Below are positions 1 through 64,000 of a DNA stretch of 64,000 bases, piece after piece. Source of the stretch: Solirubrobacter phytolaccae (GTDB lineage Bacteria > Actinomycetota > Thermoleophilia > Solirubrobacterales > Solirubrobacteraceae); the NCBI RefSeq assembly GCF_027587195.1, contig NZ_JAPDDP010000018.1, positions 1 to 64,000 of the forward strand. Direction: 5' to 3'. Under the pieces are notes generated by a model, which was not told the DNA's origin, ran no database searches, and saw only the letters and a program-made list of their open reading frames with translations. The position numbers and the translations under genes were made by a program. Each line of letters opens with the position of its first letter. Positions within the stretch are counted from its first letter, which is position 1.

Positions 1-2
1 CG

Positions 3-371
3 CCCCCCGCGCCGCCGGCCCCGCCGGCACCCCCGGCGCCCACGCCGACCGCGACGCCGACGCCGGCCCAGGCCACGCTCGCCCCGGGCGCCAAGCCGAA
101 GCTGACGAAGACGCTCGCGCTCCCGATCACCTGCCCACCCGGCACCGCCTGCGAGGTGAGCGGCACCGTCACCGTCGGCGGCAAGACGCTCGCACGCTTC
201 ACCCGCGAGCGGATCCCGGCCGCCGCGACGCGCACGCTGCGCCTGAAGCCGGCGGCGTCCGTGCTCCGCACCCTCAAGCGCAAGTCCTCCGTCACCGCCA
301 CGGTGACGATCGCCACCGCCCGCGCCGGCTCGACGCGTCAGACGGTGCGGATCACTCTGCCGCGGTCTTGA
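3..371 (+). CDS. C-terminal part of a secreted/surface protein (partial)
   Basis: The open frame runs in from the left edge, so only the last ~122 codons are seen. A Pro/Ala/Thr linker of alternating PPA and PTPT units (codons 1-22) leads into a ~95-residue domain with the motif ITCPPGTACEVSG, two Cys six residues apart, followed by alternating hydrophobic strands and ending VRITLPRS. The C-terminal domain of the subtilase at 23291-24940 has the same layout (LKCKGQQSCEGSV). I infer a beta-sandwich stalk domain stabilised by one disulfide on an exported protein. The enzymatic part lies outside the window. Its stop lies inside the 3' end of the convergent oxidoreductase gene (20-bp overlap). 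Confidence 0.7.
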   Translation, partial: PPAPPAPPAPPAPTPTATPTPAQATLAPGAKPKLTKTLALPITCPPGTACEVSGTVTVGGKTLARFTRERIPAAATRTLRLKPAASVLRTLKRKSSVTATVTIATARAGSTRQTVRITLPRS

Positions 372-1707
372 TCAGCACGTCGAGCTGCACCGGCCGCATC
401 GGCGCGCGCGAGCTGAACCGCGCGGGCTCCTCCGGCAGCCGGGACGCGACGAGCCGCTCACAGGTGCGGCCCTGGCACGGGCCCTGCCCGGCGCGGGTGA
501 CGACCTTCAGCGCCGACATCGAGGTCGCGCCGCCGGCGACGGCCGCGTCGACCTCGCCGAGGGTGACGTCCTCGCAGCGGCACAGGATCGTGTCCGGCGT
601 GGCCAGCGACCGCAGGCCCGGCCGCGGGTCGAAGAGCTCGCCGAGGATGCCGGCGAAGTCCGCGAGCTTGGCCCGCCGTGCGCGCAGCTCCGACGGCACG
701 GTCGGCTTCGCCTTGCCGTTGCCGTTCGTGCCCCGCGCGACGTACGCGGCCGCCGTCCAGCCCGCGAGCTCGCCCTCCACGCGCGCGAGGTCGGAGCCGC
801 CGATGCCCGTCGCCTCGCCGGCCACGTAGACACCGGGGACCGACGTCGCCATGTCGGCGTCGTGCGCGACGGCGTCGCCGCGCAGCTCGCAGCCGAGCGC
901 GCGCGCCAGGTCGACGGACGGCAGGAAGCCGTAGGCGGTGCAGACGGCGTCGACGTCGTAGGTGCGCTCGTTCCCGGTCGGCGCCCAGTCGGGGCCGCAC
1001 TCGGCGATCGTCGCCGACTCCACGCGGTCGCTGCCCTCGGCGCGGACGAGCACGTGACCCCACTCGATCCGGCGCACCTTCGTGCGGTACCCGACGTACT
1101 CCTTCAGCTTGCCGGGATGGCCGGACATGCGCGGGCTGACGCGGGCCCAGTCGCGCCGGCGCGTGGCCTCGGCGACCGCCACGACCTTCGCGCCCGTCGC
1201 CGCGAGCTGCGCCGCGACCGGCAGCAGGAACGGGCCGGCGCCGGCGAGCAGCACGCGCCGGCCGGGGACGATGCCCTGGCCCTTGGCGAGCGCCTGCGCG
1301 CCGCCGGCCGTCATCACGCCGGGAAGGGTCCAGCCGGGGAAGGCGATCGGGCGGTCGTAGGCGCCGGTCGCGAGCACCGTGGCGGTCGCGCGCACGCGCT
1401 CCACCGGGCCGGTCAGCAGCAGGTCACCGGGAGCGGGCGCGGCCCAAACAGAAACGCCCGACAGCACCGTCACCGTGGAGGCGGCGAGCGCGGCGCACAG
1501 CTCGCGCGCCGCGCCGGGCAAGGAACGCGGCGCGGCCTCACCCACTTCGTCGAAGCGACGGCGCCAGATCTGCCCGCCGGGCGCGGCGTACTCGTCGATC
1601 AACGCGACCCGGAGCCCGGCTCGCGCGGCCGCCAGCGCGGCGCTCATGCCCGCCGGCCCGCCCCCGACCACGGCCACGTCGACGTGCAACTCCTCCATCA
1701 TCGCCAT
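352..1707 (-). CDS. FAD-dependent oxidoreductase with C-terminal Fe-S Cys cluster (opine/hydroxyproline dehydrogenase alpha-like)
   Basis: 451 residues. The N-terminal Rossmann motif VVGGGPAGMSAALAAARAG (from residue 14) binds FAD, and a second nucleotide-binding motif (LLAGAGPFLLPVAAQLAATG) lies near residue 160. The C-terminal ~65 residues carry CRCEDVTLGEVDAAV and, further on, CQGRTC, the four-Cys pattern of BFD-like [2Fe-2S] domains. This arrangement is known from HcnB, octopine/nopaline oxidase subunit A and the alpha subunit of D-hydroxyproline dehydrogenase. With a hydroxyproline epimerase and a DHDPS-family lyase at 18.8-20.7 kb, a role in hydroxyproline oxidation is plausible, but no beta or gamma subunit lies beside it. 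Starts ATGGCGATGATG; ATG codons 3 or 4 are also possible. Confidence 0.75.
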   Translation of the reverse strand: MAMMEELHVDVAVVGGGPAGMSAALAAARAGLRVALIDEYAAPGGQIWRRRFDEVGEAAPRSLPGAARELCAALAASTVTVLSGVSVWAAPAPGDLLLTGPVERVRATATVLATGAYDRPIAFPGWTLPGVMTAGGAQALAKGQGIVPGRRVLLAGAGPFLLPVAAQLAATGAKVVAVAEATRRRDWARVSPRMSGHPGKLKEYVGYRTKVRRIEWGHVLVRAEGSDRVESATIAECGPDWAPTGNERTYDVDAVCTAYGFLPSVDLARALGCELRGDAVAHDADMATSVPGVYVAGEATGIGGSDLARVEGELAGWTAAAYVARGTNGNGKAKPTVPSELRARRAKLADFAGILGELFDPRPGLRSLATPDTILCRCEDVTLGEVDAAVAGGATSMSALKVVTRAGQGPCQGRTCERLVASRLPEEPARFSSRAPMRPVQLDVLIKTAAE

Positions 1708-1802
1708 CGAGCGTACGGTCGCCCCGGCCGCCCATATACCGGCAGTTGTCGAACGTTGGCCCGCCCCGCTTACACGATCTGCCGGAACCTACGCGCGCGC
1801 GA

Positions 1803-1854
1803 TTGACCCGCCCTCCCCACCCGAGTAGGACTCATCGTGGGAACCCAAGGAGGG
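1803..1854 (+). promoter_or_regulatory. Likely promoter and strong RBS for the S15 peptidase
   Basis: TTGACC (1803-1808), a 17-bp spacer and TAGGAC (1826-1831) form a good sigma-70-like pair. AAGGAGGG (1847-1854) follows, eight bases before ATG 1863. This Shine-Dalgarno site is much stronger than most here and fixes the peptidase start at 1863, not at upstream in-frame codons. Confidence 0.45.
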
Positions 1855-1862
1855 CTTTTTAC

Positions 1863-4109
1863 ATGCACAGCAAGATGCGGCGAGTGGGCCTCGCCGCGGC
1901 GGCGGTCACCGCCATGCTGGTCACCGCGCCGACCGCGTTCGCGCAGACGGCACCGGTACTCGAGGGCGGCAAGACGTCGCCCGTGTTCGGCTACGCGGAC
2001 TCGATCCGCGAGCGCGTCTTCATCGAGTCCCCGTACGACTCCGACAAGAACGGCGTCAAAGACGTCATCGCGATCGACATCAAGCGTCCCAAGGCCACGA
2101 GCACGGGCCTGAAGGCGCCGGTGATCATGGATCCGAGCCCGTACTACTCGACGCTCGGGCGCGGCAACGAGTCGCAGCTCAAGCGCGACATCGACGGCGA
2201 CGGCCTGCTGGACCAGTGGCCGCTGTTCTACGACAACTACTTCGTCCCGCGCGGCTACGCCGTGATCCTCATGGACATGATCGGGACCAACAACTCGACC
2301 GGCTGCCCGACCGTCCACGACGAGTCGGACAACCTCAGCGCCAAGATCGTGATCGACTGGCTCAACGGCCGGACGAAGGGCGTGGACAAGAATGGCGTTG
2401 AGGTCAAGGCCGACTGGCACAACGGCAAGACCGGCCTCATCGGCAAGTCCTACGACGGCACGCTGGCCAACGCGGTCGCCGCGTCCGGCGTCGAGGGCCT
2501 GACGACGATCGTCCCGATCTCCGCGATCGCGTCCTACTACGACTACACGCGCACCAACGGCGTCATCCAGCGCGACAACAACTACGTCGCCAGCCTCGCG
2601 CTCGCGGTCACCAACCCCGACCGGCGCGACTACTGCAAGCCCGTGCGTGACGCGCTCGACGCCGCCGACGGCGACGACACCGGCGACTACAGCGACTTCT
2701 GGGCGGTCCGCGACTACCTGAAGGACCTCGACAAGGTCAAGGCGAGCGTGTTCATCACGCACGGCGTCCAGGACGAGAACGTCCGCGCCGACCACTTCTC
2801 CAAGTGGTGGTACGGGCTCAAGGAGCGCGGCGTCAAGCGCAAGCTGTGGATCCTGCGCCAGGGCCACGTCGACCCGTTCGACGGCCGCCGCGCGGTCTGG
2901 GTGGACACGATCCACCGCTGGTTCGACCACGAGCTCTACGGCATCCAGAACGGGATCGACAAGGAGCCCGCCGTCGACATCGAGGAGTCCGTGGACAACT
3001 GGAAGTCCTACACGGACTGGCCGATCCCGGGCACGCAGATGACCAACGTCTTCCTGCAGAGCAACGGCGCGACGCAGACGCTCGGCGGTAGCTCGGGCGG
3101 CACGGACGCGACCACGACGTTCCGCGACAACAACCTGAGCGAGAACAACTACCTCAACCTCAACAGCAACGCGACGCAGCAGGGCCAGAAGCGCATGTTC
3201 CTGTCGCCGCCGCTGAAGAAGCCGCTGCGCCTCTCCGGCACGGCGATCGTCGACCTGCAGGCCTCGCTGAGCAAGGTCTCGTCGAACCTGACGGCGTTCA
3301 TCGTCGACTACGGCCCGAGCACCCAGACCAACCGCAGCGGCGACGGCGTCTCGACGCCCGCCAACGCGACCGTCTCCTGCTGGGGCGAGTCGGTGCCGGA
3401 CGACACGGGCTGCTTCAAGGAGACCACCAAGCCGCAGCAGACCGTCACCCAGTGGCGCGTCACCAAGGGCATGATGGACTCCAAGAACCGCAACTCGCTG
3501 CGGGTCCCCGAGCCCGTCACGATCGGCTCGTCCTACAAGTTCAGCTGGCCGATGCTGCCGGAGGACTTCACGTTCGCCGCCGGCCACCGCGTCGGCATCG
3601 TCATCGGCGCGAACTTCAGCGGCTACGGCTCCACCAACGGCCTGACGCAGACCGACGTCACGATCGACACCAAGTTGTCGAAGATCCAGCTGCCGATCGT
3701 CGGCGGCTACAGCGCGGCCGTGCAGGCCGGCCTGTTCGGTGAGGCGGTCGAGGCTCCGGTCGGCGGCACCGTCCCGGCCACGCTGAGCCTCGCGCTCGGC
3801 GCGCCCGCGACGTTCGGCGCCTTCACGCCGGGCATCGACAAGGAGTACACGGCCCAGACCGACGCGACGGTGATCTCCACCGCCGCCGACGCGGCCCTGA
3901 CCGTGAGCGAGCCCGGCCACCTGGCCAACGGCGCGTTCACCCTCTCCGAGCCGCTGCAGGTCGCGTTCAGCAAGGCGGCCTGGACCGGCCCGACCTCCAA
4001 CGAGAAGGTCGACATCACGTTCAAGCAGCTCGTGAAGAAGACCGATCCGCTCCGGACCGGCGCGTACAGCAAGACGCTGACCTTCACGCTCAGCACCACC
4101 ACGCCGTAG
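1863..4109 (+). CDS. Secreted Xaa-Pro dipeptidyl-peptidase-like protein, family S15
   Basis: 748 residues from ATG 1863, chosen for the AAGGAGGG site. Residues 1-27 are a Sec signal peptide (RRVGLAAAAVTAMLV, ending AFAQT). The S15/CocE alpha/beta-hydrolase domain follows: nucleophile Ser196 in GLIGKSYDGT, Asp304 in HGVQDENV and His335 in LRQGHVDPFDG. A jelly-roll domain (~400-630) is usual in the family. Residues ~634-748 form an extra domain, starting GGTVPATLSLALG and ending KTLTFTLSTTTP, that recurs at the end of the M6 protease at 5560-8235. The family releases dipeptides after proline, or cleaves esters such as cocaine or cephalosporin esters. Secretion and the neighbouring Dpp importer favour peptide scavenging. 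Confidence 0.85.
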   Translation: MHSKMRRVGLAAAAVTAMLVTAPTAFAQTAPVLEGGKTSPVFGYADSIRERVFIESPYDSDKNGVKDVIAIDIKRPKATSTGLKAPVIMDPSPYYSTLGRGNESQLKRDIDGDGLLDQWPLFYDNYFVPRGYAVILMDMIGTNNSTGCPTVHDESDNLSAKIVIDWLNGRTKGVDKNGVEVKADWHNGKTGLIGKSYDGTLANAVAASGVEGLTTIVPISAIASYYDYTRTNGVIQRDNNYVASLALAVTNPDRRDYCKPVRDALDAADGDDTGDYSDFWAVRDYLKDLDKVKASVFITHGVQDENVRADHFSKWWYGLKERGVKRKLWILRQGHVDPFDGRRAVWVDTIHRWFDHELYGIQNGIDKEPAVDIEESVDNWKSYTDWPIPGTQMTNVFLQSNGATQTLGGSSGGTDATTTFRDNNLSENNYLNLNSNATQQGQKRMFLSPPLKKPLRLSGTAIVDLQASLSKVSSNLTAFIVDYGPSTQTNRSGDGVSTPANATVSCWGESVPDDTGCFKETTKPQQTVTQWRVTKGMMDSKNRNSLRVPEPVTIGSSYKFSWPMLPEDFTFAAGHRVGIVIGANFSGYGSTNGLTQTDVTIDTKLSKIQLPIVGGYSAAVQAGLFGEAVEAPVGGTVPATLSLALGAPATFGAFTPGIDKEYTAQTDATVISTAADAALTVSEPGHLANGAFTLSEPLQVAFSKAAWTGPTSNEKVDITFKQLVKKTDPLRTGAYSKTLTFTLSTTTP

Positions 4110-4117
4110 CCCTCACC

Positions 4118-4149
4118 GGTGGGCGCCGGCCTGTTCGCCGGCGCCCACC
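4118..4149 (+). terminator. Perfect 13-bp hairpin after the S15 gene
   Basis: GGTGGGCGCCGGC (4118-4130) pairs perfectly with GCCGGCGCCCACC (4137-4149) around a CTGTTC loop, starting eight bases after the stop. There is no T-tract, which is common for GC-rich actinobacteria. It probably ends the peptidase transcript. Confidence 0.6.
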
Positions 4150-4170
4150 CCGGGTACTGTGCAGCCCGGA

Positions 4171-4446
4171 ATGGAACGGCTCCGCCAGATCGGCACGGTC
4201 ATCGGTTGCGTCTGGGGCGGCGGGATCCTCGGGCGTCTGATCTCGGATTGGATCCTCGGATTGGACCGCGGCTGGGTCCGGGCGACCGTGATCGTCTTCA
4301 TGCTGATCGGGCTCGCCATCGGGATCTCCGCCGCACGCGAGCTCGAGCCGTGGAACGCGCGGGACCGGCGCGACGCGAAGATCGGCTGGGGGATCGTGCT
4401 CGCCTTCGTCGCGCTGATCGCCGTGTCGGCGGTGGTGGCAGGATGA
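4171..4446 (+). CDS. Small membrane protein, three predicted TM segments
   Basis: 91 residues from ATG 4171; a GTG at 4159 would add four residues. There are hydrophobic segments near residues 5-25 (IGTVIGCVWGGGILGRLI), 38-55 (ATVIVFMLIGLAIGISA) and 72-90 (IGWGIVLAFVALIAVSAVVAG), with a charged loop ELEPWNARDRRDAKI before the last. I do not recognise a family. Its stop overlaps the next start as ATGA, so the two small membrane proteins are probably translationally coupled and may act together. Confidence 0.6.
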   Translation: MERLRQIGTVIGCVWGGGILGRLISDWILGLDRGWVRATVIVFMLIGLAIGISAARELEPWNARDRRDAKIGWGIVLAFVALIAVSAVVAG

Positions 4447-4604
4447 ACGCCGACCGCCGCGACACGATCCTCGTCGTCATCGCGCTGCTCGGCGCGCTCC
4501 TGAGCTTCTGGATCCCGATGCCGTGGGGCGCGATCCCCGCCGCGATCACGCTGCTGATCGCGGGCGCGGCGCTGATCCGCAGCCGCCGCGCCCGCGACCG
4601 CTAG
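4443..4604 (+). CDS. 53-residue two-TM membrane protein
   Basis: ATG 4443 overlaps the previous stop (ATGA). The product has two hydrophobic helices (TILVVIALLGALLSFWIPM and WGAIPAAITLLIAGAALI) and a basic tail RSRRARDR, giving a hairpin with both ends inside. No family recognised. The overlap and continued membrane character, not homology, make it credible as a gene. Confidence 0.5.
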   Translation: MNADRRDTILVVIALLGALLSFWIPMPWGAIPAAITLLIAGAALIRSRRARDR

Positions 4605-4605
4605 C

Positions 4606-5157
4606 TCAGTCGCGCACGAGCGCCTCGAGCTCGTCCTCGAGCACTCCCCGCTCGACGCCGCCCGTCCACCCGCGCAGGAGCTTGCCGCCCGGCGCGACGA
4701 GCACCACCGCCGGCGGCGTGCGCACGGCGTACTGGCGCCACTTCTTCAGGTCCGGATCGATCCCGACCGGATAGCCGACCTTGTGGTCGGTCAGCCACGG
4801 GCGCAGCTTCTCCTTCGTGTCCTTCCCGGCCACGCCGACGAACGCCACCTTGTCGCCGTAGCGCTCGCCCATCGCCGCGAGCGTGTCCTGCTGCGCGGCG
4901 CAGCGACTGCACCAGGAGGCGAAGAAGAACAGCACCGTGGGCCGGTCGCGCCACAGCGTGGCCACGTCCAGCTTGGTGTCGTCGAGCAGCGTCAGCTCCA
5001 GCGGCGGGCTCTTGGCCTCGGTCTCTGCCGGGGCGTAGCTCACGCCGTCCGGCACCGGGCCCGGCACGGAGCCCTTGCCGCCGTCGTAGGTCGCGTCGTC
5101 GCCACCACAGCCGGCGACGACCACCGTCGCCGCCAGCACCGCAAGCCATCGCCTCAA
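4606..5157 (-). CDS. TlpA/ResA-type thioredoxin lipoprotein
   Basis: 183 residues. The N-terminus is a lipoprotein signal with lipobox VVAGC (Cys17), so it is anchored outside the membrane. A thioredoxin fold follows with the redox motif FFFASWCSRCAAQ (Cys83, Cys86) and a TPP cis-proline in RTPPAVVLVAPGG. The family reduces or resolves disulfides in exported proteins, often cytochrome c apoproteins, or transfers electrons. The start is TTG at 5157, overlapping the upstream TGA as TTGA, so it is coupled to the lipoprotein gene before it. ATG at 5149 is out of frame. Confidence 0.85.
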   Translation of the reverse strand: MRRWLAVLAATVVVAGCGGDDATYDGGKGSVPGPVPDGVSYAPAETEAKSPPLELTLLDDTKLDVATLWRDRPTVLFFFASWCSRCAAQQDTLAAMGERYGDKVAFVGVAGKDTKEKLRPWLTDHKVGYPVGIDPDLKKWRQYAVRTPPAVVLVAPGGKLLRGWTGGVERGVLEDELEALVRD

Positions 5158-5546
5158 TTGAGCGTCACCATCGCCTGTCCGTCCTTGAACCCGAACTCCT
5201 GCGGCGCGCTGTCGCCCAGCCGCAGCGTGTAGCGCCCGGACGCCTCGACGTCGACGCGCACCCGGAAGGTGCAGTTCGTCGGCACGCGGTCGACGCCCGG
5301 GTCGTGGTTGAGCAGCGCCGTCGCCTCACCCTCCGGCAGGACGTCCTCCTCGAGGATCTTGCCCGACGCGTCGGCGAGCGTGAACTCCGCTGTGGCGTGG
5401 GCGTAGAGGAACGGCTGGCCGCCCGCGCACGGCTCACCGAGCTCCCGCAGGACGCCGTCCGGAGCGACGACGCGCAGCACCAGGCCCTGCGGCCAGGACG
5501 GCTTCTCGCCGCCGCAGCCCGTCAACAGGGCCGCGGCGGCGAGCAC
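5154..5546 (-). CDS. Small lipoprotein of unknown function
   Basis: From GTG 5546 the product is ~130 residues: LAAAALLTGCGGEKP is a lipoprotein signal with lipobox LLTGC, followed by a mostly beta domain with two further Cys (GEPCAGGQP and PTNCTFRV) and ending GQAMVTLN. The open frame continues upstream into the M6 gene, but that part encodes an Arg/Ser-rich shadow, so the first sensible start is the GTG 13 bases after the M6 stop. No family recognised. It may be co-transcribed with the M6 protease and the TlpA-like gene. The cysteines could be a client of that thioredoxin, which is speculation. Confidence 0.6.
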   Translation of the reverse strand: MLAAAALLTGCGGEKPSWPQGLVLRVVAPDGVLRELGEPCAGGQPFLYAHATAEFTLADASGKILEEDVLPEGEATALLNHDPGVDRVPTNCTFRVRVDVEASGRYTLRLGDSAPQEFGFKDGQAMVTLN

Positions 5547-5559
5547 GACGACGGGCCCG

Positions 5560-8235
5560 CTACGGGTTGGTCGTCGAGAGCGTGAACGTGAGCGTCTTGG
5601 TGTAGGCACCCGTGCGCAGCGGGTCATTGAGGCCGATCGTCTGCTTGAAGTCCAGCGAGACCTCTTCGCTGGAAGTCGGCTTGTCCCAGGTCAGCAGGTT
5701 CAGCGAGGAACCCACATTGTTGTACGCGGTGCCGGTGTTGCTGGCGTTGCGCGCGCGAGCCTGCAGCGGCTGCGGGAGCGAGAACGAGCCGTTGACCAGG
5801 TGGCCGGTGTTGACCGAGGAGGCGTCGGACACGCTCAGGAGCGCGTCGCCGGCCGTCGAGGTCACGGTCGCCTTCGTGTCGGCGAAGTAGTCACGCGCGA
5901 CGCCCGGCTGGAACGCGCCGAACGAGGCGGGAGCGCCGAGCGAGAGCGCCAGCGTCGCCGGCACGTTGCCGCCGACCGTGCCGTCGGTCTGCGTCGAGGC
6001 GCAGGTCGCCGTGGCGGTCTTGCTCGGATCGCTGACCGAGGTCGCGGTCAGCGTGACGGTGTTGCTGGCGCCGGTGCCCTTCGTGATGTACACGGGGACG
6101 TCGACGCTCTCGCCGAACTTCGCGGTGGCGAGCGCGTTGCGCAGCTCCGCCTTCCAGCCCTGGCCGGAGGCCGAGGCGGAGAGGCGGTAGATGTCGTTGT
6201 TGAACGACGCCGTCTCGTCCTGCGGGTGCAGCGCCGGGTCGGTCGCCGCGGCGACGCCGGTGTTGGTGACCTTGAACGTGCACGACTCCAGCGCCGTGCC
6301 CGGCTGGCTCGCGACGCTGACGCCGCGCGTCTGCGGGCCCGCGCCCTTCGGGTTCTGGACGCCGAGGACGTAGTGCAGCAGGCCGCGTGCGTCCTTGTAG
6401 GTGTCGACCACGTAGAACTGCAGGTCGTTCGGCTCGTCCTTGAGCTCGTACGAGGAGCCCGAGTTCGTGCCGGCGTGGAACAGCGCGTCGTTGAGCTGCC
6501 GGTAGTCGGCGGCGGTGCGCATGATCGGGGTGCCGTCGGGCTTGTAGTAGTCGACGGTGTTCATGTCCTCGGGATGCGCGTCCTTGACCCAGGTGAAGCA
6601 GTTGTAGCCGCAGGAGCTGCCCTCGGTGCCGCGCGTCGCGCCGGCCGCCCAGGCCTTGTTCTTGGCGATCAGCACCCCCTGGTCGGCCCCGAAGGAGCCG
6701 TAGCCGATGCGCTGGACGGTCTCGAGCGAGTAGTTCGTCCAGGTGCCGCCGTCGCACAGCGGGTCGGTGTTGATGTTGCACGCCGGGGTCTTGTCGACCG
6801 GGGCGGCGCCGTCGAGGAAGACCTGCACGCCGGCGCGGATGCCGGCCGGGAGCGGCTCGGCGTTGGCCGCGCGCGCGACCACGTCCGCGACCGCGAGACC
6901 CGTCTGCGCGAGCCCGTTGCGGTTGAGCCGCAGCACGGCCGAGTTGGGCACGAAGCCCATGCCGACCTTCGAGCGCAGCGTGTGCTCGGCGCCCATCGAC
7001 CCGCCGTACAGCGCCGGCACCTGCCAGCGGTTGTGCGGGCCACCCGGGCCGTTGAAGGACCCGCGGTCCATCATGTCCCAGGTGCCCGAGCCGACACGGC
7101 GGTACGGCGTCACGTACGGGTTGTTGTTGTTGTCGCCGACCGAGAAGATGTTGTGGCTGATCTCGTGCGTGATCGTGCCCGAGCTCTCGCCCTGGCGGAT
7201 CGAGGACTCGCCCCACTGCTGCTGGCCGGCGAACCACGACGTCCAGTCGACGTAGCGGGTGGCGACCCAGTTGGGCTTCTTCGGGTTCGGGTTGCCCCAG
7301 ACCTCGTGCGGGATCTGCTCCTTGTTCTGGAACATGATCTCGCCGAACTCCTGCCACACCGACGTCTCGTCGTAGCCGGCGTACATGTACAGGTGCACGG
7401 TCTGCCCGCAGTTGGTGGCCGCGCAGCCGGTATCGGCGTTCCAGAGCGCGGTCGCGTCCTGGTTGAACTGGTTGCTGGAGAAGTTGCAGTCCTGCACCGC
7501 GGTGCCGGCCGCGACGGTGATCGGCACGCTGACGGTGATGTGGGTCGAGTCCGGGATCGCCGTGACGGTCTTGTTGCCGGTCGGGGTGACCGCGCCGAAC
7601 TGGATCACGTCACCGACGTAGAAGAACGCCGAGTCCTCGACGGTGATCGTCTGCGTCGCGGTGTGCGCGCCGACGACGGTCGTCGCCGCCGGGCAGCCGT
7701 TGCCCGTGGGCTTGCCGGACTGGCCGATGTCGCTGACGCCGTACTGGTAGAGCCGCTTCGGCATCCGGTACGGGCCGTAGGTCTTGACGTCGGTGACGCC
7801 GACCCGGCCGCCGGACTGCTCCATCCAGTAGCCGTTGATCGTGTGCCCCTGGTTGAGCGGGCTCGGCGTGTTGTAGAAGTCCGCGTAGAACTTCGGCACG
7901 TCCTCGCGCTTGACCGGATCGATCTGCGGGTTGCCGAACGGGTCGCTGTTCTTCTTCTGCGTGATGACGAACGGCTGGTCCTCGAAGTCGAACGCGACCA
8001 GCGCGATCGTGACCTTGCGGACGCTCGGGACGGCGCCGTTGGTCGCCCAGTCCACGCCGGGGATCGGCTTGTAGTCCTGGAACGTCATGTCCTGCTGATC
8101 CTGGACCTTCTGCGGATCAAGCGGCGGCGGGACCGCGGCCTGCGCTACGGCAGGCAGTGTGACGCCGACGGCGAGTGCAGCCATCACCGCGGCGGACCGA
8201 CACGAGCTGAAAATCCTCACAACACCCTCTCTCAT
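5560..8235 (-). CDS. Secreted M6-family (immune inhibitor A-like) metalloprotease
   Basis: 891 residues. A signal peptide (AAVMAALAVGVTLPAVAQAA) leads into an M6 catalytic domain: FYNTPSPLNQGHTINGYWMEQSGG region, zinc motif HEISH (357-361) in GTITHEISHN, and the downstream Met turn GTWDMMDRGSF. A Thr/Val-rich beta insertion (~183-250, including TITVEDSAFFYVGDVIQFG) separates the N-terminal part from the zinc site. The last ~137 residues match the C-terminal domain of the S15 peptidase, ending KTLTFTLSTTNP. The start is ATG 8235. GTG 8220, with GAGAGGG just before it, is an alternative that keeps the signal peptide. It probably degrades extracellular protein. Confidence 0.85.
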   Translation of the reverse strand: MREGVVRIFSSCRSAAVMAALAVGVTLPAVAQAAVPPPLDPQKVQDQQDMTFQDYKPIPGVDWATNGAVPSVRKVTIALVAFDFEDQPFVITQKKNSDPFGNPQIDPVKREDVPKFYADFYNTPSPLNQGHTINGYWMEQSGGRVGVTDVKTYGPYRMPKRLYQYGVSDIGQSGKPTGNGCPAATTVVGAHTATQTITVEDSAFFYVGDVIQFGAVTPTGNKTVTAIPDSTHITVSVPITVAAGTAVQDCNFSSNQFNQDATALWNADTGCAATNCGQTVHLYMYAGYDETSVWQEFGEIMFQNKEQIPHEVWGNPNPKKPNWVATRYVDWTSWFAGQQQWGESSIRQGESSGTITHEISHNIFSVGDNNNNPYVTPYRRVGSGTWDMMDRGSFNGPGGPHNRWQVPALYGGSMGAEHTLRSKVGMGFVPNSAVLRLNRNGLAQTGLAVADVVARAANAEPLPAGIRAGVQVFLDGAAPVDKTPACNINTDPLCDGGTWTNYSLETVQRIGYGSFGADQGVLIAKNKAWAAGATRGTEGSSCGYNCFTWVKDAHPEDMNTVDYYKPDGTPIMRTAADYRQLNDALFHAGTNSGSSYELKDEPNDLQFYVVDTYKDARGLLHYVLGVQNPKGAGPQTRGVSVASQPGTALESCTFKVTNTGVAAATDPALHPQDETASFNNDIYRLSASASGQGWKAELRNALATAKFGESVDVPVYITKGTGASNTVTLTATSVSDPSKTATATCASTQTDGTVGGNVPATLALSLGAPASFGAFQPGVARDYFADTKATVTSTAGDALLSVSDASSVNTGHLVNGSFSLPQPLQARARNASNTGTAYNNVGSSLNLLTWDKPTSSEEVSLDFKQTIGLNDPLRTGAYTKTLTFTLSTTNP

Positions 8236-8278
8236 CGAGACCCTGCCTGAAACCTACGGGCAGGGACCCTCGATGAGC

Positions 8279-8321
8279 ATCCGTCAATCGCCAGAACTCT
8301 GGTATCCGGCGACCGACGGAT
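8279..8321 (-). terminator. Hairpin downstream of the first Dpp operon
   Basis: ATCCGTC (8279-8285) pairs with GACGGAT (8315-8321), and inside it TCGCC (8288-8292) pairs with GGCGA (8308-8312). It lies 16 bases past the ATPase stop on the minus strand and ahead of the M6 gene, so it could end the dpp transcript. Confidence 0.5.
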
Positions 8322-8336
8322 GGCGAAGCGGACGGA

Positions 8337-9617
8337 CTACTCCGGCTTGTAGAGCAGGCAGGCGGCCCGGGAGCTGTCCGTGTCGTACAGCGGCGGGTCG
8401 ATGCCGGGCTCGAACGCGATGCGCACGCCGTGCGCCTCCGCGTTCATGGCGTTCACGCCCTTCCACAGCGGCTCGTCCGGCTCCTCCTCGCGGATCTTCT
8501 CCAGCATCGCGAGGAGCGCGCCCGGGTCCTTGCCCGAGCCGGCCGGGACGAACGCGTCGTGACCGGCTTCGTCGAGCTTCTCCAGGTCGCCGACGAGCGG
8601 ACGCTCGGCGTTGTAGAGGTCCTCGCCGCCCTCGACCCAGCGCTGCTCGAGGATCGCCCGCATGTCGCGCGACTCCCAGCCGCAGATGTCGAACGCCTTC
8701 GGGCAGCGCGGGTGGAACGCGCAGCCGAGCGGCGGCCGGGCCGCGTCGGGGATCTCGCCGCGCGGCAGGTCGCGCGGGAGCGCCTTGTCCGGGTTGGGCT
8801 CCGGGATCGCGCGGATCAGCGCCTGCGTGTACGGATGCTTCGGGTTCTCGAAGATCTCGTCGACGGTGCCGATCTCCACGATCCGGCCGAGGTACATGAT
8901 CGCCACGCGGTCGCAGAAGAACTTCGCGCTCGCCAGGTCGTGCGTGACGTAGACGTACGTCAGCCCGATCCGGTGCTTGAGGTCGATCATGAGGTCCAGG
9001 ATCTTCGCCCGGACGCTCATGTCGAGCATCGAGACGGGCTCGTCGGCGACGACGAGGTCCGGCCCGGTGATGATCGCCCGCGCGATCGCGGCACGCTGCT
9101 TCTGGCCACCCGACAGGTCGCTCGGGTAGCTCGTCGCGAACCGCTCGGTCGGGTACAGGCCGACGAGCTCGAGCGTCTCGCGGACCTTCGCCTCTGTCTC
9201 CGCGTTCCCGCTGGTGAGCTTGTGGATCTGCAGCGGGTGCGCGAGCGCGGTCTGCAGCGTCATGCCCGGGTTCAGCGACGCGTGCGGGTCCTGGAAGACC
9301 ATCTGCAGGTGCCGGCGCTTCGGGCGCAGCGCGCGCTCGGGCTGCCCGACGAGCTCCTCGCCGCGCAGCTTGACGCTGCCCGCGGTGGGGCGCACGAGGC
9401 CGAGCAGCGCGCGGCCGAGCGTGGTCTTGCCGGAGCCGGACTCGCCGACCAGGCCGAGGACCTCGCCCTCCGCCAGGTCGAACGACACGCCGTCGACGGC
9501 CTTCACCGACGCGCCGCCGCGACCCGTGAGCCGCGACTTGAACGACGTGTTCAGGCCGAAGTGGACCTGGAGGTCACGGACCTCGATCAGGTTCTTGGTG
9601 GCGACGGGAGCGCTCAT
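8337..9617 (-). CDS. dppF: Oligo/dipeptide ABC transporter ATP-binding protein (DppF-like)
   Basis: 426 residues from ATG 9617, which overlaps the previous stop by 4 bp. It shows Walker [15 protein letters not shown], signature LSGGQKQRAAIARA, Walker B LVVADEPVSMLD and the oligopeptide-transporter C-terminal Cys motif GCAFHPRCPKAFDICG. It powers peptide import at the membrane as partner of the next ATPase. It is longer than usual: about 95 residues after the Cys motif are acidic and charged (LEKIREEEPDEPLWKG) and end ACLLYKPE, with no match known to me. Confidence 0.9.
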   Translation of the reverse strand: MSAPVATKNLIEVRDLQVHFGLNTSFKSRLTGRGGASVKAVDGVSFDLAEGEVLGLVGESGSGKTTLGRALLGLVRPTAGSVKLRGEELVGQPERALRPKRRHLQMVFQDPHASLNPGMTLQTALAHPLQIHKLTSGNAETEAKVRETLELVGLYPTERFATSYPSDLSGGQKQRAAIARAIITGPDLVVADEPVSMLDMSVRAKILDLMIDLKHRIGLTYVYVTHDLASAKFFCDRVAIMYLGRIVEIGTVDEIFENPKHPYTQALIRAIPEPNPDKALPRDLPRGEIPDAARPPLGCAFHPRCPKAFDICGWESRDMRAILEQRWVEGGEDLYNAERPLVGDLEKLDEAGHDAFVPAGSGKDPGALLAMLEKIREEEPDEPLWKGVNAMNAEAHGVRIAFEPGIDPPLYDTDSSRAACLLYKPE

Positions 9618-10636
9618 GCTTCCTCCGCGGCGGCCAGCGCCTCGCGCTCGAGCGGGGCGTCCAGCCCCTTGGGGATCTGATCCTTGGAGTGCAGCCAGCA
9701 CTCCGAGCGCCGGCCCGGGCTCGTGGCCACGGTCGTCGGCCACTGCTGCGCGCAGATCTGCATCGCGTCCGGGCAGCGCGGGTGGAACCGGCAGGCCGGC
9801 GGCGGCGAGACGAGGTCCGGCGGCGCGCCCGGGATCGAGTGCAGCTCCGTCGTCGACAGCGAGATCGTCGAGCGCAGCAGCTCCCGCGAGTACGGGTGCG
9901 ACGGCTTGGTCGTGATGTCGTACGCCGGGCCCTGCTCGACGACGCGGCCCGCGTACATCACGGCCACGCGGTCGCACGCCTCGGCCACGATCCCCAGGTT
10001 GTGGGTGATCAGCAGCAGCGCCGTGTCGAAGTTGCGGCGCAGGTCGGCGAGGATCCGGATGATCTGCGCCTCGACGAGCACGTCGAGCGCGGTCGTCGGC
10101 TCGTCGGCCACGACCACCGCCGGGCGCAGCACGAGCGCCAGGGCGATCATGATCCGCTGGCGCATGCCGCCCGAGAACTCGTGCGGGTACTGCTTGTAGC
10201 GCGTCGGCGGGATGCCCATGCCGCGCAGCGCTTCCATGGCGCGGTTGCGGGCTTCCTTGCGGCTGAGCTTGGGCTCGTGGATCTTCAGGACCTCTTCGAA
10301 GTGGTCCGAGATCTTCATGAGCGGGTTGAGCCGCGTCATCGGCTCCTGGAAGATCATCCCGAGCTCCGGCCCGCGCATCGCGCGCAGGCGCTTGGGCTTG
10401 AGCTCCAGGATGTTCTGGCCCTTGTAGTTGACCTCACCGGCATGGCCGGCGCCGGCCGGCAGCAGGCCGATCACGCCGCGACCGAGCGTGGACTTGCCAC
10501 AGCCCGACTCGCCCACGAGGCCGACGGTCTCACCGGGCAGCAGGTCCAGCGAGACGCCGTCGACGGCACGCACGGCGCCGCGCTCGGCGCCGTACCAGAT
10601 GCGCAGGTCGCGCAGGGAGAGCACGGGATCAGCCAT
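9614..10636 (-). CDS. dppD: Oligo/dipeptide ABC transporter ATP-binding protein (DppD-like)
   Basis: 340 residues with Walker [16 protein letters not shown]-loop [10 protein letters not shown], signature [12 protein letters not shown], Walker [13 protein letters not shown], switch His in LITHNLG, and the C-terminal [14 protein letters not shown] motif typical of peptide importers. It forms a heterodimer with the DppF-like subunit. It is the fourth gene of the SBP-B-C-D-F operon, one base after the permease stop. Confidence 0.9.
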
Positions 10637-10637
10637 C

Positions 10638-11669
10638 TCAGCCCACCTCGCTCTCGACCTCGGGCGCGGACGCGGGACCCACGGCGCTCGACGAGATGAC
10701 CGGCTTCTTGACGCGGCGGCGGCGCAGCGTCGGGTTGAGCACGTCGTTCAAACCTTCTCCCACCAACGTCAGTGCGGTCACGGCGAGCACGATGCCGAGA
10801 CCGGGGAAGAGCGCCGTCCACCAGATGCCGGCACCGGCATCGGAGATCGCGCGCTGCAGGTCGTAGCCCCACTCGGCGGCCTCATCCGGCTGGATTCCCA
10901 GACCCAGGAACCCGAGGCCCGCGAGCGTGAGGATCGCGTCCGCCGCGTTGAGCGTCGCGATCACCGGCACGCTCTGGATCACATTGCCGAACAGGTACTT
11001 GCCGATGATCGTCCGCGGCCGCGCGCCCATCGCGCGCGCCGCCTCGATGTAGGTCGCCTCTCTCGCACTCAGCGTGGAGGCGCGGACGACTCTGAAGTAC
11101 TGCGGCACGTACACGACCGTGATCGCGATCGCGGTCACGACGATGCCGCTGTCGATCGTGTTCGTCAGCAGGAAGGCCGCGACGATCGCGAGCAGCAGGT
11201 ACGGGAACGCGAACAGCGCGTCCATGATCAGCACGAGGATGCGGTCCACCCAGCCGCCGACGTAGCCCGAGATGAGCCCGAGCGGCACGCCGATGGCGAG
11301 CGAGAACGCAACCGCCAGGACGACGACCTCGAGCGCCGTGCGCGCGCCGTAGATCGTGCGCGACATGACGTCGAAGCCCTGCACCGTGGTGCCCCACGGG
11401 TTGAGGTCGCTCGGCTCGCCCTGCGTCGGGAAGCGCACGCCGTCCGACTGGTAGGTGTCGAAGCTGAACGGGGCGATCAGCGGAGCGAAGATCGCCATGA
11501 AGATGAAGAGCAGGGACACGAGCGTCCCCGTGACGAGCATGAAGCGCTGGATGCCGTGCGACTGCTTGTACGGCTGCGCGATCTTGCTCAGGATGCCGCC
11601 GCGGCGCTTGGGCGGCTCCGCGATCGGGGGCTTGTCCGGCGTGCCGGTGACGGTCGACGTCGCGGTCAT
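10638..11669 (-). CDS. dppC: Peptide ABC transporter permease (DppC-like)
   Basis: 343 residues. A cytoplasmic N-terminus precedes a first TM helix (FMLVTGTLVSLLFIFMAIFA), a periplasmic loop, and the BPD transport domain with the EAA-type loop EAARAMGARPRTIIGKYLFGN contacting the ATPases. The usual DppC ending (ALTLVGEGLNDVLNPTLRRR) is present, followed by a ~25-residue tail. It pairs with the DppB-like permease encoded just upstream. Confidence 0.9.
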   Translation of the reverse strand: MTATSTVTGTPDKPPIAEPPKRRGGILSKIAQPYKQSHGIQRFMLVTGTLVSLLFIFMAIFAPLIAPFSFDTYQSDGVRFPTQGEPSDLNPWGTTVQGFDVMSRTIYGARTALEVVVLAVAFSLAIGVPLGLISGYVGGWVDRILVLIMDALFAFPYLLLAIVAAFLLTNTIDSGIVVTAIAITVVYVPQYFRVVRASTLSAREATYIEAARAMGARPRTIIGKYLFGNVIQSVPVIATLNAADAILTLAGLGFLGLGIQPDEAAEWGYDLQRAISDAGAGIWWTALFPGLGIVLAVTALTLVGEGLNDVLNPTLRRRRVKKPVISSSAVGPASAPEVESEVG

Positions 11670-11672
11670 CGC

Positions 11673-12698
11673 CTAGTACCTCACGCGGGGGTCGATGAGC
11701 GCGTTGACGATGTCGATGATCAACGAGATGAACACGACGATCAGCGCGAAGAACGTGATCAGACCTTGGACGCCGATGTAGTCGCGGCTATTGAGGTACT
11801 GGAGCAATCGTGTCCCCAGTCCCGGCCAGCTGAAGGTCTGCTCGGTGAGCACTGCACCTCCGAGCAGCAGCGCGGCCTGGAGGCCCATGACGGTGACCAC
11901 CGGCACGAGCGCGTTGCGGAACGCGTGGCGGGAGACCACGCGGCGCTCGGACACGCCGCGGGCGCGGGCGGCCTCGACGTAGTCGCCGCCGAGCGCCTGC
12001 CCGACGTTGACCCGGACGAGCCGGATGAAGACGCCCATGACCAGCAGGCCGAGCGTCGTCGCCGGGAGGATGAGGTGCTGGATCACGTCCCAGACCCCAT
12101 CCCAGTTGCCGTCTATCGCCAGGTCTATGAGGAGGATGTGCGTGTGCACCTCCGCCGTCGCCTGGGTGATCGGCGAGGCCATCTTCGACGCCGGCAGCCA
12201 GTCGAGGTTCTTCGCGAACAGCAGCTGCGCGAGCAGGCCGACGAAGAACGGCGGCGCCGCGTAGCCGAGGATGGCGAACACGCGGATGAAGGCGTCCGGG
12301 ATCGTCTCCCGGTAGCGCCCGGCGATGAGGCCGAGCGGAAGGCCGAAGACGAGCGCGACCACGAGGGCCGCGACCGTCAACGTCAACGTCGCACCGCCGT
12401 TCTCGACGATCAGCGAGCCGATCGTCTGCCCGTCGGTGACCGTGGTGCCGAACTGGAAGCGAACGGCATCCCACAGGTAGTCGAAGTACTGCACGATCAG
12501 GGGGCGGTCAAAGCCGAGCGCCGCTTCGCGCTCGGCGATCTCCGCAGGCGGCAGCTTCCCGCCCAAGGTGGCCGAAACCGGACTGCCCGGGGCCACGCGC
12601 ATCATCAGGAACACCACGGTCAGAAGCACCCAGACCATGGGGATCATCAGCGCGATCCGGACGAGGACGTAGCCCCGTAGCGATCCGGCACGGCTCAT
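11673..12698 (-). CDS. dppB: Peptide ABC transporter permease (DppB-like)
   Basis: 341 residues from ATG 12698, chosen because it lies four bases after the binding-protein stop and gives the standard DppB N-terminus (YVLVRIALMIPMVWVLLTVVFLM). The permease loop EAARARGVSERRVVSRHAFRN and the terminal IVNALIDPRVRY motif are diagnostic of DppB/OppB. About six TM helices. A ~40-residue insert around PASKMASPITQATAEVHTHI lies in an external loop. Confidence 0.9.
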   Translation of the reverse strand: MSRAGSLRGYVLVRIALMIPMVWVLLTVVFLMMRVAPGSPVSATLGGKLPPAEIAEREAALGFDRPLIVQYFDYLWDAVRFQFGTTVTDGQTIGSLIVENGGATLTLTVAALVVALVFGLPLGLIAGRYRETIPDAFIRVFAILGYAAPPFFVGLLAQLLFAKNLDWLPASKMASPITQATAEVHTHILLIDLAIDGNWDGVWDVIQHLILPATTLGLLVMGVFIRLVRVNVGQALGGDYVEAARARGVSERRVVSRHAFRNALVPVVTVMGLQAALLLGGAVLTEQTFSWPGLGTRLLQYLNSRDYIGVQGLITFFALIVVFISLIIDIVNALIDPRVRY

Positions 12699-12702
12699 GT
12701 TG

Positions 12703-14307
12703 CTAGTCGGCCTTCTTGGAGACGACCCAGAAGCGGAACTGGAAGGCGGGGTCGAACGTCGTCTCGACGCCCTCCACACCCTCGCGAATGGCCGCGACCT
12801 GCTTGCCTTCCCACAGCGGGATCAGCGGGGCGTCCTCGGCCTGGATGTCCTGGATCTTGCCGAAGGCTTCCTCACGGACGGCCGCGTCATCGGTCGCGAG
12901 CTCCTCGTCGAGGAGGTCATTGACTTCCTTGTTCGAGTAGCCGTTGACGAAGAAGCCACCGTCGCGCATGAACGGCGACAGGTAGTTGTCGGCGTCCGGG
13001 AAGTCCGGGAACCAGCCCATGCCGTAGAAGTAGTACGTGCCCTTCTCGAAGGCCTCCGACTTGTACTGATCCCACTCGGTGGAGTCCAGGGAGACCTTGA
13101 AGAGGCCCGAGCCCTCCAGCTGACGCTTGAGCTCGTTCCACAGGTCAGCCTCGACCGGGCCGTAGTGGGTCGGCGTGTACCAGCCGTCGAGCGCGACCGG
13201 GGTCGAGACGCCGGCCTCCTCGAGGATGGCCTTGGCCTTCGCCGGGTCCGGATCGCCGTAGGCCTCCTGGAACGCCGGCTTGGCGCCCGGGAAGGCAGAC
13301 GGGACCGTCGAGTACAGCGGGGTCGCCGTGCCCTTGTAGATGTTCGTCGTGATGGCCTCGCGGTCGATCACCTGGGCGATCGCCTTGCGGACCGCGACGT
13401 TGTCGACCGGCTTCTTCTTCACGTTGAACGTGATGTAGCGGATCTCCGTACCGGCGCCGTCCACGACCTTGACGCCGTTGCCGCCGCTGCGCAGCGACTC
13501 GAGGTCGGTCGGGGAGAGGCTGCGGTAGGCGATGTCGACCTCACCCTGCTCGATCGCCAGCTTGAGGGCCGAAGCCTGCTCGAAGTACTGGACGATGAAG
13601 TTGGGGGTCTTGCCCTTGTTCGGGCCGGTGTACTCGGGGTTGATCGAGAACACGGCCTGCTGGTTCGGGGTGTACTTGTCCAGCTTGTACGGGCCCGAGC
13701 CGACGATCTTGTCGTCCGGCTGCTTCTCCGTCGCCGAGTACACCTCGTCCGGCACGATCGCCGCGACGTTGTGGGTGAGGATGAAGGGGAAGGTCGCGTC
13801 GGCCTTCTTGAGCTTCATCGTCACGGTCGTCGGATCAGTCGCCTCGACGCTGTCGAGCGAGCCGAGCAGCGTGTACGGACCAGTCGCGTCCGCGATCTTG
13901 ACCATGCGGTCGAGGGAGAACTTGACGTCCTCCGCCGTAAGCGGGTCACCGCTCGAGAACTTCAGGTCCGGCTTCATCTTGCAGACGTACGTCTTCTCGT
14001 CCGTGAACTCGCAGGACTCGGCAGCATCGGGCTCGGGCTTGTTGCCGCCCGCCGGAACCGAAAGCAGGTTCTGGTAGATGTTGCCGATCAGCTGCTGAGA
14101 GCCGAGGTCGTAGGCCCCGACCGGGTCCAGCGCCACGACCTTGTCGGTCGAGCCGAGGATCACCGTGTCGGCGACCCCCGCAGAAGCTTCGGGGGTCGAG
14201 CCCCCGGCAGGTGCGTTGCCGTCGTCATCCGAGCTGTCACCGCATGCTGCGGCACCAACCGCGAGCAACGCAGTACAGCCGAAAACGGCCAATCGATATG
14301 CGCTCAT
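12703..14307 (-). CDS. Peptide-binding lipoprotein, SBP family 5 (DppA/OppA-like)
   Basis: 534 residues. A lipoprotein signal with lipobox VGAAAC (Cys22) and a Gly/Ser/Asp/Pro linker lead into the SBP_bac_5 domain. The lobe motif LKFSSGDPLTAEDVKFSLDR near residue 120 is the family hallmark, followed by VGSGPYKLDKY and RKAIAQVIDREAI. It captures extracellular peptides and delivers them to DppBC. It is the first gene of the operon, with a purine-rich RBS (GGAGGGGGGCGG) upstream. Which peptides it binds cannot be read from the sequence, but adjacent secreted proteases suggest oligopeptides. Confidence 0.9.
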   Translation of the reverse strand: MSAYRLAVFGCTALLAVGAAACGDSSDDDGNAPAGGSTPEASAGVADTVILGSTDKVVALDPVGAYDLGSQQLIGNIYQNLLSVPAGGNKPEPDAAESCEFTDEKTYVCKMKPDLKFSSGDPLTAEDVKFSLDRMVKIADATGPYTLLGSLDSVEATDPTTVTMKLKKADATFPFILTHNVAAIVPDEVYSATEKQPDDKIVGSGPYKLDKYTPNQQAVFSINPEYTGPNKGKTPNFIVQYFEQASALKLAIEQGEVDIAYRSLSPTDLESLRSGGNGVKVVDGAGTEIRYITFNVKKKPVDNVAVRKAIAQVIDREAITTNIYKGTATPLYSTVPSAFPGAKPAFQEAYGDPDPAKAKAILEEAGVSTPVALDGWYTPTHYGPVEADLWNELKRQLEGSGLFKVSLDSTEWDQYKSEAFEKGTYYFYGMGWFPDFPDADNYLSPFMRDGGFFVNGYSNKEVNDLLDEELATDDAAVREEAFGKIQDIQAEDAPLIPLWEGKQVAAIREGVEGVETTFDPAFQFRFWVVSKKAD

Positions 14308-14348
14308 AGTCTCCGCCCCCCTCCAATGGGCACGGGTTCGTCCTCCGT

Positions 14349-14371
14349 CCGTCCCTCAACTTAGTGGACGG
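14349..14371 (-). terminator. Possible hairpin between the PucR gene and the Dpp operon
   Basis: CCGTCC (14349-14354) and GGACGG (14366-14371) can pair around an 11-base loop, ~70 bases after the regulator stop and ~40 before the binding-protein ATG. It could separate the two transcripts or act as a leader structure. The stem is short. Confidence 0.3.
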
Positions 14372-14441
14372 GCGGGGAGCGGCTCGTCGTGCATGTGTCG
14401 AAACCGCAGCGCGGCAGCGTAAACCAACGTCGCAACCGTGA

Positions 14442-15686
14442 CTAGTCGGCGTTGGTGCGTCTCAACGCGGGATGGGTGCCCACGAGGCGTGCCAGCTTGA
14501 GGCCCGAGTGCAGCGCCAGGCGGTCCGCGCCGCTCTTGAGCGAGGTGCCGGTGATGGCCTCGATCCGCTGCAGTCGGTAGTACAGCGACGCACGGTGCAA
14601 AAACAGCGCCTCTGCGGTGAGTTTCGTGTCGCAGCCGTTGTCCAGATAGGCCTCGAGCGTCTGCACGAGGGACTCCTTGCTCTGGAGCGCGAACAGCTTC
14701 GGCAGACCCGGGTGGATGAGCTCGCGAGCGTGCGGCGTCTCGGCCGCGCGGGCCAGCAGCCGGTAGGCGCCGAGACCATCCCAACCAGCTGGTGTGCCGT
14801 GCTCCGGAAGTGCGCCGGAGACCCTTAATGAGAGCCGGGCGTGCTCATGCGCACGGTGCGCGTCCCGCAGGTGCTCGTGCTGACCGCTGTAGCCGAGCGC
14901 GATCCGCACCGGACCCTCGGCGAACGCCTGGTCGAGCGCGTCCTGGGCGCGGGTCGCGAGCTCGTCGAGCGTGCCGTGGCGACCGTCCAGCGCGACCAGC
15001 ATCACGCCGTGGTCGCCGTGCACGACGCTGAGCGACTGGCGGCGCGGCAGCGCGCGCCGGAACTGGTCGAGCGCGAGGCCCAGGCGGGCGCGTTCGGACG
15101 TCGGCAGCTCCTGCTCAGGGTCCCGCCACGGCCGCATCGCGAGCACCGCGATGTGCGCGCTGGCCACCAGCAGCTCCTGGGCGGACAGCTCGTGCGCGGC
15201 CGTCTCGCGCTCCGCCGGGTCCGGCCCGAGCAGGGCTTCGAGCAGCTTGAGCTCGTGCTCGCGCTGCGGGCGCTCGAGCTCGTCGCGGCGGTACATCGCC
15301 GTGCCGATCTCCGCCGCGGTCAGCTCGGCCGCCTCGCAGTCGGCGTCCGTGAGCGACTGGTCGGCGTCGATCAGCCACAGGTAGCCGAACAGCGCGCCCT
15401 GGCAGCGGATCGGCACGCACACGCGCGACTCGAGCCCGACGTCCGGGCGCGGCGCGGTGCGCACCGGCCGGGAGGCGTTGGCGATGCCCTGCGCGAAGTG
15501 CAGGTCGCGGATCACACGCGGGGTCTCACGCGTGAGGATCGCGGTCTTGCGCACCTCGTCCTCGCTGCCGAGGGTCGGGCTGTAGGCCAGCAGACGCAGG
15601 CTGGCGTCGTCGACGAGCACCGAGCGATCGAGTTGCGCGCTCAGCTGCTCGACGAGGGCCTGAACCTCGTCATCGCGCGCGGCCAT
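14442..15686 (-). CDS. PucR/CdaR-family transcriptional regulator
   Basis: 414 residues from ATG 15686. Residues ~1-130 look like a GAF-type sensor (SVLVDDASLRLLAYSPT, RVCVPIRCQGALFGYLWLID), the middle is the GGDEF-like/CdaR linker, and residues ~350-400 are the PucR HTH (LDNGCDTKLTAEALFLHRAS then LYYRLQRIEAITG). Such regulators activate catabolic or transport operons in response to a metabolite. It is transcribed toward the Dpp operon from 135 bases upstream, so it is the obvious candidate regulator. The ligand is unknown. Confidence 0.85.
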   Translation of the reverse strand: MAARDDEVQALVEQLSAQLDRSVLVDDASLRLLAYSPTLGSEDEVRKTAILTRETPRVIRDLHFAQGIANASRPVRTAPRPDVGLESRVCVPIRCQGALFGYLWLIDADQSLTDADCEAAELTAAEIGTAMYRRDELERPQREHELKLLEALLGPDPAERETAAHELSAQELLVASAHIAVLAMRPWRDPEQELPTSERARLGLALDQFRRALPRRQSLSVVHGDHGVMLVALDGRHGTLDELATRAQDALDQAFAEGPVRIALGYSGQHEHLRDAHRAHEHARLSLRVSGALPEHGTPAGWDGLGAYRLLARAAETPHARELIHPGLPKLFALQSKESLVQTLEAYLDNGCDTKLTAEALFLHRASLYYRLQRIEAITGTSLKSGADRLALHSGLKLARLVGTHPALRRTNAD

Positions 15687-15702
15687 ACCCCGGGAGCGTA
15701 CC

Positions 15703-18700
15703 GTGCCCGGGGTGCCCCGATCGGCCAGAGATGTGCGCATTGCGGAGCTGGGCCGCGCGCTGCGGCGACTGCGCGACCTCCCCGACGCCCTGCTCGTGGC
15801 CGACGGCGCGGTGTGGACGGTGCCGATGGACGCCGACCGCACGCCCAGCTGGCTCACGTCGCCCACGCTCGCTCCACCGCACGTGACGGTGAAGGTCGAC
15901 GAGGCGACGGTGTGGCGGGCGCGCGGCGCGTTGCGGCGGGCGCGCTGGACGCGCGACGCCACCGGGCTCGTCGGCGAAGGACCGCTGCGGACGTTCCGCC
16001 CGGCGGACGTCGAGCGCCTGTGCGCCGCCGCGGAGCCGGTGATCGAGCGGCTCGAATGGGCGTTCTCGCCCACGGGCGCACGGCCGCGCGGCGTGCTGGT
16101 CGCCGAGCCGGCGACGGAGCTGCGCTACGCGTCGCGGGTGCCGCTCCCGGCGGTGCGCTGCGGCCGGCTGCGCGTGGAGCTGGCGATCGCCGACCGGCTC
16201 TACGACCTGCGTGGACCGGTGCTGGCAGACCGCTGGCTGCGCTCGTGCGCGGCGCGGACCTGGCCGACGCCGGCCCTGCTCGCCGAGCTCGCCCGGCTGC
16301 GCTCCGCCGACGACGAGACACTCCGCGTGTGGGCGCTCGACCATGGCGTCGGCGAGGGGATCGGCGCCGCGCTGCGGGCCGACGGCGCCGACCGCGCGAA
16401 GGTCCACGAGCGCGTCGTCGACCGCATGTGGGGCTCCGACGACAACTACCGCGCGGCCGTGATCGGCGTGCTCTTGGCGGACCCCGAAGCGCGCTACCAC
16501 GTCCCGGCCCGGCCGGAGAACGAGTGGGAGCTCTACGGCGCGATCGTCGAGCTGGAGGCGGCCACGCCGCGCTGGCGCGCCCGTACCCGGGCGCACATGC
16601 CGCGCTGGCTCGCCGATCCCGACGTGACCTTCGAGAGTGACCTCGCCCGCTTCCCGCCCGACCTCGCGATCCGGGTGATGCGGCTCGGCGGGGCGTTGCC
16701 GGAGCCGCCGCGCGGAAGCTGGCCCACACGCTCGCTGCGCCGCTACGTCGAGCTGCTCGAGCGCGTCGACGAGCCCACCCGGAAGCTGCTGCGCAGCCCC
16801 TGGGTCGTGGACGTGCTCTCGAGCCGGCTCGGCGACGGGGCGTTCGGGCTGCTGGCCGCGGCGAAGCGGATCACGCCGGGTACGGAGGACGCGATCGCCG
16901 CGCTGCTGGCGACGCAGCGTCCGGGCGCGGGCGACGCGCAGCGGGCGCTGACGGCCTGGCAGCGCAGCCCGGTGACCGAGGACGCCGAGGCACTCGCGGT
17001 CGCGACCGGGCTCGACGCGACGCTGATCGCCCGCTGGCGCCACCACCGCGAGCTGCTGGGCGAGCCGGTCGCGCTCCCGCGGCGCGCGGCGCAGGTCGCG
17101 GACGTGCCGGCGCGGCTCGCCGCGGAGGCGGAGGCGATCCGCGCGAAGCTCCAGATGGCCGCCGATCGCGCCGCCCCCGTGCCGGTCGACCCGACCGGGA
17201 CACGCGCCGCCCCCACGCCCGCCGATCCGTCCGGGACACGCGCCGCGCCCGCGCCCGCCGATCCGTCCGGGACACGCGCCGCGCCCGCGCCCGCCGACCC
17301 GACCGGGACACGCGCCGCGCCCGCGCCCGCCGCGCCGTCCGCGACACGCGCCGCCCTCGCCCCTGACGCGATCGCCGAGCTCGAGCGGCGGCTCACGCGG
17401 CTCGAGGACCCCGACGGGGTCGCCGCCCGCGTGGAGGCGGCCCGGCGCCAGGCGGCGCGCAGCCTCGAGCGGGCCGTGGCCGACGCCCGGCTGCGCTCGC
17501 TGCGCGCGGTGCTGGAGGCCGAGGCGCGCCGTCGCCTCCCGGGCCTCCGCGACGGCCTGCCGCTCGTCCTGCTCGCCGATCTCGCCGGGCTGGCCGCGCT
17601 CGCCCCGCTCGACCAGCGCCTCCTCGAGCGGCTGCTCGCGACGATCCTGGACGGCGGTGACGTCTACGCGTGGCCGGAGAACGCGGCGTGGCTCGCCCGG
17701 CGGCGGTTCGATGCACGCGCCTGGCGCGCCGGCTTCGACGCGACGGTCGAGGGGGTCCGGTACGTCACCGAGACCGACCCGCTGAAGGCGCTGCACATGG
17801 GCAGCTGGTTCGACACGTGCCTGTCCCTCGACGGTGGGATCAACCAGCACGCGGCGCTCAACAACACGATCGAGGCGAACCGGCACGTCGTCTACGGGTA
17901 CGGCCCGCGCGGCGAGGTCCTTGCGCGGCGGTTGCTGGCCGTGACCGACGACGGGACCCTGCTCAAGTTCCACACGTACGCGTTCGCCGACCGGCGCGCG
18001 CACGAGCACGCGATGGACGCCCTGTGCGAGGCGCTCGCGGCGCGCTCCGGGCTCACGCTCGGCACGCGCGGCGAGCCCCGCTCGTTGACCGGCTCGCCGT
18101 TCTATGACGACGGCGTCCAGTCGTGGGCGTCCGCCCCGGCCGAAGCCCAGCGGCACCGGATCTCGTCGCTGGACCTGCTGACCCTGCCGATCGACGAGGT
18201 GCGGCGGACCGTGGAGGCGGGGGTGGTCGCGATCCAGGCGACGCCGCTGGTCATCCGCGCGCTGCGCCGGCGGGGTGTCGCCCCGGAGGCGCTCGTGGCG
18301 ATCGCCGACGTCTACTGGTCCCTCGGGCTGCGCTGGCCGGCGTCCTCCACCGAGCAGCTGCTCGAGCACCTCGACGAACCCGCGGCCGTGCTGGAGCTCG
18401 TCGACCGCGACGAGGGGGCCGACGCGATCCTGGCCGCGCTCGCCGAGCGGCCGCGCGACGACGTGCTCGGGCTCGCCGCCGCCGCGCTCACCGGCGCGCC
18501 GCTCCGGCGCATCCGGCCGAACGCCGCCCCCGAACGGCTGCTGCGCCGCGCGATCGGGCGCACGGAGGCGCGGCTGCCGGCACGTCCGGCCGGGGTCAAG
18601 CTGCGCGTACCGCTGATCCGCCGCTTCGACGCGGCCGTGCGTGAACGGGACTGGCGCGCGCTCGAACGCGCGCTCCGGGCCGCTCCCGCGTTCGCCGACG

Positions 18701-18837
18701 ACCCGCGCGTCGAGGACCTGCTCCTCGACGCGTGCACGGACCCGCCGGTGAGCGCCCAGGTCAGCCGGATCGTGCACGACCTGGCCGAGCGCCGGCAGGA
18801 GCTCGGGACACTCTCGGTGCAGCTGCTGCAGGGCTAG
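15703..18837 (+). CDS. Large protein of unknown function with internal 12-residue tandem repeats
   Basis: 1044 residues from GTG 15703; a second GTG four codons later is possible. No signal peptide or TM helix. The N-terminal half is Arg/Ala/Leu-rich helix. Residues ~496-555 are five copies of a 12-residue unit (DPSGTRAAPAPA) acting as a linker. A helical coil (RLEDPDGVAARVEAARRQ) follows, then a compact domain near residue 700 with the striking segments GSWFDTCLSLDGGINQHAA and NNTIEANRHVVYGYGPRGEV, which look catalytic or ligand-binding. The C-terminus resembles helical repeats. I recall similar WFDTCLS-type domains only in uncharacterised proteins. It overlaps the epimerase stop by 4 bp. 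Confidence 0.75.
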   Translation: MPGVPRSARDVRIAELGRALRRLRDLPDALLVADGAVWTVPMDADRTPSWLTSPTLAPPHVTVKVDEATVWRARGALRRARWTRDATGLVGEGPLRTFRPADVERLCAAAEPVIERLEWAFSPTGARPRGVLVAEPATELRYASRVPLPAVRCGRLRVELAIADRLYDLRGPVLADRWLRSCAARTWPTPALLAELARLRSADDETLRVWALDHGVGEGIGAALRADGADRAKVHERVVDRMWGSDDNYRAAVIGVLLADPEARYHVPARPENEWELYGAIVELEAATPRWRARTRAHMPRWLADPDVTFESDLARFPPDLAIRVMRLGGALPEPPRGSWPTRSLRRYVELLERVDEPTRKLLRSPWVVDVLSSRLGDGAFGLLAAAKRITPGTEDAIAALLATQRPGAGDAQRALTAWQRSPVTEDAEALAVATGLDATLIARWRHHRELLGEPVALPRRAAQVADVPARLAAEAEAIRAKLQMAADRAAPVPVDPTGTRAAPTPADPSGTRAAPAPADPSGTRAAPAPADPTGTRAAPAPAAPSATRAALAPDAIAELERRLTRLEDPDGVAARVEAARRQAARSLERAVADARLRSLRAVLEAEARRRLPGLRDGLPLVLLADLAGLAALAPLDQRLLERLLATILDGGDVYAWPENAAWLARRRFDARAWRAGFDATVEGVRYVTETDPLKALHMGSWFDTCLSLDGGINQHAALNNTIEANRHVVYGYGPRGEVLARRLLAVTDDGTLLKFHTYAFADRRAHEHAMDALCEALAARSGLTLGTRGEPRSLTGSPFYDDGVQSWASAPAEAQRHRISSLDLLTLPIDEVRRTVEAGVVAIQATPLVIRALRRRGVAPEALVAIADVYWSLGLRWPASSTEQLLEHLDEPAAVLELVDRDEGADAILAALAERPRDDVLGLAAAALTGAPLRRIRPNAAPERLLRRAIGRTEARLPARPAGVKLRVPLIRRFDAAVRERDWRALERALRAAPAFADDPRVEDLLLDACTDPPVSAQVSRIVHDLAERRQELGTLSVQLLQG
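17188..17367 (+). repeat. Five tandem copies of a 36-bp unit inside a gene
   Basis: Five direct 36-bp units begin at 17188, 17224, 17260, 17296 and 17332. Units 2 and 3 are identical, the others differ at a few positions and the last is most degenerate. Each unit encodes 12 residues of the type DPSGTRAAPAPA, so copy changes keep the frame. There are no unique spacers, so it is not CRISPR. Confidence 0.9.
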
Positions 18838-19835
18838 AGCGCGAAGCCCGCCGGGAACGGATCCTCGGCGTCGAGCAGGTACTGGCCCATGCCCGTGACC
18901 CAGGCGCGGCCGGTGATCTCGGGGATGATCGCGGGCTTGCCGGCCACCGTCGTCTCCTCGACCACGCGGCCCGTGAAGCGGGTGCCGATCACAGACTGGT
19001 TGACGAACGGAGCGCCCGTGGCGAGCTCGCCGCGCGCGTGGAGCTGGGCGAGGCGGGCACTCGTACCCGTGCCGCACGGGGAGCGGTCCAGCCAGCCGGG
19101 GTGGATGCTCGTCGCGGCGACCGCGTCGGCGCCGTCCCGGCCGGGCTCGTGGAAGACGACGTGGCGGCAGCCGCCGATCCGCGGGTCCTCCGGGTGGACC
19201 GGGCGGGCCTGCTCATTGATCGCGGCCATCGTCGCGAGGCCCGCTTCGATCAGCTCCTGCGAGCGGGCGGGGTCCACGACCAGGCCGGCGTCGGCCGCGG
19301 GCGTGAGCGCGTAGAAGTTGCCGCCGTAGGCCATGTCGTAGGTGACCGGGCCGAGGCCGGGCACCTCGACGGTGCGGTCGGTCTCGTGCAGGAACGACGC
19401 GACGTTGCGGATCGTGACGCTCTTCGCGCGCCCGTTCTCGACCTGCACGCGCGCTTCGACGAGGCCGGCAGGGACGTCGAGCTTGATGATCGTCTCCGGC
19501 TCGGTGACCTCGACCATCCCGGTCTCGACGAGCACGGTCGCGACGCCGATCGTCCCGTGCCCGCACATCGGCAGCAGGCCGGAGACCTCGATGTAGATCA
19601 CGCCCCAGTCGGCGTCCGGGCGGGCCGGCGGCTGCAGGATCGCCCCTGACATCGCGCCGTGGCCGCGGGGTTCGCGCATCAGCAGTTGGCGCAACTCGTC
19701 GAGGTGCTCCTCGAAGTGGAGCTTGCGGTCCAGCATCGTGGCCCCGGGAATCGGGCCGATGCCCCCCGTGATCACACGGGTCGGCATCCCCTCGGTGTGG
19801 GAGTCGACGGCGGCGAAGTAGCGGGCGGCGCGCAT
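18834..19835 (-). CDS. 4-hydroxyproline 2-epimerase / proline racemase family
   Basis: 333 residues with both catalytic cysteines of the family: Cys91 in LLPMCGHGTIG and Cys254 in DRSPCGTGTSARLAQL. Two Cys, rather than a second-site Thr or Ser, indicate racemase/epimerase and not trans-3-hydroxyproline dehydratase. N-terminal DSHTEGMPTRVI is also typical. The likely reaction is trans-4-hydroxy-L-proline to cis-4-hydroxy-D-proline. It is last in the operon regulator - lyase - epimerase, with three bases between it and the lyase. Proline racemase proper cannot be excluded. Confidence 0.88.
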   Translation of the reverse strand: MRAARYFAAVDSHTEGMPTRVITGGIGPIPGATMLDRKLHFEEHLDELRQLLMREPRGHGAMSGAILQPPARPDADWGVIYIEVSGLLPMCGHGTIGVATVLVETGMVEVTEPETIIKLDVPAGLVEARVQVENGRAKSVTIRNVASFLHETDRTVEVPGLGPVTYDMAYGGNFYALTPAADAGLVVDPARSQELIEAGLATMAAINEQARPVHPEDPRIGGCRHVVFHEPGRDGADAVAATSIHPGWLDRSPCGTGTSARLAQLHARGELATGAPFVNQSVIGTRFTGRVVEETTVAGKPAIIPEITGRAWVTGMGQYLLDAEDPFPAGFAL

Positions 19836-19838
19836 GGT

Positions 19839-20726
19839 TTAGACCGTAACGGGCTCGCGCAGGATGGCGAGGGCGGCGCTGAGTGCTTCGACCTCGTCGG
19901 GCTTGAGCGGCAGGCGCGGAGCGCGGGTCGGACCGCCGGTGAAGCCGACGGCGTCCTGGGCGGCCTTGAAGTACTGGACGAGCTTGGAGGTCATGTCGAA
20001 GCGGGCGACGGGCAGCAGCCGGCGGTACACCTCGCGCGCCGTCGCCAGGTCGTTGTCGCGGACCGCGTCGAAGAGCTCCACGCACTCGCGCGGCGCGAGC
20101 ACGCCGACGCCCGTGATCCAGCCGACCGCCCCGGCCGCGAGGCCCTCGAGCGCCCAGTCGTCGCCGCCGACGATCACCTCGAGGTCGCCGTCCAGGTGCA
20201 GCAGCGCGGGAATCCGGCGCGTGTCGCCCGAGCACTCCTTGACGGCGACGACGCCTTTGACCTCGGCGTAGATGCGCGCGACGACGCTCGCGGGCAGGTC
20301 CACGCCCGACGCCTCGGGGTTGTTGTAGGCCATCACCGGCAGCCCGCACGTGGCCAGCTCGGCGTAGAAGGCGACGACCTCGTCCTCGTCGGCGCGGTAG
20401 CCGAGCGGCGGCAGCGCCATCACGTACTGCGCGCCGGCGGCCTTGCCGTCCTCGGCGTACTCGAGCGACTGACGAGCGCTGCCGCTCGACACACCCACGG
20501 TCACCGGCACACGGCCGTCCGCGGCCTCGACGACGCTGCGCACGACCAGCGCCCGCTCCGCGCGGGTCAGGCTGCCGGCCTCGCCCATCGTGCCCGTGGC
20601 CACGAAGCCGTGGACCCCGGCCTCGAGCAACTGCTCGACGTTCGCCTTGAGCGCCGCGACGTCGATCTCGTCGTCGGCGGTGAACGGCGTGGTGACGGCG
20701 GGGATGATGCCTTCGAAACGGGCCAT
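19839..20726 (-). CDS. DHDPS/NAL-family lyase, probable 1-pyrroline-4-hydroxy-2-carboxylate deaminase
   Basis: 295 residues from ATG 20726; earlier in-frame codons would run through the regulator gene. It is a TIM-barrel with the family motif GFVATGTMGEAGSLT, Tyr134 in VMAYNNPEASG and the Schiff-base Lys163 in VAVKECSGDT. True DHDPS, N-acetylneuraminate lyase and the hydroxyproline-pathway deaminase share this fold. Its place in an operon with a hydroxyproline epimerase favours the deaminase, which makes 2-oxoglutarate semialdehyde. It starts two bases after the regulator stop. Confidence 0.8.
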   Translation of the reverse strand: MARFEGIIPAVTTPFTADDEIDVAALKANVEQLLEAGVHGFVATGTMGEAGSLTRAERALVVRSVVEAADGRVPVTVGVSSGSARQSLEYAEDGKAAGAQYVMALPPLGYRADEDEVVAFYAELATCGLPVMAYNNPEASGVDLPASVVARIYAEVKGVVAVKECSGDTRRIPALLHLDGDLEVIVGGDDWALEGLAAGAVGWITGVGVLAPRECVELFDAVRDNDLATAREVYRRLLPVARFDMTSKLVQYFKAAQDAVGFTGGPTRAPRLPLKPDEVEALSAALAILREPVTV

Positions 20727-20728
20727 GG

Positions 20729-21412
20729 CTAGGAGAGCTCCATGTAGGCGCGGACGCGGTTGATGTGCTGCTGGGAGTAGAAGGCCGCGGCGTCGGCGTC
20801 GCCGGCGACGATCGCCTCGTAGATCATCCGGTGCTCGGCCACGTGGATCCGGGTGCGGCCCTCGGTGGCGATCGAGTCGTCGCGCAGCCGCTGCCACAGC
20901 GGCTGGTCCATCAGGCCGGCCACGTGGTCGGCGAACGCGAGCAGCACCGGGTTGCCGGTCATCGCGGCGAGCTGCCGATGGAACAGCCGGTCGGACGTGT
21001 TCCAGGTGGCGATGTCCACCGGCTCGGCCTCCATCGCGGCGAGCAAGCTCTCGGCGGCCTCGTCGCGCTGACCGCGAGCGGCGGCCAGTCGCGCGACGCA
21101 CGGCTCGAGCTGCGCGCGCGCCTCGAGCACCGCGGACGGCGACGCGTCGTGCGGCGGCTCCTCGGCCACCGGCGGCCGGGACGACACGAACGTCCCGGCG
21201 CCCTTGCGGGTCTCGACGACGCCCTGCAGCTGCAGGGCCGCGAGGGCCTCACGCACGGAAGCCCGGCTGACCTCGAGCGTGCGCGCGAGCTCCCGCTCAC
21301 TCGGCAGCCGCGAGCCAGGCGCGAGGAGCCCGCTCCGGATATCGCCGGCGAGCCGTTCGGCGATTTGCTCATACCGCTGGAGCGGTCGGAATGTGGTCTG
21401 AGTCTCGGACAT
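20729..21412 (-). CDS. GntR/FadR-family transcriptional regulator with FCD domain
   Basis: 227 residues. The winged helix (YEQIAERLAGDIRSGLLAPG, then LPSERELARTLEVSRASVRE, then GVVETRKGAGTFV) is classic GntR. The C-terminal helical FCD domain has FHRQLAAMTGNPVL and HRMIYEAIVAGDADAA with the His/Asp residues that often hold a metal and a carboxylic acid effector. It is first in the hydroxyproline operon and so probably autoregulates it. A TGGT-N11-ACCA dyad overlaps the predicted -10. Confidence 0.9.
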   Translation of the reverse strand: MSETQTTFRPLQRYEQIAERLAGDIRSGLLAPGSRLPSERELARTLEVSRASVREALAALQLQGVVETRKGAGTFVSSRPPVAEEPPHDASPSAVLEARAQLEPCVARLAAARGQRDEAAESLLAAMEAEPVDIATWNTSDRLFHRQLAAMTGNPVLLAFADHVAGLMDQPLWQRLRDDSIATEGRTRIHVAEHRMIYEAIVAGDADAAAFYSQQHINRVRAYMELS

Positions 21413-21425
21413 ATCCTTCGCGAAT

Positions 21426-21464
21426 TGGTCCGCTCAACGTACCACGACTCGGCGAGGTCAGCAA
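21426..21464 (-). promoter_or_regulatory. Predicted promoter and operator of the hydroxyproline operon
   Basis: On the minus strand TTGCTG (21464-21459), a 17-bp spacer and TACGTT (21441-21436) fit a sigma-70 promoter ~25 bases before the regulator ATG. The dyad TGGT-N11-ACCA (21426-21444) overlaps the -10 box and is a reasonable autoregulatory site. Based on pattern only. Confidence 0.4.
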
Positions 21465-21472
21465 ATCAGAGA

Positions 21473-21523
21473 GGGGGTGCGGTCGGAAACTGTCCTGTCA
21501 GGAAGCTTTCCGACCGCACCCCC
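21473..21523. repeat. Perfect 17-bp inverted repeat, strong hairpin
   Basis: GGGGGTGCGGTCGGAAA (21473-21489) is exactly complementary to 21507-21523. The 17-base spacer contains TCCTG and CAGGA. It lies between the FadR gene promoter and repeat copy 1, and could be a terminator for transcripts coming from the DUF2236 gene. Confidence 0.8.
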
Positions 21524-21532
21524 CTCGCCGCC

Positions 21533-21713
21533 GACCAGGATTGGTCCAAGTGGTCCGATCGAGGTGAACGCCAGGGCGTTTCACTCAGTGAGGGGAACCC
21601 TCCTCACCTGCCCACACCACGCCCGCCGCGTCGGGTCAAGCGGCTCGCCGCGAAGCGCGAGTTGCTTGACGCGGCGCCCGCGGGTGTGGTCAGCCGTTGC
21701 CGTTACCGCGCGG
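21533..21713 (-). repeat. Structured intergenic repeat, copy 1
   Basis: This fills the gap between the DUF2236 stop (21714) and the inverted repeat at 21473-21523; no gene is seen. Read on the minus strand it contains, in order, ACGGCAACGGCTGACC, an imperfect long stem (CCACACC with GGTGTGG, GCCGCG with CGCGGC), an inner hairpin closed by GTCAAG (21635-21640) and CTTGAC (21665-21670), then a GTGAGG/CCTCAC stem around GGGGAACCC (~21588-21607), and GTGAACGCC/GGCGTTTCAC (21564-21583). The same order recurs at 45648-45846 and, more diverged, at 45950-46111. Confidence 0.8.
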
Positions 21714-22466
21714 TCACACGGGAAGACGCCGCAGCACTTCGGCACCCGAGCGGAGCGCCACGGCCCGCAGCGGGTCCCACCGGAACCCGTACTGCCGCCG
21801 GAGCCCGGAAGGCAGCAGCCCCACCGTGACCTGGTTGACCAGCTCGCGCAGCGCCACGTACTTCGCCGGCACGGGCGGCTTCATCACGATGTCGATCGCC
21901 AGCTCCCGCGCGGCGTCCGTCACGCACAGGTCACCGCTGGCGTACATGTCCGCCATGTACCGCTCGAAGCTGTCGATGTCGGCCGGCATCTCGTCGCCGG
22001 CGAGCCCGAACGCCCGTCCCACCTCGCGGTAGTCCAGCCACAGCGCGTTGAGCTCTTCCCGCGACAGCCCGCGCACCGCGCGCGGGAACACGACCATCGC
22101 CGACTCGGCCAGCGCGGCCAGGATCCACAGCAGCAGCTCCGGATCGTCACCGCGGTACGGCGTCCCTGCCGGGAAGCGCCCCGCGTCCTCGCGCAGCTCC
22201 CCACGCACCCGCGAGTGCGCACGGCGGACCGGCGCCGTCATGCGGTCCGCCTCGGCTCGCGTCCCGAACGCGACCGCGTCAAGTACGCGACCTGTACGCC
22301 GAAGCCGTCCGTACGGGTCATCAAGGGCACCGGTGTGGGCGAAGAAGCCCGCGAAGGCCACCGGGTGCGCGGCCATCACGAGCAGCGCACGCGGGCCGGA
22401 CAACGCCGTGAGCCGATGACCCACGACCTCCCGGAGCAGTGAGTGATGATCGAAGTAGCGCTGCAT
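21714..22466 (-). CDS. DUF2236 / MpaB-like oxygenase-family protein
   Basis: 250 residues, all helical, with family features: HPVAFAGFFAHTGALDDPYG near residue 33, the arginine-rich GRLRRTGRVLDAVAFGTR, HSRVRG and later WILAALAESAMVVF. Members of this family include latex-clearing protein and the haem-dependent MpaB. Most are uncharacterised, and here they often accompany lipid or steroid functions. The haem ligand histidines are not certain here. The start at ATG 22466 has AAGGA three bases upstream, and only 25 bp separate it from the divergent precorrin-2 dehydrogenase. Confidence 0.75.
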   Translation of the reverse strand: MQRYFDHHSLLREVVGHRLTALSGPRALLVMAAHPVAFAGFFAHTGALDDPYGRLRRTGRVLDAVAFGTRAEADRMTAPVRRAHSRVRGELREDAGRFPAGTPYRGDDPELLLWILAALAESAMVVFPRAVRGLSREELNALWLDYREVGRAFGLAGDEMPADIDSFERYMADMYASGDLCVTDAARELAIDIVMKPPVPAKYVALRELVNQVTVGLLPSGLRRQYGFRWDPLRAVALRSGAEVLRRLPV

Positions 22467-22491
22467 CTGTCCTTAGTACGGTTGTAATCAC

Positions 22492-23241
22492 ATGCCAGCT
22501 CAGGCCTACGCCGGCAAAGAGTGCGTCTGCCAGTACCGCCGCGGGATCTGCGACCAGACCTGCGTGCGCGACATGCTCGACACGCCGTTCTACATCGCGT
22601 GCCTCAAGCTCACGGGGCGCCGCTGCGTCGTCGTCGGCGGTGGGGAGATCGGGCTCGAGAAGGTCGAGGGCCTGCTGGCCTGCGACGGCCGGGTCGTGCT
22701 CATCGCGCCCGAGATCGAGCCCGCGCTCGAGAAGCTCGCCGAGGAAGGCTCAATCGAGTGGATCCGCCGCCGCTACGAGCGCGGGGACCTCGAGAAGGCG
22801 TTCATGGTCATCGCGGCCACGAACGACACCGACGTGAACATCGGCGTCTACAACGACGCCGAGGAGCGGGCGATGCTCGCCAACGTCGTCGACGTCCCGC
22901 CGCTGTGCAACTTCATCCTGCCCGCGATCGTGCGCACCGGCCCGCTGGCGATCGCGATCTCGACCGCTGGCGCCTCACCCGCGCTCGCCAAGCGCATGAA
23001 GGCCCAGATCGCCGAGACGTTCGGGCCCGAGTACGCGCGGCTGGCGGTCATGCTCAACGACGTCCGCGGCTGGGCGAAGGGCACGCTGCCCACCTACCAG
23101 GACCGCAAGGCGTTCTTCGAGAGCATCGTCAACGGCGATCCGGACCCGATCGCCCTCCTCCGTGCGGGGGAGGAAGCGACCGTGCTCGAGCTGATTCGCA
23201 CGGCGCAGCGCCAGCACGAGCCGGCGAAGTCCGCACTCTGA
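22492..23241 (+). CDS. Precorrin-2 dehydrogenase / siroheme synthase N-domain (CysG-N/Met8 type) with Cys-rich N-terminus
   Basis: 249 residues. From residue ~33 ([20 protein letters not shown]) it is the NAD-binding domain that oxidises precorrin-2 to sirohydrochlorin, with [29 protein letters not shown] and the [14 protein letters not shown] segment that positions substrate. The first 32 residues add four cysteines in [18 protein letters not shown], not part of standard CysG. They could bind metal or an Fe-S cluster. The CobA-HemD fusion at 29.8 kb supplies precorrin-2, so siroheme or haem via the siroheme route is the likely product. Confidence 0.85.
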
Positions 23242-23290
23242 CACTTGTCAGGTAGAAGACGGTGAGCCTCCGGCCGATCACTGGGGCGAG

Positions 23291-24940
23291 ATGCTCCGGC
23301 GTTCCCTGCTGCTCGCTTGCCTGCTCGCCTTCGGCGCGGCGGTCCCCGCACGCGCCCAGACGGCCTCGCAGCTGATCGTCGGCTACAAGGCCGGCACGCC
23401 CGCGAGCGCGGTCCGCGCCGCCGCCGCTAGCTACGGCGCGAGCGTCCGCCGCATGGGTCTGCCGAACGCCTACGTGCTCACCGCCACCAGCGGGACCTTG
23501 GACACCAACCTCGTGATCCAGGACGCGCGCGTGTCCTGGGTGGAACCCGCCCGGCGCACGTGGGGCTCGGCGGTCACGCCGTTCCAGGACCAGTGGGGCC
23601 TGAACAACGTCGGCCAGTTCAACGGCACCAAGGAAGCCGACATCGACGTCGTGCGGGCGTGGTCCTTCGGCAGCTACGGCGCCGGCGTGCCCGTCGGCAT
23701 CATCGACTCCGGGACGAACTTCGTCCTGCCGCAGCTCGCCGGGATGAGCGTCTTCGCCAACCCCGGGGAGGCGGGCGCGAAGGCCACCAACCGGATCGAC
23801 GACGACGGCAACGGCTGCGTCGACGACGTGCGCGGGTGCGACTTCGTGGACGGCGACGGCGACCCGACCGACGCGAACGGCCACGGCACCACGACCGCGA
23901 GCGTCACGCTCGGCCCGTACGGCCCGTCGAACGTCGTCGGCATCGCGCCGCAGGCGACGCTGATGACCGGGCGCGCGCTCGACAGCGAGGGCTACGGCAC
24001 CACGGCCACCGCCGCGTCCGCGATCGCCTACCTCGGCGCGATCGGCGCGCGGGTCGTGAACATCAGCCTGGTCGGCCCCGACTCGCTCGCCATGCGCAAC
24101 GCGGTCGCCGCCTACCCGAACACGCTCTTCATCGCCGCCGCCGGCAACGACGGCGCCGACAACGACGTCAGCGACTCCAGCTACCCGTGCGAGGACCCGG
24201 CGCCGAACGTGATCTGCGTCGGCGCGTCCACCCCGCTCGACTCGCTCTCGAGCTTCTCGAACTTCGGCGCCGCGTCGGTCGACCTCGTCGCGCCCGGCCA
24301 GCTCATCGCCGGCCTGCGCCTCAACGGCACCACGGGCTCCTACCGCGGCACGAGCTTCGCCGCGCCGATGGTCACCGGCACCGCCGCGCTGCTGTTCGCG
24401 GCCCGGCCCGGCGCCACCGTCGCGCAGGTCCGCGCCGCGCTCCTCGCGGGCGTCGAGCGCAAGCCCGCGTTCGCCGGCAAGGTCGTCACCGGCGGGCGCC
24501 TGAACGCCTACAACGCGCTCGCCGCGCTCCTCGGCGTCAGCCCCGCGCCGCGCCCGTCGACCCTCAAGCCGACCGGCCCCGCGGGTGGCTCCTCGGGAAC
24601 GACACCCACCACCCCGACCGCGCCGCCGACGCCGGCCACGACGCCCTGGACCACCGCCAGCGGGCTCCCGCACACGATCGACGTCAACGCCAAGGCCACG
24701 CTCAAGAAGAACAAGCTCAAGCTCACCCTCAAGTGCAAGGGCCAGCAGAGCTGCGAGGGGTCGGTCGCCGCGATCACCGGCAAGGCGAAGGCCTCCAACG
24801 CGGTTAGCTACGCGATCGCCGCGAACAAGTCGACGTCGGCCACGCTGACCGTCAAGCTGGCCAAGAAGGCCAAGACCGTGGCCGTCGCGATCACCGAGGA
24901 CGGCATGACCGTCCGCCACACGGTCAAGCTCAAGCGCTAG
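23291..24940 (+). CDS. Secreted subtilisin-like serine protease (S8)
   Basis: 549 residues. There is a signal peptide (LLLACLLAFGAAVPARAQT), an I9-like propeptide (~25-88) and an S8 catalytic domain: Asp139 in GIIDSG, His198 in DANGHGTTTASV, Asn286 in AAAGNDG and Ser355 in YRGTSFAAPMVTG. A Pro/Thr linker (~415-450) leads to a ~95-residue C-terminal domain with a Cys pair in LKCKGQQSCEGSV, the same type as the protein ending at position 371. It is exported and probably attached to or spaced from the cell surface by that domain. Confidence 0.88.
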   Translation: MLRRSLLLACLLAFGAAVPARAQTASQLIVGYKAGTPASAVRAAAASYGASVRRMGLPNAYVLTATSGTLDTNLVIQDARVSWVEPARRTWGSAVTPFQDQWGLNNVGQFNGTKEADIDVVRAWSFGSYGAGVPVGIIDSGTNFVLPQLAGMSVFANPGEAGAKATNRIDDDGNGCVDDVRGCDFVDGDGDPTDANGHGTTTASVTLGPYGPSNVVGIAPQATLMTGRALDSEGYGTTATAASAIAYLGAIGARVVNISLVGPDSLAMRNAVAAYPNTLFIAAAGNDGADNDVSDSSYPCEDPAPNVICVGASTPLDSLSSFSNFGAASVDLVAPGQLIAGLRLNGTTGSYRGTSFAAPMVTGTAALLFAARPGATVAQVRAALLAGVERKPAFAGKVVTGGRLNAYNALAALLGVSPAPRPSTLKPTGPAGGSSGTTPTTPTAPPTPATTPWTTASGLPHTIDVNAKATLKKNKLKLTLKCKGQQSCEGSVAAITGKAKASNAVSYAIAANKSTSATLTVKLAKKAKTVAVAITEDGMTVRHTVKLKR

Positions 24941-24950
24941 CCTCCGGCGC

Positions 24951-25445
24951 ATCCGCGCTGCCGTCCTGACAGTTTCCACGCGCGTCTCGCGCCGTGAAGC
25001 CGAGGACCTCTCCGGGCCCAAACTCGCCGCCGCCGCCGAAGACGCGGGCTGCGAGGTCGTGGGCATGGAGGTCGTCCCCGATGACTTCGCCCTGATCGAA
25101 GACCGCCTGCACCACTTCGTGGCCGCCGGCTGCGACCTGATCTTCACCACGGGCGGCACGGGCCTGACCCCGAACGACATCACGCCCGAGGCGACGCGCT
25201 CGGTGATCCAGCGCGAGGCGCCGGGCTTCGCCGAGACGATGCGCGCCGAGGGCCTGAAGTACACGCCGCACGGCATCCTCACGCGCGGCGTGTCCGGGAT
25301 CGCCGGCAAGACGCTGATCGTGAACTTCCCGGGCTCGCCGAAGTCGATCGAGCAGCTCTTCCCGGTGCTGGCGCCGACGCTCAAGCACGTGGTGCGCACC
25401 CTGCGCGGGGACTCGTCGCACCATGAGAGCGATCGAGCTGGCTGA
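24951..25445 (+). CDS. MogA/MoaB-family molybdenum cofactor protein, unusual start
   Basis: The molybdopterin-binding domain is complete only if translation begins upstream of ATG 25059. In frame the residues are RAAVLTVSTRVSRREAEDLS, then GPKLAAAAEDAGCEVVGMEV, the normal first strand and helix of Mog/MoaB. No ATG, GTG or TTG occurs in frame between the stop at 24906 and 25059. ATC 24951 or CTG 24966 would have to be used, or a base is miscalled. The downstream motifs TTGGTGLTPNDITPEAT and PGSPKSIEQ are intact. The family adenylylates molybdopterin. The gene overlaps ccmA by 23 bp. Confidence 0.75.
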   Translation: MRAAVLTVSTRVSRREAEDLSGPKLAAAAEDAGCEVVGMEVVPDDFALIEDRLHHFVAAGCDLIFTTGGTGLTPNDITPEATRSVIQREAPGFAETMRAEGLKYTPHGILTRGVSGIAGKTLIVNFPGSPKSIEQLFPVLAPTLKHVVRTLRGDSSHHESDRAG

Positions 25446-26076
25446 CGTCGGCCGCGCCTACGGGGAACGGGTCGCGCTCTCGGGCGTGACCCTGGCGGTC
25501 GAGGAAGGCGAGACGCTGGCGGTGTTCGGCGCCAACGGCGCGGGCAAGACGACGCTGCTGCGGATCCTGGCGTCCCTGCTGCGGCCGCACCGGGGCGAGG
25601 CCCGCGTCCTCGGGCACGTGCTGCCGAAGGAGGGTTGGGCGGTGCGCGGGAAGGTCGGCTTCCTCGGCCACGACCCGCTGCTTTACCGCGACCTGACCGC
25701 GCGCGAGAACCTCGAGTTCCACGCGCGGCTGCACAAGGTCCCGTTCGCGCGGATCGACGAGCTGCTGGAGGCCGTGGGCCTGGCACGGCGCGCCGACGAC
25801 CCCGTGCACACGTTCTCGCGCGGGATGATCCAGCGCACGGCGGTCGCGCGGGCCGTGCTCCACGCGCCCGAGCTGCTGCTGCTCGACGAGCCGCTCGCGG
25901 GCCTCGACCCGGGCGCCGCCGCTCTCGTCGAGCCGTTGATCAGCGGCGGCACGCGCGTGGTGATCTCCCACGACCCCACGTTCCGCGGCGACCTCACGCT
26001 GGGCCTGCGCGACGGGCGCGTCGCCTTCTGCGAGCGCGACGTCACCACCGACGACGTGCGGGCGCTGTATGCGTAG
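25423..26076 (+). CDS. ccmA: Haem exporter ATP-binding protein CcmA
   Basis: 217 residues with Walker A VFGANGAGKTTLLRIL, signature FSRGMIQRTAVARAVL (SRG as usual in CcmA), Walker B LLLLDEPLAGLD and switch His in VVISHDP. It is shorter than general ABC ATPases and followed at once by ccmB, ccmC and ccmD. It drives the haem delivery step of cytochrome c maturation (system I), releasing holo-CcmE. It overlaps the mog gene before it and ccmB after it (8 bp). Confidence 0.9.
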   Translation: MRAIELADVGRAYGERVALSGVTLAVEEGETLAVFGANGAGKTTLLRILASLLRPHRGEARVLGHVLPKEGWAVRGKVGFLGHDPLLYRDLTARENLEFHARLHKVPFARIDELLEAVGLARRADDPVHTFSRGMIQRTAVARAVLHAPELLLLDEPLAGLDPGAAALVEPLISGGTRVVISHDPTFRGDLTLGLRDGRVAFCERDVTTDDVRALYA

Positions 26077-26743
26077 CGCGGTCGGCGCGCTGCTCCGCAA
26101 GGACCTGCTGCTCCAGCGCCGCACGCCGGAGGCGGTCCCGGCGATGGTGCTGTTCTCGATCGGCACGTTCGTGCTCTTCCACTTCGCGCTCGACGAGCGC
26201 GAGGTGACCGGCAACCTCGCGTCCGGGATCCTGTGGGTGACGCTGCTGTTCGCGGCCGTGCTCGGGATCAACCGGCTGTTCGTGTCCGAACGCGAGGAGG
26301 GCGGCTTCGACGGCTTCCTGCTCGCGCCCGTGGACCGCACGTCGATGCTCGTGGCGAAGGCGATCCTGCTGTTCCTGTTCCTGAGCGTGGTGGAGGTGTT
26401 CGTGCTCGCCGCGTTCACGATCCTGCTGCTCGGCCCGTCGCCGTGGGGTCCGCTGCCCGAGCTGATCCTCGTCCTGGCGCTCGCCAACGCGGGGATCGCG
26501 GTGATCGGCACGCTCGTCGCCGCGCTCGCCATCCAGACCCGCGCGCGTGACCTGATCGTCCCGCTGATCGCGCTCCCGCTGAGCGTTCCCCTGGTGATCG
26601 CGGCGGCCCGCGCGTGTGCGCCATTGCTCACGGAGGGCGGCGCGGGGGCGCTCGAAGCACGGTGGTTGGCGATCCTCGGCCTCTATGATCTCGTCTTCGG
26701 GCTGCTCGCCTACGCGATCTTCGACTTCCTGCTGGAGGAATGA
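26069..26743 (+). CDS. ccmB: Haem exporter permease CcmB
   Basis: 224 residues, about six TM helices. The N-terminus LLRKDLLLQRRTPEAVPAMV, then NRLFVSEREEGGFDGFLLAP after the second helix, are standard CcmB motifs. It forms the membrane part of the CcmABCD complex. The stop overlaps the ccmC start (ATGA). Confidence 0.9.
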   Translation: MRSAVGALLRKDLLLQRRTPEAVPAMVLFSIGTFVLFHFALDEREVTGNLASGILWVTLLFAAVLGINRLFVSEREEGGFDGFLLAPVDRTSMLVAKAILLFLFLSVVEVFVLAAFTILLLGPSPWGPLPELILVLALANAGIAVIGTLVAALAIQTRARDLIVPLIALPLSVPLVIAAARACAPLLTEGGAGALEARWLAILGLYDLVFGLLAYAIFDFLLEE

Positions 26744-27480
26744 ACGCTGTGTTCGGCCGGGGGCTGAAGACCCTCTCGCTCATTACGGTCGCCCTGATTG
26801 TGGGCGCCTTCGCCATGGTGTTCTTCTACGCGCCGAACGACGCGGATCAGGGGTTCATCCAGAAGATCTTCTACCTGCACGTGCCGCTGGCGATCGTCGC
26901 GCTGTTCGGCTTCGTGGCCGGTGGCGTGTACGGGATCAAGTACCTGCGCACGGGTGACCGCCTGCACGACCTGCGGTCCTACGTCGCCATCCACCTGTCG
27001 CTGATCCTCGCGGTCGGCGCGCTGGTCACGGGCTCGATCTGGGCCCGCGGCTCCTGGGGCGTGTGGTGGACGTGGGACGAGCCCACGCTCGTGAGCTTCC
27101 TGATCGTCTTCCTGCTCTACGCGTGCTACCAGCCGCTGCGGTTCTCGATCGAGGATCCGGAGCGCCAGGCGCGCTATGCGGCGGTGTTCGCGATCATCGC
27201 GGGCGCGTTCGTGCCGCTGAACTTCATGGCCGTGCGGATGGCGGAATCGCTCGTGCACCCGCGCGTGCTCTCAACCACCGGCGGCTCGATGCCGAGTGAC
27301 ATGCGTATCACGTTCCTCGTCTCCACGGTCGCTATGGCGTGCCTCTTCATCACGCTCTGGAAGTACGAGCTCGCGTCCAAGCACGCGACGTTCCGCCTGC
27401 GCGCCCTCAAGCGCCGCCTCGCCGACGGCGAGGATGCCTGGACCCCGAACCCGCGCCGGTCGGCGGCGCCCACCCTCTGA
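26740..27480 (+). CDS. ccmC: Haem-handling protein CcmC
   Basis: 246 residues with the haem-binding tryptophan-rich motif WGVWWTWDEPTLVS between TM helices and the flanking external histidines (FYLHVPLA and, after the motif, SLVHPRVLSTTGGSM). Six TM helices, then a basic cytoplasmic tail (LRALKRRLADGEDAWTPNPR). CcmC loads haem onto CcmE. No ccmE, ccmF or ccmH is visible in the window, so the rest of system I must be elsewhere. Confidence 0.92.
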   Translation: MNAVFGRGLKTLSLITVALIVGAFAMVFFYAPNDADQGFIQKIFYLHVPLAIVALFGFVAGGVYGIKYLRTGDRLHDLRSYVAIHLSLILAVGALVTGSIWARGSWGVWWTWDEPTLVSFLIVFLLYACYQPLRFSIEDPERQARYAAVFAIIAGAFVPLNFMAVRMAESLVHPRVLSTTGGSMPSDMRITFLVSTVAMACLFITLWKYELASKHATFRLRALKRRLADGEDAWTPNPRRSAAPTL

Positions 27481-27481
27481 C

Positions 27482-27682
27482 ATGCCTGCTCTCCCTCTCG
27501 ACGAAGCCGGCAAGTACGTCGCCGCCGCCTACCTCGTCTTCCTCGCGCTCGTGCTGATCTACGTGGCGATCATGGCCGGCCGCCTGGCGCGCGTGGAGCG
27601 CGATCTCGGCGAGATCACGGACCTGCTGGAGCAGCGCACCGCCGAGGCGGAAGACGACGAGCGGGAGACGGTCCCGCGGTGA
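27482..27682 (+). CDS. ccmD: CcmD-like small membrane protein
   Basis: 66 residues from ATG 27482, one base after the ccmC stop. A single TM helix (YVAAAYLVFLALVLIYVAIM) is followed by a basic then heptad-like helix (RLARVERDLGEITDLLEQRT), as in CcmD, which stabilises CcmC-CcmE. The acidic tail is a little longer than in typical CcmD. The identification rests on size, topology and position. Confidence 0.75.
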   Translation: MPALPLDEAGKYVAAAYLVFLALVLIYVAIMAGRLARVERDLGEITDLLEQRTAEAEDDERETVPR

Positions 27683-28974
27683 GCGAGCTCCTGGCGCTGG
27701 GCGCCTCGCACAAGACGGCTGACCTTGCCGTACGCGAGCGGCTGGCGCTGCTGGACGGCCAGGTGGAGCCGTTCCTGCACGAGCTGCTGCTGCTCGACGG
27801 CGTCAGCGAGGCCGTCGCCATCTCCACCTGCAATCGGACCGAGCTCTACGTCGTCGGCGAGGCGCCCGAGCAGGCCGTGCAGGTGCTGGACGCACGCACC
27901 GGTGCGCCCCTCGGCGAGGCGCTGTACTCCTCGCGCAACTGCGACGCCGCACGTCACCTGTACCGCGTCGTGTCCGGCCTGGACTCGATGGTCGTCGGCG
28001 AGGCCGAGATCCAGGGCCAGGTCAAGCGCGCGTACGAGCGGGCCCTGGCGGCGCGCACGACCGGGCCGCTGACGAACCAGCTGTTCCGGGCCGCGCTGGC
28101 CACGGGCAAGCGGGTGCGGACGGAGACGGCGATCTCCGAAGGTCACGCGTCGGTCGCCTCGGTGGCCGTGGACGCGGCGCAGGCGCTGATCGGCGACCTG
28201 ACCGCCTCCCGCGTCGTGATCGTCGGCGCGGGCGAGAACTCCGAGCAGGTCGCGCGCGCGTTCCACGCGCACGGCGTGTCGACGATGTTCGTAGCCAACC
28301 GCCACCGCGACCGGGCGATCGCGCTCGCGGCGCGCTTCGGCGGCGGGTCGGGCTCGTTCGACGAGCTGCCGGGTGAGCTCGAACGCGCCGACGTGGTGGT
28401 CTCTTCGACCGCTTCGCCCCACGCGATCATCGGCCCGGAGGAGCTCGCGGCGGTGATGGCCGAGCGCGACGGACGGCGGCTGCTGCTCGTCGACCTGGCC
28501 GTGCCGCGGGACATCGACCCCGCATGCGCCGCGGTCGAGGGCGTGACCCTGATGGACATGGACGCGCTGCAGCGCGCCATTCGCGGACATCTGTCCGTGC
28601 GCCGCGCGGAGGCCGTGCGCGCCGAGGTGATCGTCGAGGAGGAGATCCAGACGTTCGCGGGCTGGCTCGGCCGGCTCGAGGTGATGCCGACCCTGGCGGC
28701 GTTGCGGATCCGCGGCGACGAGGTCGTCTCCGAGCTGCTGGCGGCCAACGCCGGGCGCTGGGAGTCCCTCAGCGAGCGGGACGCCGCGCGGGTGGAGGCG
28801 CTGGCGCGCGCGGTCGCGAAGCGGCTGCTGCACGAGCCGACGGAGCGCGTGAAGGCGCTCGACGGCGAGCATCGCCACGCCCGGCTGGGGCTCCTGCGCG
28901 AGCTCTTCGGCCTCGAAGAGGAAGTGGCGTCGGAGGCCGGCGAGGCCGCCGAGGTCCGCCGGCTGGCCGGGTGA
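27679..28974 (+). CDS. hemA: Glutamyl-tRNA reductase
   Basis: 431 residues. Catalytic Cys51 is in AISTCNRTELY. The NADPH domain has VVIVGAGENSEQVARAF and the substrate segment SGLDSMVVGEAEIQGQVK. The C-terminal dimerisation helix (EEEIQTFAGWLGRLEVMPTL) is present. It makes glutamate-1-semialdehyde, the first committed step of C5 haem synthesis. The GTG start overlaps the ccmD stop by 4 bp, placing haem synthesis and cytochrome c maturation in one transcript. Confidence 0.95.
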   Translation: MSELLALGASHKTADLAVRERLALLDGQVEPFLHELLLLDGVSEAVAISTCNRTELYVVGEAPEQAVQVLDARTGAPLGEALYSSRNCDAARHLYRVVSGLDSMVVGEAEIQGQVKRAYERALAARTTGPLTNQLFRAALATGKRVRTETAISEGHASVASVAVDAAQALIGDLTASRVVIVGAGENSEQVARAFHAHGVSTMFVANRHRDRAIALAARFGGGSGSFDELPGELERADVVVSSTASPHAIIGPEELAAVMAERDGRRLLLVDLAVPRDIDPACAAVEGVTLMDMDALQRAIRGHLSVRRAEAVRAEVIVEEEIQTFAGWLGRLEVMPTLAALRIRGDEVVSELLAANAGRWESLSERDAARVEALARAVAKRLLHEPTERVKALDGEHRHARLGLLRELFGLEEEVASEAGEAAEVRRLAG

Positions 28975-29783
28975 GCAAGCTCCGCCTGGGAACGCGGGGC
29001 AGCGCGCTGGCGCTGGTCCAAGCTCGTGCTGTCGCCGCGTTGCTCGACGTGGACGCCGAGCTCGTGACGATCACCACCGCCGGTGACGTCGACCGTGCGC
29101 GCGGCGACAAGTCGCGCTGGGTCGGTGCGCTGGAGGCCGCGCTGCTGGCGGGCGAGATCGACCTGGCCGTGCACTCGGCCAAGGACGTGCCGTCCGAGCT
29201 GGCGCCGGGCACCGAGATCGTCGCGACGCCGCGGCGGGCGGACCCGTTCGACGTCGTCGTCGGGGACCTGCGCGAGGGCGCGCGGGTCGGCACGAGCGCG
29301 TTGCGGCGCCGCTCGCAGCTGCTGGCGTGGCGCCCTGACCTCGAGGTCGTCGAGATCCGTGGCAACGTTGACACGCGGCTCGCCAAGCGCGAGGCGGGCG
29401 AGGTCGACGCGCTGGTGCTCGCGGCGGCCGGGCTGGACCGGCTCGGGCGCGACGTGGGGCGCAAGCTGATGGAGGACGTCTTCGTGCCCGCGGCCGGGCA
29501 GGGCGTGATCGCGGTCCAGGGGCGCGTGGGGACCTCCGCGCCGGGTGTGGACCACGCGGCGACGCACGCGGCGCTGGACGCCGAGCGGGAGGTGGTGCGC
29601 GCGCTGGACGCGTCCTGTCACACGCCGATCGGGATCCTGTCGTTGGAGGGCCGGATGCGCGGCTACGTAGGCCTGCCGGACGGCTCGTCCTGGATCTTGG
29701 AAGAGGGCGCGGACGCGTCCGATCTGACGCGGCGCCTCGTCGCCGCGGGGGCGGAGGAGCTGTTGCGGGCGGTGTCGGCTTGA
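28971..29783 (+). CDS. hemC: Hydroxymethylbilane synthase (porphobilinogen deaminase)
   Basis: 270 residues from GTG 28971, overlapping hemA as GTGA. LRLGTRGSALALVQA, DLAVHSAKDVPSEL with the catalytic Asp of HSAKDVP, RRRSQLLAWRPDLEVVEIRG and the dipyrromethane-cofactor Cys216 in ALDASCHTPIGI are present. It is ~40 residues shorter than typical HemC: the loop after LVTITTAGDVD is cut and the C-terminal domain is compact, but catalytic residues remain. It joins four porphobilinogens. Confidence 0.93.
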   Translation: MSKLRLGTRGSALALVQARAVAALLDVDAELVTITTAGDVDRARGDKSRWVGALEAALLAGEIDLAVHSAKDVPSELAPGTEIVATPRRADPFDVVVGDLREGARVGTSALRRRSQLLAWRPDLEVVEIRGNVDTRLAKREAGEVDALVLAAAGLDRLGRDVGRKLMEDVFVPAAGQGVIAVQGRVGTSAPGVDHAATHAALDAEREVVRALDASCHTPIGILSLEGRMRGYVGLPDGSSWILEEGADASDLTRRLVAAGAEELLRAVSA

Positions 29784-31198
29784 CGGTCTTCCTGGTGGGT
29801 GCGGGTCCCGGCGATCCGGGGCTGATGACGGTCCGTGCGCGCGACCTGATCGCCGCCGCCGACGTGATCCTCTACGACCGCCTGATCCCGCCGGGAGCGC
29901 TGGACGGCGCGCGGGCCGACGCCGAGCTCGTCTACGTGGGCAAGATCGGCGGCGGGCCGCAGATGCCGCAGGAGGAGATCGACCGCCTGCTGATCCAGTA
30001 CGGCACCGGCCCGCGCACGGTGGTGCGGCTCAAGGGCGGCGACCCGTTCGTCTTCGGGCGTGGCGGCGAGGAGGCGCAGGTGCTGCGCGCCGCCGGCATC
30101 CCGTTCGAGATCGTGCCGGCCGTGACGTCGGGCATCGCCGCTCCGGCCTACGCGGGCATCCCGGTCACGCACCGGGACTACGCGTCCGGCGTGGCGTTCG
30201 TCACCGGGCACGAGGACGGGTCGATGGACTGGGAGGCGCTGGCGCGCTTCCCGGGGACGCTCGTCTTCTACATGGGCGTGAAGGCGCTGCCGCGGATCGC
30301 TGATCGGCTGGTGGCGGGCGGTCGCTCGGCGGACGAGCCCGTTGCAGTCGTCGAGCGCGGCACGCTCCCCGGGCAGAAGACGGTCGTGTCGACGCTGTCC
30401 TCGGTCGTCGAGGACGCGGCGGGGATTCGCGCGCCCGCGATCACGCTGGTCGGACCGGTCGCGGGGCTGCGGTCGGAGATCGCGTGGCTCGAGCAGCGGC
30501 CGCTGTTCGGGAAGACGGTCGCCGTGACGCGGGCCCGGGCGCAGGCCTCGGCGCTCGCCGCGCGCCTGCGAGAGCTGGGCGCGACGACGGTCGAGGCGCC
30601 GGCCATCCGCACGCAGCCGCTGGACGTGACGTTGCCCGCGCCGCGTGACTACGACCTGCTGTGCGTGACCTCGCCCGCGGGCGCCGAGTACCTGTTCACG
30701 CACCTGCGCGACGCGCGGGACCTGGCGGGCGTGACCGTGGCCGCGATTGGACCGGGGACGGCGCGCGAGCTGCGCGCCCGCGGCGTCGAGCCGGACGTCG
30801 TGCCGGAGCGCGCGGTGGCCGAGGGCCTGATCGAGGCGCTCGCGGAGCTGTCCTTCGAGCGCGTGCTCATCGTCCGCGCGCGTGAAGGCCGCGACGTGCT
30901 GCCCGACGCGCTCCGCGAGCGCGCCGAGGTCGACGTCGTCGCGTTGTACGAGACCGTCGCCGAGCCGCTCTCGGACGAGACCCGCGAGGCGGCTGGGAAG
31001 GCCGACTACCTGCTGTTCACGTCGGGGTCCTCGGTGCGCTTCTTCGCCGAGGCGGGTGGTTCGCTCACCGGACCAAAGCTCGTCTCGATCGGTCCGGCGA
31101 CCTCGGACGTCCTGCGCGAGCACGGCGCCGAGCCGGACCTCGAAGCCGACCCGCACACGCCGGACGGCCTGATCGCCGCCCTCGTCGCCGATTCCTAA
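29780..31198 (+). CDS. CobA-HemD fusion: uroporphyrinogen-III C-methyltransferase / synthase
   Basis: 472 residues from TTG 29780, overlapping hemC as TTGA. Residues ~1-240 are the SUMT methyltransferase: FLVGAGPGDPGLMTVRA, VRLKGGDPFVFGRGGEEAQV, AVTSGIAAPAYAGIPVTHRD and GTLVFYMGVK. Residues ~248-472 are uroporphyrinogen-III synthase (GKTVAVTRARAQASALAARL, CVTSPAGAEYL, LFTSGSSVRFF). The fusion makes uroporphyrinogen III and can send it to precorrin-2, which the dehydrogenase at 22.5 kb uses. Such fusions are frequent in Gram-positive bacteria. Confidence 0.93.
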   Translation: MTVFLVGAGPGDPGLMTVRARDLIAAADVILYDRLIPPGALDGARADAELVYVGKIGGGPQMPQEEIDRLLIQYGTGPRTVVRLKGGDPFVFGRGGEEAQVLRAAGIPFEIVPAVTSGIAAPAYAGIPVTHRDYASGVAFVTGHEDGSMDWEALARFPGTLVFYMGVKALPRIADRLVAGGRSADEPVAVVERGTLPGQKTVVSTLSSVVEDAAGIRAPAITLVGPVAGLRSEIAWLEQRPLFGKTVAVTRARAQASALAARLRELGATTVEAPAIRTQPLDVTLPAPRDYDLLCVTSPAGAEYLFTHLRDARDLAGVTVAAIGPGTARELRARGVEPDVVPERAVAEGLIEALAELSFERVLIVRAREGRDVLPDALRERAEVDVVALYETVAEPLSDETREAAGKADYLLFTSGSSVRFFAEAGGSLTGPKLVSIGPATSDVLREHGAEPDLEADPHTPDGLIAALVADS

Positions 31199-31213
31199 AG
31201 ACCCAGGTCCTTT

Positions 31214-31942
31214 ATGTTCGTCACGTTCCTGAGCGACTACGGGCCGGGCGACGAGTACGTCGGCGTGGTCGAGGGCGTGATCGCGTCGATCGCGCCGGAC
31301 GTGCGGGTCATCCACCTCGGGCACGGCGTACCGGCGCAGGACGTGCGGACGGGCGCGCGGCGGCTGGCGCGGGCCCTGCCCTTCACGCCGGCCGGCGTCC
31401 ATCTCGCGGTCGTCGACCCGGGGGTCGGCGGCGCGCGGCGTGGGCTCGCGATCCGCTGCGGTGCGCGCTGGCTCGTCGGACCCGACAACGGGCTGCTCGT
31501 CCCGGCGGGCGAGCGGTTCGGGATCGACGAGGTCGTCGACGTGAGCGACTCGCCGTGGCGGCTGCAGCCCGTCTCGGCCACGTTCCACGGCCGCGACGTG
31601 TTCGGGCCGGTCGCGGCGCACCTCGCGCTGGGCGAGGCGCCGGACGGTCCGCGACTGGACGGCGAGGCGCTCGTACGGCTCGCCGCCCTGCCCGCGGATA
31701 AGGTCAACGTCGTGGAAGTCGACGGGTTCGGCAACCTGATCACGGACGCGGCGCTGCCCACGGGCGAGCGTGTGCGGATCGGTGGCCACGAGGTCGTGGT
31801 CGGCCGGACGTTCGGCGACGTAGAAGTCGGCGGGCTCGTGATCTACGAGGATTCGGCGGGCGACATCGCCGTCGCCGTCAATGGTGGAAGCGCGGCCGCG
31901 CTGCTCGGCGTGGGCGCGGGTGACGAACTGGAGCTGGCATGA
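31214..31942 (+). CDS. SAM hydroxide adenosyltransferase (DUF62 family)
   Basis: 242 residues. N-terminal FVTFLSDYGPGDEYVGVVEG, then VDPGVGGARRGLAI, GPDNGLLVPA and FHGRDVFGPVAAHLALG are the adenosyl-binding motifs of the family. NVVEVDGFGNLITD starts the C-terminal beta domain. The known reaction is hydrolysis of S-adenosylmethionine to adenosine and methionine. Halogenase activity would need a different loop and is unlikely. It could recycle or detoxify SAM next to the SAM-using CobA. It overlaps birA by 4 bp. Confidence 0.9.
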   Translation: MFVTFLSDYGPGDEYVGVVEGVIASIAPDVRVIHLGHGVPAQDVRTGARRLARALPFTPAGVHLAVVDPGVGGARRGLAIRCGARWLVGPDNGLLVPAGERFGIDEVVDVSDSPWRLQPVSATFHGRDVFGPVAAHLALGEAPDGPRLDGEALVRLAALPADKVNVVEVDGFGNLITDAALPTGERVRIGGHEVVVGRTFGDVEVGGLVIYEDSAGDIAVAVNGGSAAALLGVGAGDELELA

Positions 31943-32619
31943 CGCTGGGTGAGCCGCGTGAGCATCACGCGACGATCGGGTCGACGAACGAGCGGGCACG
32001 GACGCTCGCCGACGAAGGTGCGGCGCACGGGTCCCTGGTGACCGCGGACGCCCAGACCGCGGGGCGCGGCCGCCAGGGCCGGACGTGGGTGACGCCGCCG
32101 GGGGTGGCGATCGCGGCGTCCTTCGTGCTGCGCGAGTTCGACGACCTCCTGCCGCTGCGGGCCGGGCTCGCCGTGGCGGACGTCGCCGGCCCGGACGCGG
32201 TCGTCAAGTGGCCGAACGACGTCTGGGTCGACGGCCGCAAGGTCGCGGGCATCCTCGCCGAGAGCAAGTCCGACCCGCGCTGGGCGGTGCTCGGCATCGG
32301 CGTCAACGTCGCGGTCGACGTGGCCACGCTGCCCGAGGAGGCCGCGACCGTCGCGGGCTCACTCGGCCTGAAGCCCGAAGACGTCGAGTTGATTCTGAAC
32401 GAGCTGCTGATCACGCTGCAGACGCGGCTCGAGCAGGACCGCTCTTCGCTGCTGACCGCGCTGCGTCAGCGCGACGCGCTGCTCGGCCGGCGCGTGCGCT
32501 GGCAGGACGGCGAAGGGCTCGGCGCCGGGATCGACGAGACCGGCGCGCTGCTGGTGGACGTCAACGGCAAGACGCTGAAGCTCAACGCCGGCGAAGTCAC
32601 GCTCAGCGCCCACCTTTAG
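31939..32619 (+). CDS. birA: Biotin-[acetyl-CoA-carboxylase] ligase, no DNA-binding domain
   Basis: 226 residues. GRGRQGRTW (42-50) is the biotinyl-AMP binding loop, KWPNDVWVDGRKVAGIL carries the catalytic lysines, and LGIGVNVAV follows. Residues ~175-226 are the C-terminal SH3-like domain. There is no N-terminal HTH, so it is a ligase only. The 3' end overlaps the convergent gene at 32603 by 17 bp. Confidence 0.93.
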   Translation: MTLGEPREHHATIGSTNERARTLADEGAAHGSLVTADAQTAGRGRQGRTWVTPPGVAIAASFVLREFDDLLPLRAGLAVADVAGPDAVVKWPNDVWVDGRKVAGILAESKSDPRWAVLGIGVNVAVDVATLPEEAATVAGSLGLKPEDVELILNELLITLQTRLEQDRSSLLTALRQRDALLGRRVRWQDGEGLGAGIDETGALLVDVNGKTLKLNAGEVTLSAHL

Positions 32620-33994
32620 CTTTCGCGCGCCGCCGCGGGAGGAACCGGCGCCCGAAGCGCGGGCGCGGGTTGCGGTCGGTGAACTCGTCCCACTCGGCCT
32701 GGCGGCGTGGGCCGAGGTGGGCGCGGACCTCGTCGTCGTCGCGGCGGTACGGGCGCGCCGCCGGGGCGAGGATCTCGTCGTGGAGCGTGCTCGCGAGGCC
32801 GTTCGGGGCCTTCGCGAAGATGCTGAAGGTGATCGCCAGCAGCTCCTGCGGGTCCTCGCTGGCGGAGAGCGCGTTCGTGAGCGCGAACGTCATCGTCTGG
32901 TCGAAGCTCGTCTCGCCGACCGCCCCGCGGATGCGCTCGATCGCGTCGAAGTAGCCGTCGACGATCTGCGGCTCGATCAGCTCGGCCGCGACGAGCTCGA
33001 GCAGCTCGTGCGCCCGCTCGACCGGGACGTCGTGGTTCGGGGCGAGCGCGCGGGCGGCGAACCGACCCCAGGCGTCGAAGCGGTGCGTCGGGCCCGGGCG
33101 GCGCGCGGCCGCGTACCAGGCGCAGTACGCCGGCAGCTCGAGGTGATGCGGGACGCCCCGCAGCGCGAGCGCGAGCGGGTCGGCGGTGTCGACGTCCGCC
33201 AGCGGGTCCGCCATCAGCAACGCGCTGGCGTGCTTGATGTCCAGCTCCGGCGGGCGGCGCTCGGCGTCGTGGAACACGCGCAGCAGCTCGGCCAGGTGCT
33301 CCTTGGTCTCCGGGCCGTCCTCGCCCCACAGCGCGCGGACGTCCGCGACCGCGTGCGGGTCGAGCATCAGCAGCGTCTTCGCGGACTGCGCGCGCCGTTC
33401 CGGATAGCGATCCACGACCGCCCACAGGTACACGGACATCAGCGCGAGGCTCGGGCTCGTGGTCGCGCGGTGCTTGAGCGCGACCAGCGCCTGATCGTTC
33501 TTGCACAGCTCGCGCAGCAGCGGCCGGCGGTCCGGGTCCTCGGCGACCTGGTCCGCCAGGTGCTCGGCGACCTTCGCGACGAGCGGATCGAGCAGCGCCT
33601 GCTTGCCGACCTCGCCCATCGCCTGCTGGACGGTGTCGAGCTCGAAGTCGGCGACGATCACCGCTGCCGCGCGCTCGTCGGCCTGCGGGTCGATCCCGAG
33701 CAGCCCGAGGTCCACGCCCGCGGCGAGCAGCGTGCCGGAGGCAGGCGTGCCCTGCGCGGCCTCGAGCCGCTCCAGCCACGGCGTGAGCGCCTCGGGCGAC
33801 GGCTTGGTGGGCGCGTGGACGCCGACGAACGGCAGCTCCTCGGGCAGCTCGGTCGCGAGCGGGATGACGTGCCTGAGCGCCGCGTCCGCGAGCGCCGCCG
33901 AGTCCGCGTCGGCGGGCAGCTTGCGCGCGAGCTGGTGCAGCTCCAGCCAGGCGTCGAGCGCCGAGCGGTCCGCCTCGAGCCAGGTCGCGCTCAC
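32603..33994 (-). CDS. Helical protein of unknown function
   Basis: 463 residues, Ala/Leu/Asp-rich and predicted all-helical, without signal or TM helix. It has an N-terminal helix bundle (ALDAWLELHQLARKLPAD), a central part with ELCKNDQALVALKHRATTSP and YLWAVVDRYPERRAQSAKTL, and a very basic terminus (RRFLPRRRAKAKGGR) that may touch nucleic acid or membrane. It overlaps the upstream gene by 4 bp, so the two products are probably one functional unit. It could correspond to the middle/C-terminal helical part of a GAP1-like protein, which I rate as weak. Confidence 0.7.
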   Translation of the reverse strand: MSATWLEADRSALDAWLELHQLARKLPADADSAALADAALRHVIPLATELPEELPFVGVHAPTKPSPEALTPWLERLEAAQGTPASGTLLAAGVDLGLLGIDPQADERAAAVIVADFELDTVQQAMGEVGKQALLDPLVAKVAEHLADQVAEDPDRRPLLRELCKNDQALVALKHRATTSPSLALMSVYLWAVVDRYPERRAQSAKTLLMLDPHAVADVRALWGEDGPETKEHLAELLRVFHDAERRPPELDIKHASALLMADPLADVDTADPLALALRGVPHHLELPAYCAWYAAARRPGPTHRFDAWGRFAARALAPNHDVPVERAHELLELVAAELIEPQIVDGYFDAIERIRGAVGETSFDQTMTFALTNALSASEDPQELLAITFSIFAKAPNGLASTLHDEILAPAARPYRRDDDEVRAHLGPRRQAEWDEFTDRNPRPRFGRRFLPRRRAKAKGGR

Positions 33995-35439
33995 GGCTGC
34001 TCACCCCGCTTGAGGGAAGCCTCGAGGTCGGCCAGGGACATCCCGACCTCCCGCTCCTCGATCACTTCGACCTCCGGCACTGCTTCTTCCTCGGCAGCTT
34101 CCGGCTCCGGCGTTGAGGGCGCGGGCGCCTGGCTCAGCGACTGTGCGAACGCTTCGAGCGAGATGCCGAGCTCGATGGTCGTGTCGGCCACCTCGGGCTC
34201 CTCCTCGGCCACCGGCGCGGGCGCGGGCGGGGTCACGAACCGGTCGCGGATGCGCCGCTCCTCGATCTCGGGCATCGGCGGCAGGCTCTCGTCGGGCTGG
34301 ACGCTCTCGGTCTTCAGCTCCGCGAGCAGGCTCGACCAGGCATCCATGTCGGGGAGCTCGTCGGGCTCCTCGTCCTCCGGCGCTTCGGACATCTCGGGCT
34401 CCTCCGCGGCTGGCTCGGGCTCGGGCTCTGGTTCGAGATCGGGCTCGGGCTCCACCGGCACGGCCTCGAACGGGACCTCGATGACCTCGTCGTCATCCAG
34501 GGTCTCGAACGGGCCTGGCGGCTCAACGATCTCCGGCTCCGGCTCGGGCTCGACCTCGAACGTGGCGTCGATGACCTCGTCCTCCTCCACGACCTCGGCG
34601 TCGAGGATCTCGTCGGGCTCGGTCAGCGCGACGATCTCCATCGGGGCGGGCTCGTCGCGCACGGCGAGCGCAGTCGTCGGGCCGGCCGTCGGCAGGCCGT
34701 CCGCCGCGCGGGCCGCGAGCGCGACCTCGCCGGAGGTGGCCAGCTCGATGATCAGCTGGAGGGCGAGCGGCAGCTGGTGCGGCGCGAGCAGGTCGGTCGC
34801 GCCGCCGTACACGGCGAGGGACAGGCCGTCGGGCTCGTCGAGGCGGGCGACGGCCTCGATCAGCTCGCCGCGCGCCGCCAGCTCCTGCGCGACGCGGGCG
34901 TAGAGGGTGGGGGCGAGATCGCAGGGCTCGGTGGCGTCGATCGCGTCGGCGATCGGTTCGGCGGAGGCGCTCACGCGCACCCCATCGTCACCAGCCGTGG
35001 AGAACGTGAGCCCTGCACCGCCGGGCAGCGCAGAGTTCAGCCATTCGACCCATGCGGCGCGGCGCGTGTCGTCCGGCTCGAAGAACACGACCGGGCCGGC
35101 GAGGGCGGCGTCGAGCAGGCGCGTGGCCACGCCGGCCGGGGCGTCGGCGAGGAAGCCGAGGTCGACCGGGCGAGCCTCCAGCGCGTCGAGCTCGAGCGGG
35201 CCCGGCTCCACGCGCCAGAAGGACGCGCCGTGCAGCCCGGCGCCGGACGGGACGCCGGCGACGACGTGCGTGAAGTCGTCCACCCGGCGTGCCGCGACGA
35301 GGCCGACGCCCTCGACGGCGCTCACGCGCAGACCATCGTGCCCCGGCAGGACCGCGAGCAGGGCGACGGGATCCAGCGTGTCGTGCGACGCGAGGACCTC
35401 GGTCAAGTGGAAATACGCCTGCGGGTGGCCCTTCGCCAC
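33991..35439 (-). CDS. Protein with folded N-domain and long acidic Pro/Glu-rich tail, possibly GAP1-N-like
   Basis: 482 residues. Residues ~1-235 look folded (AYFHLTEVL, FTHVVAGVPS, then WVEWLNSALPGGAGLTFSTA). The order of these segments recalls the N-terminal domain of GTPase-associated protein 1, but I am unsure. Residues ~240-482 are intrinsically disordered and acidic with EPEPEPE runs, a doubled segment (EDEVIDATFEVE and DDEVIEVPFEAV) and two related short motifs at the end (LGISLEAFAQSL and VGMSLADLEASL) that could be peptide docking sites. First gene of a two-gene operon. Confidence 0.7.
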   Translation of the reverse strand: MAKGHPQAYFHLTEVLASHDTLDPVALLAVLPGHDGLRVSAVEGVGLVAARRVDDFTHVVAGVPSGAGLHGASFWRVEPGPLELDALEARPVDLGFLADAPAGVATRLLDAALAGPVVFFEPDDTRRAAWVEWLNSALPGGAGLTFSTAGDDGVRVSASAEPIADAIDATEPCDLAPTLYARVAQELAARGELIEAVARLDEPDGLSLAVYGGATDLLAPHQLPLALQLIIELATSGEVALAARAADGLPTAGPTTALAVRDEPAPMEIVALTEPDEILDAEVVEEDEVIDATFEVEPEPEPEIVEPPGPFETLDDDEVIEVPFEAVPVEPEPDLEPEPEPEPAAEEPEMSEAPEDEEPDELPDMDAWSSLLAELKTESVQPDESLPPMPEIEERRIRDRFVTPPAPAPVAEEEPEVADTTIELGISLEAFAQSLSQAPAPSTPEPEAAEEEAVPEVEVIEEREVGMSLADLEASLKRGEQP

Positions 35440-35475
35440 AGCAGAACGGTACCCGGACTGGGGTGTCCAGGAGCG

Positions 35476-36255
<780 letters not shown>

Positions 36256-39200
36256 TTAGGCGGCGGCGTCCTCGACCGCCGCTCGGACTCGTTCGATCGC
36301 CGCGTCCAGCTCGCCGGCCGGCGGCTTCTTCGCGCGTGGCTTGGCCTTCGCGGCGGGCTTCTTCTTCGCGGCCGCCTTCGGCTTGGCCTTGGCCTTCGGC
36401 TTGGCTTTCGGCGCGGCCTCGACCGCGGGCGCCTTCGCGCGCGGCTTGCGCTTCGGCGCCTCGGCGACCTCGACCGCGGGCTTCGCGGCCGGCTTGCGCG
36501 TGGCGCGGGCCTTGGGCTTCGGCGTCTCGGCGGGAGCGTCGAACAGCGCCGCCTGCGCCTCGGGTGCCGCCTTGGCGCGCGGCTTGCGCTCGGGCGCGGG
36601 CTTCGCGGCCGCCACCTCGACGACTTCGACCGCCTCCGCGGCGGGCTTGCGCGCCCGCGGCTTGCGCTTCGGCTGGGCGGCGTCGACCTCGACGACCTCG
36701 ACGGTCTCGGCCGCGGGCGACTTCGCGCGCGGCTTGCGCTTGGCCGCCGGCTTCGCGGCGGTCACCTCGACGACTTCGACCGCCTCGGCAGCAGGCTTAC
36801 GCGCCCGCGGCTTGCGCTTGGGCTGGGCGGCGTCGACCTCGACGACCTCAACCGGCTCCGCTGCGGGCTTCCGGCGAGAACGCGCGGCGGGCGCGGGCGC
36901 TTCGGCCTGCCCGGTGGTGACCGCGGGCTCCGCCGTCGCGGGCGAACGACGCGAACGCGACGGACGCGCGGGCGCTTCGGCCTCGGTCGCCGCGGGCGCC
37001 TCGACGGACTCCGCTGCGGGCGTGCGACGCGAGCGCGACGGGCGCGCGGGCGTCTCCGCCTCGGGCGCGGCTTCGGCCGGACGACGGCGTGAGCGCGGCG
37101 CCTCGGTCTCGTTGGTGGCCGCGGCCTCGACCGGCTCGGCGGCCGGCTTGCGACGACCACGCGACCGGCCGCTCGACGACTCGCCCTGCGGCTCGGAATC
37201 GCTCGCGGCGACGGCCTCAGCTGGCTCGCCGTCGGTCACCGCACGACGACGCGAGCGCGGCTCGCGCTCGGGCGCCTCGGACTCGGACTCGCTCGCGGCG
37301 ACAGCCTCGGTGGGCTCGCCCTCGGGCGCCGGACGGCGACGTGAACGCGGCTGGCGCTTGGGCGCTTCGGACTCGGTCTCGTTGGTGGCCGCGGCCTCGA
37401 CCGGCTCGGCGGCCGGCTTGCGACGACCGCGCGACCGGCGCGACGGCCTCGACTCGCCCTGCGGCTCGGACTCGCCCTCGCCACCGGCGACGGCCTCGGC
37501 CGGCTGCTCGCCATCCGCGTTGGCACGGCGACGCGAGCGCGGCTGGCGCTGCTTCTGCGCGTCGGGATCGGAATCGACCGCACGGCGGCGACGCGAGCGG
37601 CCACGGCGCGGCGCGTCCGACTCGACCGCCTCGCCACCCGTCTCGACGTCGAGGCCATCGTCCAGCCCGACGTCCAGGCCGTTCGTCGCGGCGGCCGCGA
37701 GGGCCTCGGGCGCCACGCCCTCCCCGGCGCCCTTGCGGCGACGGCGGCGCTTGGCCTTGCTGCCACGGCCCTTGGGGAAGTTGCGCAGCAGCTCGCGCGC
37801 CAAAGCGGCGGGCTTGCGGGACATCCGGGTGCGGGCGCCATTGATGACCTCGCCCGCCTCGGCGGTGTGCGGGATCGCGGCGGCGAGCAGCGCGGCGCTC
37901 AGCCGCCGGTCCTGCGTGCGGGACTGCGCGACGAGCCGCCGGGCGTTGCGCGCGTGCGCCCCGCCGGACGAGTTCACCAGCAGGCCCAGGAGGCGCTTGG
38001 TCTCCGGCCAGCGCTGGACGGCGTACTCCTCGTGGACCTCGCGCGTCATGTTCGCGCAGCGCCAGATCCAGTTGTTGGCCTGGTCGCGGCGGCCGATCTT
38101 CTTCTCGGCCAGCGCCTGCAGGACGACCTTCACGCCCTCGCGCTTGTCCTCACGCGGCCAGGACTCGACGAAGTCCAGCGCACGGTCGAAGGCTTCGGCG
38201 TCCCGCCCCGAGGCGATCTCCTGCAGCGCGCGCAGGCGCAGCTGCGGGTTCTTGTTGCGGTCGACCGCGGTGATCAGGAACGTGCGCTTGAGCTCGCCGC
38301 CCTGGTCGAAGTGCAGCATCGCGCGAGCGCGGCGCCAGCCGGTGGGAGCGACGCGCGCGCCCGCCAGAGCGGCCCACTGGACCTGCTCGCCGTAGTCCAG
38401 ATGCTCGACGGCGATCCGCCACAGCTCGCGCTCGAAGACCTCGATCCGCCGGTTCTCCTCGGCGGTGACCGGCAGCACGCGGCGCTCGACGCGCAGGCGA
38501 CGGCCGCGGCCACGACGCACCGGGCCGACCACGATCGCGCCGCCGCGGTAGACGTCACGGTCCAGCAGCGAGTGCAGCGTGACGACCGGGTCGTCGTGCT
38601 TGGTCGCGGGGTGGACGAAGTCGACGACGATGCCGGCTTCCTTGCCTTGCTGGCGACGGGTGACGCGGCCGACGCGCTGCTGGTAGATGCGCTTGGACGC
38701 CGTCGGCGCCAGGTGCATGCAGACCGTCGCACGCGGCGAGTTCCAGCCCTCGGCGAGCAGCTGCGCGTTGACCAGCACGTCGACGTCGCCGGCCTCGTAG
38801 CGGGCGAGGATCTGCGCCAACTCGCGCTTGGGCGTCTCACCCGAGACGGCCTGCGCGTTGATGCCGACGTCCCGGAAAGCCGAGGCGACGTTGTACGCGT
38901 GGCGCACGCCGGCGGCGTAGACAACGCCCGGCACGCCGTTGAAGCGCGTCTTGTAGAGGTCGGCGATCGCCAGGTTGAACGGCAGCTGATCGAGCAGCTG
39001 GGCCAGCATCTCCTGGTCGAACTCGGTGTCCACCTCGCCGCGGCGCAGCGGCACCTTGGCGATCGTGCGGACGCCCGGCCCCGGCGGGATGCGGACGCAG
39101 CGCAGCGGCGAGATGACGCCGCGGCGCGCGGCCTGCGCCAGGTCGAAGCGCGAGGTCTGCGTCGGGAAGAGGTCCGTGACGTGGCGCGCGATCAGCGCGC

Positions 39201-40131
39201 CCGTCGCCGTCATGCCGACGAACACCGGGCCGGTCCAGGCGCGGATCGCGGCCGAGGTCTTCTCGCCCAGCGCGGTGTGCGCCTCGTCGCAGATGACGAT
39301 CGAGTACGCGTCCGAGATGTTGCCCGCGTTGCGGACGAACCACTGGTAGGTCTCGACCGTGACCGGCCCGTTGGCCGTGTCGTCGTGGCCGAGCAGCGCG
39401 GGCGCGATGCGCTTGGCGTACCCACGGTCGCGCAGCTCGCCGTGGAACTGGTCCACGAGGTTGCGGCGGTGGGTGAGGATCAGGACGCCGCCGGTGCGGG
39501 AGGCTTCGACGAAGCCGACGGCGGCGACGGTCTTGCCGGCGCCCGTCGCGTGCTCGAACCAGAAGCGCTTGCCGGCGTTGGGGTCCTCGGGGGCGTCGGA
39601 GACGTCCTCGTCCTCCTCGCCGGCGCCGGCGTCCCAGTCCGGCGCGTCCTCCTCGACCTCCTCCGGCTCGTCGTCGTCCTCGTCGTCCTCGTCTTCGTCC
39701 TCATCGACGACGATGGGCTTCTCGACGGGGGCGAGGACGGGCTCGGGCACGGGCGTGCCGGGGGCGGCGGTGTCGCCGGTCTTCAGGCGATCGGCGAGCA
39801 GCGCGGTGAGCGTGCCCGAGAGCGCGTCGATCTGGTGCGCGGAGAGCACGGTGCCGTCGACGAGGTGCGGCTCGTCCTGGGAGAGCAGCCGTTCGAGCCC
39901 GAGCAGCAGCGACCATTGCCGTCGCCAATGCGGTGACGGCACCTTGGCGCCGCCCTCGATTTCCACGAGGGCGGCTTCGAGCGCGCGGCGACGCGGCGTT
40001 CCCGGAGCCAACGCCTGTGCGGCGTCCTCTCCCTCAGTGAGGAAGGGCTCACGACTGAACGCCGAAGCGCGTTCGATCTCTTCGGTTGAAGGAAGCGTGG
40101 CCAGATCGGCCACCGGAGTGGTCTCAGCCAT
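36256..40131 (-). CDS. SF2 DEAD/DEAH-type helicase with acidic insert and ~500-residue basic repeat tail
   Basis: 1291 residues. Helicase motifs are Walker A EHATGAGKT (193-201), CDEAHTALG (281-289), GMTATG, a second RecA domain with VLVNAQLLAEGWN, and motif VI IYQQRVGRVTRRQQG. A helix-rich region up to ~800 resembles the helicase-associated part of restriction-type or XPB-like enzymes. Between a Q-motif-like segment (AHQIDALSGTL) and Walker A sits a ~40-residue Asp/Glu run (143-183). From ~800 on it is disordered: SRRR and KPRARKPAAEAVEVVEV units that look histone H1-like. Probable RNA or DNA remodelling enzyme. Its substrate is unknown. Confidence 0.85.
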   Translation of the reverse strand: MAETTPVADLATLPSTEEIERASAFSREPFLTEGEDAAQALAPGTPRRRALEAALVEIEGGAKVPSPHWRRQWSLLLGLERLLSQDEPHLVDGTVLSAHQIDALSGTLTALLADRLKTGDTAAPGTPVPEPVLAPVEKPIVVDEDEDEDDEDDDEPEEVEEDAPDWDAGAGEEDEDVSDAPEDPNAGKRFWFEHATGAGKTVAAVGFVEASRTGGVLILTHRRNLVDQFHGELRDRGYAKRIAPALLGHDDTANGPVTVETYQWFVRNAGNISDAYSIVICDEAHTALGEKTSAAIRAWTGPVFVGMTATGALIARHVTDLFPTQTSRFDLAQAARRGVISPLRCVRIPPGPGVRTIAKVPLRRGEVDTEFDQEMLAQLLDQLPFNLAIADLYKTRFNGVPGVVYAAGVRHAYNVASAFRDVGINAQAVSGETPKRELAQILARYEAGDVDVLVNAQLLAEGWNSPRATVCMHLAPTASKRIYQQRVGRVTRRQQGKEAGIVVDFVHPATKHDDPVVTLHSLLDRDVYRGGAIVVGPVRRGRGRRLRVERRVLPVTAEENRRIEVFERELWRIAVEHLDYGEQVQWAALAGARVAPTGWRRARAMLHFDQGGELKRTFLITAVDRNKNPQLRLRALQEIASGRDAEAFDRALDFVESWPREDKREGVKVVLQALAEKKIGRRDQANNWIWRCANMTREVHEEYAVQRWPETKRLLGLLVNSSGGAHARNARRLVAQSRTQDRRLSAALLAAAIPHTAEAGEVINGARTRMSRKPAALARELLRNFPKGRGSKAKRRRRRKGAGEGVAPEALAAAATNGLDVGLDDGLDVETGGEAVESDAPRRGRSRRRRAVDSDPDAQKQRQPRSRRRANADGEQPAEAVAGGEGESEPQGESRPSRRSRGRRKPAAEPVEAAATNETESEAPKRQPRSRRRPAPEGEPTEAVAASESESEAPEREPRSRRRAVTDGEPAEAVAASDSEPQGESSSGRSRGRRKPAAEPVEAAATNETEAPRSRRRPAEAAPEAETPARPSRSRRTPAAESVEAPAATEAEAPARPSRSRRSPATAEPAVTTGQAEAPAPAARSRRKPAAEPVEVVEVDAAQPKRKPRARKPAAEAVEVVEVTAAKPAAKRKPRAKSPAAETVEVVEVDAAQPKRKPRARKPAAEAVEVVEVAAAKPAPERKPRAKAAPEAQAALFDAPAETPKPKARATRKPAAKPAVEVAEAPKRKPRAKAPAVEAAPKAKPKAKAKPKAAAKKKPAAKAKPRAKKPPAGELDAAIERVRAAVEDAAA
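36611..36865 (-). repeat. Imperfect repeats encoding the helicase tail
   Basis: About four ~70-75-bp units, alternating between two sub-types, encode AAEAVEVVEV followed by KRKPRARKP or KRKPRAKSP. Units 1 and 3 are nearly identical at DNA level. A looser SRSRR/EAPA repeat field continues to ~37600. These explain the low-complexity long frames on the other strand. Confidence 0.75.
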
Positions 40132-40317
40132 GAACCGGCTCTGGAAGTGACGGTGAGAAGCGGACGCCGCGCGACACGGCGGACACTCCAGGCAAGGCCC
40201 GCGAAAGAGAGCTCCAGGCGCCGATTGGCGTTCCCCTCGGTCGTGCTCCCTGCGGGCTGGGGACTATTCAAGCAGACTCGGTTCCCGGAGCCGCTTCATC
40301 TGCCACCCTCTGCACCG

Positions 40318-40908
40318 ATGCGCCGGGTGCTGATCCTCCTTGCCTCTCTAGCCCTCATAGCGGTCGTGGTCATCGGCCTGACCAGCGCCGGGGGCGGCGA
40401 CGGAGCCACCGATCCGCCCGACAGCCTCGCTGACGCCCGTGAGGAGCTCGCCGGCGCGCCGGCTCCGCTCGCCGCGCTGCACGCCCAGGCGAACGAGCTG
40501 CTCCCCGGCGGGACCGAGGCCTTCGACCAGCAGCTCGCCGCGCTCAAGGGCCGCCCGATCGTGGTCAACAAGTGGGCCTCGTGGTGCCTGCCGTGCAAGG
40601 AGGAGTTCCCGGTCTTCGAGTCGATCGGGACCAAGCGCGGCAAGGAGGTCGCGTTCATCGGGGTCAATGGCGGCGACAAGGACCCCGCGGCCCGCAAGTA
40701 CCTCGACAAGACCTGGCTGCCGTTCCCGTCGTTCACGGACCCGGACGAGGTCATCTCCCGGGAGCTCAAGGCGCCGAAGAACTATCCGATGACGGTCTTC
40801 ATCGATCGCACGGGCAAGACCACCTACATCCACTCGGGCCCGTACCGCTCCGACCAGGCGCTCATCGACGACATAGACAAGTACCTCGGTGCCGCAGGTT
40901 CGAGTTGA
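40318..40908 (+). CDS. Membrane-anchored thioredoxin-like protein (TlpA/ResA type)
   Basis: 196 residues from ATG 40318; the open frame upstream lacks coding character. Residues 4-22 form an uncleaved anchor or signal (VLILLASLALIAVVVIGLT). The thioredoxin domain has NKWASWCLPCKEEFPVF (Cys90, Cys93) and the cis-proline in NYPMTVFIDRTGKT. Likely a periplasmic-side disulfide reductase. It could serve cytochrome c maturation as CcmG, though it is 13 kb from the ccm genes. It overlaps the next gene by 20 bp. Confidence 0.85.
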   Translation: MRRVLILLASLALIAVVVIGLTSAGGGDGATDPPDSLADAREELAGAPAPLAALHAQANELLPGGTEAFDQQLAALKGRPIVVNKWASWCLPCKEEFPVFESIGTKRGKEVAFIGVNGGDKDPAARKYLDKTWLPFPSFTDPDEVISRELKAPKNYPMTVFIDRTGKTTYIHSGPYRSDQALIDDIDKYLGAAGSS

Positions 40909-41842
40909 CCCGCTGAGCGGGCTCAAGACGATTGTCGCCGGCGCCCGCGCGGACCGGCCCAACAGCGGCTTCTCGGTCACGGCGGAGCCCCCGGTCGATC
41001 CCGCCACCGACGTGTTCGCGCCCGGCCACGAGGACCAGACCCCGCCGACGCTGCACACGGACGGCGCCCCCTGGCGCGTGCGGGTGTTCGACAACCTCTA
41101 TCCCGCGCTGGTCCCGGCGACCGAGACGCCCGAGCGCGACGCCCACCCGGACCTCTTCACCGCCCAGCCCGCCGCCGGCGCGCACGAGGTGATCGTCAAC
41201 GCGCCCGACTCGGTCACGAGCCTCAGCGACCTGAGCGAGGAACAGCTCGCGCTCGCCGTCGAGACCTGGCGCGAGCGCATGCGCGTGCACCGGGACGCCG
41301 CCTGCAAGCACCTGATCGTCAACGAGGGCAAGAGCGCCGGCGCCTCGATCCCGCACACCCATGCCCAGCTCTACGCGATGGACTTCGTGCCCGCCGCGAT
41401 CGCCCGTGAGCGCGAGCGCTTCGGCGCCTACGCCGTGCGGACGATGGGCGGGAACCTGCTCGGGGACCTCGTGCAGGAGGAGGTGCGCCGCCGCGAGCGG
41501 ATCGTGGCGATCGACAAGGAAGCCGTGCTGATGACGCCGTTCGCCTCGCGCTCGCCGTTCCATCTGCTGCTCGCGCCCCGCCGCACCCAGGCGCGCTTCG
41601 AGGACGACGGCGGCGGCGCGGCGCTCCTGCACGACGCGCTCCGGCGACTGAAGGCGCGCCTCGGCGCGAGCCCGCCGCTGAACCTGTGGGTTCGGACCCA
41701 GCCGAGCGGCGCCGACCACTACTGCTGGCGGATCGAGATCGTGCCGCGCCTCGGCCAGCCCGCGGGGCTGGAGCTGGGGTCGGGCGTGCACGTCTGCATC
41801 CACCCGCCCGAGCAGGCGGCCGCCGAGCTGCGCGAGCTTTGA
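40889..41842 (+). CDS. Galactose-1-phosphate uridylyltransferase-like protein, zinc Cys missing
   Basis: 317 residues from GTG 40889. The HIT-type catalytic motif is [11 protein letters not shown] (His156, His158, Gln160). N-terminal [12 protein letters not shown] corresponds to the CPFCPGHE..TPP segment of GalT, but both zinc cysteines are replaced. [21 protein letters not shown] and the ending [20 protein letters not shown] are also GalT-like. A nucleotidyltransferase on a sugar or related phosphate is likely; galactose specificity is not shown. No galE or galK nearby. The stop overlaps dtd as TTGA. Confidence 0.8.
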
Positions 41843-42264
41843 GAGCGCTGGTCCAGCGGGTCAGCCGGGCGCGCGTGACGGTCGAGGGAGCCGTGACCGG
41901 CGCGATCGGCCCCGGGCTGCTCGTCCTGCTCGGCGTCACTCACACGGACACCGAGGCCGACTGCGACAAGCTCGCCGCCAAGGTCCTCGCCCTGCGGATC
42001 TTCGAGGACGCGGACGGGAAGATGAACGAGGCGCTGGGCGCGGAGCGCGAGATCCTGTGCGTCTCGCAGTTCACGCTCTACGGCGACGCGCGCAAGGGCA
42101 ACCGGCCCGCATTCGTGGCCGCAGCGCGCCCGGAGCTCGCCGAGCCGCTGTACGAGCGCTTCTGCGAGCGGACGGGCGCGCAGCGCGGCGTCTTCGGCGC
42201 GCACATGGACGTCGAGCTTGTCAACGACGGGCCCGTCACGTTGATGTTGGAGATTCCCGGCTAG
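41839..42264 (+). CDS. dtd: D-aminoacyl-tRNA deacylase
   Basis: 141 residues from TTG 41839, overlapping the previous stop. [32 protein letters not shown] (76-92) and the Gly-cisPro motif [10 protein letters not shown] (129-138) define DTD, which removes D-amino acids wrongly attached to tRNA. Full family length. Catalysis is RNA-assisted with no conserved side chain needed. Confidence 0.95.
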
Positions 42265-42299
42265 GCGCCCCGCGCGAGAACGCGGCGCGGTCGGGGCGC
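42265..42299 (+). terminator. GC hairpin after dtd
   Basis: GCGCCCC (42265-42271) pairs with GGGGCGC (42293-42299), with further GCGC pairing inside. It begins at the base after the dtd stop. No T-run. It probably ends the thioredoxin-GalT-like-dtd transcript. Confidence 0.5.
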
Positions 42300-42320
42300 G
42301 GGGTACTAGGGTTGCGCCCT

Positions 42321-42908
42321 ATGCCGATCTGCCGCTTTGCCGCGGAGCCGCCGCAGGGCGGGCTTCCACCGGAAGACGACCTCAAGGCCGAGTTCCTCGC
42401 CGCGTGCCTGCGCATCGAGACCGACTCGGACGACCCGGAGCTCGGGGACGCGGGCGAGATCCACTGGTTCCCGGACCGCACCTGGTCCGGCCGCACCTAC
42501 GTGCCCGCCACGGCGCGCACGAGCACCGGCCTGGAGCTGTTCGGGTACGTGTCCTTCGCGCCCGGCGACGAGCCGAGCGAGCTGTACGCGTTCGCCGACT
42601 ACACGCCGGACATCGCCGACGACCACCCCGAGTGGCGGATGGACATCTCCCAGGAAGTGATCGGGACCTGGCGCGGTGACAACGGCGACGTGGCCGCGAT
42701 GACCCTGATCTGGGGCGTCCCGTTCGAGCGCCGCGGGCAGCTGGTCAGCGCGCTGCTCGGCCAGACCGCCGTCGACGAGACGCTCATCGAGGGTGAGCGC
42801 TTCACGCTGCTCGCTCCCGACGACTACGGCGGGGAGTACCTCGACGTCGTCCTGCAGGACGGCGCCGGGAACGAGCTCGTGCGCGAGTCGCTCTACGACG
42901 ACGAGTAG
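42321..42908 (+). CDS. Conserved-looking hypothetical protein, 195 residues
   Basis: Begins at ATG 42321 (MPICRFAAEPPQGGLPPED) after the dtd hairpin. Acidic, soluble, no signal or TM segment. It looks like an alpha/beta protein with several aromatic strands (IHWFPDRTWSGRTYVPAT, LELFGYVSFAPGDE, WRMDISQEVIGTW). Coding character is good throughout and the stop is three bases from the convergent clpP stop. I do not recognise the family. Confidence 0.7.
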   Translation: MPICRFAAEPPQGGLPPEDDLKAEFLAACLRIETDSDDPELGDAGEIHWFPDRTWSGRTYVPATARTSTGLELFGYVSFAPGDEPSELYAFADYTPDIADDHPEWRMDISQEVIGTWRGDNGDVAAMTLIWGVPFERRGQLVSALLGQTAVDETLIEGERFTLLAPDDYGGEYLDVVLQDGAGNELVRESLYDDE

Positions 42909-42911
42909 CCG

Positions 42912-43547
42912 TCAGGTAACGTCGCGCGACGTCCGAGCTTGCGAGGACGGAGCGCGAAACACGTTCTCCCGGTCCGTCACCACGCGGTCGATCAGGCCGT
43001 AGTCGGCGGACTGCTGGGCCGTGAAGTAGCGATCTCGCTCCAGGTCGAGCGAGATCTGCTCCTGCGGCTGGCCCGTGTGGTGGGCGTAGATCTCCTCGAT
43101 CCGCTCCCGCAGCGCGAGCGTCTCCTTGGCGTGGATCTGGATGTCGGTCGCCTGGCCCTGGAAGCCACCCGAGGGCTGGTGGATGAGGATGCGGCTGTTG
43201 GGCAGCGCGCTGCGCTTGCCCGCCGCACCGCCGGCGAGGATCAGCGACCCCATCGACATCGCGACCCCGCAGCAGATCGTCGCCACGTCCGGCTTGATGA
43301 ACCGCATCGTGTCGTAGATCGCGAGCCCGGCGTAGACCACGCCGCCGGGCGAGTTGACGTACATCTGGATGTCCTTGTCCGGGTCCTCGGCCTCGAGGTG
43401 CAGGAGCTGGGCGACGACCAGGTTGGCGATGTCGTCGTCGATCGCGCTGCCGACGAAGACGACCCGCTCGCGCAACAGCCGCGAGTAGATGTCAAAGGAA
43501 CGCTCCCCACGGGAGTCCTGCTGGACGACGACTGGAACGAGCGGCAT
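42912..43547 (-). CDS. clpP: ATP-dependent Clp protease proteolytic subunit
   Basis: 211 residues from ATG 43547. Catalytic triad Ser98 ([12 protein letters not shown]), His123 ([15 protein letters not shown]) and Asp172 ([18 protein letters not shown]); [17 protein letters not shown] lines the substrate site. The alanine usual before the active serine is Met. It assembles as a tetradecamer fed by ClpX or ClpC, neither of which is in the window. An upstream in-frame ATG (43583) would add 12 residues. The short divergent gap to the SRPBCC gene carries both promoters. Confidence 0.93.
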
Positions 43548-43614
43548 TGATGTGCAACCTCCGAGTTGCGTATTTGAGGCCATGGTAGCCTGTCGTGCAA
43601 CCAAGGAGTTGCTG

Positions 43615-43974
43615 ATGCCAGTCGTGAACCGAGATGTCGTCCTCCCTTGCGACCGCGAGCGCGCGTGGGAGCTCATCACCGAGCCATCCGAGCTCGAGGG
43701 CTGGCTGGCCGACGAGGTCGACTTCGAGCCCGAGGAGGACGCGCCGCTGCGCGTCGTCGACGGCGGCCAGACCCGCGAGGGCGTCGTCGAGGAGGTCACC
43801 GAGGGCGAGCGGATCGTGTTCCGCTGGGGCGACTCGCGCGTGGCCTGGGAGCTCGCCGACGCGCCCGGCGGCACGCGCTTCATCGTCACCGAGCACCGGT
43901 TCGCCCACGACTCCGTCACCTGGGGTCCGAAGCTGATGGCGCTCAGCGCCGCGTCCGCTCTGTGCCTGGCGTAG
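43615..43974 (+). CDS. SRPBCC/AHSA1-domain protein
   Basis: 119 residues from ATG 43615, fixed by AAGGAG at 43603-43608. [42 protein letters not shown] and [12 protein letters not shown] are the START-like ligand-pocket fold of the AHSA1 group. Such genes commonly pair with an ArsR repressor, as here (the ArsR start overlaps its 3' end by 13 bp). The ligand is not deducible. Confidence 0.85.
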
Positions 43975-44273
43975 ACGACGTCTTCGCCGCGCTGAGCGAC
44001 CCGACGCGCCGCGAGGTCCTGCGGTCGGTCGCGGCGCGGCCGGAGCTGACCGCCTCGCGGCTGGCGGGCGAGCTGCCGATCACGCGCCAGGCCGTCGCCA
44101 AGCACCTCGCCGCACTCCAGAAGGCGGGGCTGGTCGAGCCGCGCCGCGAGGGGCGCGAGACCAAGTACACGCTCACGCCCGCGCCGTTGATGGACGCCAT
44201 GGACTGGATGGCCGAGGTCGGCGCCGAGTGGGATGTGCGGCTGGCACGACTCATGGAGCGCGCTCGCGGGTAA
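43962..44273 (+). CDS. ArsR-family HTH regulator
   Basis: 103 residues from GTG 43962. [20 protein letters not shown], the recognition helix [20 protein letters not shown] and wing [16 protein letters not shown] are ArsR. There are no metal-binding Cys, so it belongs to the non-metal AHSA1-associated subgroup. Translation overlaps the SRPBCC gene, so both are likely made together and the regulator may act on this operon. Confidence 0.9.
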
Positions 44274-44283
44274 GCGGGGCCGC

Positions 44284-44976
44284 ATGCCCGCCGCTCTCGT
44301 CACCGGTGCCGCCAGCGGCATCGGCAAGGCCACGGCCGAGCGACTGGCCGCCGACGGCTTCGACGTCCTCGGGTTCGACCTCGAGGACGGCGACCTCACC
44401 ACGCGCGAGGGGAACAAAGCCGCGGTCGACGCGGCGCTGGAGCGCTTCGGCGCGTTGGATGTCGTCGTCGCGAACGCCGGCGTCCAGCACGTCTCGCCGG
44501 TGCGTGACTTCCCGGAGGACCGGTGGGACGCGATCCAGGCGATCCTGCTGACGAGCCCGTTCCTGCTCGCCAAGTACGCCTGGGACGCGCTGACTGCGTC
44601 CGAAGCCGGGCGCTTCATCGTCGTCGCGAGCGCGCACGCGCTGGTCGCCTCGCCCAACAAGGCCGCCTACGTCGCCGCCAAGCACGGCGTGCTCGGGCTC
44701 GTCAAGACGCTCGCCCTCGAAGGCCTCCAGGCCACCGCCGTCTGCCCGGGCTACGTCCGTACCCCGCTCGTCGAGCAGCAGATCCCCGACCAAGCGGCCG
44801 CGCACGGAATGAGCGAGGATGACGTCCTGGAGGAAGTCATCCTGGCCCCGCACGCCATCAAGCGCCTGATCGAACCGGAGGAGGTCGCGAACGTGATCGC
44901 GTTCCTCGCCGGGCCCGGCGGCGCGGCCTTCTCCGGCGTCCCCGTGACCATGGACCTCGGCTGGAGCGCCCGATAG
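44284..44976 (+). CDS. 3-hydroxybutyrate dehydrogenase-like SDR
   Basis: 230 residues from ATG 44284. [20 protein letters not shown] binds NAD (Asp in GFDLEDG). [39 protein letters not shown] and [19 protein letters not shown] are the segments characteristic of D-beta-hydroxybutyrate dehydrogenases. About 30 residues shorter than typical because the loop after the second strand is deleted. It may link polyhydroxybutyrate or ketone-body use to central metabolism. The specificity is inferred from these motifs only. Confidence 0.85.
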
Positions 44977-45647
44977 ACCTCCCGGACCGCCTCACCGAGC
45001 TGCTCGAGCACGCCACCCACGCCTCCGACCCGGAGGCGGCGCTGCACGCCGTGTCCGCACTCCGCCGCGAGCTCGACGCCTTCGAGCGCGTCCAGGCCTG
45101 GAAGGCCCTGGACGGCGGCTCCTCCTACGGCGCGGTCGCCCGCGCGCTGGGCATCTCGAGGCAGGCCGCGCACCGCCGCTACCGCGAGCTCGCCGCCGCG
45201 ACCGAACCGCCACCCGGCGCGGCCCCGGCCCCGAAGCTCCGCGTCTCCCCCGAGGCCCGCGCGGCCGTCCAGCTCGCGGGCGAGGAGGCGAAGGAGCTCG
45301 GCGCCCTCCGGCTCGGCTCCGAGCACCTGCTGCTCGGCATCCTCCGCGGCGGCGACGTCTTGGCCGCCACCGCGTTGCGAGCTGAAGGCGTGACGCTCGA
45401 GGCCGCGCGCCTCGCGGTCGCGCCAACGTTGGTCGGCGAGGAGCCACCGCCCAACGGCGGCATCACGGCCTACGCGCGCAAGGTGTTCGGCGAGGCCCTG
45501 CGGGCCGCCGCCAGCGAGCCGGGCCACGTGATCGGGGTGGCCGACCTGCTCCGCGAGGCCTTGCGGGATCCGCGCGGGGGCGCGTGCCAGACGCTGGCCG
45601 CGCTGGGCGTCTCCGTCGACGGCGTGCGGGCGCGGCTCGCGGGCTGA
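44961..45647 (+). CDS. Clp N-domain protein with N-terminal HTH
   Basis: Coding signal extends upstream of GTG 45051: the frame reads [20 protein letters not shown] then AALHAVSALRRELDAFER, a recognisable helical start seen in relatives, with only CTG 44961 or ATA 44973 as start candidates. GTG 45051 (198 residues) is the conservative choice. An HTH (SYGAVARALGISRQAAHRRY) leads to a Clp-N repeat domain (LGSEHLLLGILRGGDVLAAT, then VIGVADLLREALRDPRGG). No AAA+ domain follows, so it is not a Clp ATPase. It may be a DNA-binding regulator or adaptor related to proteolysis. The stop codon falls in the first bases of repeat copy 2. Confidence 0.75.
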   Translation: MERPIDLPDRLTELLEHATHASDPEAALHAVSALRRELDAFERVQAWKALDGGSSYGAVARALGISRQAAHRRYRELAAATEPPPGAAPAPKLRVSPEARAAVQLAGEEAKELGALRLGSEHLLLGILRGGDVLAATALRAEGVTLEAARLAVAPTLVGEEPPPNGGITAYARKVFGEALRAAASEPGHVIGVADLLREALRDPRGGACQTLAALGVSVDGVRARLAG

Positions 45648-45846
45648 CGGCAACGGCTGACCTCACCGTCGGGCGTCGCGTCAAGAAATTCATGCCCCGG
45701 CGGCTTCGCGCTGCGCGGCCGCCCCAGGAATTTCTTGACCCGCCGCGGCCGGCGTGGTGCGGGCAGGTGAGGAGGGTTCCCCTCACTGAGTGAACGCCCA
45801 GGCGTTCACCTCGATTCGATCACGAAGGACCACCCGGATTGGTCAG
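45648..45846 (+). repeat. Structured intergenic repeat, copy 2
   Basis: Begins right at the Clp-N stop: CGGCAACGGCTGACC, a GTCAAGAAATT (45680-45690) / AATTTCTTGAC (45729-45739) perfect 11-bp stem with an inner GGCGGC/GCCGCC stem, GTGGTGCGGGCAGGTGAGG with the GGGTTCCCC loop, a perfect GTGAACGCC / GGCGTTCAC hairpin (45790-45809) and GGACCA/TTGGTC. On the opposite strand it matches copy 1 closely except for the inner hairpin, which has different sequence but the same pairing ends. Only non-coding structure is seen here. Confidence 0.8.
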
Positions 45847-45858
45847 TTTTGGAGACAC

Positions 45859-45915
45859 GCCACGCGAGCGTTCAGTTAGTCACCCAGGAGGGGACAAAGT
45901 GAACGCTCGCGTGGC
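45859..45915. repeat. Perfect 16-bp inverted repeat
   Basis: GCCACGCGAGCGTTCA (45859-45874) is exactly complementary to 45900-45915, with a 25-base spacer containing CCAGGAGGGGAC. It lies in the middle of the 464-bp gap between two convergent genes, between repeat copies 2 and 3. Its sequence is unrelated to the one at 21473-21523. Confidence 0.8.
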
Positions 45916-45949
45916 AAGGGCGGTGTTCGTTTTGCATCGCGGAACGAAC

Positions 45950-46111
45950 CCTCGCGAATCGCCGAGGGGAACGCGAACGCGTTCACAGTCCGGGGAACCC
46001 GGCTCATTGGCACATGAGCGCGCCGGCCGCGGCGGGTCAAGCGGCTCGCCGCGAAGCGCGAGTTGCTTGACGCGCCGCCCGACGGTGTGCTCGCCGTTCA
46101 CGCGGCCGAGC
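45950..46111 (-). repeat. Structured intergenic repeat, copy 3
   Basis: Read on the minus strand it starts directly after the DppF stop with GTGAACGGCGAGCACACCG and shares an exact 42-bp core with copy 1 (46033-46074 here, 21632-21673 there), including the GTCAAG (46036-46041) / CTTGAC (46066-46071) stem. Further on it is diverged but keeps the GGGTTCCCC loop inside CCGGG/CCCGG pairing and a CGAACGCGTTC palindrome. No gene seen. Confidence 0.75.
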
Positions 46112-47182
46112 TCAAGACTCCACGTTGCGCGCCGTCGGCACCCGCTCCAAGACCTCGGCGTCGGTCAGCGGGAAATGGCACGTCGCCAGGTTCCCGCCGT
46201 CCTTGGGCTCCAGCGGCGGGTCCTCGTTGCGGCAGATCTCCTGCGCCTTCCAGCAGCGCGTGTGAAAGCGGCACCCAGGCGGCGGGTTCGTGGGCGACGG
46301 CACGTCGCCCGTGAGCACCTGGCGCTTCTTCGCGGCGGCCAGGCGCGGGTCGGCGACCGGCACCGCCGACATCAGGGCGCCCGTGTAGGGCATCCGCGGG
46401 TGCGAGTAGAGCTGGTCGGAGGTCGCGAGCTCGACGATCCGGCCCAGGTACATCACGGCCACGCGGTCGCACATGTGGCGCACGACGGAGAGGTCGTGGG
46501 CGATGAAGATCAGGGTCAGCCCGAGGTCTCGCTGGAGGTCTCGCAGCAGGTTCAGCACCTGGGCCTGGATCGACACGTCCAACGCCGAGACGGGCTCGTC
46601 GGCCACGATCACCTTCGGCTTCAACGCCAGAGCCCGGGCCACGCCGATGCGCTGGCGCTGGCCGCCGGAGAACTCGTGCGGGTAGCGGTTGTAGTGCTCG
46701 GGGTTGAGGCCGACGATGTCCATCAGCTCCTGGACGGCCTTCTTGCGCGCCCCACCCTCCTTGTGCATCCCGTGGATGACGAAGGGGTCGCTGATGATCG
46801 AGCCGACCGTCTTGCGGGGGTTCAGGGACGAGTAGGGGTCCTGGAAGATCATCTGCATCTCGCGACGCAGGGCCTTCAGCTCGGGCCCCTTGGCGTCCGC
46901 GATCTCCTGGCCCTCGAACTTGATCGAGCCGTCCGTCGGCGCCATCAGGCGCAGGAGCAGCCGCGCGGTGGTGGACTTGCCGCAGCCCGACTCGCCCACC
47001 AAGCCCAGCGTCTCGCCGCGCATGACGTCGAAGGAGATGCCGTCGACGGCCTTGACCGCCCCGACCTGGCGGCGGAAGAAGCCCGCGTGGATCGGGAAGT
47101 GCTTGAAGAGGCCGTCGACCTCCATGATCTTCTCGCCGGCGACGGGAGCCGAGCCGGACGTCTCAGAGGCAGCGATGCTCAT
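46112..47182 (-). CDS. Oligopeptide ABC transporter ATP-binding protein (OppF/DppF-like), second system
   Basis: 356 residues. Walker [19 protein letters not shown], signature [19 protein letters not shown], Walker [12 protein letters not shown], switch FIAHDLSVV and the C-terminal [15 protein letters not shown] motif. It forms a pair with the ATPase encoded just before (4-bp overlap). Last gene of the operon C-B-D-F. Repeat copy 3 begins at its stop. Confidence 0.9.
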
Positions 47183-48246
47183 ACGGCCTTCTCCTCAGCA
47201 GCCATCACGTCGGCACGGGCCTCGTCGGGCTTCACGCCCGTTCGCAGCTCGCTCCAGAGCTTACGGCGCACGCTGGAGTCCAGCAGGCACGCCGACTGGT
47301 GGCCCGGATTGCCGGCCACGGGCTCGAGCTTCGGGTCGACCTTCTTGTGCGCCTCGCGCACGTACGGGCAACGTGGGTGGAAGGAGCAGCCGCCCGGCAG
47401 GTTGATCAGCGACGGCGGGCGGCCCGGGATCGGCACGAGCTCCTCGTCGCGCGACGCGTCCAGCCGCGGGATCGACGACAGCAGGCCCCACGTGTAGGGG
47501 TGCTCGGGCGCGGCGAAGATCGTGTCCGTGTCGGCCTTCTCGACGATCCGGCCCGCGTACATGACCGAGATCTCGTCCGCCATCTCGGCCACGACGCCGA
47601 GGTCGTGGGTGATGACGACGACCGCAGTGTCGAACTCGCTCTGCAGCCGCTCGATCAGCTCGAGGATCTGCGCCTGGACCGTCACGTCCAGCGCCGTCGT
47701 CGGCTCGTCGGCGATCAGCAGCTTCGGGTCGTTCGCGAGCGCCATCGCGATCATCGCGCGCTGACGCATGCCGCCCGAGAACTCGTGCGGGTAGGCATCG
47801 GCGCGCTTGCGCGGCTCCGGGATGCCGACCAGCGAGAGCATCTCCACGGCGCGGTCCCAGGCCTGCGCCTTCGAGACGTCCCGGTGCGCCCGCACGCCCT
47901 CGGCGATCTGCGCCCCGACCTTGTAGAAGGGGTGCAGGGAGGACAGCGGGTCCTGGAAGATCATCGCGATGTCGTTGCCGCGGATCGAGCGCATGTCCTC
48001 CTCGGACGCGCCGAGCAGGTCCTTGCCGTTGAAGCGCACCGTGCCGCTGATGCGGGCGTTGCGCGAACGGGTCAGGCCCATCACGGTCAGCGAGGACACG
48101 GACTTGCCGGACCCGGACTCACCGACGATCCCGAGCGTCTGCCCGCGATCGACGGTGTAGGAGATGCCGTCGACGGCCTTGACCAGCCCGTCCTCGGTCT
48201 CGAAGTGGACCTTGAGGTTCTCGACCTCGAGCAGCGGGGCGCCCAT
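47179..48246 (-). CDS. Oligopeptide ABC transporter ATP-binding protein (OppD/DppD-like), second system
   Basis: 355 residues with Walker [21 protein letters not shown], signature [18 protein letters not shown], Walker [28 protein letters not shown] and the Cys motif [16 protein letters not shown], in which the usual second Cys is replaced. Its ATG follows the permease stop by a single base position. Heterodimer partner of the downstream ATPase. Confidence 0.9.
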
Positions 48247-49218
48247 CTAGTACCTCACTCTCGGGTCGATGAAGGCGTACAGGATGTCGACGATCAGCGA
48301 CATCATCACGATGAAGAACGCGCCGAAGAGCACGGTGCCCTGGATCACCGGCAGGTCCGACACGGTGATCGCGTTGAACGCGTAGCGCCCGATGCCGGGG
48401 ATGTTGAAGACGGTCTCGGTGAGGATCGCGCCGCCGAGCAGGATGCCGATGTCCAGGCCGAGCAGGGTCACGATCGGCGTGATTGCGGCGCGCACGCCGT
48501 GCCGGAAGATCACCCGCCGCTCGCTCAGGCCCTTGGCCCGCGCGGTGCGGATGTAGTCCTCCTGGAGCGTGTCTATGAGGTTGCCTCTCAAGAACCGCGC
48601 GTAGATCGCGGCGAAGGCGGCCGCGAGCACGCACCACGGCATGATCAGCGCCTCGGCCTTCCCGAGTAAGGAGTCCGCCTCCCCGTACGCCGAGTTGCCG
48701 GGCAATATCGGCCAGATGCCTATCTGGTCGTCGAACAGGTAGAGCGCGACCAGGCCGAAGAAGTACACCGGCGCGGAGATGAACAGCAGCGCGATGCCCA
48801 TCGCGATCCGGTCCAGCGCCGAGCCGGTCTTGACGGCGGAGAGCACGCCCAGCGGGATGCCGATCGACAGCCACAGGATCACGGCGCCGGTCGCGAGGAA
48901 GATCGTCACGGGCAGCCGCTCGAGGATCTCCGGCAGCACGTCCGTGTTGTTCTGGTAGCTGAAGCCGAGGTAGATCCCGTTCCCGCCGACGAACGGCAGG
49001 ATGTCCCCGATGTAGTTGATGAACTGCTCGGGCTTGGACTTGTCCAGGCCCAGCTGCACGCGGATGACCTCCACGAGCTGCGGAGACGGCGAGCGGCCGG
49101 CGCGCGCGACCGCGGGGTCGCCCGACGGCAGGACGCTGAAGATCACGAACGTGATGCACGTGATCGTGAAGAGCAGGAAGACGACCCAGAGGAGCCGGCG
49201 TGCGATGTAGGCAGCCAT
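48247..49218 (-). CDS. Oligopeptide ABC transporter permease (OppB/DppB-like), second system
   Basis: 323 residues. N-terminal TM RRLLWVVFLLFTITCITFVIF, the EAA-type loop RTARAKGLSERRVIFRHGVR and the ending ILYAFIDPRVRY identify a DppB-type permease with six TM helices. A ~60-residue external loop (FINYIGDILPFVGGNGIYLGF region) is longer than in the first system, so the two transporters probably differ in partner or substrate. Confidence 0.9.
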   Translation of the reverse strand: MAAYIARRLLWVVFLLFTITCITFVIFSVLPSGDPAVARAGRSPSPQLVEVIRVQLGLDKSKPEQFINYIGDILPFVGGNGIYLGFSYQNNTDVLPEILERLPVTIFLATGAVILWLSIGIPLGVLSAVKTGSALDRIAMGIALLFISAPVYFFGLVALYLFDDQIGIWPILPGNSAYGEADSLLGKAEALIMPWCVLAAAFAAIYARFLRGNLIDTLQEDYIRTARAKGLSERRVIFRHGVRAAITPIVTLLGLDIGILLGGAILTETVFNIPGIGRYAFNAITVSDLPVIQGTVLFGAFFIVMMSLIVDILYAFIDPRVRY

Positions 49219-49225
49219 GTTCAGC

Positions 49226-50218
49226 TCACTTCTGCTTGTTGCCCTTGGGGTTCAGCGCGTCCTGCATGCCGTCGCCCACGAGGTTGAACGCGAGCACGGT
49301 CAGCAGCAGCGCCATGCCCGGGAAGAACATGTACCACCAGGCCGTGTCGATCTTGCCGGTCGCCTCTGACAGCATCTGACCCCACGACGCCTGGCCCGTC
49401 ACCCCCACCCCGAGGAACGACAGCGCCGCCTCCAGGAGGATGTTCGCCGGGATGAACAGCGACGCGTAGACGATGATCGGCGCGACGAGGTTCGGGAGGA
49501 TCTCGCGGAAGATGATCCGCATGTTCCCCGCCCCGAGCGAGCGGGACGCCTCCACGAACTCCTTCTCCCGGAGCGAGAGGACCTGGCCGCGGATGATGCG
49601 CGCGACATAGGGCCAGTTCGAGAGGACGATGATGAAGATCACGATCGTCAGGCCCGGCTCCAGCGCGCCGCCGAGGCAGCCGTCCTTGGTCGAGCACGCC
49701 GACGCGAGGCCGAGGCCGAGCAGCAGCACCGGGAACGCGAGCAGGATGTCGATGACGCGCGCGATCAGCGTGTCCACCCAGCCGCGGAAGAAGCCGGCGA
49801 TCATGCCCAGCGTCACGCCGATCGTGACCGACAGGCCGGTGCCGATGAACGCCACCAGCAGCGACACCCGCGCGCCGTCGAGCACGCGGGCGAAGATGTC
49901 GCGGCCGATCGAGTCGACGCCGAAGAGGTGCTCGGAGGTCGGACCCTGCGGGAGGCCGAAGTCGTCCAGCGCGTCCGTGGACGTCTGGCCCGGCGGCGGC
50001 GCGCCGACGAGGTTGCGGATGACCGGCGCGAGGATCGCCACCAGCACCAGCAGCACGATGAACGTCAGCGCGACGAGCGCGACCTTGTCCTTGCGGAACC
50101 GACGCCAGAACAGCGCCAATGGCGAGCGCGCCGCCACCGGCGCCTCGCCGGCGACGATCTGATCGATGCCGTGGTCATCGGCGTGCAGCAGATCGCTGGC
50201 GCCTGTTCCAGTACTCAA
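49226..50218 (-). CDS. Oligopeptide ABC transporter permease (OppC/DppC-like), second system
   Basis: 330 residues from TTG 50218, preceded by a GAGGGGG stretch. First TM VALVALTFIVLLVLVAILAPV, GVDSIGRDIFARVLDGARVS, the cytoplasmic loop EASRSLGAGNMRIIFREILPN and the terminal LVGDGMQDALNPKG are typical OppC. First gene in the operon. No solute-binding protein gene lies beside it, and the first gene upstream is tRNA-Arg on the other strand. Confidence 0.9.
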   Translation of the reverse strand: MSTGTGASDLLHADDHGIDQIVAGEAPVAARSPLALFWRRFRKDKVALVALTFIVLLVLVAILAPVIRNLVGAPPPGQTSTDALDDFGLPQGPTSEHLFGVDSIGRDIFARVLDGARVSLLVAFIGTGLSVTIGVTLGMIAGFFRGWVDTLIARVIDILLAFPVLLLGLGLASACSTKDGCLGGALEPGLTIVIFIIVLSNWPYVARIIRGQVLSLREKEFVEASRSLGAGNMRIIFREILPNLVAPIIVYASLFIPANILLEAALSFLGVGVTGQASWGQMLSEATGKIDTAWWYMFFPGMALLLTVLAFNLVGDGMQDALNPKGNKQK

Positions 50219-50333
50219 TTCGATAGCCCCCTCGGGGTGGTCTCGCTCCTAGTTCCCCGAACCGACGAACAACCTACACGTTGCTAACCGGGATGCCCGT
50301 TGCTGGACGGCCGCAATACCCTTCCCGCGCGAC

Positions 50334-50405
50334 GCCCTCGTAGCTCAATGGATAGAGCACGCGCCTCCTAAGCGCGGGATGCAGGTTCGATTCCTGCCGG
50401 GGGCA
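50334..50405 (+). tRNA. tRNA-Arg (anticodon CCU)
   Basis: 72 nt cloverleaf. Acceptor GCCCTCG pairs with CGGGGGC (one T-G), D arm GCTC/GAGC, anticodon stem CGCGC/GCGCG around CTCCTAA with anticodon CCT, a four-base variable loop and T arm GCAGG-TTCGATT-CCTGC. Discriminator A; CCA is not encoded. Reads AGG arginine codons. No truncated copy or integrase is seen beside it. Confidence 0.95.
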
Positions 50406-50418
50406 CTGGTTTCCGGGG

Positions 50419-50979
50419 TTACCCGTCCGTGCGGTCCGGGCGGTCGGGGTAGACCTCGTCGATCGTCGCGAGCGCCTCGTACGGCGCATCGTCGCTTGCA
50501 AGCTTGATCTTCTCGGCGCCGCCCGCGAGGCGGTCCAGCACGGTGACGACGCCGACGACGTCGTAGCCCTCGGCGCGCACGGCCTCGATCGCCTGCACCG
50601 TCGAGCCGCCCGTGGTGACGACGTCCTCGACGATCAGGCACCGCTCGCCCGGCTGCAGCGGCGGGCCCTCGACCTTGCGCTGCAGCCCGTGCGCCTTGCT
50701 CTCCTTGCGCACGAAGAACGCCTTCACGTCCGCCCCGCCGGCCAGCGCCGCGCAAGCGGGCGCGTCCGCACCCATGGTCAGACCGCCCACCGCCGTCGCC
50801 TCCCATTGACGGGCGTAGTGCGCGACCAGCTCACCCAGTGCGGTGAAGCCCGCGGGGCGCAGGATCGCCCGCTTGGCGTCGACGTAGTACTGCGCGGTGG
50901 CGCCGGAGGTGAGGGTGACCTCGCCGATGATGAGCGCGTGGCGACGCAGCTCCTCGACCAAGGTGTCTTTTGCTGACAT
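50419..50979 (-). CDS. pyrE: Orotate phosphoribosyltransferase
   Basis: 186 residues from ATG 50979 (MSAKDTLVEELRRHALIIGE); in-frame codons further up look non-coding. YYVDAKRAILRPAG, TMGADAPACAALAGG and FFVRKESKAHGLQRKVEGP build the substrate site, and LIVEDVVTTGGSTVQA (116-130) is the PRPP-binding motif. Makes orotidine 5'-monophosphate from orotate in pyrimidine synthesis. Stands alone, divergent from the YbdK-type ligase. Confidence 0.95.
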   Translation of the reverse strand: MSAKDTLVEELRRHALIIGEVTLTSGATAQYYVDAKRAILRPAGFTALGELVAHYARQWEATAVGGLTMGADAPACAALAGGADVKAFFVRKESKAHGLQRKVEGPPLQPGERCLIVEDVVTTGGSTVQAIEAVRAEGYDVVGVVTVLDRLAGGAEKIKLASDDAPYEALATIDEVYPDRPDRTDG

Positions 50980-51021
50980 TCCCAAGGACACTATTGGCCG
51001 CTGCGGCCGTAGACTGACCGC

Positions 51022-52134
51022 GTGGAGCACCGCTTCGGCCTACGGCCGGGTTTCCCACTGGGCATCGAAGAGGAGCTCCTGCTCGTCGACGGTGCGACGT
51101 TCCGTCCCGCGAACATCGCGAGCGAGCTCGTCCAGTCACTGACGCCGCCGCGCGGCGTGATCATGAACGACCTCTACGAGGCGCTCATCGAGACCTCGAC
51201 CCCCGTCGTCGACAGCGCGCCCGAGGGCGCGCGGGTGCTGGGCGCCCTCCGCGACCAGATCCACGACGGGGGCGCGACGTTCATCGGCGGCGGCCTGCAC
51301 CCGCACGTCGCGTTCGGCGAGGTCGTGCACGTCGAGGCCGACCGGTACCTCCAGATCCGCGACGAGATGCGCGGGCTCGTCAGCCGCACGCCGACCGCGG
51401 CGCTGCACGTGCACGTCGGCATGCCGGACCCGGAGACCGCGATCCACGTCTGCAACCGGATGCGCGTGCACCTGCCGCTGCTGCAGGCGCTCGCGGCGAG
51501 CTCCCCGTTCTGGTTCGGCCACGACTCCGGGCTCGCCAGCGCCCGCTCGACGATCTTCCGCTCGTTCCCGCGCTCGATCGTGCCCCAGGACTTCCGGGAC
51601 TGGGAGCACTACCAGGACGTGATCCGCTGGTCCGTCGAGACGGCGGACGTCCCGGACTACACGTACCTGTGGTGGGACATCCGCCCGAGCCCGAAGCTCG
51701 GCACGGTCGAGATCCGCGCGATGGACGCGCAGAGCCGGCTGGAGTCCGTGGCCGGGCTCGCGGCGCTCGTGCACGCGCTGGCCGTGGCCTGCGCGAACGG
51801 CGAGGAGGAGCTCGCCCCGCCGACCGAGGGGATCATGGAGTCGTCCTTCCGCGCGGCGCGCGACGGGATCGAGGCCACGATCTGGTGGCGCGGCGCGCTG
51901 CGGCCGGTCCGCGAGGTGGGCGCGGACGCGCTCGAGCTCGCCCGCCGCTACGCCCCGGACCTCGACGGCGAGGACGCGCTCGAAGAGGTCGAGCGCATCC
52001 TGCGCGAGGGTGGCGGCGCGGACCGCATGCGCGCGGCCCACGCCTCCGGCGGGATGGACGAGGTGCTCGCGCGCCTCGCCGCGGAGTCCTACCCCTCCAC
52101 CCAGACCACGTCGCCGAGCCGCAGCCAGTCGTAG
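51022..52134 (+). CDS. Carboxylate-amine ligase, YbdK / glutamate-cysteine ligase type 2 family
   Basis: 370 residues. LGIEEELLLVDGATFRPANI at the start is the GCS2 nucleotide/metal motif, followed by HPHVAFGEV, ALHVHVGMPDPETAI, FRSFPRSIVPQDF, WWDIRPSPKLGTVEIRAMDAQ and the Glu/Arg-rich C-part. The family joins glutamate to cysteine or another amine and has weak gamma-glutamylcysteine activity in E. coli. Actinobacterial relatives include EgtA and Pup-related ligases, so the substrate is open. The 3' end overlaps the convergent L,D-transpeptidase by 46 bp. Confidence 0.85.
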   Translation: MEHRFGLRPGFPLGIEEELLLVDGATFRPANIASELVQSLTPPRGVIMNDLYEALIETSTPVVDSAPEGARVLGALRDQIHDGGATFIGGGLHPHVAFGEVVHVEADRYLQIRDEMRGLVSRTPTAALHVHVGMPDPETAIHVCNRMRVHLPLLQALAASSPFWFGHDSGLASARSTIFRSFPRSIVPQDFRDWEHYQDVIRWSVETADVPDYTYLWWDIRPSPKLGTVEIRAMDAQSRLESVAGLAALVHALAVACANGEEELAPPTEGIMESSFRAARDGIEATIWWRGALRPVREVGADALELARRYAPDLDGEDALEEVERILREGGGADRMRAAHASGGMDEVLARLAAESYPSTQTTSPSRSQS

Positions 52135-53063
52135 ATCGCCCGCGCGTTCGGCACGGGGACCCGCAGGCAGCCGTGGCTGGCGTTGTAGGGAGGGACGGAC
52201 GCGTAGCCGTGGATGGCGTAGCCGCGGATGAAGTACGCGGAGTCGACCATGCCCTTGGCGTTCGTGCCCGGGTCCTTGCGGTAGACGCGGAACTTGCCGC
52301 GGATCGTCGGCGTCGCCGGCGCGCCCGAGGACGTGTGGTAGATCCGCTCGACCTTGCCGCCGTTGATGAGCGCGAGCACCTGCTTGTCGATGCGCGCCTC
52401 GACGTGGCGGCCGTCACCGGGATGGCGGACCTTGAACTGGCCCTTGCCGGCCAGCAGCCCGTTGAACACCTCGGAGGTGGCCGTGTAGGTGCGCGAGAGC
52501 CCGGCGACCTTGCGCCAGGCCATGACGGCGTTCGCGGTGCCGCCGTCGTAGACGCCGGTGCGCGGCACGACGTACTTCATCGCCGCGAGCTTGGCCTGCA
52601 GGATGCGCACGGCCGGGCCACGGGAGCCAGTCGACGCGAACGGGCGCACGACGGTGACCTTCGAGGTCTTCGTCCGCGCCGTCGCGAGGCCGGGTGTGGC
52701 CTCGTGGGAGGCGCGCAGCGAGATCGTGCCCGCCTTCGCGGACTTGACCTTGAGCGTCGCCACACCCGCCGTCCCGCCGGCGACCGGCTTGAAGGTGAGC
52801 GTCTTGACGCGGATCTTCTTCTTGCCCCGGTAGACGCGCAGGATCGCCGTCTCGTTGGCGACGTAGGGCTTCATCACGACGCGCGCGGTGAACGAGCGGC
52901 TCGTGAACGCGGCGCCGTCGAGCGTGTCCTGAGCGGCGACCGTCATCGTCGCGGTCGCCGGTGCGGGCGGCACCGGGGTGGGGGCCGGCGGAGGCGTCTG
53001 AGCGGAGGCGGTGGCGGGGAGCACCCCGAGCGCGACGAGCGTCGCGAGCCCGGTGCGCTTCAT
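52089..53063 (-). CDS. L,D-transpeptidase with peptidoglycan-binding domain
   Basis: 324 residues from ATG 53063. There is a signal peptide (LATLVALGVLPATASAQT), a Pro-rich spacer, an Ig-like beta domain (~40-140), a PG-binding-1 domain (GSRGPAVRILQAKLAAM, then GVYDGGTANAVMAWRKV) and the YkuD domain with His285 in YAIHGYAS and Cys299 in NASHGCLRVP. It makes 3-3 cross-links or anchors proteins in peptidoglycan. Its start overlaps the CPBP protease stop by 4 bp; with the HAD gene they form a minus-strand operon. Confidence 0.93.
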   Translation of the reverse strand: MKRTGLATLVALGVLPATASAQTPPPAPTPVPPAPATATMTVAAQDTLDGAAFTSRSFTARVVMKPYVANETAILRVYRGKKKIRVKTLTFKPVAGGTAGVATLKVKSAKAGTISLRASHEATPGLATARTKTSKVTVVRPFASTGSRGPAVRILQAKLAAMKYVVPRTGVYDGGTANAVMAWRKVAGLSRTYTATSEVFNGLLAGKGQFKVRHPGDGRHVEARIDKQVLALINGGKVERIYHTSSGAPATPTIRGKFRVYRKDPGTNAKGMVDSAYFIRGYAIHGYASVPPYNASHGCLRVPVPNARAIYDWLRLGDVVWVEG

Positions 53064-53929
53064 GCAGCCACCGATCGGCGGGACGAGAGGGCCTGTGCGG
53101 CGACCGTCACGGCGCCGACGCTGCCGATGACGATCCCCGCGAACAGCGCGGGATCGAGTTCCCTCGTCAACCCGAAGGTGATCGAGTTGTTCAGGGCGTG
53201 GAGAGCCATGCACGGAACTATGGACTGTGTGCGCCAATAAAGCAGGCACAACCCCACTCCGAACGCGCCGAGCGCGATCAGCGAGATCGCCGGGTTGGGC
53301 GCGTGCGCGAGGCCGAACACCACGCCGGTGATCGCCATCCCCCACCACGGGCCGAGCCGCCTGGCGAGCGCCCCGAACATGAACCCGCGGAAGAAGAACT
53401 CCTCCACGACCGGCGCGATCAGGCAGATCGTGAGCACGTAGCCGACCAGCACGAGCGCCGAGTCCTCGTTCTTGACGTCCTCGACCAGCGCCTGCTCCTC
53501 GGGCTTGCCGAAGATCTCCACGAGGACGTTCTGGAAGACGATGAAGCCGACGTAGACGAGCACGACCAGCCCGATCGCCTGCCACACGCGGCTCACGCGG
53601 TTGAGGCCGAACGCCTCGCGGGGCACCCGGCCCAGCGCCAGGCGGACGGTGATGCAGGCGGCGATCACGAACACGACGCTCTGGAAGACCGTCAGGCCGA
53701 GCGTGACGCCGACCGGGATGTCGTCGGAGTCGAAGTCCGGGTCGGCGGCCTGCAGCAGGCCGAGCAGCGTCCCGCCGATCAGCAGGACGATCATCAGCGC
53801 GGCGGCGAGCGCGGCGAACGGCGCCCACGCGGGCACCTGGCGCTCGGCGGGCGGGCCTACAGGGGCTTCGTCGTGCGGCGCTTCCGGGGGCTGCCAGCCG
53901 CCGTACGTGGGAGGTTCGGGAGTCGTCAA
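53060..53929 (-). CDS. CPBP-family intramembrane metalloprotease
   Basis: 289 residues, about eight TM helices. The Abi/CPBP motifs are APVVEEFFFRGFMFG, VVFGLAHAPNP and ALHALNNSITF: the Glu pair and His residues form the membrane-embedded active site. The N-terminal ~35 residues are a Pro-rich cytoplasmic segment (PPEAPHDEAPVGPP). Family members process prenylated or membrane proteins or act in bacteriocin self-immunity. The target is unknown. Confidence 0.9.
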   Translation of the reverse strand: MTTPEPPTYGGWQPPEAPHDEAPVGPPAERQVPAWAPFAALAAALMIVLLIGGTLLGLLQAADPDFDSDDIPVGVTLGLTVFQSVVFVIAACITVRLALGRVPREAFGLNRVSRVWQAIGLVVLVYVGFIVFQNVLVEIFGKPEEQALVEDVKNEDSALVLVGYVLTICLIAPVVEEFFFRGFMFGALARRLGPWWGMAITGVVFGLAHAPNPAISLIALGAFGVGLCLLYWRTQSIVPCMALHALNNSITFGLTRELDPALFAGIVIGSVGAVTVAAQALSSRRSVAA

Positions 53930-54594
53930 GGCGCGGCCAAGGGTATGAGCTCAAGCAGGGTTCTGACCGTGCGGACGCCGTCGAGTGGCGCCCCGCCGCG
54001 CGCGATGTAGATCGGCGTCAGGCCGGCGCCGCGCGCGCCTTCGACGTCCGCGGCGGGCGTGTCGCCCACGTGCCAGGCCTGCTCGGGCGCCACGCCGGCG
54101 ACCTCCAGCGCCGCCGTGAAGATGGCCGGATCGGGCTTTGCAACGCCCACCTCGGCCGAGGCGAGCGCGCCGTCGAGCAGCGGCGTCAGCCCGGTCTCGG
54201 CGAGCCGCTCGTGCAGCGAGAAGTCCCAGTTGGAGACCACGACGAGCCGGATCCCGCGCTCGCGCAGGGCGAGCAGCGCGGGCGCGGAGTCGGGGTACGC
54301 GAAGAACCGCAAGGCCGCGAGCAGCGCGTCGAGGATCACCGCGCGCGGGATGCCGGGCAGCGCGGGCTCCATCGCGCCCGCGCAGCGCACGCGCAGGTCA
54401 TGGAGCGACGCCGCGTCGCGGCCCTCGTCCAGGTGCGCGCGGTAGTAGGCGATCTCGGCGCGGATCGCGACTTCGGCGGTCTCGGCGCTCACCGCGTGTC
54501 CACGCGCCCGCAACTCGGCTTGCAGATGCGGCGCCGGTGGCTCGAAGCCGATCAACGTCCCCAGGGCGTCGAAGAGAATCGCTCTAGGGTGCAT
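53926..54594 (-). CDS. HAD-superfamily hydrolase
   Basis: 222 residues. Motif I ILFDALGTLIGFE (nucleophile Asp9), motif II LVVVSNWDFSLHERL, motif III lysine in VGVAKPDPAIF and motif IV WHVGDTPAADVEGARGAG. The general-acid Asp expected two residues after Asp9 is Leu, as in HDHD3/REG-2-like and haloacid-dehalogenase subgroups, so phosphatase activity is uncertain. First gene of the HAD-CPBP-L,D-transpeptidase run. Confidence 0.9.
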   Translation of the reverse strand: MHPRAILFDALGTLIGFEPPAPHLQAELRARGHAVSAETAEVAIRAEIAYYRAHLDEGRDAASLHDLRVRCAGAMEPALPGIPRAVILDALLAALRFFAYPDSAPALLALRERGIRLVVVSNWDFSLHERLAETGLTPLLDGALASAEVGVAKPDPAIFTAALEVAGVAPEQAWHVGDTPAADVEGARGAGLTPIYIARGGAPLDGVRTVRTLLELIPLAAP

Positions 54595-54623
54595 CGACGA
54601 TGTGCCCTCTAGGGTTCGGCGCC

Positions 54624-55385
54624 ATGTTCGCGGTCGATACTGGCACCTGGATCAACGCGGGAGTCTCCATCCTCGTCGCGTTCGCGGTCGCGACGCTGCT
54701 CGACCGCGCCTTCCGCGGCAAGGCGGCGCGCGAAGTCGCCGACAAGGCCGGGATCTCGCGCCAGAGCGCCACCCGCCTGCGGTTCGTGCGGCGGCTGCTG
54801 TACGCCGTGATCGTCCTGATCGGGATCGCGTTCGCGCTCTCGGAGTTCGACGGCATCTCCAGCCTCGCGCGCGGCCTGCTCGCCTCCGGCGCGATCGCCG
54901 CGGCCGTGATCGGCTTCGCGGCGCGCCAGGTGTTGGCCAACTTCGTCGCTGGGATCATGCTCGCCGTCACGCAGCCGCTGCGCGTCGGCGACTGGGTGAC
55001 GTTCGACGGCAACTACGGCGTCGTGGAGGACGTGCGGCTCAACTACACGATCCTCAAGACCGCGACCCACCAGCGGATCGTGATCCCCAACGAGAAGCTC
55101 GCCTCGGGGATCCTCAAGAACGACACGCTGGTGGTCGAGGTCGTGAGCCTCGACGTCTCCATCTGGATCCCGCCGGAGGCTGACGTGGAGGCCGCGATCG
55201 CGGCGCTCGAAGATGAGACGGGGCAGGAGGTGACGGTCGCCGAGGCGGTCCCGTGGGGCACGCGGCTGGGCGTGGGCTCAGACCCCGTGGCGCCGCCGGA
55301 TCGGGCGCCGCGAGAGGCGGAGCTGCGCCGGCAATGTCTCGCCCGACTTCGTAAAGAAGGGTTGCTTCGGGTGCAATCGAACTAG
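54624..55385 (+). CDS. MscS-family mechanosensitive channel
   Basis: 253 residues from ATG 54624; a start at 54600 would add eight. Two TM helices precede the pore helix (LLASGAIAAAVIGFAARQVL, then ANFVAGIMLAV), with the beta domain DWVTFDGNYGVVEDVRLNYT and HQRIVIPNEKLASG. Releases solutes under osmotic downshock. Compact relative to other MscS proteins, with a charged tail (REAELRRQCLARLRKEGLL). It is 16 bp upstream of the PBP gene. Confidence 0.9.
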   Translation: MFAVDTGTWINAGVSILVAFAVATLLDRAFRGKAAREVADKAGISRQSATRLRFVRRLLYAVIVLIGIAFALSEFDGISSLARGLLASGAIAAAVIGFAARQVLANFVAGIMLAVTQPLRVGDWVTFDGNYGVVEDVRLNYTILKTATHQRIVIPNEKLASGILKNDTLVVEVVSLDVSIWIPPEADVEAAIAALEDETGQEVTVAEAVPWGTRLGVGSDPVAPPDRAPREAELRRQCLARLRKEGLLRVQSN

Positions 55386-55401
55386 ACTCGGGGTTTCGCC
55401 C

Positions 55402-57591
55402 GTGAGTCATTCCGCGCGTATCAGGCGACGCCGCAAAGGCGTCGGAGCAGGCCGTTGGTTGTTGCTGGCGGTACTCGTCGTGCTGCTCGCGGGCGTCGGA
55501 ACGGCGCTCGCCGCGGTCGGTTGGGTCGTGCGCACGGCCAATGACGGCCAGGCGCTCTCGTCCTACACGCCGCGTAACGCCGGCGCGCTGACCGAGGTGC
55601 TCTCCGCGGACGGCACGCGCCTGGGCTTCATCCAGAACGACGACCTCGTCCTCCCTGTGTCGGCGAAGACGCTGCCGCAGGTGATGAAGGACGCGACGGT
55701 CGCGATCGAGGACGAGCGCTTCTACAAGCACACGGGCGTGGACTACGAGGGCATCATCCGCGCCGCGGTCAAGAACGCCACGTCCGACAACCAACAGGGC
55801 GGCTCGACGCTCACGATGCAGCTGGTGCGCAACCTGTACACGCAGGATGTGACCCGCTCGGGCATCGACGGCTACAAGCGCAAGATCCGCGAGGCCCGCC
55901 TGGCCCAGGAGCTCGAGGAGGAGCACTCCAAGGAGTGGGTCCTCAGCCGCTACCTGAACACCGTCCCGTACGGCACCTACGGTGGCCAGAGCGCGATCGG
56001 CGCCAACGCCGCCGCCCGCCTGTACTTCGACAAGAGCGTCAAGGACCTGACGGTGCGCGAGGCCGCGATGCTCGCCGGCATCCCGCAGGCGCCGTCGATC
56101 TACTCGCCCGTGGACAACCCGAAGGGCACGAAGGCGCGCCGCAACGAGGTCCTGCAGAAGATGGCCGACCTCGGCTACATCACGCAGGCCAAGGCCACGC
56201 GCGAGAAGGCCAAGGGCCTCGGCCTGAACATGGACCGCTACTTCTCGCGCGCCCGCGAGCGCTACGTCCTGGACTTCGTCAAGTCCGAGCTGATCAAGGA
56301 ATACGGCATCAGCGAGACCAAGCGCGGCGGCTTCCGCGTCTACACGACGATCAACCTCAAGTACCAGCAGTACGCGCGCACGGCCATGAGCCAGCTCTCC
56401 GGCGTCGGCCCGTCCTCGGCGATCGTCACGATCGACCCGAAGAACGGCGACATCGTGACCATGGCCTCGACGCAGCAGTACGGCCGCTCGAAGGGCAAGT
56501 CGACGTACAACCTCGCCACCCAGGGCAAGCGGCAGCCCGGCTCGTCGTTCAAGACGATGGCGCTGCTGACCGCGCTGCGCGAGGGCGTCAGCCCGAACAC
56601 GTCCTACACGTCGATCTCGCCGATGAAGATCGCCAAGCCGCCGTGCGGCTCGCCGACCGCCCCGTGGGAGCTCAAGACCTACGGCGGCAAGGGCGCGGGC
56701 ACGATGGACCTGCGCACGGCGACCCTGAAGTCCGACAACTCCGTCTACGCCCAGCTCGTGTCCGACCTCGGGCCGGACAAGGTCAAGGAGACGGCGCGGA
56801 TGATGGGCATCAAGTCCAAGCTGCTCGGCGTCTGCGCCGAGTCGCTGGGCGGCCTGACGGACGGCGTCTCGCCGCTCGAGATGGCCAACGCCTACGCGAC
56901 GATCGTCAACGGCGGCTACCGCAACCGGCCGCGCGTGATCAAGAAGATCGAGCGCAACGGCAAGAAGGTCAAGCTGCCGGCGCGCTGGCGCGTCAAGCGC
57001 ACCAAGGCGTTCGAGGACGGCGTGACCGACCAGGTCGTGAAGATCCTGCAGGCCAACGTCGGCGGCGGCACGGGCGGCAAGGCCCAGATCCCCGGGTGCA
57101 ACCAGGGCGGCAAGACCGGCACGACCGACAAGAACATCGACGCCTGGTTCGTGGGCTTCACGCCCAGGTTCGCGACCTCGGTCTGGGTCGGCTTCCCGGG
57201 CTCGGCGAAGATCTCGATGAACGGCCTGTACTTCGGCTCGAACATCGACGGCGGCACGTACCCGGCGCAGATCTGGGGCGACTACATGAAGAACGTCGTC
57301 AAGAACGGCTGCGGCGAGTGGCTCAAGCCGAAGGAGCCGTTCAACAGCCAGCCGTTCATGGGCAAGTACGCGCGTGAGGGTGCCAAGGACGAGGAGTCCG
57401 GCGAGGACCAGCCGGGCGCGGAGCCGGGCACCGGCGACACGACCACGCCGCCGGCGGACGACAAGCCGCGTACCGAGGACACCGACAACGGCGGCGACGA
57501 CAACGACGGCCCAGGGTTCGACCCGGGTGCCTACGAGACGCCACCGCAGGATCCGAGCAACGGCGGGACCCAAGCACCAACCGACGGCTGA
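55402..57591 (+). CDS. Class A penicillin-binding protein (glycosyltransferase/transpeptidase)
   Basis: 729 residues from GTG 55402. A basic cytoplasmic start, TM anchor (WLLLAVLVVLLAGVGTALAA), then GT51 glycosyltransferase (AIEDERFYKHTGVDYEGII, QGGSTLTMQLVRNLY, MLAGIPQAPSIYSP) and transpeptidase motifs SxxK in RQPGSSFKTM, SDN in LKSDNSVYAQLV and KTG in GGKTGTTDKNIDAWFVGF. The last ~60 residues are a disordered Asp/Thr/Pro tail. Builds and cross-links peptidoglycan. Confidence 0.95.
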   Translation: MSHSARIRRRRKGVGAGRWLLLAVLVVLLAGVGTALAAVGWVVRTANDGQALSSYTPRNAGALTEVLSADGTRLGFIQNDDLVLPVSAKTLPQVMKDATVAIEDERFYKHTGVDYEGIIRAAVKNATSDNQQGGSTLTMQLVRNLYTQDVTRSGIDGYKRKIREARLAQELEEEHSKEWVLSRYLNTVPYGTYGGQSAIGANAAARLYFDKSVKDLTVREAAMLAGIPQAPSIYSPVDNPKGTKARRNEVLQKMADLGYITQAKATREKAKGLGLNMDRYFSRARERYVLDFVKSELIKEYGISETKRGGFRVYTTINLKYQQYARTAMSQLSGVGPSSAIVTIDPKNGDIVTMASTQQYGRSKGKSTYNLATQGKRQPGSSFKTMALLTALREGVSPNTSYTSISPMKIAKPPCGSPTAPWELKTYGGKGAGTMDLRTATLKSDNSVYAQLVSDLGPDKVKETARMMGIKSKLLGVCAESLGGLTDGVSPLEMANAYATIVNGGYRNRPRVIKKIERNGKKVKLPARWRVKRTKAFEDGVTDQVVKILQANVGGGTGGKAQIPGCNQGGKTGTTDKNIDAWFVGFTPRFATSVWVGFPGSAKISMNGLYFGSNIDGGTYPAQIWGDYMKNVVKNGCGEWLKPKEPFNSQPFMGKYAREGAKDEESGEDQPGAEPGTGDTTTPPADDKPRTEDTDNGGDDNDGPGFDPGAYETPPQDPSNGGTQAPTDG

Positions 57592-57600
57592 CAGGCGCTT

Positions 57601-57630
57601 CCCTGACTGGTACAACTTGCGCCGTCAGGG
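57601..57630 (+). terminator. Hairpin between the PBP gene and cspA
   Basis: CCCTGAC (57601-57607) pairs exactly with GTCAGGG (57624-57630) around a 16-base loop. It could end the PBP transcript or be part of a cold-shock leader. AGGAG (57642-57646) then precedes the cspA ATG. Confidence 0.4.
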
Positions 57631-57655
57631 CTGGATCTAACAGGAGTGCTGTCAG

Positions 57656-57859
57656 ATGGCGACCGGTGTCGTGAAGTGGTTCAGCGACGAAAAGGGCTTC
57701 GGCTTCATCACTCCGGATGACGGGGGGAAGGACGCGTTCGTCCATTTCTCCGCCATCTCGGGTGACGGGTTCCGCACCCTCGCGGAGGGGGCCAAGGTCG
57801 AGTACGAGCTCGGCGAAGGCGCCAAGGGCCCACAAGCCACGGACGTCAGGGTCATATAG
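57656..57859 (+). CDS. Cold-shock protein (CspA family)
   Basis: 67 residues, one OB-fold. [20 protein letters not shown] contains RNP1 (KGFGFI) and DAFVHFSAI is RNP2. RNA chaperone that melts mRNA structure. It sits three bases before infA, consistent with a shared translation-linked transcript. Confidence 0.95.
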
Positions 57860-57862
57860 CTC

Positions 57863-58081
57863 TTGTCGAAGGAAGAGAAGGTCGAGTTCGAAGGCGAGGT
57901 CGTCGAGGCGCTCCCGAACGCGATGTTCCGGGTGGAGCTCGACAACGGTCACGAAGTTCTCGGCCACGTGGCAGGAAAGATGCGGCGGTTCCGCATCCGC
58001 ATCCTGCCCGGCGACCGGGTCCGCGTGGAAGTCTCGCCTTATGACCTCAACCGTGCGCGGATCGTCTACCGGCATCGGTGA
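57863..58081 (+). CDS. infA: Translation initiation factor IF-1
   Basis: 72 residues from TTG 57863. [39 protein letters not shown] and [18 protein letters not shown] are canonical IF-1. It binds the ribosomal A site during initiation. Unusual context: next to cspA and thiL rather than the rpmJ-rpsM ribosomal cluster, so a second copy may exist elsewhere. The final 41 bp overlap thiL. Confidence 0.95.
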
Positions 58082-58961
58082 GCTCGCGCTCATAGAAGCC
58101 ATCCGAGGTGCCTTGACGGTGCGCTCGGAGCGCGTCGTCCGCTGGATCGGCGACGACTGCGCCGTGATCCGCGCGGGAGGCGCTTGCGCGGTGTCGACCG
58201 ACGTGATGGTCGACGGGACGCACTTCCGGCTCGGCCAGGCGAGCCCGGAGGACGTCGGCTGGCGCGCGCTCGCCGGCGCGTTGTCGGACATCGCCGCGAT
58301 GGGTGGCGAGGCCGGCGAGGCCTACCTGTCGGTGGTGCTGCCACCGTCAATGGACGATGACGACGTGCTCGCGCTGCACCGCGGCGCCGAGGCGCTGGCG
58401 AGCGAGTGCGGCGTGACGATCGCGGGCGGCGACCTCGCCCGGGGCCCCGCGTTGATGGTCGCGGTGACCGTGATGGGCTGGGCGGACGCGCCCGAGGACT
58501 TCGTGCGGCGCGACACCGCACGGCCGGGCGACCGCGTGGGCGTGACCGGCACGCTGGGCGCATCAGCCGCCGGGCTGGCGATCCTCGACGGGCTCGCCGA
58601 AGGGCCGCCCGCGCTGGTCGAGCGCTACCTGCGGCCGTGGCCACGCCTGAAGGAGGGCCGCGCGCTCGCCGGCAAGGCGACCGCGATGATGGACCTGTCC
58701 GACGGCATCGCCTCGGACGCGCGCCGGCTCGCCGAGGCGAGCGGGGTCAAGCTGATCCTCGACGCGGGCGCGCTCCCGCACGCGCCCGGCGTCGACTCCA
58801 TCCAACTCGCCGCCACCGGTGGCGAGGACTACGAACTGCTGGTGTGCGGTCCCGATTCGCTGCCCCTGCTCACCTGGATCGGAGAAGTCGTCGAGGGTGA
58901 GGGCGTCGAGTGGGTCGGAGCCCCGCCAGACGCTGACGCCTGGCGGGGGTTCGAGCACTAA
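58041..58961 (+). CDS. thiL: Thiamine-monophosphate kinase
   Basis: 306 residues from ATG 58041; GTG 58053 is also possible. The start [69 protein letters not shown] and [20 protein letters not shown] bind ATP-Mg and substrate. Phosphorylates thiamine monophosphate to the active diphosphate. The 5' end lies within infA in another frame, implying coupled translation. Confidence 0.93.
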
Positions 58962-58985
58962 CTGGCTAGTTGCGCCAGTGCGGCA

Positions 58986-59219
58986 TCAGCCCGCCTCCTC
59001 CTCGTTGCCGAGGAGGCGCTTGAGGATCGCGGCGGCGACAGCTTCGCTGTCGACCGCGTACGTCCCGCACTGGATGCGCTCTCGTATTTGCTGCACTTTG
59101 GTCACCGCACCGTCCTTGGAGGGAGCGATGGGGGCCGATCGGTTGAACCGTCGACCGCCATCACGAGCCGGACCCGTCATCCGGACTCGCGACACATATC
59201 GGGTATCCAGCACCGTCAT
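58986..59219 (-). CDS. FlgM-like anti-sigma factor domain protein
   Basis: 77 residues from ATG 59219 (GAGG six bases upstream); ATG 59255 would add 12. After a basic N-terminal half, the end KVQQIRERIQCGTYAVDSEA, then VAAAILKRLLG, matches the sigma-binding C-terminal part of FlgM, where IxxGTYxVDxExVAxxIL is the conserved core. FlgM inhibits the flagellar sigma-28. No flagellar gene is in this window. A sortase precedes it on the same strand. It could control another sigma factor, or belong to a flagellar regulon encoded elsewhere. Confidence 0.65.
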   Translation of the reverse strand: MTVLDTRYVSRVRMTGPARDGGRRFNRSAPIAPSKDGAVTKVQQIRERIQCGTYAVDSEAVAAAILKRLLGNEEEAG

Positions 59220-59272
59220 ATGAGCCTCATCGTCCTGGCGCGGACATTGGTCCATCAGGTGCTCACCCCAGC

Positions 59273-59983
59273 TCAAGCTGCCGATCCGCGAGGCTCGGAG
59301 CGCACGAGCCGCGCGAAAACCACGATCCGCTGGGCGGCGGAGTACAGGGGGTGACAGGCCGTCAGCACTAGCCGATCGTACGAGCGGTCGTCCACCACCC
59401 AGACGTCGGTCGGCTTGACGATCCGCGTTCGCTCGACCCGGTAGGTGAAGCGCCCGTAGGGCATCGTGACCACGATGTCGTCGCCCGTGCGCACCTTGTC
59501 GATCTTGCGGAACGGCGCGCCGTAGGTCGTGCGGTGGCCGGCGATGGCCACGGTGCCACGCTGGCCGGGCAACGCCGTGGACGGGTAGTGCCCGGGGCCA
59601 CGGCGCAGGTCGTCGGCGTTCGTGCCCTCGAGAACCACGCTGGAGAGTCCGATCCGCTCGATCCGCAGCCGCCCGACGGCGTCGCCGTCGTCCGTACGCC
59701 GGTCGAGCGCGCGCGCCGCGAAGGCGAGCTTCTTCTTCGGGTCCGGCAGCTTGACGATCGCCTTGCGTTCCACGGGCGTCAGCGGGATCTTCTCGAGCCG
59801 GTCGAGCTCGCCCGACAGCTCGTTCTGCTGGAAGTGGGCGTAGGTCGAGGAGACCGGCTCCTCCCACACGAGCGTCAGGAGCGCGTCGAGCAGCAGCAGC
59901 GAGCCGGCGATGATCAGCGCGTTCGCGAACCCGCGCAGGATCTTGCGCGCGCGACCCGGCCTGGCGGTGGAGGAAGCGCTCAT
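59273..59983 (-). CDS. Sortase (class D/E-like transpeptidase)
   Basis: 236 residues from ATG 59983. N-terminal anchor ALIIAGSLLLLDALLTLVW, a helical spacer, then the sortase barrel: ERIGLSSVVLEGTNADDLRR, His150 in TVAIAGHRTTYGAPF, Cys210 in LVLTACHPLYSA and Arg219 in AQRIVVFARL. It attaches proteins with a C-terminal sorting signal to peptidoglycan or pilins. Its substrate is not beside it. It overlaps the upstream M28-like gene by 4 bp. Confidence 0.92.
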   Translation of the reverse strand: MSASSTARPGRARKILRGFANALIIAGSLLLLDALLTLVWEEPVSSTYAHFQQNELSGELDRLEKIPLTPVERKAIVKLPDPKKKLAFAARALDRRTDDGDAVGRLRIERIGLSSVVLEGTNADDLRRGPGHYPSTALPGQRGTVAIAGHRTTYGAPFRKIDKVRTGDDIVVTMPYGRFTYRVERTRIVKPTDVWVVDDRSYDRLVLTACHPLYSAAQRIVVFARLVRSEPRGSAA

Positions 59984-61809
59984 CGCCGCAGCGCCGATTC
60001 CGTGCCGCCGAGCGAGCCGGGGCCGGCGTAGCTGAGCGGACCGCGGGTCGCGAACTGCGGCCCCTTCTTCCCGGTGTCGCCCATCCGGCGCCGGGCGATC
60101 AGCACCCGGAACACGCCGGCGAACGCCGCGAGCAGACCGGCGAGCAGGAGCATCGAGCCGATCCCGGCGCCCGTCATCGCCGCGAGCGCCATCCCCCAGA
60201 CGAGCTCGTGCGGCCCGAGGTTCAGCGCGCCGGCGAGGTGCACGATCGCGAGCACGGGCACGACCAGCCCCACGACCAGCGCGGCCGCGGCCGCGCGGCC
60301 ACGCCAGCCGGTGGCGGCGAACAACCACAGATGCGCCGCGGGAACAAGCAGACCCGCAGCGTAGGGATTGCGCACCCACGCGAGCCCCACCAGCACGCAC
60401 AGCCACAGCGCCGTGGCCACGGCGAGGCCCTCCACGCCGGGCGCGCCCGGGCCGCGGCGGCCGTTCACGGGCTGCTCGGCGGCGGGCGTGCGCGCGAAGG
60501 CCCGGGCGACCAGCCGGGCGCCGAACCACACCAGGGCAGCCACGATCGCGGCGCTGACCAGCGCGATGATCCCGCTCGTGCCGACGGGCCAGCGCGCCGG
60601 GTTCACGACCCCGGCGGGCGCGTCCACCAGCCCGGTCGCCGCGAGCACGCGCAGCCACAGCCACGCGGCCGGGAGCGGCACCGCGGCGACGGCCAGCCAC
60701 GCGAGCCACGACCCGATCGGCACGTGCCGGCGGCGGGCGCGGAAGAACGCGTCGAGCGCGGCGAGCAGCGCGGGCAGCAGCAACGTGCCGACGACGAGCC
60801 GCACGGTCCAGTCCGGGGCGACGTTGCGCAGGGTCGAGATGCCGCTGGCCGTGCCCTCGAACGCGGGCGCGTCCTGGCGGCCGACGGCGTCGAGCGCGCC
60901 GACGGCCCGCACCGCAGAGCGGCCGAACGCCCGTAGGCGCTTGCGGTAGACGGTCGCGCCCTCGTCCGGCCCGAGCTCACCCGAGGCCGAGAGCAGCACG
61001 GCGGGCAGGCCCTCGGAGGCGATCGGGCCCTGCTCGGACAGCGTCACGGGCAACGCGCGCCGGACCCACTGGCCGACGGCGTGCGGGCCGCCCGGGTCCG
61101 CCCGGGTCTCCCGCCGCACGGCGGCCTGCACGGTGCGCTCGAGCCCGAGCGGGACCGCGCTCGGGGTCCCGGTCCAGGACACGACCCACGGCTTGCGCAG
61201 GTTGTTGGAGGCGAGGTCGCCGAGCACGAGCACGCCGTCGACCGGGCCACCGGCCTCCGAGCGCGCCCAGTCGCGCGCACCCTTGAAGCCGTTGCTCGCT
61301 CCGGTGGTGGAGACGATCACGAGCGTCTTGTCGAGGTCGCGCGACTTGAACACGCGCGCCAGCTCGAGCAGCACCGCGGTGGCCGACAGCTCCGCGCGAC
61401 CGCGCGAGTCGCGGTCCGCGAGCACGACGATCCGCCGCGACGACGCGCCCGGCCGCGTCGCAACGACCGTCGTGTAGCCGTCGTCATCCGTGGTCTTGCG
61501 CACGGTGAACGTGGCGCGCTGGCCTTCCGCCCACGGCGCCGCGAGGTCCTCCGCGACGTAGTCGGCGAGCGCCTGGTCGCCGGGGGAGCCGGGCGTGCGG
61601 TCCGGGAAATCGGCGTACAGGCCCTGCAGCGAACCCGGATCCTTGTCGCGCACGGTGCCGAACGCGCGGTCGGAGCTGAACGCGTCGGGGGGCAGCTCGG
61701 AGCGCCCAGGGGTCGGCCGATCCTGCAGCGCGAAGGCCGCGAGGAACAGCGCGAAGAGCGCGGGAAGGAAGGCGGTCCGGTAGACGCGGCCGTCGAGCAC
61801 GCGATCCAC
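59980..61809 (-). CDS. Membrane protein with M28-like peptidase domain, degenerate metal site
   Basis: 609 residues from GTG 61809, chosen to leave room for the divergent promoter; GTG 61800 is also good. A TM anchor (AFLPALFALFLAAFALQ) is followed by an outside domain like M28/GAA1 aminopeptidases (GSPGDQALADYVAEDL, RRIVVLADRDSRG, LVIVSTTGASNGFKGARDWA), but several zinc ligands expected for an active enzyme are not obvious. The C-terminal half holds about eight TM helices. Operon with a sortase suggests a role in surface protein assembly. Confidence 0.7.
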   Translation of the reverse strand: MDRVLDGRVYRTAFLPALFALFLAAFALQDRPTPGRSELPPDAFSSDRAFGTVRDKDPGSLQGLYADFPDRTPGSPGDQALADYVAEDLAAPWAEGQRATFTVRKTTDDDGYTTVVATRPGASSRRIVVLADRDSRGRAELSATAVLLELARVFKSRDLDKTLVIVSTTGASNGFKGARDWARSEAGGPVDGVLVLGDLASNNLRKPWVVSWTGTPSAVPLGLERTVQAAVRRETRADPGGPHAVGQWVRRALPVTLSEQGPIASEGLPAVLLSASGELGPDEGATVYRKRLRAFGRSAVRAVGALDAVGRQDAPAFEGTASGISTLRNVAPDWTVRLVVGTLLLPALLAALDAFFRARRRHVPIGSWLAWLAVAAVPLPAAWLWLRVLAATGLVDAPAGVVNPARWPVGTSGIIALVSAAIVAALVWFGARLVARAFARTPAAEQPVNGRRGPGAPGVEGLAVATALWLCVLVGLAWVRNPYAAGLLVPAAHLWLFAATGWRGRAAAAALVVGLVVPVLAIVHLAGALNLGPHELVWGMALAAMTGAGIGSMLLLAGLLAAFAGVFRVLIARRRMGDTGKKGPQFATRGPLSYAGPGSLGGTESALRR

Positions 61810-61855
61810 GTTAATGCCTCGTGTAGGAGTCGAACTATCCTTGCCTTGCTCCGGC

Positions 61856-62566
61856 ATGGCCGACCGCGCCCCCCGAATCTTGCTCGTCGACGACGAGCAG
61901 CCCATTCAGACGCTCCTTTCCTTCCCCCTCCAGCGGGATGGTTACGAGGTCGTACAGGCCGCGGACGGCCCCGAAGCGCTCGAGCGGTTCGACGAGCAGG
62001 TCTTCGACCTCGTGGTGCTGGACGTGATGCTGCCGCGGATGGACGGCCTCGAGGTCTGCCGGCGCCTGCGCGCCAAGGGCGAGACCGTGCCGATCATCAT
62101 GCTCACGGCCAAGTCCGAGGAGATCGACAAGGTCCTCGGCCTCGAGCTCGGCGCCGACGACTACATCACCAAGCCGTTCTCGATGCGCGAGTTCCGCTCG
62201 CGCGTGAAGGCCGCGCTGCGCCGCTCGGGCATGGCGCGCCAGGAGACCGACGACGAACGGCCGATCGAGGTCCGGGGCCTGAAGATCGATCCGGGCAAGC
62301 GCACGGTCTCGCGCAACGGCGACGGCGTCTCGACGACCTACGTCGAGTTCGAGATCCTCGCCGCGCTCGCGCGGTCGCCGGGCCGCGTGTTCACCCGGGA
62401 CATGCTGCTCGCGCGGGTGTGGGGCGACAGCGCCTACCGCGACCCGCGCACCATCGACGTGCACATCCGCCACCTGCGGGAGAAGATCGAGGTGGATCCG
62501 AAGGAGCCGGAGTACCTGTTCACGGTGCGCGGCGTCGGATACCGCTTCCGCGACGAAGAGGGCTAG
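61856..62566 (+). CDS. OmpR/PhoB-family response regulator
   Basis: 236 residues from ATG 61856. Receiver domain with Asp12-Asp13, phospho-acceptor Asp56 in LVVLDVMLPRMDG and Lys106 in DDYITKPFSMREF. The winged-helix output has FEILAALARSPGRVFTRDML and RTIDVHIRHLREKIEVDP, ending VRGVGYRF. Its gene ends three bases before the histidine kinase, so the two form a system. Divergent from the sortase operon, a possible target. Confidence 0.95.
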   Translation: MADRAPRILLVDDEQPIQTLLSFPLQRDGYEVVQAADGPEALERFDEQVFDLVVLDVMLPRMDGLEVCRRLRAKGETVPIIMLTAKSEEIDKVLGLELGADDYITKPFSMREFRSRVKAALRRSGMARQETDDERPIEVRGLKIDPGKRTVSRNGDGVSTTYVEFEILAALARSPGRVFTRDMLLARVWGDSAYRDPRTIDVHIRHLREKIEVDPKEPEYLFTVRGVGYRFRDEEG

Positions 62567-62569
62567 CCC

Positions 62570-64000
62570 GTGCCGGGCCTGCGGTCGCTCCGTAACCGGC
62601 TGGCCGTCATCTTTGCGCTGATCATCATCGGCGCGATCGGCACGATCTACCTGTCGGTGACGCCCCGCCTGGAGGCGTCGCTCACGGCGCAGCGGCTCGA
62701 CCAGATCCGCGCGACGGCGACGCAGTACACGCCGAGCGTCGGCTCGCGGCTCCGCCTGCCGAACGAGTTGCCGCTCCTCGAGGACGGCGAGACCGTCGAC
62801 GAGGCCCGGATCATCCGCGATCGCAAGCTTCGGATCCGCGACGAGGTCGCCGACCGCATCAACACCGAGGTCATCGTCATGTCCCGCAACGAGGACGGCC
62901 TGTTCGCGTACGCGGACTCGCAGCCCGGGGGCGGCGTGACCAGCCAGGACGTGCAGCGCGTGACGGAGGAGACGCTGCGCACCGGGCGGCTGGCCTCGGC
63001 GACCGTGACCACGCCGACCGGGCCGTTCGCCATCGCCGCGTCGAGGATCACCGACGACCAGATCGCCGAGGACGAGGGTCCGTACGTGGCCGTCTTCGCC
63101 ACCTCGCTCTCCGACGTGCAGGACAACGTCACGCTGATCCGCAGCCAGGTGCTCATCTCCGGCGGCATCGCGCTCGTGATCGCGATCCTCGCCGGCTATC
63201 TCGTGGCGCGGGCGCTGTCGGCGCGCGTGAAGCGGCTCGAGCGGGCGGCCCGCAAGGTGGCGGCGGGCGACTTCTCGCAGCCGATCAAGGCCGACTCGGA
63301 CGATGAGCTCGGCCAGCTCGCTCGCACGTTCAACGAGATGCAGGACCAGCTCGCGCGGCTCGATCGCGCGCGCAAGCAGTTCATCGCGTCGGCCTCGCAC
63401 GAGCTGCGGACGCCGATCTTCTCGCTCGGCGGCTTCCTCGAGCTGCTCGCCGACGAGGACCTCGACGAGGAGACGCGGCGCGCGTTCCTGGAGCAGATCC
63501 GCGGCCAGGTCGACCGGATGCGCAACCTGGCGGTCGAGCTGCTCGACCTCTCGCGGCTGGAGGCGGGCGCGCTGGAGCTGCGGCCGGAGCCGACGGACGT
63601 GGGGCAGCTCGCGCGTGAGGTGGCGTCGGAGTTCACGCCGCTCGCCTCCCAGCACGCGTCCGAGGTGGAGCTGGACCTGCGGCCCGAGCCGATCGAGCTC
63701 GAGTGCGATCCCGAGCGCGTCGCGCAGGTGCTGCGGATCCTGCTCGACAACGCGCTGCGCCACACCCCGCCGGGCACCGGGGTTCGGGTTTCGGCGGCAC
63801 GGGCGAACGGGCACGTTCGCCTGGAGGTCGTGGACCGCGGCCCCGGGATCACGGACCAGAACATGCCCCACATCTTCGAGCCGTTCTTCACCTCCGCCGA
63901 GCAGGCCCAGGGCGCCGGCCTCGGGCTCGCGATCGCCCGCGAGCTGGCCGAGCGCATGCAGGGGCGCCTGGACGTGCGCTCGCGCCCGGGCAAGACGATC
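62570..64000 (+). CDS. Sensor histidine kinase (partial, runs off the right edge)
   Basis: 477 codons from GTG 62570. TM1 (LAVIFALIIIGAIGTIYL), a ~150-residue extracellular sensor, TM2 (LISGGIALVIAILAGYLVA), a HAMP domain (LSARVKRLERAARKVAAGD), HisKA with His277 in ASASHELRTPIFSLGGFL, and HATPase with N-box LLDNALRHTPPG, G1 DRGPGITD and G2 GAGLGLAIARELAE. Only the last strands of the ATPase are missing. It signals to the upstream regulator. The stimulus is unknown. Confidence 0.93.
   Translation, partial: MPGLRSLRNRLAVIFALIIIGAIGTIYLSVTPRLEASLTAQRLDQIRATATQYTPSVGSRLRLPNELPLLEDGETVDEARIIRDRKLRIRDEVADRINTEVIVMSRNEDGLFAYADSQPGGGVTSQDVQRVTEETLRTGRLASATVTTPTGPFAIAASRITDDQIAEDEGPYVAVFATSLSDVQDNVTLIRSQVLISGGIALVIAILAGYLVARALSARVKRLERAARKVAAGDFSQPIKADSDDELGQLARTFNEMQDQLARLDRARKQFIASASHELRTPIFSLGGFLELLADEDLDEETRRAFLEQIRGQVDRMRNLAVELLDLSRLEAGALELRPEPTDVGQLAREVASEFTPLASQHASEVELDLRPEPIELECDPERVAQVLRILLDNALRHTPPGTGVRVSAARANGHVRLEVVDRGPGITDQNMPHIFEPFFTSAEQAQGAGLGLAIARELAERMQGRLDVRSRPGKTI

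What the first reader, a model, noticed from the sequence alone, without database searches (positions are those of the whole stretch)
3762..5973. Two unrelated secreted proteases share a novel-looking C-terminal domain
The last ~115 residues of the S15 peptidase and ~137 of the M6 protease align from GG(T/N)VPATL to KTLTFTLSTT(T/N)P, with matching LGAPA(T/S)FGAF, HL(A/V)NG(A/S)F and DPLRTGAY(S/T)KTLTF. The M6 copy has a ~20-residue insertion. One domain fused to different catalytic folds suggests a sorting, cell-wall-binding or secretion module. The genes are convergent neighbours, so recent copying is possible.
Basis: seen in the sequence. Interest (0 to 1): 0.6.

Follow-up and report, generated by a model that had tools for sequence, protein, structure and literature searches.

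The report
C-terminal tag domain on 145 exoenzymes
A soil bacterium of the genus Solirubrobacter ends about 145 of its exported proteins, mostly unrelated digestive enzymes, with the same small unnamed domain at exactly the last residue, which looks like an address label that keeps or sorts the enzymes at the cell surface by a machinery not yet known.

Summary
The S15 and M6 proteins end in homologous domains (115 and 137 residues, 63% identical). In all 145 it is the last element of the protein, nothing follows it, and the last residue is always proline. At least 139 of the 145 carry a Sec-type signal peptide by a simple heuristic. The parts in front are unrelated (peptidases, glycosidases, ThuA, amidases, dehydrogenases). 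Pfam, NCBIfam and PDB sequences hold no model or match. AlphaFold2 gives a confident seven-strand beta-sandwich (pLDDT 96) closest to chaperone-usher pilin domains. High copy number is confined to Solirubrobacter; ten genomes of sister genera have one to three copies. The window pair is not a recent copy: each domain matches its own orthologue in a related species. Best reading: an uncatalogued C-terminal sorting or surface-retention domain, working like WxL domains or type IX CTDs but failing their membership tests. Function and partner are inferred, not shown.

The parts
1863..4109 (+). Secreted S15-type X-Pro dipeptidyl-peptidase (likely start ATG 1863) ending in the C-terminal domain
   Evidence: Peptidase_S15 E 1.3e-54 and PepX_C E 1e-25; orthologues in two congeners at 90% and 86% identity also end in the domain
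1863..1943 (+). Signal peptide of the S15 protein (MHSKMRRVGLAAAAVTAMLVTAPTAFA)
   Evidence: read from sequence; heuristic
3762..4106 (+). C-terminal domain, short form, 115 aa
4059..4106 (+). Last 16 residues GAYSKTLTFTLSTTTP: last beta strand and invariant final proline
   Evidence: alignment A2; final Pro in 145 of 145
5560..8235 (-). Secreted M6-type metalloprotease ending in the C-terminal domain
   Evidence: TIGR03296 77 bits, below its cut-off of 110.8; orthologue with domain in congener G002
8137..8235 (-). Signal peptide of the M6 protein (MREGVVRIFSSCRSAAVMAALAVGVTLPAVAQA)
   Evidence: read from sequence; heuristic
5563..5973 (-). C-terminal domain, long form, 137 aa; predicted seven-strand beta-sandwich
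   Evidence: AlphaFold2 pLDDT 96.2, pTM 0.88
5563..5610 (-). Last 16 residues GAYTKTLTFTLSTTNP: last beta strand and invariant final proline

Best explanation
The segment is a C-terminal sorting or retention domain shared by more than a hundred exported proteins of Solirubrobacter. The proteins leave the cytoplasm by an N-terminal Sec-type signal peptide (predicted). Outside the membrane the last 115-140 residues fold into a pilin-like beta-sandwich whose last strand (YxKTLTFTL) and free end (STTxP-COOH) complete the protein (fold predicted, position shown). A partner in the envelope, a receptor protein or a wall polymer, recognises this end and holds the enzyme at the cell surface or in the wall, so that degradative enzymes work next to the cell instead of diffusing into soil (inferred). 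I think non-covalent retention is likelier than cleavage: no membrane helix or tail follows the domain, so it does not have the build of a sortase-type signal, and the genus is Gram-stain positive. The partner is not encoded next to the cargo genes.
For: 145 copies in one genome, all with zero residues between domain and stop and all ending in Pro. The zero-residue tail also holds for every further copy examined in congeners, and the TTP-like end for those in sister genera except the distant small relatives. One copy per protein: non-terminal profile hits have E of at least 0.0036. 139 of 145 have a signal-peptide-like start, 133 of those have no further membrane segment, and lipobox-like motifs occur in only 2, against 14 of 89 secreted-looking neighbours without the domain. 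The parts in front match 53, 58 and 60 Pfam families in three batches, mostly extracellular hydrolases. Orthologous pairs keep the domain, with dN/dS 0.38 against 0.37 for the preceding 400 residues. The final Pro codon follows the Pro codon usage of these genes (CCG-dominated) and the 3' flanks are not conserved, so the constraint is on the protein. TGA, in general knowledge the leakiest stop, ends only 19 of 145 domain genes against 37 of 69 secreted neighbours (p 1e-9), as expected if an exact end matters. A homologous S15 protein of a sister genus (47% identical) lacks the domain, so catalysis does not need it.
Against: No localisation data exist; surface retention is inferred from architecture. 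No recurrent neighbour family points to a receptor or transporter. The TGA depletion could also come from descent of the copies from a TAG-ended ancestor. The fold match (Z 9.4 at 3.0 A over 126 residues) is to a very common beta-sandwich and shows no function.
Confidence: 0.55

Rival explanations
1. It is a secretion or processing signal like the type IX CTD: a dedicated translocon or protease reads the last beta-hairpin, moves the cargo outward and cuts the domain off, perhaps attaching the cargo to a glycan.
For: Type IX CTDs are also seven-strand Ig-like C-terminal beta-sandwiches whose last 22 residues carry the export signal (PMC4804311). They too sit on many unrelated cargos. Strict C-terminal position fits.
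Against: No type IX CTD (PF18962) match in the genome. Solirubrobacter is Gram-stain positive (PMC10722151), so no outer membrane is expected that would have to be crossed. No cleavage site or linker motif is evident beyond the LRTG that lies inside the domain.
Confidence: 0.2
2. It is an accessory substrate- or matrix-binding module (like a carbohydrate-binding module) that brings the enzymes to soil polymers, not an address label.
For: Many carriers also hold PKD, CBM6 and F5/F8 modules. Beta-sandwich folds are typical of such modules.
Against: Binding modules occur at any position and in tandem (general knowledge); this one is always single and always terminal, with an invariant last residue. 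Carriers include enzymes without polymer substrates (GDPD, metallophosphatases, amidases).
Confidence: 0.15
3. The domains polymerise by strand exchange, like pilins or TasA-type fibres, so the enzymes are built into a surface fibre or biofilm matrix.
For: The nearest solved folds are donor-strand pilins (CfaE Z 9.4, CsuA/B 8.7, FimG 7.9), and TLP-1b (7.8) and CanA (7.3) are also listed.
Against: The model is a confident sandwich with no recognised N-terminal donor peptide, though its geometry could not be inspected here. 145 different large cargos on one polymer seems unlikely.
Confidence: 0.07
4. The domain only protects: a stable fold ending in Pro blocks carboxypeptidases, of which this genome secretes many.
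For: About 13 secreted M14 carboxypeptidases carry the domain themselves. C-terminal proline resists many carboxypeptidases (general knowledge).
Against: A protective end would not need a whole conserved 115-residue domain with invariant internal residues (Y29, Q111, G122, Y124).
Confidence: 0.03

Closest known systems
WxL domain (PF13731) of Gram-positive bacteria
   Same: C-terminal, on secreted proteins. WxL domains of this same bacterial class end in YTSTWTFSLVSGP, very like YSKTLTFTLSTTTP. A model of such a WxL domain has the same nearest solved folds, the chaperone-usher pilins (FimA Z 8.1, PapA 7.7).
   Different: No PF13731 match in the genome; profile comparison gives 2.6% probability over 14 columns; the first WxL motif is absent; no DUF916 partner; genes are dispersed on hydrolases, not in WxL clusters.
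Type IX secretion C-terminal domain (PF18962 and relatives)
   Same: C-terminal seven-strand beta-sandwich on many unrelated secreted enzymes; the end of the domain is the signal (PMC4804311)
   Different: No profile match in the genome; different phylum and envelope; no sequence match to any PDB chain
PEP-CTERM, MYXO-CTERM and LPXTG sorting tags
   Same: C-terminal tag on dozens of exported proteins of a lineage
   Different: Such tags are a short motif, a membrane helix and a basic tail (PMC11980579 for MYXO-CTERM; the others from general knowledge); here a folded domain ends the protein and no helix follows
Chaperone-usher pilin domains (CfaE, CsuA/B, FimG)
   Same: Nearest solved fold, Z 9.4-7.9
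   Different: 10-13% identity in the aligned rows quoted; no fibre context known; pilins are completed by a donor strand (general knowledge)

Membership tests
WxL domain (PF13731) | Match to the WxL profile | tested here: not met
   0 matches in the window's genome and in congeners G001 and G002, while 22 of 249 class genomes and Lactococcus lactis ring
WxL domain (PF13731) | Two WxL motifs | tested here: not met
   Last strand has FxL at the second site; no Trp at the first. Distant single-domain relatives do have SWTLSV-type strands.
WxL domain (PF13731) | Cluster with DUF916 (PF06030) and small/large WxL genes | tested here: not met
   0 PF06030 matches; carriers are dispersed and have no common neighbour
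WxL domain (PF13731) | C-terminal position on secreted proteins | tested here: met
WxL domain (PF13731) | Shared fold | tested here: inconclusive
   Both models match chaperone-usher pilins best; no direct comparison of the two models was possible
Type IX secretion CTD | Match to Por_Secre_tail (PF18962) | tested here: not met
   0 matches in the genome; in the control set only Bacteroides ihuae rings, below the cut-off
Type IX secretion CTD | C-terminal beta-sandwich with the signal at its end | tested here: inconclusive
   Sandwich predicted; signal role untested
Type IX secretion CTD | Type IX translocon genes | not tested
   Not searched; the papers found describe the system from Bacteroidota
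LPXTG, PEP-CTERM or MYXO-CTERM tags | Motif followed by membrane helix and basic tail at the C-terminus | tested here: not met
   0 residues after the domain in 145 of 145, and the domain itself is a soluble-looking beta-sandwich
Chaperone-usher pilin | Pilin fold | tested here: inconclusive
   Z 9.4 to the CfaE pilin domain, rmsd 3.0 over 126 residues; Z near 8 is common for such models
Chaperone-usher pilin | Usher and chaperone genes, donor strand | not tested
   not searched

The most novel reading that the evidence does not exclude
Solirubrobacter has its own protein-sorting system: an undescribed receptor or processing enzyme reads the exact C-terminus (last strand plus TTxP) of an unnamed beta-sandwich domain on roughly 70 to over 150 exported proteins per genome, a Gram-positive counterpart of the type IX CTD.
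Probability: 0.4. Interest if true: 0.8.

Novelty: new variant of a known kind. Interest (0 to 1): 0.62.

Why it matters
The domain has no entry in Pfam or NCBIfam although one genome uses it on about 145 proteins. It probably marks a large part of the exoenzyme set of a common soil genus. If it is an address label, the last residues of a folded domain suffice to sort a hundred unrelated enzymes in a Gram-positive bacterium, and the unknown partner becomes a direct target for genetics. It would also offer a compact tag for displaying enzymes on actinobacterial cells, and a way to annotate many proteins of unknown function as exported.

Tried and rejected
WxL membership: rejected by profile search, profile-profile comparison, missing motif and missing partner, though the last strand and nearest folds are alike. 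Type IX CTD: no profile match. Recent copying between the two window genes: rejected. A mobile DNA cassette that includes 3' flank: rejected, only 8 short matches among all pairs of 150-nt downstream flanks. Partner encoded next door: no neighbour family recurs beyond common ABC transporters, regulators and likely miscalled ORFs. Domain on plasmids: none. Literature on the motif or on sorting in Solirubrobacter: none found (for the Solirubrobacter genome paper). RgpB CTD structures were not among the listed fold matches, which decides nothing.

Full report
Observation. The S15 and M6 proteins of the window end in segments at 3762-4106 (+) and 5563-5973 (-). They align with 72 of 115 identical residues; the alignment score is 336 where 500 shuffles reach at most 16. 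Neither Pfam nor NCBIfam has a model that matches the segment. A scan of 40 diverse members against Pfam gives only scattered weak hits, the best E being 0.0022. The PDB sequence set has none.

Extent. A profile of the two copies finds 150 scored matches in the same 7.74-Mb genome. After fetching the loci these resolve into 145 proteins. In all 145 the domain ends exactly at the stop codon, and the last residue is always Pro, mostly in TTTP, TTNP, TTQP or TTAP. Some fifty further copies from congeners and sister genera and 28 proteins of congener G002 show the same zero-residue tail; only the distant small relatives in L171 end without the TTxP. No protein holds a second full copy: non-terminal hits have E of at least 0.0036. 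Congener G002 has 108 copies and G005 at least 150, the limit of what was scored; G003 has 69 by the two-sequence profile. Named close relatives are Solirubrobacter taibaiensis and S. soli.

Distribution. Of 399 genomes of the class, 11 have a match, and of 396 of the phylum 4, all in one family. Within the family 17 of 146 genomes match, seven of them the Solirubrobacter genomes with many copies; the other ten have one to three. Two of these single copies sit on an HtaA-like protein (PF04213 E 4e-5 and 0.0056). More distant relatives in other genera (in L222, L223) are small secreted single-domain proteins without the TTxP end, with SWTLSV-type strands. So the domain may descend from a small secreted beta-sandwich protein and was multiplied as a C-terminal module in one genus (inference). 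Limits: the phylum was sampled, the named-species scan finds only close relatives, and phyla outside Actinomycetota were not searched with the profile.

What carries it. A simple heuristic finds a signal peptide in 139 of 145 carriers; several of the rest are cut by the fetched stretch. 133 of the 139 have no later membrane segment, and lipobox-like motifs occur in 2, both doubtful. The parts before the domain match 53, 58 and 60 Pfam families in three batches of 47, 48 and 48 proteins: ThuA 14, M14 carboxypeptidase 13, glucose/sorbosone dehydrogenase 13, alpha-L-rhamnosidase 7, S15 6, amidase at least 5, and single or few cases of S8, M36, M64, M12B, GH10, GH67, GH106, alkaline phosphatase and others. 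Between the two window genes lie two lipobox-bearing proteins without the domain, which shows that not every exported protein has it. No neighbour family recurs around the carriers beyond common transporters, regulators and likely miscalled ORFs.

History. The two window copies are hardly closer (62%) than average (58%); the S15 copy is 91% identical to one on another protein. The S15/M6 pair exists in congener G002 with the domain on both. In 25 pairs of putative orthologues drawn from domain-bearing genes of G002, 20 have the orthologue's domain as best match, and pooled dN/dS is 0.38 for the domain and 0.37 for the preceding 400 residues. Because the G002 genes were chosen by having the domain, loss in G002 would not be seen in this set. 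It shows mostly vertical descent under purifying selection, with some cases where a paralogue is closer (the orthologue's domain exceeds the best paralogue's in 15 of 25), so occasional exchange between copies is possible. An S15 homologue of a sister genus, 47% identical, ends in different modules and lacks the domain.

The end. The final Pro codon follows the Pro codon usage of the same genes (CCG 123 of 145), stop codons vary and the 3' flanks are unrelated, so the protein end is what is kept. TGA stops are rare: 19 of 145 against 37 of 69 secreted neighbours and 86 of 155 other neighbours (p 1e-9 and 5e-15). If read-through is harmful this is expected; descent from a TAG-ended ancestor is the alternative. 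The neighbour sets come from a heuristic ORF choice, and the 145 genes are not independent.

Fold. AlphaFold2 on 40 members gives pLDDT 96.2 and pTM 0.88, seven strands, the last at residues 129-133 of 137. Nearest solved structures: CfaE pilin domain Z 9.4 (3.0 A, 126 residues), CsuA/B 8.7, FimG 7.9, TLP-1b 7.8. A model of WxL domains from the same class (pLDDT 84) also has FimA and PapA pilins as its nearest matches, Z 8.1 and 7.7. Such Z values are only modestly informative.

Comparison. WxL proteins carry a C-terminal domain thought to hold them to the wall (PMC9772566), and the last strand of WxL domains in this class (YTSTWTFSLVSGP) resembles YSKTLTFTLSTTTP. But the profile, the first motif, the partner and the gene context are absent. 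Type IX CTDs are C-terminal seven-strand sandwiches whose last 22 residues are the export signal (PMC4804311), but no PF18962 match exists and Solirubrobacter is Gram-stain positive (PMC10722151). So the domain probably works like these without being shown to belong to either.

Verdict. Shown: a large, unnamed, strictly C-terminal, conserved domain on predicted exported proteins, nearly restricted to one genus in its expanded form. Predicted: its fold and the signal peptides. Inferred: recognition of the end by an envelope partner and retention at the surface (0.55).

Noticed in passing
window 59303-59668 (-): The only sortase (PF04203, E 2e-34) found in the whole genome lies in this window; its substrates are unknown. 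LPxTG occurs somewhere in 11 of the 145 carriers, not at their ends.
   Followed up: partly
window 4606-5157 (-) and 5154-5627 (-): Two lipobox-bearing ORFs between the two protease genes, the first looking like a thioredoxin-type lipoprotein; both lack the domain.
   Followed up: no
145 domain genes of G000 (L057-L161 and window): TGA stop codons are strongly depleted in genes carrying the domain (13% against 54% in secreted neighbours). Whether this is selection for an exact end or ancestry of the copies is open.
   Followed up: partly
L225:7034-8326, L226:4813-6099: In two sister genera the domain occurs once, on an HtaA-like (haem-binding type) protein, perhaps an older use.
   Followed up: partly
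L183-L194: WxL (PF13731) matches occur in 22 of 249 genomes of this actinobacterial class, mostly on small secreted proteins, far from the Firmicutes where the family is mainly described.
   Followed up: partly
window 23195-24937 (+): A 581-aa secreted-looking ORF with a signal peptide and no domain, ending GMTVRHTVKLKR.
   Followed up: no
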